This document shows positions 1-46,172 of a stretch of DNA of 46,172 bases, piece after piece; within the stretch, counting starts at the first letter, position 1; each line of letters opens with the position of its first letter. Origin of the DNA: Chloroflexota bacterium (GTDB lineage: Bacteria > Chloroflexota > Dormibacteria > CF-121). The notes beneath the pieces are model-generated. The model saw only the letters and a program-made list of their open reading frames with translations. It did no database searches and was not told the DNA's origin. The position numbers and the translations under genes were made by a program. The stretch covers positions 1-46,172 of the forward strand of contig VBDZ01000006.1 in assembly GCA_005881215.1 (NCBI GenBank). Reading direction: 5' to 3'.

Positions 1-462
1 CGTAAAACGCCAGCTCAATGCCTGGGTGAGCAGGCCTCCCAGAATCAACCCGGCCGATGCGCCGCCGGCAGCTATAGCGCTCCAAATCCCAAGCGCACGA
101 TTACGCTCCGGGCCTTCCTTGAAGGTCGTTGTCAGCAGCGACAGTGCCGCTGGCGAGACCAAGGCGCCCGCAAAGCCCTGGATCAAGCGAGCGGCGACCA
201 GCATTCCGCCGGACTGGCTGAATCCGCCCAACATCGATGCCGCGATGAAGAGGACTAAACCCTTCACGAACATACGTCGTCGGCCGACGACGTCAGCGAG
301 CCGACCGCCCAGCATGAGAAAGCCGCCAAAGGTCAGCGCATAGCCGCTGACTACCCATTGGATGTTCTCAGCCGACAAACTCAGAGTCCGCTGCATCGAG
401 GGCAGCGCGACGTTGACGATCGCGACGTCCAGGATCAGCATGAATTGCGCCGCGCAAAGCAC
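1..462 (-). CDS. MFS drug exporter, DHA2 (EmrB/QacA) type, N-terminal part, cut by window edge
   Basis: This is the N-terminal 154 codons of a proton-driven multidrug exporter of the inner membrane; the rest lies beyond position 1. The minus strand reads a first membrane helix ending in LILDVAIVNVALPSMQ, the family motif between helices 2 and 3 (GGRLADVVGRRR), and the helix 4-5 signature RLIQGFAGALVSPAAL. The start is unclear. The reading frame is open back to a stop at 523-525, but the only canonical starts are GTG at 460-462 (chosen) and ATG at 439-441, and both fall inside the first helix. Homology seems to extend to about 495 (residues TRHRSNLILAVLC) without a start codon there. Codon use is more AT-rich than in the ribosomal genes, which suggests transfer. 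The family call is firm; whether the gene is intact is not. Confidence 0.8.
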   Translation of the reverse strand, partial: MLCAAQFMLILDVAIVNVALPSMQRTLSLSAENIQWVVSGYALTFGGFLMLGGRLADVVGRRRMFVKGLVLFIAASMLGGFSQSGGMLVAARLIQGFAGALVSPAALSLLTTTFKEGPERNRALGIWSAIAAGGASAGLILGGLLTQALSWRFT

Positions 463-1034
463 CGCGAGTATCAGATTGGAGCGATGACGTGTGATGTCAC
501 ACCAGGTTTCTGGTTGGCCGGTTCAGGTAAGACGACTTTGTCGATGGGCTCGGGACTGAACTCTGGGCATTCGGCGGCCATACCGATCCAGCCACACATC
601 AAGCACCTTATCGGAAACCACGTTTGACTGCTCGATCCACCGAGCGGAAACCGCCCGAGTTCTTACATCTCGGCGAGCGCGGCGTACCGCACGAGCTTCA
701 ACTCGGCCAGTCGCTGGGCGCACGTTCCGTAGGGGCCCAATAGGTAGATGACACCGGCGCCGCGACCGGACGACTCCAATTCCTCACATCGGCACGACTA
801 GCGAGAACGAAGAACGATCGTGATTGCTGACATCCATCGGCAGATCAGTGGCATGACTACTTCATCACCATCGGCGGGGCATCTGCGGCTTTGACGGGCC
901 TGCTGGTCGGGGCGCAACAAGCCCGATTACCGGCCTGAGTGAGTCTGATCGAAGTCTCAGCGCGCTGGAGCCTGGCGTCGACTAGAATCCGTTCGCGCGG
1001 ACGTTCTCAGCCGATGCGGATGCGGCGGTAACTG
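463..1034. other. Gene-poor, decayed stretch upstream of tRNA-Thr
   Basis: No complete gene is recognisable in these 570 bases. Two short open stretches read like protein fragments. One on the minus strand (797-663) ends in PYGTCAQRLAELKLVRY and lacks a convincing start. The other on the plus strand (831-938) is listed separately. GC is lower than in the core array. A TAGAAT hexamer at 983-988 could be the -10 box of the tRNA gene, but I see no matching -35. I read the stretch as remnants of genes left by earlier insertions or deletions. Confidence 0.5.
831..938 (+). pseudogene. Fragment of a small integral membrane protein
   Basis: Between in-frame stops at 828-830 and 936-938 the frame reads QWHDYFITIGGASAALTGLL and then soon ends. 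A W-H-D-[FY] motif followed by an Ala/Gly/Leu-rich helix is the usual start of a widespread family of uncharacterised multi-helix membrane proteins in actinobacteria-like genomes. Here there is no ATG, GTG or suitable TTG start and only one helix is left, so I call it a remnant. The match is from memory of the family and could be chance. Confidence 0.35.
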
Positions 1035-1106
1035 GCCGGGATAGTTCAGCGGTAGAACGCGGGTTTTGTAAACCCGTTGTCGGGGGTTCGATTCCCCCTC
1101 CCGGCT
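1035..1106 (+). tRNA. tRNA-Thr (TGT)
   Basis: A complete cloverleaf of 72 nt. The acceptor arm GCCGGGA pairs with TCCCGGC. The D arm is GTTC/GAAC. The anticodon arm is CGGGT/ACCCG around loop TTTGTAA, giving anticodon TGT at 1067-1069. The T arm is GGGGG/CCCCC with TTCGATT, and the discriminator is T. CCA is not encoded. It decodes ACA and other ACN threonine codons. It stands alone, next to a decayed stretch and a half tRNA of the same anticodon on the other strand. Confidence 0.95.
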
Positions 1107-1131
1107 TCCTTCGACCGGCTTCCGTCGACGG

Positions 1132-1173
1132 CTGGTTACAAAACAGTTGCTCCCCCAGCTGAGCTATGTCGGC
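1132..1173 (-). pseudogene. Half tRNA-Thr remnant (5' half, anticodon loop TTTGTAA)
   Basis: On the minus strand the sequence starts GCCGACATAGCTCAGCTGG, continues through the D arm (GCTC/GAGC) and the anticodon loop TTTGTAA (anticodon TGT), then loses tRNA character after CCAG. No 3' half with a TTCGATT T-loop and TGTCGGC acceptor strand follows. It is not an inverted copy of the neighbouring intact tRNA-Thr, since the acceptor and D arms differ. It is best read as the truncated 5' half of a second threonine tRNA, of the sort left by deletion or by integrative-element turnover. Confidence 0.7.
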
Positions 1174-1228
1174 GTGCGTTCCGAATGATATGAGCGAGAG
1201 GTGGGAACCGCCGCGGAGGGGCCGGGGG

Positions 1229-2374
1229 CTACGAGGTCGCGACTGTTGTGTGCGCCGGCTCGAGCGGGTTGATGGTGATCAGGTTGACCGGCTGGGTATC
1301 GCTCACGAAGGTCGTTACGAAGGTCGATCGGGAGGGGTCCCACCAGGTAATGAGGTAATTCTCGCCCGGCGGCATCGACACCTTGAAGTTTCCGTTCGCG
1401 TCGGTCGACGTCGAGTAGATCGGCGGCGAGTCCTGGTAGGTGTGGGCCTTGACGATCTGGTAATGAGTCGCGATCCGCACCAGGCGGTTGGCCACGGGCG
1501 CCGAATTCGTGTTGCTCACCACCAACTGTCCGGTGAGCGTCTGGTTGGCGTGGAGTGCCGCGTTGGCCTGCGTGCCCCAGCTGGTCTTCGGAAACTTTTG
1601 CACCAGCTCCGTCATGGCGTCACGGGCCTGCTGGTACTTGAGCTGCTGGACGAACGCCAGGCCAGCGTTGTAGAGCGTCTGCGGGAACGCCGATGACTGG
1701 GCGAGCTTGGCGTCAGAACTATCCGGAAAGTCCTTGACAAGTTTCTCGTACCAGGTCAGGGCGTTGGGGTAGTCAGGTGGCTGTTGCTGTGTGTACCACT
1801 GCGCGTAGCCGGCATAAGCGGACGCGAGGCCGGCGTTGGTTGCTGCCGACACACTGCCCGCGGGGTCGAAGGCGCTGACCTGGTTGTACCGGTCGATGCC
1901 CGCCTGAAACTGTTGCTTGGCCACCAGCGCTTGTCCCCAGGCGATGAACAGGTCGGCCAGCGCGGCATTCCCCCGGGCGGCCCAGTCGGCGATGCCGCTC
2001 TTGACGGTCGCCCGTAGCTGCGTCTCGCTCTCCTCAAACTTGCCCTGCTGCTTGAGTTGGACGCCCCACAGGAAATGCGTCTCGGCGGTGCCGGTCTGGG
2101 CGTGGTCGGCCAGGTCCCCAAGCAGCAGTCGCGCTACGGGATTACCGGCCACGGCCGCCACCGTCGCGTACGAACTGAGCGCCTGCTTGTATGAGCCGGC
2201 GGCCTCCGACCCTTGGGCCTGTGACAACTGGTTTTGGGCGAAACCGTACGTGCCTCCGGGAATGGCGAGCAGCAGGACAACGATGCCAACGGGCACCAGC
2301 AGCAAGCGGGTGCGACCACGCCGGGGAGCCGGCTGTTGCGGTCCGGCCGGCACGTATTGAGCTGCTTCGCTCAT
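1229..2374 (-). CDS. Membrane-anchored TPR protein with C-terminal carboxypeptidase-regulatory-like domain
   Basis: A 381-residue protein of unknown specific function. The N-terminus is a short Pro/Gln/Arg-rich cytoplasmic segment, then one membrane helix at about residues 24-46 (LLLVPVGIVVLLLAIPGG). Residues of about 50-275 are Ala/Gln-rich helical TPR-like repeats; phrases such as YKQALSSYATVAA, LTWYEKLVKDFPDS and AMTELVQKFPKTSW have the usual spacing. The last 90 residues resemble an Ig-like carboxypeptidase-regulatory domain (LVVSNTNSAPVANRLV, STDANGNFKVSMPPGENY). The ATG at 2374 is chosen because the reading frame upstream runs through the divergent sulfurtransferase gene without sense. 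The fold suggests an extracytoplasmic scaffold or assembly role. It shares a divergent intergenic region with the sulfurtransferase. Confidence 0.75.
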   Translation of the reverse strand: MSEAAQYVPAGPQQPAPRRGRTRLLLVPVGIVVLLLAIPGGTYGFAQNQLSQAQGSEAAGSYKQALSSYATVAAVAGNPVARLLLGDLADHAQTGTAETHFLWGVQLKQQGKFEESETQLRATVKSGIADWAARGNAALADLFIAWGQALVAKQQFQAGIDRYNQVSAFDPAGSVSAATNAGLASAYAGYAQWYTQQQPPDYPNALTWYEKLVKDFPDSSDAKLAQSSAFPQTLYNAGLAFVQQLKYQQARDAMTELVQKFPKTSWGTQANAALHANQTLTGQLVVSNTNSAPVANRLVRIATHYQIVKAHTYQDSPPIYSTSTDANGNFKVSMPPGENYLITWWDPSRSTFVTTFVSDTQPVNLITINPLEPAHTTVATS

Positions 2375-2395
2375 CTCGACTGGCCGAATAACGAG

Positions 2396-2425
2396 TTGAC
2401 CTTTAGTAGCCTGCGCCGCTAGACT
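2396..2425 (+). promoter_or_regulatory. Predicted sigma-70-type promoter of the sulfurtransferase gene
   Basis: TTGACC at 2396-2401 and TAGACT at 2420-2425 are separated by 18 bp. This lies about 60 bp upstream of the ATG at 2486, which has a strong Shine-Dalgarno sequence (AAGGAGAGG) just ahead of it. Predicted from sequence only. Confidence 0.5.
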
Positions 2426-2485
2426 GGGAAACCCAGAATTGTTGAGTTTGTGAATCCAGTTAGTCAACTTTAAGGAGAGGAGCAC

Positions 2486-3355
2486 ATGGCCAAGACCGCC
2501 ACCGAGATCGCCCAGGCCGGCTACGCCCACCCGGAAGTCCTGGTGGACACCCAGTGGGTGGCCGACCATCTCAACGACCCGAAGGTCAAGATCGTCGAGG
2601 TCGACGTCGACACCACCGCCTACGACAACGGGCACGTCAAGGGCGCCATCGGTCTCGACTGGCGCAAGGACCTCCAGGCCCGTCCGATTCGTGACCTGCT
2701 GCCGAAAGACGAGTTCGAGAAGCTGCTCTCCGCGAAGGGGATCAGCAACGACGACACGGTCGTGGTCTACGGCGACAACAACAACTGGTTCGCCGCCTGG
2801 TTCCTCTGGAACCTCAAGTACTACGGTCACAAGGATGCCCGGCTGATGAATGGTGGCCGCAAGAAATGGCAGGACGAAGGCCGGGAGCTGGTGACCGAAG
2901 CGCCGGCGATCAAGCCGACAACCTACAAGGCCGGCCAGCCGGTGAAGAGCATCCGGGTGCTCCGCGACGAGGTGGTGGCGGAGCTGGGCAAAGCCGGGGT
3001 AACCCTGGTCGACGTCCGCTCGCCCAAGGAGTTCAGTGGCGAGCTGCTGGCTCCTGAAAACCTGCCCCAGGAGGGCGCCCAGCGCGGCGGCCACATTCCG
3101 GGCGCCGCCAACATCCCGTGGGGCCAGGCGGTTCGCGAGGATGGCACCTTCAAGCCCGCCGACGAGCTCCGCGCCCTCTACGAATCGAAGGGCGTGACTC
3201 CCGACAAGGCCGTGATCGCCTATTGCCGGATCGGCGAACGCTCCTCCCACACCTGGTTCGTCCTGCACTACCTGCTCGGCTATCCCAACGTCCGGAACTA
3301 CGACGGATCCTGGACCGAGTGGGGGAGCCTGATCGCCGCCCCAATCGAAAAGTAG
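2486..3355 (+). CDS. Thiosulfate sulfurtransferase (two-domain rhodanese, CysA2/SseA type)
   Basis: A 289-residue cytosolic enzyme that moves sulfane sulfur from thiosulfate or a similar donor to cyanide or a thiol acceptor. There are two rhodanese domains. The first (about residues 20-140) is non-catalytic, with the typical GAIGLDWRKDLQ and NNWFAAW stretches. The second (about 160-285) carries the active-site loop CRIGERSSHTWF with catalytic Cys247. Length and wording match the actinobacterial CysA2/CysA3 type closely, including the closing NYDGSWTEWGSL. Start: ATG with AAGGAGAGG upstream. It has its own promoter and is followed at once by a palindromic repeat. The physiological acceptor cannot be read from sequence. 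Confidence 0.93.
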   Translation: MAKTATEIAQAGYAHPEVLVDTQWVADHLNDPKVKIVEVDVDTTAYDNGHVKGAIGLDWRKDLQARPIRDLLPKDEFEKLLSAKGISNDDTVVVYGDNNNWFAAWFLWNLKYYGHKDARLMNGGRKKWQDEGRELVTEAPAIKPTTYKAGQPVKSIRVLRDEVVAELGKAGVTLVDVRSPKEFSGELLAPENLPQEGAQRGGHIPGAANIPWGQAVREDGTFKPADELRALYESKGVTPDKAVIAYCRIGERSSHTWFVLHYLLGYPNVRNYDGSWTEWGSLIAAPIEK

Positions 3356-3371
3356 GACTCGCGCCTCGGAA

Positions 3372-3407
3372 CCCCTCCCCCTTCGAAGGGGGAGGGTCGG
3401 GGTGGGG
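3372..3407 (+). repeat. Palindromic G-rich repeat, copy A
   Basis: A near-perfect hairpin of CCCTCCCCC, loop TTCGAA, GGGGGAGGG, followed by the flank TCGGGGTGGGG. On the plus strand it has four G-tracts separated by 1-2 bases, so it can form a G-quadruplex. It lies in the 3' untranslated region of the sulfurtransferase gene. There is no U-run, so it is not a canonical terminator. It belongs to the same family as the copies near 9144, 18469, 19258 and 39204. Confidence 0.8.
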
Positions 3408-3566
3408 CTCGGGCGTCACGGCCAAATGACAGCCGTAACTCTTTTGCCACTTGGCGTTACCTCCAGACCGGCGTAACGTTATGGCCATCGGCGAGAGCGA
3501 GCGGCCGGTTGACCTGAGGAGGCGATCCGGCCCAGACGCTGCCTAACGAAAGAGGGGTGTCGTTCG

Positions 3567-4946
3567 GTGAGGGGTCTGAGGCGTTTGGTCTTCGTTGGGG
3601 TCATTGGCGGCCTGTTGGCCGCCGTACCGCTCTCGGCCATGGCGAGCGAGAACCTCCTTGCCGGCGCGGTCGGGCATGCCGAGGGCACCTTCAGTCAGTC
3701 GTTGAGCAGCGCCGTCCGAGGCGGCCTGGAGCAATCGATCGCCGACTCGATGATGTGGCGCTTCAGCCAGGTAAAGGCGATCAAACCGTCGGCCTGGTGG
3801 CAGGCACCGGTCGCCGAGCACGACAAGCTCGAGAAGTTGAGCTTGCTGCAGTCGGACCTGGCCGCCCTGTACCAGGTGCAGATTGGCGAGAGCCGCGACG
3901 CGCTGCTCCGCCAGGTGCATCGCTGGAACGCCGCCATCGCCGAGGCGCAGAACGCCGGGATTTCGACCGACGGCTTGGAGACCAGCCGGTCCCGCTTCAT
4001 GAGCTATCTGGCGCAATCGCCAACCCCCAATGGCCTCAATGCGATGGCGTCGGTCCTGAGCGAGCAGAACACCATCCTGGATGGGCGGACGGCCGCGTAC
4101 CGCACGGCGAGGGCGCAGGTCGATGCCGCGGTCCAGAACGCGCAGACGCTGCTGGCCAGCGCGACCCAGTATTCGCAACTCAGCCTTGATGGCTTCCGGG
4201 CCCAGATCGCCACCGCGACCGCGGGCGTTCCCTCGGTGCACGGGGCGGCTGGCTTCGTCCCACTCCTGGCGCAGCTGCAGCAAACGGCCGCCTCGATCCA
4301 GGGCTTGCTCGACAGCCGGAGCAACGCGTTCGGGCAGCTGTCGGCCGCACGCGCGACGCTAGCCTCGGCGCAGTCGATCGGGGCCTCCGTCGGCAACATC
4401 CCGGGGACGATCAACGTGCTGGCTGCCCGGGTCAACGTGGCGGGTGACCAGGGGACCTTCGACTCCCTGTCGTCCCAGCTCTACAACCAGAAGCAGCTCC
4501 TGGCCAATGCCATCTACTACAAGCAGATGCAGCCGCTCAGCTACAACGCTGGGGCCGGCAAGCTGATCCTGATCTCGCTCTCGCGGCAGGTCCTCACCGC
4601 CTACCAGGATGGGACCCCGGTCCTCACCACCTACGTTGCGACCGGTCGACCCGCCCTGCCCACCCCGCCCGGCGTCTACCACATCTTCGCCAAGTACTCG
4701 CCCTACAAGATGATCTCGCCCTGGCCATATGGAAGCCCCTACTGGTACCCCGCGTCCTGGACGAACTGGGCGATGGAGTTTGCCGGGGGTGGCTACTTCA
4801 TCCACGATGCCCCCTGGCGCTCGTGGTATGGCCCTGGCTCAAACCTCTACAACGGGACCCATGGCTGCGTCAACGTCCCCTATAGCCCGATGTCCTTTCT
4901 CTGGGGCTGGACGCCGATGGGAACTACCGTTGTGGTTCAGTACTAG
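3567..4946 (+). CDS. Exported L,D-transpeptidase (YkuD domain)
   Basis: A 459-residue envelope enzyme that would make 3-3 peptidoglycan cross-links or attach proteins to the wall. An N-terminal signal sequence (VFVGVIGGLLAAVPLSAMA, about residues 8-26) directs export. Residues of about 30-325 are a long helical Ala/Gln/Leu-rich stretch, probably coiled coil. The catalytic YkuD domain spans about 330-459 with the family triad region FIHDAPW and HGCVNVP; the nucleophile is Cys434. The start is GTG, with a purine-rich AGAGGGG upstream. It probably forms a single-gene unit closed by the hairpin at 4966. The long helical N-terminal segment in place of the usual LysM or Ig-like domain is noteworthy; it may act as a stalk. 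Confidence 0.9.
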   Translation: MRGLRRLVFVGVIGGLLAAVPLSAMASENLLAGAVGHAEGTFSQSLSSAVRGGLEQSIADSMMWRFSQVKAIKPSAWWQAPVAEHDKLEKLSLLQSDLAALYQVQIGESRDALLRQVHRWNAAIAEAQNAGISTDGLETSRSRFMSYLAQSPTPNGLNAMASVLSEQNTILDGRTAAYRTARAQVDAAVQNAQTLLASATQYSQLSLDGFRAQIATATAGVPSVHGAAGFVPLLAQLQQTAASIQGLLDSRSNAFGQLSAARATLASAQSIGASVGNIPGTINVLAARVNVAGDQGTFDSLSSQLYNQKQLLANAIYYKQMQPLSYNAGAGKLILISLSRQVLTAYQDGTPVLTTYVATGRPALPTPPGVYHIFAKYSPYKMISPWPYGSPYWYPASWTNWAMEFAGGGYFIHDAPWRSWYGPGSNLYNGTHGCVNVPYSPMSFLWGWTPMGTTVVVQY

Positions 4947-4965
4947 CCTCCGATACCACTTATAT

Positions 4966-4992
4966 GTCCCTCCCCCACCGGCGGGGAGGGAC
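4966..4992 (+). terminator. Probable terminator hairpin after the L,D-transpeptidase gene
   Basis: A perfect 10-bp stem (GTCCCTCCCC and GGGGAGGGAC) with a 7-nt loop, 20 bp past the stop codon. Only a short CTCTTT follows, so termination could be weak. The stem core is related to the dispersed palindromic repeat, but the G-rich right flank is missing. Confidence 0.5.
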
Positions 4993-5016
4993 GTCGCTCT
5001 TTAGGCGATCACGCGA

Positions 5017-5045
5017 TTGACGATGTCCCCAAACTCTGCTATTAT
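5017..5045 (+). promoter_or_regulatory. Strong predicted promoter of the rpmG-tRNA-Trp-secE-nusG operon
   Basis: TTGACG at 5017-5022 and TATTAT at 5040-5045 with the ideal 17-bp spacer. Transcription would start near 5052, about 60 nt before rpmG. Confidence 0.65.
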
Positions 5046-5054
5046 TTGGGCTCG

Positions 5055-5078
5055 CCTAGCAGTCGCTAGGTCTTTTTT
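5055..5078 (+). terminator. Leader hairpin with U-run (possible attenuator) ahead of rpmG
   Basis: The stem CCTAGC/GCTAGG with a 4-nt AGTC loop, extendable by a G-U pair, is followed by TCTTTTTTAT. This has the form of an intrinsic terminator, but it lies downstream of the predicted promoter and upstream of rpmG. It would therefore act within the operon leader, as an attenuator, or make a very short RNA. No antiterminator partner is obvious. Confidence 0.5.
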
Positions 5079-5110
5079 ATGTTTGGAGCCCTTTTCCCCC
5101 TGGAGATTCA

Positions 5111-5269
5111 ATGCCTGCCCTAGCTTCGACCATCACCCTGCAGTGTCAGACCTGCAAGGAGCGCAACTACACGACCGTCAAGAACAAGAAGAACGATCCG
5201 GACCGGATGGAGATCAACAAGTTCTGCCCCCGGTGCCGGAAGCACACGGCCCACCGGGAGACCAAGTAG
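5111..5269 (+). CDS. rpmG: 50S ribosomal protein L33, zinc-binding type
   Basis: A 52-residue protein of the large subunit near the E site. The zinc ribbon is complete: CQTC at residues 12-15 and CPRC near residue 40, so this is the zinc-containing paralogue. The body ([23 protein letters not shown]) has the classic L33 pattern. Start: ATG, chosen because it gives the normal family length. Its place before tRNA-Trp, secE and nusG is a common bacterial arrangement. Confidence 0.95.
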
Positions 5270-5310
5270 CGTGCCCGCATCCTTCTTATACTGTTGGCGC
5301 CGACCGGCAC

Positions 5311-5383
5311 AGGGGTGTAGCTCAGCTGGTAGAGCAGCGGTCTCCAAAACCGCGGGTCGGGCGTTCGAGTCGCTCCACCCCTG
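5311..5383 (+). tRNA. tRNA-Trp (CCA)
   Basis: A complete 73-nt cloverleaf. AGGGGTG pairs with CACCCCT, the D arm is GCTC/GAGC, and the anticodon arm GCGGT/ACCGC encloses CTCCAAA, giving anticodon CCA at 5344-5346. The T-loop is TTCGAGT and the discriminator G is typical of tryptophan tRNA. It sits between rpmG and secE and is likely processed from their common transcript. Confidence 0.97.
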
Positions 5384-5404
5384 CCAGACTCAGGTATAAC
5401 TACC

Positions 5405-5668
5405 ATGGCCAGGGCCGTTCCCACCGAACCAAGGTCGAATAGAGTGCAACGCACGACTCCCTCTCCCACCCAGCGCCGCGGCCTCATCCGCAACCTCGAG
5501 GACATCGTCGGCGAGCTCCGCAAGGTGATCTGGCCCAGCTGGGCTGAGTTGCGGACGATGACGTTTGTGGTGATCGTCACGGTGGTAGTGGTATCGATCA
5601 TGCTTGGCTTGATCGACTACGTCCTGACGCAGACCCTCGTGAAAGTGGAGTTCCCCAAAATTGGCTGA
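5405..5668 (+). CDS. secE: Preprotein translocase subunit SecE
   Basis: An 87-residue single-span form of SecE, which clamps SecY in the inner-membrane protein channel. After a basic, variable N-terminus the conserved amphipathic helix ELRKVIWPSWAELRTMT (about residues 37-53) leads into one membrane helix, VVIVTVVVVSIMLGLIDYVL. The W-P-S/T-W/R-E pattern is diagnostic. Its 3' end overlaps the likely TTG start of nusG by 8 nt, implying coupled translation. Confidence 0.95.
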   Translation: MARAVPTEPRSNRVQRTTPSPTQRRGLIRNLEDIVGELRKVIWPSWAELRTMTFVVIVTVVVVSIMLGLIDYVLTQTLVKVEFPKIG

Positions 5669-6425
5669 GCCTCAGATGAACCAAACCCCGCAGAACGGCA
5701 CGCCGCAGGAAGCGGCCGCCCCGGCGAAGGCGCGTGGCCGCCGGCCCGCGCCCAAGGAGGCCGCCGAGGCCGGCCGGGTCTGGACCGGCGATCGGGTATC
5801 GGTGGGTGAGGGCCATCCGGCTCCGCCCGAGACGCCCTCGGCGCCGCCCGCCGCCCTGGTGCCGGCCGATGCCACGGCCAAGCCGGCCGCCGCGGAAGGT
5901 GAGCCGCACTGGTACGTGGTGCACGCCTATTCCGGACACGAAGAGAAGGTGCGCAACAACCTGATGAAGCGTGTCGACTCGATGGACATGCACGACCGGA
6001 TCTTCGAGGTCCTGGTGCCGACCGAAGACGTGATCGAGATCAAGGACGGGCAGCGGCGCCACGTGGCGAAGCGAACCTTCCCCGGCTACATCCTGGTCAA
6101 CATGATCATGTCGGACGAATCCTGGTACGTGGTGCGCAACACGCCCGGCGTCACCAGCTTCGTCGGCTCCGGCAACAAGCCGGTGCCGCTGCAGGAGAAA
6201 GAGATCAAGTCCATTCAGAAGCAGATCAAGGCCGAGGCGCCCAAGGTGCGCGTCGAGTACCAGGTCGGCGAGAACGTTCGCGTCATCGATGGGCCGTTCT
6301 CAGACTTCCACGGCAAGGTGGACGAGATCAACGCCGACAAGGGCAAGCTCAAGGTGCTGGTCAACATGTTCGGCCGGGAGACGCCGGTCGAGCTCGACCT
6401 CCTCCAGGTGGAGCGGTTGAAGTAA
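5661..6425 (+). CDS. nusG: Transcription termination/antitermination factor NusG
   Basis: NusG binds RNA polymerase, suppresses pausing, and links it to Rho and the ribosome. The conserved part begins at about residue 84 with the NGN domain ([19 protein letters not shown]), continues through [14 protein letters not shown] and [10 protein letters not shown], and ends with a KOW domain ([16 protein letters not shown], then [15 protein letters not shown]). Length is 254 residues against about 180-200 usually; the surplus is an Ala/Pro/Arg-rich N-terminal leader of some 80 residues. The start is either TTG 5661, overlapping secE, or ATG 5676; TTG has the better purine stretch upstream (GTGGAG). 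The stop overlaps the rplK start by 1 nt. Confidence 0.95.
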
Positions 6426-6853
6426 TGGGAAAGAAGAAAGTCAAGACGATGGTCAAGATCCAGATGGAGGCGGGCAAGGCCACGCCCGCGCCGCCGGTGG
6501 GCACCGCGCTCGGCCCACACGGCGTCAACATCATGGAGTTCGTCAAGACCTATAACGACCGCACCGCGTCGATGGCCGGCCAGGTGATCCCGGTCGAGAT
6601 CACGATCTTCGAAGACCGCAGCTTCACCTTTGTGACGAAGACGCCGCCCGCCGCCGCTCTGCTGAAGAAGGCCGCCGGCGTGGAGAAGGGTTCGGCCAAG
6701 CCGAACAAGGAGAAGGTTGGCAAGGTCAGCCGCCAGCAGGTGCGCGAGATCGCACAGCTGAAGCTGAAGGACCTGAACGCCTACGACGTCGAGGCGGCCA
6801 TGAAGATGATCGAAGGCACCGCTCGCTCGCTCGGCATCGAGGTGGCGAGTTAA
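6425..6853 (+). CDS. rplK: 50S ribosomal protein L11
   Basis: A 142-residue protein of the GTPase-associated centre that, with 23S rRNA helices 43-44, contacts elongation factors and is the thiostrepton site. The N-terminal domain shows the Pro-rich [21 protein letters not shown] stretch; the C-terminal RNA-binding domain ends [14 protein letters not shown]. Normal length. It begins on the A of the nusG TAA (TAATG) and ends on the start of rplA in the same way, so nusG, rplK and rplA should be translated as a coupled set. Confidence 0.97.
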
Positions 6854-7557
6854 TGCCACAGGCACGCGGCAAGAAGTACAAGGAAGCGGCCAAGGCGATC
6901 GAGCGCACCGAGCAGTACGCGCCCGATGAGGCGGTCCGCCTGGTGCTCAAGAGCTCGACCTCGAAGTTCGACGGCTCGATCGAGGCGCACCTGAGGCTGG
7001 GGGTCGATCCCCGCCACGCCGACCAGATGGTGCGCGGATCGGTGGTGCTGCCGCATGGCACCGGCAAGAAGCGTCGCGTCCTGGTGTTCGCCACCGGCGA
7101 CAAGGCCCGGGAGGCGACGGAGGCCGGCGCCGACTATGTCGGCGCGGACGACCTGGTCAAAAAGATCCAGGAGGGCTGGCTCGACTTCGACGTCGCGCTG
7201 GCGACGCCCGACCTGATGGGCCAGGTCGGCCGGCTGGGCAAGATCCTGGGGCCGCGTGGCCTGATGCCGAACCCCCGTGCCGGGACCGTGACCTTTGATA
7301 TCGCGCGGGCCGTCAAGGACATCCAGGGCGGGCGGATCGAGTACCGGGTCGACAAGACCGGCATCATCCACACCAATATCGGCAAGGCCTCCTACAGCGA
7401 GGCGCAGCTCAAGGACAACTTCGTCGCCCTGATGGACGCGGTCGTCCGTGCCAAGCCGAGCTCGGCGAAGGGGCAATACCTGAAGTCGGTCTATCTCTCG
7501 CCGACGATGGGGCCCAGCGTGCCCGTCGACCCGGCCGCCGCCGGCCGGCTGAGCTAA
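6853..7557 (+). CDS. rplA: 50S ribosomal protein L1
   Basis: A 234-residue L1, the mobile stalk protein at the E site; in many bacteria it also represses its own operon. Conserved stretches include [21 protein letters not shown], the domain II hinge [15 protein letters not shown], and [13 protein letters not shown] near the C-terminus. Full length, ATG start overlapping rplK by 1 nt. Fifteen nt separate it from the DUF1801 gene, instead of the usual direct step to the L10 leader. Confidence 0.97.
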
Positions 7558-7572
7558 GCGACACCGGCACGC

Positions 7573-7959
7573 ATGGCGAACGTCAAAACCGGTGATCCCG
7601 CGGTCGACACCTTCCTCAAGGGCTACGCGCCCCCGGTTCGGGAGATCGCGGTCAAGGCCCGCGAGGCGATCTTTTCCGTGTTTCCGGGCGCAACCGAAAA
7701 GGTGTATCCAGGTTGGAAGGTGATCCAGTATGGCGCCGGCGCCGACATGAAGTCGGTCTTCGCCGCGATCTCGCCACAGCGCGAGCGGGTCAACCTGGGG
7801 CTCGCCCACGGCGCGGATCTGGCCGACCCGGAAGGGTTGCTGGAGGGCGACGGCAAGGCTATTCGCCACGTCAAGCTGACCTCAGCAGAGGCGGCGGGCG
7901 CTCCAGCGGTCAAAGAGCTGATTCGCGGCGCCTTGCAAGCAACCAAGAACGGCGCCTGA
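7573..7959 (+). CDS. DUF1801 domain protein inserted between rplA and the L10 leader
   Basis: A 128-residue soluble protein with a DUF1801 (YdhG-like) fold: the opening AVDTFLKGYAPPVREIAVKARE, the middle YPGWKVIQYGAG, and SVFAAISPQRERVNLGL are typical. The biochemical role of the family is not established. It is close enough to rplA (15 nt) to be read from the same transcript, but has no clear Shine-Dalgarno sequence. Its presence inside the L11-L10 cluster is unusual, and nothing in it suggests a ribosomal function. Codon use matches the neighbours, so any insertion is not recent. Confidence 0.8.
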   Translation: MANVKTGDPAVDTFLKGYAPPVREIAVKAREAIFSVFPGATEKVYPGWKVIQYGAGADMKSVFAAISPQRERVNLGLAHGADLADPEGLLEGDGKAIRHVKLTSAEAAGAPAVKELIRGALQATKNGA

Positions 7960-7974
7960 TATACTCACGCTCCG

Positions 7975-8120
7975 CGAATAAGCGGCCCCGGCGTGGGAAG
8001 GCCGCGCGATAATTGAATAGCCGAAGACCGCTGGTGCCTAAAGACCAGGCTTAATGTCCAGCGCAGGCGAGCAAGGTACGACTGACGGCCTCCTCGCCTG
8101 GTGCGAAGGAGGTTTTTTTA
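7975..8120 (+). promoter_or_regulatory. Ribosomal protein L10 leader with terminator/antiterminator switch
   Basis: The leader has the conserved core of L10 leaders (GCCGAAGACCGC, then GCCTAAAGACCAGGC and a closing CCAGCGC), where L10 with L7/L12 binds to repress its own operon. Downstream two exclusive pairings share bases. The antiterminator is CAGGCGAG (8064-8071) with CTCGCCTG (8093-8100). The terminator is CCTCCTCGC (8089-8097) with GCGAAGGAGG (8103-8112), followed by seven Ts. The 3' arm of the terminator contains AAGGAGG, the Shine-Dalgarno sequence of rplJ. A TATACT at 7960-7965 may be a -10 box for the leader. Confidence 0.85.
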
Positions 8121-8702
8121 TTGGCGACCGCGACCAAAAAGCAAGAGAAAGTCGATAAGAAGGCAGAGAAGGCCGCCACCGTGGCGGCGATCACCACCCG
8201 GCTCAAGGCCTCGTCGACCGCCGTGCTCGCCGACTACCGCGGGATGACCGTCGGCCAGATGCGCGAGCTGCGCAGCAAGCTGCGCGACGGCAACATCGAG
8301 ATGATGGTGGTGAAAAACACGCTGGCCCGGCGCGCCGCGAAAGCGGCCGGCTACGAGCCGTTAAGCGCCGAGCTGGTCGGGCCGATCGCGATGCTGTTCG
8401 CCGCCGACGACGTCTCCGCCCCCGCCCGCATCCTCAACGACTATATCCGGGCGAACCGGAAGATGGTGATCAAGGGCGGATTGCTCGAAGGCCAGGTGAT
8501 CAAGGCCGATGCCGTCACCGAGCTGGCCGACCTGCCCTCCCGCGAGGTGCTGCTCAGCCGCCTGCTGGGGGCCATGCAGGCTCCCCTGGGTAGCCTCGCC
8601 AGCGTCTTACAGGCCCCCATGTCCAAGCTCGCTCGCACGCTCGACGCCCTTCGCAGTCAGAAGGAATCACAGTCACCGGCCCCGGCAGCGGCCGCAAGTT
8701 AG
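8121..8702 (+). CDS. rplJ: 50S ribosomal protein L10
   Basis: A 193-residue protein that anchors L7/L12 dimers to the ribosome stalk and autoregulates through the leader just upstream. The N-terminal RNA-binding domain includes VLADYRGMTVGQMRELRSKL and VVKNTLARRAAKAA; the C-terminal helix that binds L7/L12 dimers is followed by a short Pro/Ala tail. The start is TTG, 8 nt after AAGGAGG; no upstream in-frame start fits. The weak start codon and an RBS inside the terminator stem mean that expression is tightly gated. Confidence 0.95.
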   Translation: MATATKKQEKVDKKAEKAATVAAITTRLKASSTAVLADYRGMTVGQMRELRSKLRDGNIEMMVVKNTLARRAAKAAGYEPLSAELVGPIAMLFAADDVSAPARILNDYIRANRKMVIKGGLLEGQVIKADAVTELADLPSREVLLSRLLGAMQAPLGSLASVLQAPMSKLARTLDALRSQKESQSPAPAAAAS

Positions 8703-8711
8703 GAGGAACCA

Positions 8712-9104
8712 ATGGCAAAAGTCAGTGTCGACGATTTCGTATCGGCGTTGAAGGAGTGGACCGTGGTGGACGTCATGAACGCCATCAAGGCCATCGAGAA
8801 CGAGTTCGGTGTCACGGCCGCGGCCCCGGTGGCGGCGGCAGCGGCGCCGGCCGCCGGTGGTGGAGCCGCCGCGGCTGCGCCGGAAGCGGAGCAGACCGAG
8901 TTCCAGGTGGTCCTCACCTCCCCGGGCGACGCCAAGATCGGCGTGATCAAGGTGGTCCGCGAGATCACCGGGCTGGGCCTGAAGGAAGCCAAGGACCTGG
9001 TCGACCAGGCGCCCAAGCCGGTCAAGCAGGGCGTCAACCGCGAAGAGGCCGAAGGCGTCCTGAAGAAGTTGAAGGACGCGGGCGCCGGCGCCGAGATCAA
9101 ATAG
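8712..9104 (+). CDS. rplL: 50S ribosomal protein L7/L12
   Basis: A 130-residue stalk protein present in several dimers per ribosome; it recruits and activates the translational GTPases. The N-terminal dimerisation domain (about 1-33) is joined by an Ala/Gly-rich hinge of about 30 residues to the C-terminal factor-binding domain, with [20 protein letters not shown] and [20 protein letters not shown] strong AGGAGG precedes the ATG by 5 nt, in line with the excess of L7/L12 over L10. A palindromic repeat follows. Confidence 0.97.
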
Positions 9105-9143
9105 GCATTTGTTTGATCCCTGCCCGCCCGCTGGGCGGATGAT

Positions 9144-9180
9144 CCCCTCCCCCCTTGCGGGGGAGGGTTCGGGTGGGGGG
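9144..9180 (+). repeat. Palindromic G-rich repeat, copy C, abutting the corA start
   Basis: CCCCTCCCCCC, loop TTGC, GGGGGAGGG, then flank TTCGGGTGGGGGG. It has four closely spaced G-tracts on the plus strand, as in copy A. It ends 3 bases before the codon where corA homology begins, so it occupies the place of the expected start codon and RBS. It also lies 40 nt after rplL and could slow polymerase or protect the rplL message. Confidence 0.8.
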
Positions 9181-9314
9181 TTGTTATCCGGTACCTGATC
9201 GCGACCCAGGGTCCCCTTAACGAGCCCGTTACCGACCAGATCGCCGAGTGCCTGCAGGCGGGCAAGCAGGGATTCTGGCTCGACATCGAGAATCCGGACG
9301 ATGCCGACTTTGCG

Positions 9315-10148
9315 TTGCTCGAGAAGACCTTCAAGTTTCACCAGCTGACCCTCGAGGACATCCGCCACCAGAACCAGCGGCCGAAGGTCGAGGAGTATCC
9401 CGGCTACGCCTTCGTCGTCCTCTTTACCGCCGAGCTGGAGGGATCGCGGGTGCAGATCCGCGAACACCATATCTACCTCTCCGGGCAATATCTGGTCAGC
9501 GTCCACCTCGAGCCGTCCGACATACTCGACCGCCTGCGTGACCGGATCAAGGCCAACCCGGATCTGGCTCATCGGAGCCTGCCGTACCTCTTCTACCTGG
9601 TGGTCGACCAGCTGGTCGACTCGCTCTTCCCGGTGCTCGAGAAGCTCGACGACGCGACGGACGCGGTTGAAGACTCGATCATCCAGCGGCCCGACAGCGC
9701 AGCGCTGAGCCAGTTGTCGGACCTGAAGCGCGCGGTGGTCGACCTACGGAAGGTGCTCGGGGCGCAGCGGGATGTCTTTCAGCGGCTGACCACGCGCGCC
9801 ATCGGCGAAGTGGGCGACCAGGAAATGTCGATCTACTACCGCGACGTCTACGACCACCTGGTCCGGCAATACGAGACGGTCGACTCGCTGCGCGACCTGC
9901 TGAGCACCTCGATGGACGTCTACCTCTCGACCGTCTCGAACCGGCTGAACCTGCGGATCACCCGGCTCACGGTCTTCGCCACCCTCTTTCTGCCGCTGAC
10001 CTTTCTCACCGGCTTCTTTGGCATGAACTTCGCCTGGCTGGTGAGCCGCATCATGCCGGCCTGGACCTTCTGGGTGCTGGCGGTCGGGGTGATGGCCGTG
10101 ACCACGCTCGGCCAGCTCCTCTACTACCGCCGCCACGGCTGGATCTAG
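9315..10148 (+). CDS. corA: CorA-type magnesium/cobalt transport protein
   Basis: A pentameric inner-membrane divalent-cation channel. The C-terminal two membrane helices carry the signature GMN in FFGMNFAWL, and the protein ends with basic residues (YYRRHGWI). The cytosolic part is recognisable from LTLEDIRHQNQRPKVEEY through LRKVLGAQRDVF. The coordinates use the first canonical start, TTG 9315 (277 residues). However, the same frame codes for further CorA-like sequence back to 9183 (RYLIATQGPLNEPV, GFWLDIENPDD) with no ATG, GTG or TTG, only a GTT ATC where homologues start. The true start is probably a rare codon near 9183-9195, or the gene is damaged. Its place between rplL and rpoB is unusual. 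Confidence 0.85.
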   Translation: MLEKTFKFHQLTLEDIRHQNQRPKVEEYPGYAFVVLFTAELEGSRVQIREHHIYLSGQYLVSVHLEPSDILDRLRDRIKANPDLAHRSLPYLFYLVVDQLVDSLFPVLEKLDDATDAVEDSIIQRPDSAALSQLSDLKRAVVDLRKVLGAQRDVFQRLTTRAIGEVGDQEMSIYYRDVYDHLVRQYETVDSLRDLLSTSMDVYLSTVSNRLNLRITRLTVFATLFLPLTFLTGFFGMNFAWLVSRIMPAWTFWVLAVGVMAVTTLGQLLYYRRHGWI

Positions 10149-10239
10149 CCGCAAACTCCCTCCTCCGCTGGGGCCTACCTTACGGCTACCTAGGTTTGGC
10201 GGGCTCCCGCCGTTGTCCTTCCTGGACGGAGGGACCAAA

Positions 10240-10374
10240 ATGTTCCGCTGGATGCTCTTCTTCATTCTGATCCTGGCCGGGATCCTGGGCTTTGTCTCCT
10301 ACGTCATGGGGATCCCGATTCCGGGCCTGACCCAGCTCGGCATCCAGCAGCCGTCAACCCCGTTCCAGCCGTAG
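10240..10374 (+). CDS. Small single-span membrane protein (44 residues), unknown function
   Basis: A short gene with a good Shine-Dalgarno sequence (GGAGGGA, spacing about 6) and an ATG start. The peptide begins MFRWMLFFILILAGILGF, a clear membrane helix (about residues 4-24), followed by a short Pro-rich hydrophilic tail ending in PFQP. Codon use agrees with neighbouring genes. I do not recognise the family. It lies between corA and the rpoB promoter, in the same direction, and could be co-transcribed with corA. Confidence 0.6.
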   Translation: MFRWMLFFILILAGILGFVSYVMGIPIPGLTQLGIQQPSTPFQP

Positions 10375-10535
10375 GTCCAAACCCCTTCCCCTGCGCGAGC
10401 TGGGGTGCTAAACTAGCGCGCGATTAGTCTGATAGCGTTCCGATCGGCGACCTGACCGACTTTCTAACCCCGGGGAACCCGCCCTGGGCCCGCTCGCGAA
10501 GCTGTACCGGTTTCGCGGCAAAGATGTTTGCGCGC

Positions 10536-10565
10536 TTGACACCCTGGGTACCCTAATGGTACTAT
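10536..10565 (+). promoter_or_regulatory. Predicted rpoBC promoter
   Basis: TTGACA (10536-10541) and TACTAT (10560-10565) are separated by 18 bp, leaving a leader of about 85 nt before rpoB. A weaker candidate, TTCCCC with TAAACT near 10386-10415, lies further upstream. The rest of the 10375-10657 gap shows no gene. Confidence 0.6.
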
Positions 10566-10657
10566 TGCCGTTCGGTGCTTCCAGGGTTGCTTTTCCGCGT
10601 CCCTAGCACAATCTGCCTGCCCACCATTTTTTCCTGCTTCATCTGAAAGGAGAGTCC

Positions 10658-14209
<3,552 letters not shown>

Positions 14210-14212
14210 TCA

Positions 14213-18457
<4,245 letters not shown>

Positions 18458-18468
18458 GGCAATTTCAA

Positions 18469-18513
18469 CCCCCTCCCTCCCCCTTGCGGGGAGGGCAGGG
18501 AGGGGGTCTTTTT
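18469..18513 (+). terminator. Intrinsic terminator of rpoBC (repeat copy D)
   Basis: CCCCCTCCCT (18469-18478) pairs with AGGGAGGGGG (18497-18506) around an inner CCCC/GGGG pairing, followed by TCTTTTT. It is both a strong rho-independent terminator and a relative of the dispersed G-rich palindrome, with four G-tracts in the 3' arm. The stop codon of the convergent S9 peptidase lies in its T-run. Confidence 0.85.
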
Positions 18514-20608
18514 ACTCCCCGGCGGCACCTGCCTTAGCCAGTTCCCGCCGTCCGGCGACCTGGGTCGGGATGTGCCGCAGGAACCAGCCGACGACGTGCC
18601 GCAGCCGGATCATGCGCGAGCGTGGGTGGCCGTCGCGAGAGAGATCATGCGTCTGGCCCTCGAAGCGGACCATCTTGACCTCGCGCCCGAGGAACTTGAG
18701 CGCCGTGAAGAGTTGCTCGGCTTCCTCGATCGGGCAACGCAGGTCGTTGTCGCTGTGAAGGATCAGCAGCGGCGTTTTGATCTGATCCACGTAGGTGATC
18801 GGTGACCGCTCCATCAGCCAGTCGAGATTTTTCCACGGCACGGCGCCGCCCATTTCGTCGACGGTCAGAAACCACCCGACGTCGCTGTAGCCGAACATCG
18901 TCGCCATGTTGCTGACACAGCGCATCGTCACGGCGGCCTTGAACCGATCCGTATGTCCGACGGCCCAGTTGGTCATGTAGCCGCCGTAGCTGCCGCCGCC
19001 GATGCCGAGACGGTCCGGGTCGACCCAACCTTTCAGGATGGCGGTATCCAGTCCGGCCATGATGTCCTGAAAATCCTTGCCGCCCCAATCGTTGTTGACC
19101 GCGGCTGAAAAGGCCCGGCCGTAACCGGTGCTGCCCCGGGGATTGGTGAAGAGGACCGCGTACCCGTGGGCGGCGAGGAGCTGGAACTCGTAGAAGAAGC
19201 TCCAGCCGTACATCGCCGCCGGCCCACCATGGATCTCGAGAATGGCTGGCGGTTTCTCTCCCTCCCTCGCTTGCGGGGGAGGGCCGGGGTGGGGGCCTGG
19301 TCTCATGATCCAGCCCTGGATGTCCCAGCCGTCGGCGCCCTTGTAGCTGAATTCTTCAGGTCGCGCCAGCGCGACGTCGCGAAACAGCTCGGCGTTGAGC
19401 TGGGTCAGCTGGGTCGGCTGGCCGCCGAGATCCTGGACGAACAGGTCGCCGGGAGTGGCTGGATCCGAGCTGGCAAAGGCGAGCCGCCGGCGGTTGCGAT
19501 CCAGACTCACGCCGTAGACGCGTCGCTGACCGCCGATGACGATGCGCGGAGTGCCATCCTGGATGGGGGTTGCGTAGACGAGCGTGGAGCCTCGCCCGGA
19601 GGCTTGCGAGTAGATCTCCTTTCCGTCCGTTGACCAGAACGGGTGAGGGCCGCCGTGGTCCGCCCGCTGGTCATCGATGGAGGTGTCGGCGAAGGTCGGC
19701 GCGAAGCCTTCGGTGAGTCGGCGCGCCGTGCCCGGAGCGCTGACCTCGACCACCAGGAGGTCGTCGTAACCATCCGCATGACGGCGTTTGGAGGCGGTAA
19801 AGGCGAGCTGGCGCCCATCCGGCGACCAGGCCGGCGGCCCGGCGTAGATCGTTTCGTCCGACATCCTGGTCAGCCGCTTGGATCGGAGATCCAGCACCCA
19901 GATATCCTTGCCCGGCCAGCTCCACCGTTCTTCCGCCCGATCCGAGGTGAAGGCGATCCGCTGGCCGTCCGGCGAGAAGGCGGGCGAGCCGTCGTCCCAG
20001 TCGCCGTCGGTGAGCTGCTCGAGATCGCCGCCGCTGCTCGGAATCCGAAAAAGATGGGAGCGGCGCTCGTAGATCCAGCCTTTTCCATCGAGCCGGTTCC
20101 AGAGGCGGTCGATGGTCCGCACCGCCGGCACTTTCTTCTCTTCGAGCTGGGCATCCGCGGCCTCCACATCGTCGGGTTGACCGACTTCCGCGGAGAAGGT
20201 GATCGTGGCCCCGTCCGGTGACCAGGTCGGCTCACCGGCACCATCCCGCAGCCAGGTCAGCTGGCGCGCTTCGCCCCCGTCGGCGGGCAGCACCCACAGC
20301 TGCGCCTTTCCCACGCCGCGATCGCGTTCTTCCTTGTTCTTGGGCTTGACCTCGCCGGCCGGACCGCGGACGAAGGCCAGTGACCGGCCGTCCGGCGACC
20401 ACCGCGGGCTGCGGTCGTTGTTGCCGGCGGTGTAGCGGTGCAGCTCGGTGCTGGCCACATCGGCCACCCAGATCGAGCGGTGGTACTCGTAGCTCTCGCG
20501 ATCGATCTCGGCGACCAGGTAAGCGATCCGCTCGCCGTCCGGGGTGATCTGGGGGTCCTCGACCAGCTTGATGGCGTAGAGGTCTTGGGGCTCGAGTCGA
20601 CGTGTCAT
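18512..20608 (-). CDS. S9 family prolyl oligopeptidase-like serine peptidase
   Basis: A 698-residue peptidase, probably cytosolic since no signal peptide is seen, of the acylaminoacyl-peptidase/dipeptidyl-peptidase type. The first 430 residues form a beta-propeller with TolB-like WD40 repeats (PRWSPDGRSLAFV, PTWSPDGATITFS, PAFSPDGQRIAFT, PAWSPDGRQLAFT). The alpha/beta-hydrolase domain follows, with nucleophile Ser540 in GGGSYGGYM, Asp622 in HSDNDLRCP and His654 in GQTHDLS. The ATG at 20608 has GGGAGGG 5 nt upstream; earlier in-frame starts give only non-homologous sequence. Residues 438-451, at the domain junction, are encoded by a palindromic repeat. It is convergent with rpoC and divergent from the next gene. 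Confidence 0.92.
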   Translation of the reverse strand: MTRRLEPQDLYAIKLVEDPQITPDGERIAYLVAEIDRESYEYHRSIWVADVASTELHRYTAGNNDRSPRWSPDGRSLAFVRGPAGEVKPKNKEERDRGVGKAQLWVLPADGGEARQLTWLRDGAGEPTWSPDGATITFSAEVGQPDDVEAADAQLEEKKVPAVRTIDRLWNRLDGKGWIYERRSHLFRIPSSGGDLEQLTDGDWDDGSPAFSPDGQRIAFTSDRAEERWSWPGKDIWVLDLRSKRLTRMSDETIYAGPPAWSPDGRQLAFTASKRRHADGYDDLLVVEVSAPGTARRLTEGFAPTFADTSIDDQRADHGGPHPFWSTDGKEIYSQASGRGSTLVYATPIQDGTPRIVIGGQRRVYGVSLDRNRRRLAFASSDPATPGDLFVQDLGGQPTQLTQLNAELFRDVALARPEEFSYKGADGWDIQGWIMRPGPHPGPPPQAREGEKPPAILEIHGGPAAMYGWSFFYEFQLLAAHGYAVLFTNPRGSTGYGRAFSAAVNNDWGGKDFQDIMAGLDTAILKGWVDPDRLGIGGGSYGGYMTNWAVGHTDRFKAAVTMRCVSNMATMFGYSDVGWFLTVDEMGGAVPWKNLDWLMERSPITYVDQIKTPLLILHSDNDLRCPIEEAEQLFTALKFLGREVKMVRFEGQTHDLSRDGHPRSRMIRLRHVVGWFLRHIPTQVAGRRELAKAGAAGE
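19258..19295 (+). repeat. Palindromic G-rich repeat, copy E, inside the S9 peptidase gene
   Basis: CTCCCTCCCTCGC, loop, GGGGGAGGG, CC, GGGGTGGGGG on the plus strand. It lies wholly within the minus-strand peptidase gene without breaking its frame, adding the odd stretch PGPHPGPPPQAREGE to the protein. Its orientation on the chromosome is the same as in copies A, C and F. Confidence 0.8.
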
Positions 20609-20682
20609 TGGCTCCCTCCCGATGTGGTGGCGACGAGGTTTCAGGCTAGCAGGCCCACCGGGCCGTTGGCCGTTGTACCGGG

Positions 20683-21939
20683 GTGCTGCTACGTCACGGC
20701 GAGGCCCTGCTGCTGATCCTGCTCGGGATTCCGACCGCGGCGGTCGACTGGCAGATCGCGAACACCTGGGCACTGCCCACCTGGGTCAGGCTCCTCTGCC
20801 TGGCCGGGGTGACCGGCGCCCTGGCGATCGTCATCGCGAGCCCGCGGCTTGCGATGATCGGCTCGGCGCTGCTAGTCAGTCTGCTGTACGCCTTGCCCAT
20901 CCTCGGCGGAATCATCCGCTGGCATCTCCTTCCGTCGGGGACGGCGCTGATCGGTGACGGGGCCTACCAGATGCAACTCTCGCGAGACGTGCTGCTGCGA
21001 GGCATCGATCCCTACGGCTTCAACTACGACGGGACCGGGATGGAGCGCGCGCCATGGGGCCAGCCGTTTCCCAATCCGGCGCTGCATCATCTCGACTACT
21101 GGCCTGGGACCGTGGTACTGCCGCTCCCGCTGCAGGCCGCGGCTCACGCCCTCATCGGCTGGTGGGACGAGCGGGTCTGGCTGCTGCTCGCGGCGGTCGC
21201 GATCTGGGTTTTGCTCGGCCGGATCGCTCCCGGGCCGGCCGGTCGGATGGCCGCCATCGTCTTCTTCCTGGTTCCCGGCCACAGCCTGCTCGCCGTGCTG
21301 GGCGATAACGACCTGCCGATCGTCGCCCTGCTGCTCGGCGCCACGCTGGCGATCGGCGGACGCCGCTGGCTGCTCGCCGGGCTACTGCTCGGACTGGCTA
21401 TCGCCACCAAGCAGACCGCGCTGGTCGTGGTCCCGGTTCTCGCCGGGTATGCCGTAGCCCAGGGAATCGACCGCCGCACCTTTTTCAAGGTGGCGGGACT
21501 GTCCACGGCGGTCGTCATCGTCCTCTTCGCGCCCTTTCTGGTCTGGAATGCCCACGCCTTCATCACCGACACCATCCTCTTCAACTTTGCCGGTGGGTCG
21601 GAGACCTATCCGATCCAGGGCATCGGGCTCTCGACCCTGTTGCTCCAGGCCGGCATCATCCACGGGTCTCGCGACGCCTTCCCATTCCTGCTCATCCAGC
21701 TTCCGCTGGTGCTGGCGGCCTGGCTCGTCGGCTGGCGCTGGTTGCGACAGCATCGGTCGCTCGGCGACGCCATCCTGTTCATGGGCATCGCCTTCTTTGC
21801 CTTCCTGTTCGCCAACCGTTTTGCCCAGCCGACGTACTTGCTGCTGGGCATTGACCTGATGTTCGCCGGGCTCGTCCTCCGTCGGGCGCAGCCGGCGGCG
21901 GCGGCCCCGACCCGCGAGTTGTCGACCGCAGCCGCCTGA
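20683..21939 (+). CDS. Polytopic membrane protein, probable GT-C-type glycosyltransferase (GT87/DUF2029-like)
   Basis: A 418-residue protein with about ten hydrophobic helices. The first helix pair is followed by an external loop GIDPYGFNYDGTGMERAPWG, which has the D-P-Y start typical of polyprenyl-phosphate-sugar-dependent GT-C enzymes of the GT87/DUF2029 group. Later features are short loops such as GDNDLPIVALLLG and FNFAGGSETYPIQGIGLST. By inference it adds a mannose-like sugar to a lipid or wall glycan outside the membrane; acceptor and sugar are unknown. The GTG start gives the first helix; no clear Shine-Dalgarno sequence. It is divergent from the S9 peptidase with 74 bp between them. 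Confidence 0.7.
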   Translation: MLLRHGEALLLILLGIPTAAVDWQIANTWALPTWVRLLCLAGVTGALAIVIASPRLAMIGSALLVSLLYALPILGGIIRWHLLPSGTALIGDGAYQMQLSRDVLLRGIDPYGFNYDGTGMERAPWGQPFPNPALHHLDYWPGTVVLPLPLQAAAHALIGWWDERVWLLLAAVAIWVLLGRIAPGPAGRMAAIVFFLVPGHSLLAVLGDNDLPIVALLLGATLAIGGRRWLLAGLLLGLAIATKQTALVVVPVLAGYAVAQGIDRRTFFKVAGLSTAVVIVLFAPFLVWNAHAFITDTILFNFAGGSETYPIQGIGLSTLLLQAGIIHGSRDAFPFLLIQLPLVLAAWLVGWRWLRQHRSLGDAILFMGIAFFAFLFANRFAQPTYLLLGIDLMFAGLVLRRAQPAAAAPTRELSTAAA

Positions 21940-21966
21940 TGCTGAAGCCCGCCTGGGGGCTGGTAT

Positions 21967-21996
21967 TTGACAGCCGAGTCAAACCGGCCGTAGAAT
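21967..21996 (+). promoter_or_regulatory. Predicted str operon promoter
   Basis: A consensus TTGACA (21967-21972) and TAGAAT (21991-21996) with an 18-bp spacer, giving a leader of about 30 nt. That leader contains a small hairpin (CGCC, CTAAAAA, GGCG) and no good Shine-Dalgarno sequence before the rpsL ATG. Confidence 0.7.
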
Positions 21997-22032
21997 ACCC
22001 GTTCGCGCCCTAAAAAGGCGTTTGGTTAAACC

Positions 22033-22416
22033 ATGCCTACGATTTCACAGCTCATCCGATACGGCCGCAAGCCGCTGGTGAAGAAGACCAAAGCACCGGC
22101 GCTGCAAGGCTCCCCGCAGCGGCGGGGCGTCTGCGTGCGCGTCTACACCACCACGCCCAAGAAGCCGAACTCGGCGCTGCGCAAGGTCGCCCGCGTCCGG
22201 CTCACCTCCCGCCAGGAGGTCACCGCCTACATCCCCGGGATCGGCCACAACCTCCAGGAGCACTCGGTGGTCCTGATCCGCGGCGGCCGCGTCAAGGACC
22301 TTCCCGGCGTCCGCTACCACGTGGTTCGCGGCACTCTCGACACGGCCGGCGCCAAGGGGCGCAAGCAGGGCCGCTCGAAGTACGGCGCCAAGCGCGAGAA
22401 GGCGAAGAAGGCCTAG
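22033..22416 (+). CDS. rpsL: 30S ribosomal protein S12
   Basis: A 127-residue protein at the decoding centre that monitors codon-anticodon pairing. [17 protein letters not shown] carries Lys43 and [12 protein letters not shown] carries Lys88; both are the streptomycin-sensitive residues, and Asp89 is the usual methylthiolation site. The C-terminus is basic ([12 protein letters not shown]). First gene of the str cluster. It lacks a clear Shine-Dalgarno sequence despite the good promoter. rpsG starts 2 nt after its stop. Confidence 0.98.
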
Positions 22417-22418
22417 CC

Positions 22419-22889
22419 GTGCCCAGACGCGCCCGCATTCAAAAACGTGTCATCCTGCCTGACCCCGTGTACACACACGAGGGCGTAGCCAAATTCGTCA
22501 ACGTCGTGATGCAGCGGGGCAAGCGGAGCACCGCCGAGCGGGTCGTCTACGGCTCGCTGGACCGGATCCGCAAGGTGGCCAAGAAGGACCCGATCGAGGT
22601 CTTCGACTCGGCGCTGAAGAACGCCACCCCGGTGCTGGAGGTGAAGCCCCGCCGGATCGGCGGCGCCACCTACCAGGTCCCGGTCGAGATCAAGCCCGAG
22701 CGGCGCTCCGCCCTGGCCCGGCGCTGGATCGTACGTTACGCCAGGGCCAGATCTGGGAAGAGTATGCAGGAGAAGCTCGCCGGAGAGCTGATGGACGCCG
22801 CTAACGGAGTGGGGGCGACGATCAAGCGGCGGGAAGAGACCCACAAGATGGCTGAAAGCAACAAGGCCTTCAGTCACTTCCGGTATTAG
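22419..22889 (+). CDS. rpsG: 30S ribosomal protein S7
   Basis: A 156-residue primary binder of the 16S 3' major domain, at the E site; in enterobacteria it represses the str operon. The opening [20 protein letters not shown], the middle [20 protein letters not shown], and the closing [20 protein letters not shown] are diagnostic. The start is GTG directly after the rpsL stop, and no other start keeps the conserved N-terminus. Normal length. Confidence 0.97.
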
Positions 22890-22896
22890 GAGACAA

Positions 22897-24987
<2,091 letters not shown>

Positions 24988-25011
24988 GGAGGATCCAAAG
25001 AAGGAGTAACA

Positions 25012-26196
<1,185 letters not shown>

Positions 26197-26203
26197 GCGG
26201 ACC

Positions 26204-26509
26204 ATGGCCCAGAAGATCCGCATCCGTCTGAAGGCCTACGATCACCGTGTCCTCGACCAGGCCGCGGACAAGATCGTTGACACGGCGCGGCGGACGAACG
26301 CGTCGACGGCCGGGCCTATCCCGCTGCCCACCGAGATCAACAAGTGGACGGTGATCCGTTCGCCGTTCATCGACAAGGACTCGCGCGAGCAGTTCGAGAT
26401 GCGCACCCACAAGCGGATCATCGACATCCTCGACCCGAACCCGAAAGTCGTCGACGCCCTGATGCGGCTCAACCTGCCGTCGGGCGTCAACATCGAGATC
26501 AAGCTCTAG
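26204..26509 (+). CDS. rpsJ: 30S ribosomal protein S10
   Basis: A 101-residue protein of the 30S head that also acts as NusE in antitermination complexes with NusB and Nus[21 protein letters not shown] at the N-terminus, [16 protein letters not shown] in the middle, and [11 protein letters not shown] at the end are standard. The ATG at 26204 gives the normal family N-terminus; the frame is open further upstream inside tuf but that part is not homologous. Only 7 nt separate it from tuf. Confidence 0.97.
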
Positions 26510-26512
26510 CCG

Positions 26513-27160
26513 ATGGCGACGAAGGGCCTGTTGGCGAAGAAGATCGGGATGACCCAGGTGTTCACCGAGAAGGGTGAACTCCTGCCGGTCACCGTGCTCG
26601 AAGCCGGCCCCTGCGTCGTCGTCGGCCTGCGTGCCGTCCAGAAAGATGGCTACGGTGCCATCCAGCTGGGCTTCGGCAGCGTGAAAGACAAGCGGCTGAC
26701 GAAGGCCACCGCGGGCCACTTCAAGAAGGCGGGCGTTGCCGCGCATCGTCACCTCCGCGAAGTCCGCCTCGAGGCCGACGCCAGCTACGAGGTCGGCCAG
26801 GCGTTGAAGGTCGACCTGTTCTCAGCGGGAGAGTGGGTCGACGTCACCGGTACCACGAAAGGCAAGGGCTTCTCGGGTCAGCACAAGCGCCATCATTTCG
26901 GCCGCGGTCCGGTGACCCACGGCTCGCACAATATCAAGCAGCCGGGCTCGATCGGCTCGTCGTCGACGCCATCCCGGGTCTACAAGGGGATGCGGATGGC
27001 GGGCCAGCTCGGCAACCAGCAACGGACGACCACGCATCTCAAGGTGGTGCGGGTCGATCCCGATCGCAACCTTCTGCTCGTCAACGGCGACGTGCCGGGT
27101 CACAAGAACAGCGTCGTGCTGGTGCGCGACTCGACCCGCCAGCCGAAGGGCAAGAAATAA
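26513..27160 (+). CDS. rplC: 50S ribosomal protein L3
   Basis: A 215-residue early-assembly protein whose long loop reaches towards the peptidyl-transferase centre. GLLAKKIGMTQVF is the classic opening; the loop region VTGTTKGKGFSGQHKRHHF and the downstream SIGSSSTPSRVYKGMRMAGQ, including the Gln that is methylated in some bacteria, are intact. The stop TAA shares its last A with the rplD ATG. Confidence 0.97.
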   Translation: MATKGLLAKKIGMTQVFTEKGELLPVTVLEAGPCVVVGLRAVQKDGYGAIQLGFGSVKDKRLTKATAGHFKKAGVAAHRHLREVRLEADASYEVGQALKVDLFSAGEWVDVTGTTKGKGFSGQHKRHHFGRGPVTHGSHNIKQPGSIGSSSTPSRVYKGMRMAGQLGNQQRTTTHLKVVRVDPDRNLLLVNGDVPGHKNSVVLVRDSTRQPKGKK

Positions 27161-27822
27161 TGGCGAAGGCCCCCGGTTCAACCGTGCCGAAGGACTCCAG
27201 TTCAACGGCTGCCGTTTATGACCGCGAAGGCAAGGAAACCGGCCAGGTGGAATTGCCGGCGGCGATCTTCAACGCCCCGGTGAACGCCGCGGTGCTGCAC
27301 CAGGCGGTGCGGCGCCAGCAGGCGAACGATCGCCAGGGCACCCACGACACCAAGACCCGCGGCGAGGTCTCCGGCGGCGGCCGCAAACCCTGGAAGCAGA
27401 AGGGGACCGGCCGCGCCCGCCAGGGCAGCACCCGGGCGCCTCAGTGGCGCCATGGCGGCACCGTGTTCGGGCCGCACCCGCGCAGCTACGAGCAGAAGAT
27501 GCCGCGCAAGCAGCGCCGGCTGGCTCTGCGCGCCGCCCTCTCGGCCCGCTCCCAGGAGGGCGCCGTCCGGGTGGTCGAGGAGATCGTGCTTGACGAGCCG
27601 AAGACCAGGGTGGTTGCCGACCTGTTCGCGCAGATGGGCGCCGGAACCCGCGTCCTGTTCGTCATCCCGGAACACGACTTGATGCTGGAGAAATCCACCC
27701 GCAACCTCGCCGGGGTGCGGACCATCCTCGGCACCAACCTGAACCCGGGCGACGTCCTGATCGCCGACACCATCGTCTTCACCCGGTCCGCGCTGACCGC
27801 GGTGGAGGAGTGGCTGACATGA
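27160..27822 (+). CDS. rplD: 50S ribosomal protein L4
   Basis: A 220-residue protein lining the exit tunnel; in enterobacteria it also represses the S10 operon. The tunnel loop shows GGGRKPWKQKGTGRARQGSTR; the C-terminal Rossmann-like part has RVLFVIPEHD and GVRTILGTNLNPGDVL. The N-terminus has about 20 extra residues (Ser/Thr/Lys-rich) before the usual beta-strand. The ATG at 27160 is chosen for the 1-nt overlap with rplC; the frame upstream is an unrelated open stretch. Confidence 0.96.
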   Translation: MAKAPGSTVPKDSSSTAAVYDREGKETGQVELPAAIFNAPVNAAVLHQAVRRQQANDRQGTHDTKTRGEVSGGGRKPWKQKGTGRARQGSTRAPQWRHGGTVFGPHPRSYEQKMPRKQRRLALRAALSARSQEGAVRVVEEIVLDEPKTRVVADLFAQMGAGTRVLFVIPEHDLMLEKSTRNLAGVRTILGTNLNPGDVLIADTIVFTRSALTAVEEWLT

Positions 27823-28109
27823 GGACGCCGGCGGAAGTCATCCAGCGCCCGCTGATCTCCGAGAAGAGCTACGCCGCCATGGCGACCGGCCGCTATCTCT
27901 TCCGGGTACATCCGAAGGCGACCAAGACCGAGATCGCGCTCGCCATCGCCGACGCCTTCAAGGTCGACGTGGTCAGCGTGAACACGATGCACGTCCGTGG
28001 CAAGGAGCGCCGCCGGGGCCGCACCCACGGCTTTCAGTCGAACTGGAAGAAGGCGGTGGTGACGCTGGCCGAGGGACAGAAGATCGAAAGCATGTTCCAG
28101 GGCGTGTAA
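27819..28109 (+). CDS. rplW: 50S ribosomal protein L23
   Basis: A 96-residue protein at the tunnel exit, the docking site for trigger factor and SRP. VIQRPLISEKSYAAM and YLFRVHPKATKTEIALAIAD are typical, as is the basic loop KERRRGRTHGFQSNWKKA. The ATG at 27819 overlaps the rplD stop in an ATGA; an upstream in-frame GTG (27810) would add only three residues and is less likely. Confidence 0.96.
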   Translation: MRTPAEVIQRPLISEKSYAAMATGRYLFRVHPKATKTEIALAIADAFKVDVVSVNTMHVRGKERRRGRTHGFQSNWKKAVVTLAEGQKIESMFQGV

Positions 28110-28112
28110 CGG

Positions 28113-28958
28113 ATGCCGCTCAAGAAGTACCGCCCCACCTCGCCCGGCCGCCGCTTCATGTCGGTGAGCGCCTTCGATGACCTCACCCGCGGCAAGAAGG
28201 CAGAGAAGCGCCTGCTGGTGTCGATGAAGACGGACGCCGGTCGCAACGCCCAGGGGAAGATCACGGTCCGCCACCAGGGCGGTGGTCACCGCAAGCTCTA
28301 TCGCCTGATCGATTTCAAGCGGAACAAGCTGAACATCCCGGCGACGGTGAGCGCGGTCGAGTACGATCCCAACCGCAGCGCCCGGATTGCTCTTGTCACC
28401 TACGCCGATGGCGAGAAGCGCTACATCCTGGCGCCGGTCGGCCTGACGGTCGGCGACAAGGTGGTCAGCGGCCCGGAGGCGGATATCCAGCCCGGTAACG
28501 CGCTGCCGCTGGCCAACATCCCGCTGGGCAGCACGGTGCACAACATCGAGCTCAAGCCGGGACGGGGCGGCCAGGTGGTTCGCTCCGCCGGGATGTCGGC
28601 CCAGCTGCTCGCCCGCGAGGGCGATTACGCCCAGATCCGGATGCCGTCCGGCGAGGTTCGCCGGGTCGCCGTCGTCTGCTACGCGACCATCGGCCAGATC
28701 GGCAATGTCGAGCACGAGAACGAGAACGTGGGGAAGGCCGGCAAGAGCCGCTGGCGCGGTAAGCGCCCCGCGGTTCGCGGCATGACGATGAATCCCTTCG
28801 ACCATCCGCACGGTGGGGGCGAGGGCCGATCGGGCCCCGGCGGCAACCCGAAGACCCCCTGGGGCAAGCCGGCACTGGGCTATCGGACACGACGCAACAA
28901 GAAGACTCGACTCATGATCGTGCGCCGCCGGCCACCCAAGAGAAAGAGCAAGGGCTAG
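28113..28958 (+). CDS. rplB: 50S ribosomal protein L2
   Basis: A 281-residue protein needed for subunit joining and peptidyl-transferase activity. Landmarks: [12 protein letters not shown] at the start, [34 protein letters not shown], and the functional histidine region [15 protein letters not shown]. Length is normal and the basic C-terminus ends in [12 protein letters not shown] 4 nt after the rplW stop. Confidence 0.98.
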
Positions 28959-28964
28959 AAGAAC

Positions 28965-29249
28965 ATGTCACGTTCAACGAAAAAAGGACCGTTCGTTCAT
29001 CCGTCGCTGATGAAAAAGGTGACGGCGATGAATCAGCAGAAGGAAAAGAAAGTGATCAAGACCTGGTCGCGGGACTCGAGCGTCTTCCCCGAGATGGTGG
29101 GACACACGCTCGCGATCCACGACGGGAAGAAGCACGTGCCGATCTTCATCACCGAGAACATGGTGGGGCACCTGCTGGGCGAGTTCGCGCCGACCCGGCG
29201 CTTCCGCGCCCACGGGCACCACACCGAGAAATCGACCACCCTGAAATGA
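28965..29249 (+). CDS. rpsS: 30S ribosomal protein S19
   Basis: A 94-residue protein of the 30S head that contacts S13 and the A-site t[20 protein letters not shown] at the N-terminus and the central [20 protein letters not shown] are diagnostic, and [13 protein letters not shown] closes the conserved part. The stop overlaps the rplV start in an ATGA. Confidence 0.97.
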
Positions 29250-29899
29250 CGATGGAAGTACAAGCCAAGGCCAAGTGGGTCAGGACGTCGCCGCGCAAAG
29301 TGCGGCTCGTCGCGCACACGCTGCGCGACCTGCCGGTGAGCGAGGCGCTGGTCGCCTGCTCGTTTATGCCGAAGTCGGCCGCCCGTGACGTGGCCAAGGT
29401 GATTCGCTCAGCCCAGGCGAACGCGGAGAACAATTTCAACCTCGTCAAAGACGACCTGGTGGTCAAGGAGATCCGGGTCGAGCCCGGGCCGATGCTGAAG
29501 CGGGGCCAGCCCCGAGCCATGGGTCGGCTGTTCAGCATCTTCAAGCGAACCAGCCACATCACGGCCATCGTCGAGGACCGGCCCGGAGTGGTCAGGCGCC
29601 GGACCGCCGCGCTGCCGCGGGCGCCACAGCCCACCGCCCGGCCCACACCGACGCCGGCCGCGGCCGCCGCCGCGCGCGCCGCTGCCGAGCCGGCCACCAC
29701 CGAATCGGACGAGCGCGAGGCGCCGAAACCGCGGCGGGCTCGGTCCGAGACCAAGCCCGAGGCGTCAAAGCCGGCCTTGACGGGTAAGAAAGGCGAGGCC
29801 AAGACGAGCGACAAGACGGCCGACGCCAAACAGACCCGGGCAAAGGCGCAAGGCAAAGAAAAAGACAAGAAAGACACCAAGGAGAAGAAAGGCAAGTAG
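29246..29899 (+). CDS. rplV: 50S ribosomal protein L22 with long C-terminal extension
   Basis: L22 lines the exit tunnel. The core (residues 1-115) is normal: [20 protein letters not shown], then the tunnel-loop region [19 protein letters not shown]. The total of 217 residues is nearly twice the usual 110-120. Residues of about 116-217 are a low-complexity tail, first Ala/Pro-rich, then Lys/Glu/Asp-rich ending in [14 protein letters not shown], probably disordered and exposed on the ribosome surface. Long L22 tails occur in some actinobacteria and mycobacteria; its function here is unknown. The stop overlaps the rpsC GTG by 1 nt. Confidence 0.95.
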
Positions 29900-30882
29900 T
29901 GGGACATAAAGTTCACCCGAACGGCTTCCGGCTGGGCGTCTACCGCAACTGGGAGGCGAAGTGGTTCGCTCCCGACAAGGAGTACAAGCCCCTGTTGCTC
30001 GAGGACAACCGCCTCCGGAAGATGTTGCTCGCCCGCCTGAAGAATGCGGGGGTGGCCCGGATCGAGACCGAGCGCTCGTCGTCCGCGCTCACCATCACGC
30101 TGCACACCGCCAAGCCCGGCATCGTCATCGGCAAGGGCGGGACCAGCGTCGACCAGCTGCGCGACGAGCTGGAGCGGATCACCGGGAAGCGGGTGCGCGT
30201 CACCATCCAGGAGATCAAGAAGCCCGAGCTCAGCGCCCAGCTGGTGGCCGAGAACGTCGCCGCCCAACTGGAGAAACGGATCGCGTTCCGCCGCGCCATC
30301 AAGCAATCGCTGATGAAGACGATGCGCGCCGGCGCGCAGGGCGTGAAGATCCGCGTCAAGGGGCGGCTGGGTGGTTCCGAAATGGCCCGTGTCGAATGGA
30401 ACCGCGAGGGCCGCGTCCCGCTGCACACGCTGAAGGCCGACATCGACTTCGGCCAGACCGAGGCGAAGACGACGTTCGGGCGGATCGGGGTTTCCGCCTG
30501 GGTCTACACCGGCAACTTCCCGACCGAGGCGCCGCCCAAGCCGCAGGCGGCCGTCGAGGAGCCCGCCGACACCGGCGTGCCGGTGGGCGCCGCCATCGCG
30601 GAAGCCCCGACCCCGCTGGCCGAGCTGGTGCAGGCCGCTGTGGCCGCGCCGGCTGCTCCGGAACCCGTGGCGGCACCGGTCGCGACCGCCCCGGCAGCCA
30701 TCGAGGCGCCCGCGGCCAAGCCGAAGCGCACCCGTACCACGAAGGCCGCCACCACCGACGCGATCCCGGCCGACGGGGGCGAGAAGCCGAAGCGCGCGAG
30801 CCGCGCCCGCACCACGGCGACCGCGGACAAGGCCGCAGCGCCCAAGACGCCACGCGCCCGCGTGGCGAAGAAGAAGGAATAG
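29899..30882 (+). CDS. rpsC: 30S ribosomal protein S3 with long C-terminal extension
   Basis: S3 sits at the mRNA entry channel and has helicase-like activity. The KH domain ([20 protein letters not shown]) and the C-terminal domain ([20 protein letters not shown], ending [12 protein letters not shown] near residue 212) are complete. A tail of about 115 residues brings the length to 327; it is Ala/Pro-rich and then basic ([21 protein letters not shown]). GTG start on the rplV stop; no ATG keeps the conserved [12 protein letters not shown] opening. Confidence 0.95.
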
Positions 30883-30884
30883 AG

Positions 30885-31562
30885 ATGTTGCTTCCCGCCC
30901 GCGTCAAGTGGCGCAAGCTCCATCGCGGTCGCCGCACCGGCGTCGCCACCCAGGGCAACGACCTGGCGTTCGGCGAGTTCGGGCTGCAGGCGTCCGAGGC
31001 CGCCTGGATGACCAATCGCCAGATCGAGGCCGCCCGCCGCGTCATGACCCGGTTCGTGCGGCGCGGTGGGCAGGTGTTCATCCGCGTCTTCCCGGACAAG
31101 TCGGTGACCAAGAAGCCGGCCGAGACCCGGATGGGAAGCGGGAAGGGGGCCCCCGAAGGCTGGGTGGCCGTCATCAAGCCGGGCCGCGTCCTCTTCGAGA
31201 TGGGTGGCGTGACCCCCGAGATGGCGAAGCGAGCCTTCCAGCTGGCCGCTTACAAGCTGCCGCTCAAGACTCGCACGCTGGGCATCAAGTCCGGCGTCAA
31301 GGCCGCCGTCGATGTCAAGATCAAGGGCCCGGCCGAGCTGAAGCCCGGTGAGGGCCTCGAAGGCATCCCCGGTGCAGTCGGCGCTCCGGCTGCGGCGGCT
31401 GCCGCGGCCGCCCCCGCCGCGAGAGGTCCAAAGGCCGCCCCCGGCGCCGCGCCGTCGATCAAGCCGGCGCCAGGTGCTGCGCCCAAGGCCGCGCCGGGCG
31501 CTGCGCCCAGGGCTGCCGCCGCGCCGCCCCCCAAGCCGGCGAAGGGTGGTGGGAAGAAATGA
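30885..31562 (+). CDS. rplP: 50S ribosomal protein L16 with PGAAP-rich tail
   Basis: L16 helps to shape the A site. The conserved 137-residue core is complete ([54 protein letters not shown]). The protein has 225 residues; about 75 are added at the C-terminus as an Ala/Pro/Gly tail with repeated PGAAP units, ending in GGGKK. The ATG at 30885 is set by homology, since the frame is open far upstream in the shadow of rpsC. Overlaps rpmC in an ATGA. Confidence 0.95.
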
Positions 31563-31831
31563 AGATGAAGGACCTGCAGGGCCTGTCGATGCCGGATCTG
31601 CAGAAGAAGCTCAAGGATTCCCGCCAGGAGCTCTTCAACCTGCGCTTCCAGATGGCCACCGGCCAGTTGCAGAACCACCGGGAGATCCGCCACGTGCGGC
31701 ACAACCTGGCGCAGATCCTGACCGAGATCCACATGAAGGAGTTCAATGCCGAGCCGGCGCCGGCTCCGGCTGAAGCGGAGATCAAGCCGCGGCGGAGACG
31801 GGCCGCGGCGACGAGCGAGGAGACGTCATGA
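31559..31831 (+). CDS. rpmC: 50S ribosomal protein L29 with short C-terminal extension
   Basis: A two-helix protein near the tunnel exit beside L23. The core is [20 protein letters not shown], then [18 protein letters not shown]. At 90 residues it is about 25 longer than usual; the surplus is Pro/Ala/Glu-rich followed by a basic patch ([13 protein letters not shown]). It overlaps rplP upstream and rpsQ downstream, each by 4 nt. Confidence 0.95.
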
Positions 31832-32094
31832 CCGAAGCCGAGGAGCGGGCGATGCGCAAGACGCGCACCGGCACCGTGATCAGCGACAAGATGGACAAGA
31901 CGGTGGTGGTGCGGGTGCAGACCCTCAAGGAGCACTCGCGCTACAAGAAGCACATCCAGCAGTCGACCCGATTCAAGGCGCACGACGAGCAGAACCAGTG
32001 CAAGGTCGGTGACCGGGTGCGGATCATGGAAACCCGCCCGATCTCGCATGACAAGCGCTGGCGCGTGGTCGCCATTGTGGAGAAGGCGAAATAG
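31828..32094 (+). CDS. rpsQ: 30S ribosomal protein S17
   Basis: An 88-residue OB-fold protein that binds 16S rRNA early in assembly. [20 protein letters not shown] and [18 protein letters not shown] are standard; the C-terminus has the usual [24 protein letters not shown] overlap with rpmC fixes the start. Confidence 0.96.
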
Positions 32095-32102
32095 CCGTAG
32101 CC

Positions 32103-32471
32103 ATGGTGCAGCAAGAGTCGCGGTTGAAGGTGGCGGACAACACGGGTGCGCGTGAAATCCTGTTGATCCGGGTCATGGGTGGCCACTATCGCAAGTACGC
32201 CTCCATCGGCGACGTCATCACCGCCGCGGTCACGGTCGCGACGCCCGGCGGTCAAGTCAAGAAAAGCGAAGTCGTCAAGGCCGTGGTGGTGCGCACCTCG
32301 CGCGAGTTCCGGCGCCTGGACGGCTCGACGATCCGCTTCGATGAGAACGCCGCCGTCATCCTCGGCCCCCAGAACAACCCGCGCGGTACCCGCATCTTCG
32401 GCCCGGTGGCGCGCGAGCTGCGCGACAAGAATTTCATGAAGATTGTTTCCCTGGCCCCGGAGGTTTTGTAA
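32103..32471 (+). CDS. rplN: 50S ribosomal protein L14
   Basis: A 122-residue protein at the subunit interface, a partner of L19 and of the silencing factor Rsf[21 protein letters not shown] and the middle [20 protein letters not shown] are nearly invariant among bacteria; the end is [21 protein letters not shown]. Normal length with ATG 8 nt after rpsQ. Confidence 0.98.
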
Positions 32472-32476
32472 GCATC

Positions 32477-32836
32477 ATGAGCCGGCTTCATCTCGACATT
32501 CATAAAGACGACACCGTGCAGGTCATGTCCGGAAAGGACCGTGGCAAGCGAGGCGTGGTGGTGCGCACCGTGCCCGGCCAGAGCAAGATCGTGGTCAAGG
32601 GCGTCAACCTCTTGAAGCGACACCAGCGCGCCAATACCCAGAAGGGCGGCACCAAGGTCATGCAGGGCGGCATCGTCGACTTCGAGTCGCCGCTGAGCTA
32701 CTCGAACGTGATGCTCGTTTGCAACAAGTGCGACAAGCCGACCCGCATCCGCAAGACCGTGTTGCCCAACGGACAGAAGGCGATCGTCTGTGTCAAGTGT
32801 GGCGAAGTCTACGAACGGGTGAGAAACAAGATATGA
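32477..32836 (+). CDS. rplX: 50S ribosomal protein L24 with zinc-ribbon C-terminus
   Basis: A 119-residue assembly initiator of the large subunit. The KOW motif is [20 protein letters not shown]; the middle has [17 protein letters not shown]. The C-terminus carries four cysteines (CNKC and CVKC) flanking [14 protein letters not shown], the zinc-ribbon-like end seen in many Gram-positive-type L24 proteins. Its stop overlaps the rplE ATG by 4 nt. Confidence 0.96.
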
Positions 32837-33399
32837 GCGTCGCCGCTCCCAGCCGCGTCGAGCTGCGCCTGAAGCAGCGTTACCAGGACAAGATCGTCCC
32901 GACCTTGATCCAGCGGTTCGCCTACACCAACGCGATGCAGGTCCCCCGCCTGGTCAAGGTGGTGGCGAACATCGGCGTCGGCGAGTCCATCTCGAACCCG
33001 AAAGCGCTCGATGCCGCGATCGCCGACCTGAAGAAGATCACCGGCCAGCAGCCGGTGGTGCTGAAGTCGCGCAAGGCGATCGCGAACTTCAAGCTCCGCG
33101 CCGGCCTGCCCATCGGGATCAAGGTGACGATGCGCGCCGCTCGCATGTACCAGTTTGTCGACAAGCTGCTCTCGGTGGGCCTGCCCCGGATCCGTGACTT
33201 CCGCGGCATTTCCCCGACCGGCTTCGACGGGCATGGCAACTACACCCTGGGTTTACGTGAGCAACTGGTGTTTCCCGAGATCGAGTACGACAAGATCGAC
33301 AAATTGCGGGGCCTCGAGGTGACGTTCGTGACCACGGCTCGCACCGACGATGAGGCGCGGGCGCTGCTGACGGAGCTCGGGTTCCCCTTCAGGAAGTGA
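32833..33399 (+). CDS. rplE: 50S ribosomal protein L5
   Basis: A 188-residue 5S-rRNA-binding protein of the central protuberance that contacts the P-site t[43 protein letters not shown] and [20 protein letters not shown] are the conserved blocks. The ATG at 32833 is taken for the ATGA overlap with rplX; the open frame upstream is non-homologous. Confidence 0.97.
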
Positions 33400-33411
33400 G
33401 GATCAAGGACA

Positions 33412-33597
33412 TTGGCTAAGAAATCGACCATCAACCGCGGGCTTCGCCCCCACAAACACGCGGTCTCGCAGCACAACCGCTGCAACATCTGCGGGCGGCC
33501 GCGCTCGTACATGCGCAAGTTCGGCATCTGCCGCATTTGCTTTCGGAGCCTGTCCTCGCAGGGCCAGGTCCCGGGGGTGAAGAAGTCGTCGTGGTGA
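33412..33597 (+). CDS. rpsZ: 30S ribosomal protein S14, zinc-binding type Z
   Basis: A 61-residue short form of S14 (also called rpsN type Z). It has the zinc site CNIC and CRIC flanking [12 protein letters not shown], and ends [11 protein letters not shown] as in Gram-positive-type bacteria. The start is TTG at 33412, after AAGGA; the peptide AKKSTINRG follows directly. Together with four-Cys L33 and L36 in this window it suggests that the lineage keeps the zinc versions of these proteins in its main cluster. Confidence 0.96.
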
Positions 33598-33617
33598 GGA
33601 GGAGGAAAAACAGTTAG

Positions 33618-34013
33618 ATGTCCACCGATAGCATCGCCGACATGCTGACCCGGATCCGCAACGCGAACACTGCGGGTCACCCGCGGGTCAATCTTCCCGC
33701 ATCGCGGGTGGGCGTCGAGATCGCGCGCGTCCTCAAAGAAGAGGGCTACATCGCGAATTTCGACGTGGCCGCCGGCGAGCAGGGTCAGAAGCTCGACATC
33801 ACCTTCAAGCCCAAGTCGCCGCGAGGCAAGTCGCTGGCCGGGTTACGCCGGATCAGCAAGCCCGGGCTGCGGGTCTACGCCCGCAAGACCGAGATTCCGC
33901 GGGTGCTCGGCGGACTGGGGATTGTGATTCTTTCGACGTCGCACGGCGTGATGTCCGGGCAGAAAGCCACCAAGGCCGGCCTCGGCGGCGAGGTCGTGTG
34001 CTACGTTTGGTGA
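33618..34013 (+). CDS. rpsH: 30S ribosomal protein S8
   Basis: A 131-residue protein of the 30S platform; in enterobacteria it is the translational repressor of the spc operon. The blocks DSIADMLTRIRNANTAGH, RISKPGLRVYARKTEIPRVL and GLGIVILSTSHGVMSGQKA are complete. A good GGAGGAGGAAAA purine run precedes the ATG. Confidence 0.97.
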   Translation: MSTDSIADMLTRIRNANTAGHPRVNLPASRVGVEIARVLKEEGYIANFDVAAGEQGQKLDITFKPKSPRGKSLAGLRRISKPGLRVYARKTEIPRVLGGLGIVILSTSHGVMSGQKATKAGLGGEVVCYVW

Positions 34014-34016
34014 CCC

Positions 34017-34580
34017 ATGAGTAGGATTGGCAAGCTTCCGGTCAAGATTCCCAGCGGGGTGACGGTCACCGTGCAGGATCACCGCGTCTCCGTGAAGAGC
34101 GGAAATTCTGAGCTCGTCCGCCAGCTCAACCCCGAGATGACGGTCTCGATCAAAGAGGGCAATGTCATCGTGGAGCGGCCCAGCGAGTCGAAGCTGCACC
34201 GGTCGCTGCACGGGCTGACCCGCACCCTGGTCTGGAACATGATCGAGGGCGTCAGCAAGGGCTACGAGAAGCAGCTCGAGCTGGTGGGCGTCGGCTACCG
34301 CGCCAGCCGCCAGGGCGAAGCGCTGGTGCTCAACGTCGGCTACTCGCACCAGGTCCGCTACCCGGTGCCGAAGGGAATCACGATCGACGTCCCGGAGCCA
34401 ACCCGCATCAACATCAAAGGTGCGAGCAAAGAGGACGTCGGCCAGGTGGCGGCCGAGGTGCGCAAGATCCGTCCGCCCGAGCCCTACAAGGGCAAAGGCA
34501 TTCTCTATCGTGGCGAGCGCATCCGTCGCAAGGCGGGCAAGACCGGCAAGACCGGCACCGGCACGGGAGCGGCGAGGTAG
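34017..34580 (+). CDS. rplF: 50S ribosomal protein L6
   Basis: A 187-residue protein near the sarcin-ricin loop and the factor-binding site. [17 protein letters not shown] opens it, [20 protein letters not shown] lies in the second half, and [21 protein letters not shown] is the characteristic end, followed by a few extra Gly/Thr/Lys residues. The last base of its TAG is the G of the rplR GTG. Confidence 0.97.
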
Positions 34581-34948
34581 TGTACAAGGTACCCGATCGC
34601 CGCGGCACCCGGCTCCGCCGGCACAGCCGGCTGCGCGGCCACCTCGAGGGCGGCCCGACGCGGCCACGGCTGGCCGTCTTTCGCAGCCTGCACCACGTCT
34701 ACGCGCAGATCATCGACGACGCTTCCGGGCGGACGCTCGCGGCCGCCGGCACGACCGACGCCGATCTGCGTAAGGCGCTCAAGTCGCCGTCGGGCGCGGA
34801 GGGCGCCGCCGCCGTGGGAAAATCGATCGCTGAGCGCGCCCGGCAGGCGGGCGTCGAGACCGTCGTCTTCGACCGCGGCGGATTCCCCTACCACGGTCGC
34901 ATCAAGGCGCTCGCCGACGCCGCACGCGGCGCCGGGCTGAAGTTCTAA
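34580..34948 (+). CDS. rplR: 50S ribosomal protein L18
   Basis: A 122-residue partner of L5 in binding 5S r[23 protein letters not shown], the middle [20 protein letters not shown], and the end [20 protein letters not shown] are typical. GTG start overlapping rplF by 1 nt; no ATG is available that keeps the basic RNA-binding N-terminus. Confidence 0.96.
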
Positions 34949-34959
34949 GTGAGAGGTAT

Positions 34960-35544
34960 ATGAGTTACCAGTACGGACGAGGCCAGTCGGAATTCACGGA
35001 GAAAGTCGTCCACCTCAACCGCGTCGCGAAAGTCGTCAAGGGCGGGCGGCGCTTCTCGTTCAGCGCGCTGGTCGTCGTCGGCGACCAGAACGGCCGCGTC
35101 GGCGCCGGGCTGGGTAAGGCGGGCGAGGTTCCCGAGGCGATTCGCAAGGCGGTCGAATCCGCCAAGAAGCACCTGATCACAGTCCCCATGGTGGGCACCA
35201 CCATCCCGCACGAGATCCGGCTGAAGAAAGGCGCCGCCAAGGTGCTGCTGAAGCCGGCGGCGCCCGGCACCGGCATTCGCTCGGGCGGCGCGATGCGCGC
35301 CGTCGTCGAACTCTCCGGGGTCAAGGACATGATCACCAAGTCGCTGGGCACCAACAACCCGGTCAACACCGTGCGGGCGACGATCGCCGCGCTGCAGGCA
35401 TTGCAGACGGCGGAGAGCGTCGCCCAGGCGCGCGGCAAACCGACCGAGGAGCTGGAGCGGCTCAGCCGCCGCGGCAAGAAGCCCGAGCCGGAGGCGGTCG
35501 CGCCGGCCGCCGCCGAAGCCCCGGTGGAGGAGCCGGTCGGCTGA
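34960..35544 (+). CDS. rpsE: 30S ribosomal protein S5
   Basis: A 194-residue protein at the back of the 30S decoding region, involved in fidelity. [40 protein letters not shown] and [19 protein letters not shown] are the conserved blocks. A short acidic Ala/Pro/Glu tail (last 24 residues, ending EEPVG) is added. This tail is acidic, in contrast to the basic tails on L22, S3 and L15. Confidence 0.97.
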
Positions 35545-35545
35545 G

Positions 35546-35728
35546 ATGGCGACCCTGAAGATCACCTACGTCCGGAGTGTCATCGGCCAGAAGCCGGACC
35601 AGGAACGCACGGTCCAGGCGTTGGGCTTTCGCCGGCTGAACCAGACCGTGGAGCACGAAGATAGCCCGCAGCTGCGCGGCATGGTGCACAAGGTCCGCCA
35701 CCTGGTCCGCGTGGAGGAGAGCGGGTAA
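35546..35728 (+). CDS. rpmD: 50S ribosomal protein L30
   Basis: A 60-residue protein of the large subunit. [20 protein letters not shown] and [20 protein letters not shown] are standard, and the protein ends HLVRVEESG. It starts 1 nt after rpsE, and its TAA overlaps the rplO ATG by 1 nt. The gene is absent from some bacterial groups, so its presence here is a mild lineage clue. Confidence 0.95.
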
Positions 35729-36411
35729 TGAAATTACACGAGTTGCAGCCCTCACCGGGATCGCACCATCCGCGCAAGCGGGTCGGCCGCGGGCCGGGCT
35801 CGGGTCACGGCAAGACGTCGACCCGCGGCCAGAAAGGCCAGGGCGCTCGCACCTCGTTCAACCTGCCGAAGACCTTCGAGGGCGGGCAGACCCGGCTCAC
35901 CATGCGCACCCCGAAGCTGCGTGGGTTCCACAACAAATGGCGCAAGCGGTTCGCGGTGCTCAACCTGACCCGGCTCAATCGCTTCGACGACGGCGCGGAG
36001 ATCCGGCCGGAGTCGCTGATCGACGCCGGCCTGATCAAAGATGTCGGCGCCGGCATCAAGGTGCTGGGCACCGGCGACCTGAATCGCAAGCTGATCATTC
36101 ACGCCCACCGGTTCTCGGCGGAGGCGCGTCGCAAGATCGAGGCCGCCGGTGGCACGGTGGCCGTGATCGAGGTGCCGGCGCCAATCCGTCCGAAGACGAA
36201 GCGGGCGAAGAACCAGCCGAAGCCGGCCGCTCCCGCGCCGGTCGAGACGGCCGAGACTCCCGAGAAAGCCGAGGCGGCCGACGCCGCGGCCGCGCCCGCG
36301 AAGGTGAAGAAAGAAAAATCCAAACCGGCCGCTGAGAAGGGTCAGGCCGCGCCGAAGGCCTCGAGCGCGCCGGATTCTCCCCGGCCGGAAAAGGGTAAGA
36401 AGAAGGGCTAG
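35728..36411 (+). CDS. rplO: 50S ribosomal protein L15 with Ala/Lys-rich tail
   Basis: L15 is a late-assembly protein. The core opens [20 protein letters not shown] and has GSGHGKTSTRGQKGQGAR; the second domain ends near residue 150 (AAGGTVAVIEVP). The total of 227 residues exceeds the usual 145-150 by almost 80. The tail is first basic (RPKTKRAKNQPKP), then Ala/Glu-rich, then Lys-rich (PEKGKKKG). Probably disordered. secY starts 3 nt later. Confidence 0.95.
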   Translation: MKLHELQPSPGSHHPRKRVGRGPGSGHGKTSTRGQKGQGARTSFNLPKTFEGGQTRLTMRTPKLRGFHNKWRKRFAVLNLTRLNRFDDGAEIRPESLIDAGLIKDVGAGIKVLGTGDLNRKLIIHAHRFSAEARRKIEAAGGTVAVIEVPAPIRPKTKRAKNQPKPAAPAPVETAETPEKAEAADAAAAPAKVKKEKSKPAAEKGQAAPKASSAPDSPRPEKGKKKG

Positions 36412-36414
36412 CCC

Positions 36415-37719
36415 ATGTTAGAAGCGATCGGGAACGCCCTCCGTATCCCCGAACTGCGCCGCAAGATCCTTTTCACGCTGGGACTCTTCCTGGTGTTCCG
36501 GATCCTGGCGCACATCGCCGTGCCCGGCGCCGACAAGGCCGCCCTCGACAAGCTGTTCAACAGCAATGCCTTTCTCGGCCTGCTCGACCTGTTCTCGGGC
36601 GGCGGATTGTCGACCTTCTCCATCATCGCCATGGGGGTCAACCCCTACATCAACGCCTCGATCATCATGCAGCTGATGACGGTCGTCTCGACGCGCATGA
36701 AAGAACTCAGTAAAGAGGGCGAGTTCGGCCGCCGGAAGATCACCCGCTGGACCCGCTGGTTGACCGTCGCGCTCGGCCTGCTCCAGGCCTGGGGCCTGAC
36801 CCTGGTCTTCAGCCGGCAGGGCGTGCTGACCAACCTCAACTGGTTCGGCATCGTCGAGATCATGGTGACGCTGACGGCCGGCACGGTGATGCTGATGTGG
36901 TTCGGCGAGCTGATCACCGAGTACGGGATCGGCAACGGCATCTCGCTCGTGATCTTCGCCGGCATCGTCGGCCGGATCCCGAACACGATCTACAACCTGC
37001 TGACCGGCGGCGGCGCCTCGCAGAACCTGGCGCCCTTGCTGCTGTTCGCCGCCCTGGCCATCGTGGTGACCGCCTTCATCATCGAGGTGCAGCAGGCGCA
37101 GCGAAAGATTCCCATCCAATCCGCCCAGCGGGTGGTGGGCCGCAAGGTCTACCAGGGACGAAGTTCGCACCTGCCCTTGCGCGTCAACCAGGCGGGCGTC
37201 ATTCCGATTATTTTCGCGATCTCGATCATGTTCTTCCCGGTCATCATCGGGAACTTCCTGGCGACCGCGCCCTCCCCGTGGGGTGACATCTCGCGCGCGC
37301 TGCGGACTTACTGGGTACCGGCCGGCCCGAATATCCCGACCGACATTCTGTACAACTTTGTCTACTTCATCCTGATCTTCGGCTTCACCTACTTCTATAC
37401 GGCTGTGACCTTCGACCCGGTCGATACCGCGGACTATCTCAAGAAGCACGCCGCCTTCATTCCCGGCATCCGGCCGGGCGTGGCGACGGCGCAGTATCTC
37501 GACCGCACCATGACGCGGATCACGTTCGCGGGCGCCCTCTTTCTTGGCGGCGTCACGGTCCTGATCCCGCTGCTCGCCACGGCACTGACCCGAATACCGG
37601 CGCAGAACATGTATCTCGGTGGCACTGCGATCCTGATCGTCGTCGGCGTCGCGCTGGACACCATGAAACAGATCGAGACGCAGCTGATCATGCGTCAATA
37701 CAAAGGGTTCATCAAGTAG
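36415..37719 (+). CDS. secY: Preprotein translocase subunit SecY
   Basis: The 434-residue pore-forming subunit of the Sec channel, with ten membrane helices. RIPELRRKILFTLGLFLVFR opens it, the plug region is LLDLFSGGGLSTFSIIAMGV, and conserved loops are GNGISLVIFAGIV, the ribosome-facing QSAQRVVGRKVYQGRSSHLP, and PGIRPGVATAQYLDRTMTRI. SecE, its partner, is at the other end of the array. ATG just after rplO, as in the spc operon of most bacteria. Confidence 0.98.
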   Translation: MLEAIGNALRIPELRRKILFTLGLFLVFRILAHIAVPGADKAALDKLFNSNAFLGLLDLFSGGGLSTFSIIAMGVNPYINASIIMQLMTVVSTRMKELSKEGEFGRRKITRWTRWLTVALGLLQAWGLTLVFSRQGVLTNLNWFGIVEIMVTLTAGTVMLMWFGELITEYGIGNGISLVIFAGIVGRIPNTIYNLLTGGGASQNLAPLLLFAALAIVVTAFIIEVQQAQRKIPIQSAQRVVGRKVYQGRSSHLPLRVNQAGVIPIIFAISIMFFPVIIGNFLATAPSPWGDISRALRTYWVPAGPNIPTDILYNFVYFILIFGFTYFYTAVTFDPVDTADYLKKHAAFIPGIRPGVATAQYLDRTMTRITFAGALFLGGVTVLIPLLATALTRIPAQNMYLGGTAILIVVGVALDTMKQIETQLIMRQYKGFIK

Positions 37720-37744
37720 CGACGTCAAGTCGCGAGCCTGTCCT

Positions 37745-38413
37745 ATGAACTTGATTGTCTTCGGCGCGCCCGGCGCAGGCAAAGGCACCCAGAGCGCTTA
37801 CCTGATCGAGACCTACCGGATTCCGGCCATCGCCACCGGCGACATGCTTCGGGCGCAACGGCGGGCGGGCACGGCGCTCGGCGACCAGGTGAAGGGCTAC
37901 ATGGACCGCGGCGAGCTGGTGCCGGACTCGTTGATGGTCGACATCACGAAGGACCGGCTGCAGCAATCGGATGCCCGCGATGGCTTCATCCTGGACGGCT
38001 TCCCCCGGACCGTGGCCCAGGCGGAAGCGCTCGACGCCATGCTGGACCAGCTCCGGCGCCGGATCGATGCCGTGATCTACCTGCGGGTCAGCCGGCAGGT
38101 GCTGATCGACCGGCTGTCGCATCGGTACAGCTGCCGGACCTGCGATGCCGTGTACAACTTCAGGCCTGACCAGGCGCGGGCACTGCCTCGCTGCACCGTC
38201 GACGGCGGCGAGCTCTACCAGCGTCCCGACGACCACCCGGAGATCGTGGCCCGTCGGATCGACGTGTTCCTCAAGCACACCGCCCCGCTGATCGACTATT
38301 ACACCGCGCAACACAAGCTGGAGAACATCGACGGCCAGATGTCCGTCGCCGAGGTGCGCGCCGATATCACCCGCCGGCTGGCCGGGATCCGCAAGGGTGC
38401 GGGGTCACGATGA
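37745..38413 (+). CDS. adk: Adenylate kinase with zinc-type lid
   Basis: A 222-residue enzyme interconverting ATP+AMP and 2 ADP. The P-loop is GAPGAGKGTQS, the AMP-binding part has ATGDMLRAQRRAGTALG, and FILDGFPRTVAQAEAL is the conserved NMP-core segment. The long lid contains three cysteines and an aspartate (CRTC then CTVD), the residues that bind zinc in Gram-positive-type enzymes. Co-transcribed with secY and overlapping map by 4 nt, the classical spc order. Confidence 0.96.
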   Translation: MNLIVFGAPGAGKGTQSAYLIETYRIPAIATGDMLRAQRRAGTALGDQVKGYMDRGELVPDSLMVDITKDRLQQSDARDGFILDGFPRTVAQAEALDAMLDQLRRRIDAVIYLRVSRQVLIDRLSHRYSCRTCDAVYNFRPDQARALPRCTVDGGELYQRPDDHPEIVARRIDVFLKHTAPLIDYYTAQHKLENIDGQMSVAEVRADITRRLAGIRKGAGSR

Positions 38414-39249
38414 TCATCTATAAGTCCCAGGCGGAGATCGACCTGATGCGGGAGGCCGGCGCCATCCTCGCCGAGGCGCTCCAGCGCCTGCAGTCGATCG
38501 CTCGACCGGGCGTCACCCTGCTGGAGCTCGATCGCGAGGCCGACCGGTTCATCCGGGCCCGCGGCTGCATCCCGGGGTTCGTCGGCTACCAGGGATACCA
38601 GAACGCCATCTGCACCTCGGTCAACGAGCAGGTGGTGCACGGCATTCCGACGCACCGCAAGCTCCGCGAGGGCGATCTGCTCAGCCTCGACGCCGGGTTG
38701 ATCCACCGCGGGTTCTGGGCGGATGCCGGCTTGAGCGTCGGTATCGGCAAGATCTCGCCGGAGGCCCAACGGCTGATGGATGTCACCCGGCAGTCGCTCG
38801 ACATCGGTATCGAGAAGGCGCAGGTCGGCGACCGGATCGGCGACATCAGCGCCGCGATCCAGCAGCACGTGGAGCGGGCGGGCTTCTCCGTCGTTCGCCA
38901 GTTCGTCGGGCACGGCATCGGCCGGGACATGCACGAGGATCCCCAGGTGCCCAACTTTGGCATCGCCGGCCGGGGCCCGCTGCTCAAGCCCGGGATGGTG
39001 CTGGCGATCGAGCCCATGGTCAACGCCGGCGGCCCGGACGTCGCCCTGCTAGGGGACGGCTGGACGGTCGTGACGGTCGATCATTCCCTCTCGGCCTATT
39101 TCGAGCACTCGGTCGCGATCACCCCGGACGGTCCCGAGGTCCTGACCGCGCCGGCGGCGCAGCGTCGCATGTCCTCCCCCTTGGTGGGGGAGGCGGGGAA
39201 TTTCCCTCCCCCGCCGGCGGGGGAGGGTCAGGGTGGGGGCCACGATTAG
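38410..39249 (+). CDS. map: Type I methionine aminopeptidase with repeat-derived C-terminus
   Basis: A 279-residue enzyme removing the initiator methionine. Metal ligands are visible: two Asp in LDAGLIHRGFWADAGLS, His in GHGIGRDMHEDP, Glu in AIEPMVNAGG and Glu in AYFEHSVAIT. Family proteins of this type end near GPEVLT (about residue 246). Here 30 more residues follow, of which the last 25 are the translation of two palindromic repeat hairpins (SSPLVGEAGNF, PPPPAGEGQGGGHD). The extension probably leaves the fold intact. A gap of about 70 bp then leads to infA. Confidence 0.95.
   Translation: MIIYKSQAEIDLMREAGAILAEALQRLQSIARPGVTLLELDREADRFIRARGCIPGFVGYQGYQNAICTSVNEQVVHGIPTHRKLREGDLLSLDAGLIHRGFWADAGLSVGIGKISPEAQRLMDVTRQSLDIGIEKAQVGDRIGDISAAIQQHVERAGFSVVRQFVGHGIGRDMHEDPQVPNFGIAGRGPLLKPGMVLAIEPMVNAGGPDVALLGDGWTVVTVDHSLSAYFEHSVAITPDGPEVLTAPAAQRRMSSPLVGEAGNFPPPPAGEGQGGGHD
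39173..39239 (+). repeat. Palindromic G-rich repeats, copies F1 and F2, in the 3' end of map
   Basis: F1 is CCTCCCCC, loop TTGGT, GGGGGAGG (39173-39193). F2 is a perfect 12-bp inverted repeat, CCCTCCCCCGCC with GGCGGGGGAGGG (39204-39227), and is followed by TCAGGGTGGGGG, giving four G-tracts. Both are in frame inside map. In the messenger RNA F2 could form a strong hairpin or a G-quadruplex 10 nt before the stop codon and 80 nt before infA. Confidence 0.85.
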
Positions 39250-39283
39250 CTTCGGCGATCTTGTGGTAAGCTATTCGTTCGTG

Positions 39284-39299
39284 CGCCGGAAATCCGGCG
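39284..39299 (+). promoter_or_regulatory. Small hairpin in the map-infA gap
   Basis: CGCCGG, loop AAAT, CCGGCG lies 22 nt before the infA ATG. No U-run, so not a terminator. TAAGCT at 39267-39272 could be a -10 box of an infA promoter, with no good -35. Weak evidence. Confidence 0.3.
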
Positions 39300-39321
39300 A
39301 TCCTGCCATGGGCATTTGCTA

Positions 39322-39528
39322 ATGGCGGGTATTGTCGTCGGACGGGTGGTAGAGCCGATGCCCAACGCGCTCTACCGAGTCGAGCTCGAGACCGGCCACA
39401 GGATCGTGGCTCACGTGGCGCCGGCCGCGCGGCTTCGGTTTCTCCGGGTGCTCCCGGGTGACCGCGTCCGCGTCGAGGTGTCACCGCTCGATCCGGGGCG
39501 CGGCCGAATTACGCGAAAAGAGTCGTAG
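39322..39528 (+). CDS. infA: Translation initiation factor IF-1
   Basis: A 68-residue OB-fold protein that binds the 30S A site during initiation. The conserved run is PNALYRVELETGHRIVAHV, then RVLPGDRVRVEVSPLDPGRG ending in RITRKES. It is a little divergent at the N-terminus, which starts MAGIVVGRV without the usual acidic lysine-rich opening. ATG 39322 is preferred to an in-frame TTG two codons earlier. No clear Shine-Dalgarno sequence is seen. Confidence 0.93.
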   Translation: MAGIVVGRVVEPMPNALYRVELETGHRIVAHVAPAARLRFLRVLPGDRVRVEVSPLDPGRGRITRKES

Positions 39529-39554
39529 GTCAACAGCGGAAGTGAGAGAGAAAG

Positions 39555-39668
39555 ATGAAAGTCCGTTCGTCGGTCAAGAAAATATGCCCCAAGTGCAAGG
39601 TCATCAAGCGCGGCGGCCAGGTGCGGGTCATCTGCGTGACGCCGAAGCACAACCAGAGGCAGGGCTAG
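39555..39668 (+). CDS. rpmJ: 50S ribosomal protein L36, zinc-binding type
   Basis: A 37-residue protein, the smallest of the ribosome. [20 protein letters not shown] carries the first zinc pair (CPKC), and the second half supplies Cys and His ([13 protein letters not shown]). Purine-rich GAGAGAGAAAG lies just before the ATG. Placed between infA and rpsM, the standard position. Confidence 0.96.
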
Positions 39669-39676
39669 GAGGATAA

Positions 39677-40060
39677 ATGGCGCGGATCGCCGGCGTTGAC
39701 ATTCCCCGTGAGAAGCGTGTCGAAGTCGCGCTGACCTATATCTTCGGGATCGGGCCGCGCACGTCGCAGCGAGTGCTGACGATCGCGAACATCGATCCGA
39801 ACATCCGCGTCAAGAACCTCAGCGACGACCAGGTTGGTCGGCTCCGCGACGTGATCGACAAAGAAGCCAAAGTCGAAGGCGAGCTGCGCCGCGAGATCGC
39901 GCTGAACATCAAGCGCCTGATGGAAATCGGAACCTACCGTGGCCTGCGCCATCGCCGCGGGCTGCCCGTTCGCGGGCAGCGCACCCGGACCAACGCCCGC
40001 ACCCGTCGCGGTCCGCGCAAGACCGTCGGGGTGCGCAAGAAGGCCGCGGAGAAAAAGTAA
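39677..40060 (+). CDS. rpsM: 30S ribosomal protein S13
   Basis: A 127-residue head protein forming bridges with L5 and touching the P-site t[23 protein letters not shown] opens it; [20 protein letters not shown] and [14 protein letters not shown] form the conserved C-terminal part, with a short Lys-rich end. AGGAGG precedes the ATG. First of the alpha operon genes. Confidence 0.97.
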
Positions 40061-40063
40061 GTA

Positions 40064-40456
40064 ATGCCAAAGAAGAAAGTGGTCCGCACCCGGCGCCGCG
40101 AGAAGAAGAACGTTATCGTCGGCGCGGCGCATATCCAGTCGACGTTCAACAACACGATCGTCTCGCTGACGGACGCCCAGGGCAACGTGCTCGCCTGGGG
40201 GAGCGCCGGCAGCCAGGGCTTCAAGGGCTCGCGGAAGAGCACGCCCTTCGCCGCCCAGACGACCGCCGAGGCGACCGCCCGCCGCGCCATGGAGCATGGA
40301 TTAAAACAAATCGAAATCTTCGTCAAGGGTCCGGGCGCCGGCCGCGAGGCGGCCATCCGCTCGCTGCAGGCCGCCGGTCTTGAGGTCACGGCGATTACGG
40401 ACGTCACGCCCATCCCGCATAACGGCTGCCGGCCGCCCAAGAGGCGTCGCGTCTAA
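40064..40456 (+). CDS. rpsK: 30S ribosomal protein S11
   Basis: A 130-residue platform protein near the mRNA exit that interacts with the Shine-Dalgarno helix. [20 protein letters not shown], the middle [20 protein letters not shown], and the end [19 protein letters not shown] are nearly invariant. Normal length; its stop shares a base with the rpsD ATG. Confidence 0.98.
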
Positions 40457-41082
40457 TGGGCCGCTACGAGGGCGCCGTCTGCCGCCACTGCCGCCGCGAA
40501 GGGGTCAAGCTGTTTCTCAAAGGCGAGAAGTGCTTCACCAAGTGCACGCTCGACCGGCGCGCGATGCCGCCCGGCATGCACACCCAGGTGCGCCGCCGCA
40601 AAGTCTCCGACTACGGCATCCAGCTTCGGGCGAAGCAGCGGGCGCGCCGGATCTATTTCCTGCTCGAAGGCCAGTTCCGGCTGTACTTCGATCGCGCCGC
40701 GAAGATGGCCGGCGTTACCGGCCTGAACCTGTTGCGCCTGCTGGAGACTCGGCTCGATAACGTCGTCTATCGCGTCGGCTTCGCCTCCTCGCGTCGCGAT
40801 GCTCGCCAGCTCGTGTCCCACCGCCATCTCACCGTCAACGGCCGGATGGTCAACATTCCCTCCTACGCCGTTCGCGTCGGCGACATCATCGCCGTTCATC
40901 AGTCGAGCAAAGAGATCGATCGAATCAAGAACGCCCTGGATGCCGGCGAGCAGCGGACCGTTGTGCCGTGGCTCAGCGTCGACAAAGACAACATGACCGC
41001 CAAAGTCACCGCGCAACCTGGACGCGACGACATCGACCAGACCATCCAGGAGCAATTGATCGTCGAGTTTTATTCGCGCTAA
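40456..41082 (+). CDS. rpsD: 30S ribosomal protein S4
   Basis: A 208-residue primary 16S-binding protein; in enterobacteria it represses the alpha operon. It opens with a Cys-rich N-terminus (GAVCRHCRREGVKLFLKGEK, then CFTKCTLDRR), a potential zinc site typical of the zinc-form S4. The S4 RNA-binding domain shows NVVYRVGFASSRRDARQLVS and HRHLTVNGRMVNIPSYAVR. The start overlaps rpsK by 1 nt. Confidence 0.97.
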   Translation: MGRYEGAVCRHCRREGVKLFLKGEKCFTKCTLDRRAMPPGMHTQVRRRKVSDYGIQLRAKQRARRIYFLLEGQFRLYFDRAAKMAGVTGLNLLRLLETRLDNVVYRVGFASSRRDARQLVSHRHLTVNGRMVNIPSYAVRVGDIIAVHQSSKEIDRIKNALDAGEQRTVVPWLSVDKDNMTAKVTAQPGRDDIDQTIQEQLIVEFYSR

Positions 41083-41103
41083 TTAATTTACCCAAGGAGC
41101 ACC

Positions 41104-42060
41104 ATGATCGATACCGCCCAACCCCAAGTCAAAAGCATCGAGAACTCGAACAGCTACGGGAAGTTCGAGATCGAGCCGCTCGAGCCCGGCTTCGGCACCA
41201 CGCTGGGCAACGCGCTGCGCCGGGTGCTGCTCAGCACCCTGAAAGGCGCCGCCGTGACGTCTGTGTCCATCGAGGGCGTCGCCCACGAGTTCTCGTCGAT
41301 TCCGTACGTGAAAGAAGACGTCACCGAGATCATCCTGAACCTGAAGGGGCTCAACCTGATCTCCTACTCAGACGATCCGGTCCGGCTGACGCTGGACGTC
41401 AGCGGGCCCAAGGAAGTCCGGGCGTCCGATATCCAGGCGCCCAGCGACGTGGAGATCGTCAACCCGGATCTGTATATCTGTACGCTCGATTCGAACAAGG
41501 GCCGGCTCCGGATGGAGCTGACCGTCGAGCGCGGCAAAGGCTACGTGCCCGCCGAGCGCAATAAAAAAGAGGGCCAGCCGATCGGGGTGATTCCGATCGA
41601 CGCGATCTTCAGTCCGGTTGTCAAGGCCAATTTTCTCATCGAGAAGACCCGCGTCGGGCAGGAGACCGACTGGGACAAGCTGATCCTCGAAGTCTGGACG
41701 GACGGGACGATCCAGCCCGACCAGGCGATCAGCGAAGCCGCCAAGCAGTTCACCTCGCACCTTGGCCTGTTCACCCGCTTCACGGAGCGGATCAAGGACG
41801 ACAACGTGCCGCAGCAGAAGGGCAATGATCTCTCGTCCAGGCTGGCAGACGTGCCGATCGAGGACCTGGATCTTTCCGTCCGGGCGCTCAACTGCCTGAA
41901 GGCCAACGAGATCACGAAAGTCGGCCAGCTGGTCGCGCTCCGTGAAGAGGACCTGCTGAGCCTGCGCAACTTTGGCCGCAAATCGCTCGATGAGATCAAA
42001 GAGAAGCTCGTCCAGCGCGGATTCCTGACGCCGGAAGAGCTGACCAAGGTCCTGGTTTAG
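41104..42060 (+). CDS. rpoA: DNA-directed RNA polymerase subunit alpha
   Basis: A 318-residue subunit. The N-terminal domain that nucleates polymerase assembly contains FEIEPLEPGFGTTLGNALRR and is complete to about residue 232. A linker leads to the C-terminal domain, with the promoter-binding helix-hairpin-helix region LSVRALNCLKANEITKVGQL and EEDLLSLRNFGRKSLDEIKE. AAGGAG lies 6 nt before the ATG. The position after rpsD and before rplQ is standard. Confidence 0.98.
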   Translation: MIDTAQPQVKSIENSNSYGKFEIEPLEPGFGTTLGNALRRVLLSTLKGAAVTSVSIEGVAHEFSSIPYVKEDVTEIILNLKGLNLISYSDDPVRLTLDVSGPKEVRASDIQAPSDVEIVNPDLYICTLDSNKGRLRMELTVERGKGYVPAERNKKEGQPIGVIPIDAIFSPVVKANFLIEKTRVGQETDWDKLILEVWTDGTIQPDQAISEAAKQFTSHLGLFTRFTERIKDDNVPQQKGNDLSSRLADVPIEDLDLSVRALNCLKANEITKVGQLVALREEDLLSLRNFGRKSLDEIKEKLVQRGFLTPEELTKVLV

Positions 42061-42080
42061 GAGCAAGCACAGATAGGCGT

Positions 42081-42437
42081 ATGCGGCACCTGAAGGCGGG
42101 ACGCAAGTTCGGGCGCAGCACGGCGCATCGCAAAGCGATGAGCCGCAACCTGGTGACGTCCTTACTGGATCACGGCCGGATCGAGACCACTGAGGCCAAG
42201 GGCAAAGAGCTCCGTAAATGGGCGGAGCGTGTGATCACGACGGCGAAGACCGACAACGTCGCCGCCCGCCGCGCCGTCGACGCGATCGTCGAAGATCGCG
42301 AGGTGACGGAACGGCTTTTCACCAAGCTGATGCCGCGCATCAAGGACCGCTCGGGCGGCTATACCCGGGTGCTCAAGATCGGCCCTCGCCAGGGCGACGG
42401 TGCGCCGATGGTCCTGGTGGAACTCGTCGATCGATGA
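42081..42437 (+). CDS. rplQ: 50S ribosomal protein L17
   Basis: A 118-residue protein near the tunnel exit. MRHLKAGRKFGRSTAHRKAM is the invariant opening; the rest includes NLVTSLLDHGRIETTEAKGK and ends GDGAPMVLVELVDR. Normal bacterial length. Its TGA overlaps the truA ATG in an ATGA. Confidence 0.97.
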   Translation: MRHLKAGRKFGRSTAHRKAMSRNLVTSLLDHGRIETTEAKGKELRKWAERVITTAKTDNVAARRAVDAIVEDREVTERLFTKLMPRIKDRSGGYTRVLKIGPRQGDGAPMVLVELVDR

Positions 42438-43159
42438 ACATCAAGCTGGTTCTGGAATACGAGGGCACCGGGTATCACGGTTGGCAGGCCCAGTCCGGCG
42501 CGCCGACGATCGAAGCCGAGCTGCGTGCCGCGATCGCGGGACTGACCGGTGAGACGCCCGCGCTGACCGCTGCCGGTCGAACCGACGCCGGGGTGCACGC
42601 CCTCGGACAGGTGGTGAACTTTCGCCTCGAGCGCGACTTCCCGGTTCAGCAATTGCCGGGTGCGCTCAACGCGCATCTGCCCCGCGACATCGCCGTGCGC
42701 AGCGCCGAGATCGTCGACGAGAGTTTCAACGCGCGCTACTCGGCTCGGGCCCGGGTCTACGCCTATCGCATTCGCCAGGGACTTCCGCGCCAGGCCTACC
42801 AGCGCCAGTACGCCTGGGGCCTGCACGAGCAGCTCGATCTGGCGGCGATGCAGGCAGCCGGCGAGCGGCTCGAGGGCCGCCATGATTTCCGCGCCTTCGG
42901 GCACAGCCCACGGCCCGGCGGCCATACGGTGCGCCAGGTTCATGACGTGACGGTGAGCGCGCTCGGCGAGTGGGTCACGATTGCCGTCGCCGCGGACGCC
43001 TTCCTCTACGGCATGGTCCGCCGGATTGCCGGCGCGCTGGTCGATATCGGGCGCCGCAAGCGCACCATCGACTGGATCGACGCGTTGCTCGGTGGCTCGT
43101 CGGACGGCCTGCGACTCGCGCCGCCCCAGGGGTTGGTGCAGGTCGGAGTGCAGTACTAA
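42434..43159 (+). CDS. truA: tRNA pseudouridine synthase A (positions 38-40)
   Basis: A 241-residue enzyme that isomerises uridines 38, 39 and 40 in the tRNA anticodon arm. KLVLEYEGTGYHGWQAQ opens the first domain; the catalytic Asp51 is in AGRTDAGVHALGQ; later conserved parts are SFNARYSARARVYAYRI and ADAFLYGMVRRIAGALVDIG. The ATG at 42434 is set by homology and by the overlap with rplQ. The order rplQ-truA-rplM-rpsI is common in Gram-positive-type bacteria. Confidence 0.96.
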   Translation: MNIKLVLEYEGTGYHGWQAQSGAPTIEAELRAAIAGLTGETPALTAAGRTDAGVHALGQVVNFRLERDFPVQQLPGALNAHLPRDIAVRSAEIVDESFNARYSARARVYAYRIRQGLPRQAYQRQYAWGLHEQLDLAAMQAAGERLEGRHDFRAFGHSPRPGGHTVRQVHDVTVSALGEWVTIAVAADAFLYGMVRRIAGALVDIGRRKRTIDWIDALLGGSSDGLRLAPPQGLVQVGVQY

Positions 43160-43162
43160 CCC

Positions 43163-43636
43163 ATGGCTGCCACCGCCAAGACTTACTCGGCCAAGCCGTC
43201 GGAGTTGACGGCCAGCTGGTACATCGTGGACGCCAGCGGGCAGACCCTGGGCCGGCTCGCCGCCAACGTGGCGAAACTGCTGCGCGGCAAGCACAAGCCG
43301 ATCTACACCCCGCACCTGAACTCGGGCGATCACGTCATCGTCGTGAACGTCAAGGGCATTCGCGTCACCGGCAAGAAGCCGACCGACAAGTTCTACACGT
43401 CGTACACGGGTTATCCCGGCGGTCTGCGCAAGCGGGCCTACGGTGACATGGTCGACCGGCACCCGACGTATCCATTCCGGCATGCGGTGTCTGGAATGCT
43501 CCAGCATGGGACGCTCGGCAAGGCGCAGCTGCGGCGACTCAAGGTCTACGCTGGCGACGCGCACCCGCACAAGGCGCAGCAGCCGGTGCCAATCAAGTTC
43601 ACTGCGCAAGGGGGGATCGAAGTCATTGGCCGATAA
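43163..43636 (+). CDS. rplM: 50S ribosomal protein L13
   Basis: A 157-residue early-assembly protein. [20 protein letters not shown] and [20 protein letters not shown], then [12 protein letters not shown]-like sequence ([20 protein letters not shown]), and [20 protein letters not shown] are the usual blocks. A few extra N-terminal residues ([13 protein letters not shown]). It overlaps rpsI by 11 nt. Confidence 0.97.
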
Positions 43637-44024
43637 CGCGACTTACTACTACGGAACGGGGCGCCGGAAGAATGCCATCGCTCGGGTGCGACTCTATCCC
43701 GGAGACGGAACCATCATGGTGAACGACAAACCGCCGCTGCAGTACTTCGGGCGGCGCATGCTCGAGATGGTCGTGGTCGAGCCACTCAAGCTCACCGAGA
43801 GCGCCAAGCGGTTCAACGTCAGCGCCAAGGTCGACGGCGGTGGCATGTCCGGCCAGGCCGGCGCGGTCCAGCACGGCATCGCCCGGGCGCTCATCGCCGC
43901 GGACGGCGCGATGCGGCCGGTACTGAAGAAGCACGGCTTGCTGACGCGCGACCCGCGCATGAAAGAGCGCAAGAAACCCGGCCTCAAGCGCGCCCGCAAA
44001 GCCCCGCAGTACACCAAGCGCTAG
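43626..44024 (+). CDS. rpsI: 30S ribosomal protein S9
   Basis: A 132-residue protein whose C-terminal arg/lys tail reaches the P-site t[23 protein letters not shown], the middle [20 protein letters not shown], and the end [20 protein letters not shown] with final KR are intact. The start is TTG 43626, inside the last codons of rplM; the reading frame extends further upstream in the shadow of rplM but that sequence is not S9-like. It is the last gene of the ribosomal array; no terminator with a U-run is visible after it. Confidence 0.96.
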
Positions 44025-44450
44025 TCCCCGCCGATCCGGCAGTCAGCTGAGGTCTCCACGCCCTCGAGCGTGCTCGACGGGCCGGTTCGCTAAGTCCAAA
44101 CCAGGGCTTGATCAGCCGGCCTAAAGGCCTCGCACGTTCGTGTCCAAGAACCGAATGGTTCACGCTTGTGGTCAACCAGGCGATCCGGCCCTTCTGCGGC
44201 GCGCCCGAGGGCGTGCCTCCCCGCTGACTGCCCTGTCGTAGCGGACGAATTCGTAAGGTTGGCGCGTTACGCTGGGGGTTGGGCGACCAAGCATGTGGCA
44301 AGGAGCTCGCACGGCACTTCGACGACTAAAGACGATGCAAATGTATGGATCCGCAGGGCCGCGCAAGTAAGCCAAGACCTATCCTTGGAACAAGTGAGGC
44401 TATGAACCGTTGCACGTTCTGATAGATGCGGGCGCTCGGCGCCGGATAGG
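44025..44450. other. Gap after the ribosomal array, no recognisable gene
   Basis: About 425 bases. Near the start is an imperfect hairpin (CCCTCGAGC with GCTCGACGGG, 44060-44081) without a U-run. From about 44230 the base composition becomes more AT-rich than the array. An open frame of 79 codons (44166-44405) has no Shine-Dalgarno sequence and no recognisable domain, so I do not call it a gene. Confidence 0.5.
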
Positions 44451-44603
44451 ATGAACCCTCTGGCCCTCGCCTTGGCTGTCGCCGCTCTCATCCTCATTCC
44501 GTTTGGAATCATCGCCTACCTATATGCGCGAGGTTTGAGTTTCCCGACATACTCAATCTGGCATTGGCTGAAGACGGGCAAGCTGCGTACAGATGAGCGA
44601 TAG
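44451..44603 (+). CDS. Possible small single-span membrane protein (50 residues)
   Basis: ATG start; the peptide begins MNPLALALAVAALILIPFGI, a clear membrane helix (about residues 3-24), followed by a hydrophilic, basic end (HWLKTGKLRTDER). GGATAGG lies right before the ATG, too close for an ideal Shine-Dalgarno sequence. Family not recognised. The helix plus basic tail argues for a real peptide, but a chance frame cannot be excluded. Confidence 0.4.
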   Translation: MNPLALALAVAALILIPFGIIAYLYARGLSFPTYSIWHWLKTGKLRTDER

Positions 44604-44650
44604 CCGCGCCAGCCGCCCCTGGCGTGATAGCTCGATGGATTACTAAGCGC

Positions 44651-45274
44651 GTGTGCGGCCGGATCGGTTCGTCGATTCCTCGTGCCGAGCTGCTCGAGAC
44701 CTACCACTGGAACATCGCGCCCACCGATCCCGTCCTCGCCGTGGGCCCGGACCGCGCCGAGGTCGTCCGCTGGGGCATCGAGGGTGCTCGGGGCGGCCTC
44801 TTCAACCTTCGGGCTGAGACCGCGCTCAACAAACCCTATTACCAGCGCCTGTTGCTGACCCAGCGAGTCCTGGTGCCGGCGAGCCACTTCTACGAGTGGC
44901 GAAAGGTCGGCGACCGGCGGCTGCCGATGGCCGTCTCACGCGCCGACGGCGGCTTCCTGCACCTTGCCGGCGTACTCGCCCGATGGGACGGCGAGCCCGC
45001 GACCACGATTTTGACCACCACGCCCAATGCCGACATCGCGGAACTGCACGACCGGATGCCGGTCGTCCTTAACGACGATGATGCCGCAACCTGGGTCCTC
45101 GAGGATCTGTCGCTCGAGCAGATTACGCACTTCTTGCGGCCGTGCCCCGACGCCTGGCTTCGGCTGGCGCCCGCCTCCCCGCGAGTGAACGACGTCCGCA
45201 ACCAGGGGCCGGAGCTTCTCGACCCGGAGGCGCTCCCGGCGAACTACCAGATGGAGCTCATGCCTCGGGCCTGA
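44651..45274 (+). CDS. SRAP family abasic-site DNA-protein crosslinker (YedK/HMCES)
   Basis: A 207-residue protein that shields abasic sites in single-stranded DNA by forming a thiazolidine link through Cys2. The GTG at 44651 is chosen because it places the cysteine of CGR directly after the initiator methionine, as required for catalysis; the frame is open upstream but that would bury the cysteine. Other active-site residues are Asn52 in FNLRAET, Glu82 in SHFYEW and His133 in ELHDRMPVVL. Methionine removal is needed to free Cys2, and map lies in the same window. No strong Shine-Dalgarno sequence. Its 3' end overlaps that of the convergent MFS gene by 17 nt. Confidence 0.93.
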   Translation: MCGRIGSSIPRAELLETYHWNIAPTDPVLAVGPDRAEVVRWGIEGARGGLFNLRAETALNKPYYQRLLLTQRVLVPASHFYEWRKVGDRRLPMAVSRADGGFLHLAGVLARWDGEPATTILTTTPNADIAELHDRMPVVLNDDDAATWVLEDLSLEQITHFLRPCPDAWLRLAPASPRVNDVRNQGPELLDPEALPANYQMELMPRA

Positions 45275-46172
45275 CGCGACCCGGGGTCTGGGTGGTCGGG
45301 GCAACCTCGGCGTGGGTTCGCAGCCGGCCAATCGGACTAACGATCACGATCACCACGGGGACCAGCGCGACGGCGGCCGCGATCAGGAACGTTGGCACAA
45401 ACCCAATGCGGTCACCGAGGAAGCCGCCCGCGAAATTGGCCAGCGGCCAGACGCCCCAGAAGAAGGTGCGGAAGGTGGCGTTCATGCGCCCCTGGAGGTG
45501 GGAGGGCGTCAAGGATTGCCGGAGGCTGACTTGCTGAATGTCCATCGTGGTGATGGCGACGCCAACGACGAAGTTTGCGAAGAACAGCCAGGGGACCGGC
45601 GGCAGGAAGACCGCCAGCGGGACCATGGCGAGGCCGACCGGTGAGCTGATCACGCCCGCCAGGATCGCGCGGCCCAGCCCCAGCGTTGCGACGGCCCGGC
45701 TGGACACCAATGAGCCAACCAGGGCGCCAACCCCGAAGCCGGCAAAGATGATGCCGGCTTCTGCCGGGGTCAGGTGGAGTTGGCGGTAGAAAAAGACCAG
45801 GTAGATCGGAATCGCGAGCTGCTCAGCGATCGAAACGCCCGTCATCATGGCCAGCAGGCTGCGCAGCAGGGGATGGTGAAAAACGAGCCGAATCCCCTCC
45901 CGAAGCTCGGCCATCACGCTCGAGTGTTCGCCGTCCTTCCTGGGGTGCGGTTCGGGTTCGCGGATCCAGAGCAGGGTGAGCACCGAGACCACGTACGAAA
46001 AGGCGTTGATACCGATCGCCCGCGCCGCGCCGATCGCCTGCACGAGGACGCCGCCCAGCCCCGGCCCGGCGAGCAGCGCGATCGAGAAGCTCGTGTTCAG
46101 CTTGTTGTTCCCTTCCACGATGTCCGCCTGGCCCACCAGGGAAGGGAGATAGGCGAGGTAAGCGATGTCGAA
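45258..46172 (-). CDS. MFS transporter (MFS_3, enterobactin-exporter-like), cut by window edge
   Basis: The C-terminal 304 residues of a major facilitator of the inner membrane; the N-terminus lies beyond 46172. The visible part starts in the conserved AYLPSLVGQADIVEGNNKLN, then SIALLAGPGLGGVLVQAIGA, typical of the EntS-like group where helix 5 follows. Seven or so hydrophobic helices remain, with the central cytosolic loop RIREPEPHP-like (IREPEPHPRKDGEHSS) and the duplicated motif QGRMNATFRTFFWG. Substrate cannot be predicted. Convergent with the SRAP gene. Confidence 0.85.
   Translation of the reverse strand, partial: FDIAYLAYLPSLVGQADIVEGNNKLNTSFSIALLAGPGLGGVLVQAIGAARAIGINAFSYVVSVLTLLWIREPEPHPRKDGEHSSVMAELREGIRLVFHHPLLRSLLAMMTGVSIAEQLAIPIYLVFFYRQLHLTPAEAGIIFAGFGVGALVGSLVSSRAVATLGLGRAILAGVISSPVGLAMVPLAVFLPPVPWLFFANFVVGVAITTMDIQQVSLRQSLTPSHLQGRMNATFRTFFWGVWPLANFAGGFLGDRIGFVPTFLIAAAVALVPVVIVIVSPIGRLRTHAEVAPTTQTPGRVRPEA

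Follow-up and report, generated by a model that had tools for sequence, protein, structure and literature searches.

In the leader of rplJ in an uncultured soil bacterium (a Candidatus Dormibacterota MAG with an assembly of 2.79 Mb), the 3' arm of an intrinsic-terminator-like hairpin is at the same time the Shine-Dalgarno sequence of rplJ. By eye, this fused arrangement is present in 49 of the 51 leaders of two families of the class Dormibacteria. Given the observed elements, overlaps and conservation, the leader is probably an autogenous rplJL attenuator, with L10(L12)4 as its presumed ligand and with termination and a block of translation as its presumed outputs. More tentatively, at what we judge slightly short of an even chance, it is a two-level switch in a housekeeping operon, naturally evolved and conserved in its lineage, in which one hairpin halts transcription and latches the ribosome binding site (RBS) in escaped transcripts; in Dormibacteria, the terminator arm would have become the gene's own RBS and the T-run would have moved against a mostly-TTG start. 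The window, which is the whole stretch of DNA analysed, is 46,172 nucleotides long.

Locus and putative promoter

The gene order across the window is secE-nusG-rplK-rplA, a DUF1801 gene, rplJ, rplL, a CorA gene and rpoB, where secE, nusG and rpoB are presumed identities, assigned from the translations. The leader lies directly 5' of rplJ-rplL, the position that it has in the B. subtilis-type attenuator, and the start is TTG in all 12 readable rplJ leaders of the same genus. The features of the locus are as follows.

7573-7959, DUF1801 gene, between rplA and the rplJ leader
7957-7965, plus strand, putative extended -10-like promoter box TGATATACT, read from the sequence
8121-8702, plus strand, rplJ (L10) with a TTG start, Pfam PF00466 (E 4e-28)
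8712-9104, plus strand, rplL (L7/L12), 3' of rplJ, Pfam PF00542 and PF16320

The gene between rplL and rpoB encodes a CorA-type magnesium transporter (9315-10148). TGA at 7957-7959 ends the DUF1801 reading frame and, through its TG, also belongs to the extended -10 box of a putative rplJL promoter. Among relatives sorted into leader families (see below), a -10-like hexamer is found upstream of the leader in 15/15 leaders of family f1 and in 33 of the 35 examined in f3, and in 26 of these 35 it ends 7 nt 5' of the leader's first aligned base. Between box and leader, about 32 extra bases (7976-8013) are seen only in this genome and in one other, G014, that is in 2 of the 15 f1 leaders, and they could form a hairpin (GCGGCC 7982-7987 with GGCCGC 8000-8005).

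Anatomy of the leader

Three structures that share bases can be drawn in the leader, a sensor, an antiterminator and a terminator. Their parts, all on the plus strand, are listed here.

8020-8068, plus strand, L10-binding-type stem (anti-antiterminator, sensor), from the Rfam RF00557 match and covariation
8020-8022/8066-8068, 8029-8034/8058-8063 and 8036-8039/8047-8050, plus strand, outer helix, stem and upper stem of the sensor
8052-8054, plus strand, unpaired UAA of the sensor
8064-8071, plus strand, antiterminator 5' strand CAGGCGAG, forming 8 bp with CTCGCCTG at 8093-8100, a conserved pairing
8074-8077, plus strand, antiterminator inner 5' strand, from the predicted fold, partner 8088-8091
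8088-8100, plus strand, 3' side of the antiterminator (8088-8091 plus 8093-8100), which shares bases with the terminator 5' arm
8087-8114, plus strand, intrinsic-terminator-like hairpin (8087-8094/8107-8114 and 8095-8097/8103-8105), from fold and conservation
8106-8112, plus strand, rplJ Shine-Dalgarno AAGGAGG inside the terminator 3' arm, at the same position in relatives
8113-8119, plus strand, T-run of seven T, terminator tail and spacer to the start, from sequence and relatives, followed by A8120 and TTG 8121-8123

In the terminator core, CCTCCTCGC at 8089-8097 pairs with 8103-8112, A8106 being bulged, and two G-U pairs reach into the T-run. GGC 8066-8068 is common to the 3' strand of the sensor outer helix and the antiterminator 5' strand, and bases 8088-8097 are common to antiterminator and terminator; in an alignment of 48 leaders these overlaps fall at columns 59-61 and 111-122 respectively. 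The inner antiterminator helix takes CCU 8089-8091, otherwise the partner of the Shine-Dalgarno sequence, so that with the antiterminator formed most of the Shine-Dalgarno complement is tied up elsewhere. A leader peptide is absent here, and the embedded Shine-Dalgarno sequence belongs to rplJ itself.

A preliminary description of this DNA had placed CTCGC 8093-8097 in two alternative pairings, with the antiterminator strand 8064-8071 or within the terminator, and these coordinates are exact. Its identification of the terminator 3' arm with the rplJ Shine-Dalgarno sequence, and of the T-run with the spacer before TTG, can be read directly in the sequence, and terminator, RBS and start do fit in 35 nt (8089-8123). 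The two pairings of its switch model stand, but the model was incomplete, as it did not include the conserved -10-like box or the L10-binding-type stem, a competitor of the antiterminator.

Single-sequence tests and database matches

Compared with chance, the folding of the single sequence is unremarkable, with z scores of -1.46 (8010-8125), -1.06 (8080-8130) and, in a further test, 0.36. These scores are not decisive, hence the case for a switch rests on the comparison among relatives. The string GGAGGNTTTTT occurs in 4 copies in the 2.79 Mb assembly and its backward control in none; by reading, only the copy in the rplJ leader stands before a gene start in such a layout. The fused arrangement is in excess of chance.

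A consensus terminator scan of positions 5000-12000 did not have the rplJ leader site among its calls, and Rfam at the gathering threshold returned only two tRNAs for the whole window. The L10_leader model RF00557 was matched over its full length at 8003-8127 with 41.8 bits (E 1.1e-5 in 301 nt searched), under the gathering cut-off of 44 bits; among 18 genomes of the order none reached the cut-off and 9 had an E value of 0.001 or better. The leader is like the family in its sensor stem, its UAA, its terminator and its location before rplJ, and unlike it in the score; because the cut-off is missed, formal RF00557 membership is not claimed from these sequence matches. Two minus-strand Rfam matches, SCARNA20 (E 0.26) and mir-36_2 (E 8.7), were rejected as chance.

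The fused arrangement among relatives

The class was sampled with 110 genomes, 97 of which had an L10 match and 94 a readable leader, those of G006, G074 and G095 being cut at contig ends. The 94 leaders fall into four families, f1 (15), f3 (36), f2 (29) and f4 (14). In f1 and f3 a terminator with a T-run stands 5' of rplJ; the T-run is present in 51/51 of these leaders, which come from G+C-rich genomes, and it abuts the stem in all. By eye, the 3' arm of this terminator doubles as the Shine-Dalgarno sequence in 13/15 f1 and 36/36 f3 leaders; by rule, the figures are 11/15 and 34/36 (45/51 in total), against 0/29 in f2 and 0/14 in f4, or none of these 43 leaders, by the same rule. The leader rows are related and such family counts do not represent independent events; by genus, the rule finds the arrangement in 2/4 genera of f1 and 13/13 of f3.

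Two f1 leaders (G015 and G016) fail the rule with a terminator genuinely apart from the Shine-Dalgarno sequence. Four others were counted as fused by eye and not by rule: G002, G007 and G021 have the arm and the T-run, but a competing fold is preferred over the 46 nt tested; G033 has a longer spacer. G033, G109 and G094, all of f3 and counted as fused, have a weaker AAGG-type arm, 12 to 14 nt from ATG. TTG is the start codon in 40/51 f1/f3 versus 0/43 f2/f4 leaders, with starts picked by Shine-Dalgarno score and some f2 picks unsure; in G019 the T-run itself ends in the TTG start. Two single leaders are irregular. In L182 (G096) the 5' half is unrelated sequence and the fused terminator is intact, so that either two contigs were joined or the sensor was really lost. 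In L004 (G001) the TTG and the remainder of L10 are in different frames, with an apparent loss of 2 bases in the first codons relative to relatives, either an assembly error or a real frameshift.

The f2 and f4 leaders (L030 and L040, for example) keep the sensor core and have no T-run terminator; at least four T no further than 95 nt from the start are found in 1/29 f2 and 0/14 f4 leaders. In some of them, such as f2 g23, the Shine-Dalgarno sequence is folded in a hairpin, and this points to control at translation. In the f2 leaders L161 (G044) and L185 (G038), the start comes a few to about 20 bases after the sensor stem and the sensor 3' strand runs into the Shine-Dalgarno sequence, so L10 could block the ribosome directly.

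Conservation and covariation of the pairings

The alignment holds 48 of the 94 leaders (13 f1 and 35 f3) and omits the 43 of f2 and f4, G015 and G016, whose terminator is apart, and G096, whose 5' part is missing. The two pairings of the preliminary description are conserved in these relatives, with 96.3% of cells paired in the antiterminator outer helix and 89.4% in the terminator, so the lack of conservation that would have counted against that description is not seen. Covariation is uneven: it is good for the terminator and strong for the sensor, and weak for the antiterminator.

Indeed, the sensor has 93.5% of cells paired and a covariation score of 0.332, compared with at most 0.052 for slid partners. 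In its UAA loop AAT is invariant in 48/48 leaders and the preceding base is T or C. The terminator scores 0.257 against at most 0.126 when slid, and its columns 118-145 read C-G in 24 leaders, U-A in 15, G-C in 6 and unpaired in 3. Over its whole length the antiterminator is 85.4% paired (at most 50.1% when slid); its inner helix has 75.6% of cells paired over the 48 leaders, the f3 counterpart being longer and at another register. The antiterminator covariation score is 0.149, whereas a slide of -3 scores 0.201, and a single good double change is found, at columns 62-119 (A-U 21, G-C 14, G-U 11, unpaired 2). In f1 alone (15 rows including G015 and G016), the antiterminator is 98.1% paired and 18/500 shuffles reach the observed score. 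The antiterminator is thus kept as a pairing in the aligned sequences, and its covariation is only suggestive. In the kink-turn region, an AGAC-like stretch and AGG are conserved on the 5' strand; the kink-turn geometry is uncertain, since on the 3' strand the f1 leaders carry CA in place of the GA of f3 and Firmicutes.

Leaders outside the class and origin of the fusion

A covariance model built from the 48 leaders had matches in 135 of 400 phylum genomes drawn, 41 of them in the class, and 60 of the 94 matching leaders outside it were read. A terminator arm serving as rplJ Shine-Dalgarno was found in 0/60 of these leaders read elsewhere in the phylum. In nearly all of them a terminator precedes a distinct Shine-Dalgarno sequence, and a few, G209 for instance, are without a clear T-run terminator. 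Among 49 further loci of other lineages, 33 were inspected; where a leader is present, it has a terminator and then a separate Shine-Dalgarno sequence, and several loci are leaderless.

The first automatic rule for the fused arrangement, which demanded 25 open codons, was applied outside the class. Its 3 matches among the 60 leaders are not real, as the start had been taken inside or before the true Shine-Dalgarno sequence, and its 5 matches among the 49 loci are Desulfosporosinus leaders with a proper Shine-Dalgarno sequence and start further on. In these (L066, L071, L074, L092 and L100) a terminator arm with GGAGG and a T-run leads to a TTG that shares the rplJ frame, resembling the leader peptide of B. 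anthracis, which is reported to be in frame with rplJ as an extension of it (excerpt of PMC4538822).

Since leaders of other lineages have a terminator and a separate Shine-Dalgarno sequence, the terminator is most likely older than its double use; G015 and G016 keep the two apart. One class thus displays a series, with the terminator apart (G015 and G016), fused (f1 g1 and g4, all f3) and absent (f2 and f4). A phylogeny of 42 L10 proteins (36 from the class and 6 outgroup) requires no fewer than 3 transitions between the fused and the unfused state; f3 comes out as one clade with low support (67/73), and one origin with losses and separate gains both fit.

Proposed mechanism and alternatives

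When little L10(L12)4 is free, the nascent leader would form the antiterminator (8064-8071/8093-8100 plus 8074-8077/8088-8091) and RNA polymerase would read through; in this state the Shine-Dalgarno sequence 8106-8112 would be without its complement and open. Excess L10(L12)4 would bind the 8020-8068 element, whose outer helix would capture GGC 8066-8068 from the antiterminator. With the antiterminator lost, the terminator could form and transcription would end in the T-run just 5' of the start codon. A transcript that had passed the terminator, with the hairpin kept or re-formed, would be closed to ribosomes too, since the 3' arm of that hairpin carries the rplJ Shine-Dalgarno sequence. We infer this second, translational level of control from the anatomy of the leader and from the staphylococcal plasmid pT181. 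If the two-level reading is true, L10(L12)4 remains able to repress rplJL once the polymerase has passed.

Fold energies bear on the second level. When the sensor plus terminator, or the antiterminator, were forced in the 48 leaders, in a model that ignores kink-turn and protein, the energy of the terminator state minus that of the antiterminator state had medians of +1.1 (f1) and -1.7 kcal/mol (f3), over a range of -19.5 to +7.2. The same difference for the window leader is +1.3 or +3.0 kcal/mol by two ways of forcing. In minimum-energy folds of the growing chain, the antiterminator is present by 8099 and the fold is unchanged to 8108, and the free minimum-energy fold of the window leader keeps the antiterminator and breaks part of the sensor. 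The near-equal energies modelled in most leaders would be what a switch set by a protein needs.

It is quite possible, even if we lean against it, that only transcription is attenuated and that the shared Shine-Dalgarno sequence is an economy of sequence, read-through RNA keeping the antiterminator fold. The window leader, in which the antiterminator is favoured once made, and the f1 median of 1.1 kcal/mol are in its favour, as is B. subtilis, where repression was found at the transcriptional level (excerpt of PMC4538822). However, f3 favours sensor plus terminator by a median of 1.7 kcal/mol, so that read-through RNA could re-close, and the same geometry adds translational repression in pT181 (excerpt of PMC5435934).

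A switch acting on translation alone, whose hairpin hides the Shine-Dalgarno sequence and whose T-run serves as a U-rich spacer or as an S1 site and not as a terminator tail, seems improbable. It would agree with E. coli, where L10 control is described as translational and without a terminator (excerpt of PMC10931766), and with the f2/f4 relatives that lack a T-run, but the T-run abuts the stem throughout f1 and f3, and elsewhere in the phylum and in Firmicutes a terminator occupies the same place beside a separate Shine-Dalgarno sequence, that is, independently of the RBS. A ligand other than L10(L12)4, such as another ribosomal protein of the cluster, could be imagined with rplK and rplA just upstream, but it is very improbable given the match to the L10 leader family, the -10-like box between rplA and the leader, and the invariant AAT of a UAA loop reported as critical for L10(L12)4 binding (excerpt of PMC4538822).

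Comparison with known systems

The leader that we read as an autogenous L10(L12)4 attenuator has its nearest counterpart in B. subtilis rplJL, an attenuator driven by L10(L12)4 whose sensor, antiterminator and terminator were each demonstrated by mutation and in vitro transcription (PMC4538822, in excerpt). Both have the same succession of three structures that exclude one another, a UAA in the sensor, a Shine-Dalgarno sequence in the terminator 3' arm and a U-tract. The preliminary description had noted that L10 attenuators are known; the precedent is closer than it stated, as the Bacillus terminator 3' arm holds the Shine-Dalgarno sequence of a leader peptide (PMC4538822, in excerpt). In B. 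subtilis the embedded sequence serves that peptide and rplJ has its own downstream, whereas here it serves rplJ directly (same excerpt). In E. coli, L10(L12)4 recognises a kink-turn in the leader of its own operon, rplJL, and the same ligand is proposed here; that system differs in its translational repression, in a binding site far from the RBS and in the absence of a terminator from the mechanism reported in the excerpt (PMC10931766).

The geometry itself is like that of the repC attenuator of S. aureus plasmid pT181, where an intrinsic terminator contains the RBS in its 3' half (excerpt of PMC5435934). There a single hairpin acts on transcription and translation, a principle shown in 2017, and having the RBS inside the terminator raised repression from 85% to 98%; pT181 differs in its antisense RNA ligand, its plasmid replication gene and its sequence (same excerpt). 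In 2010, concerted control of transcription and translation of such a type had been named as not yet demonstrated (excerpt of PMC2965389). An L10 leader with the rplJ Shine-Dalgarno sequence inside the terminator was not found in the open-access literature searched. Hence both ingredients, the autogenous L10 attenuator and the RBS-hiding terminator, are already known, and their fusion at rplJ, conserved in two Dormibacteria families, looks new. The design recurs in the genomes of many wild relatives, within an essential operon whose reference mechanism is known, and the two levels should therefore be separable by ordinary reporter tests.
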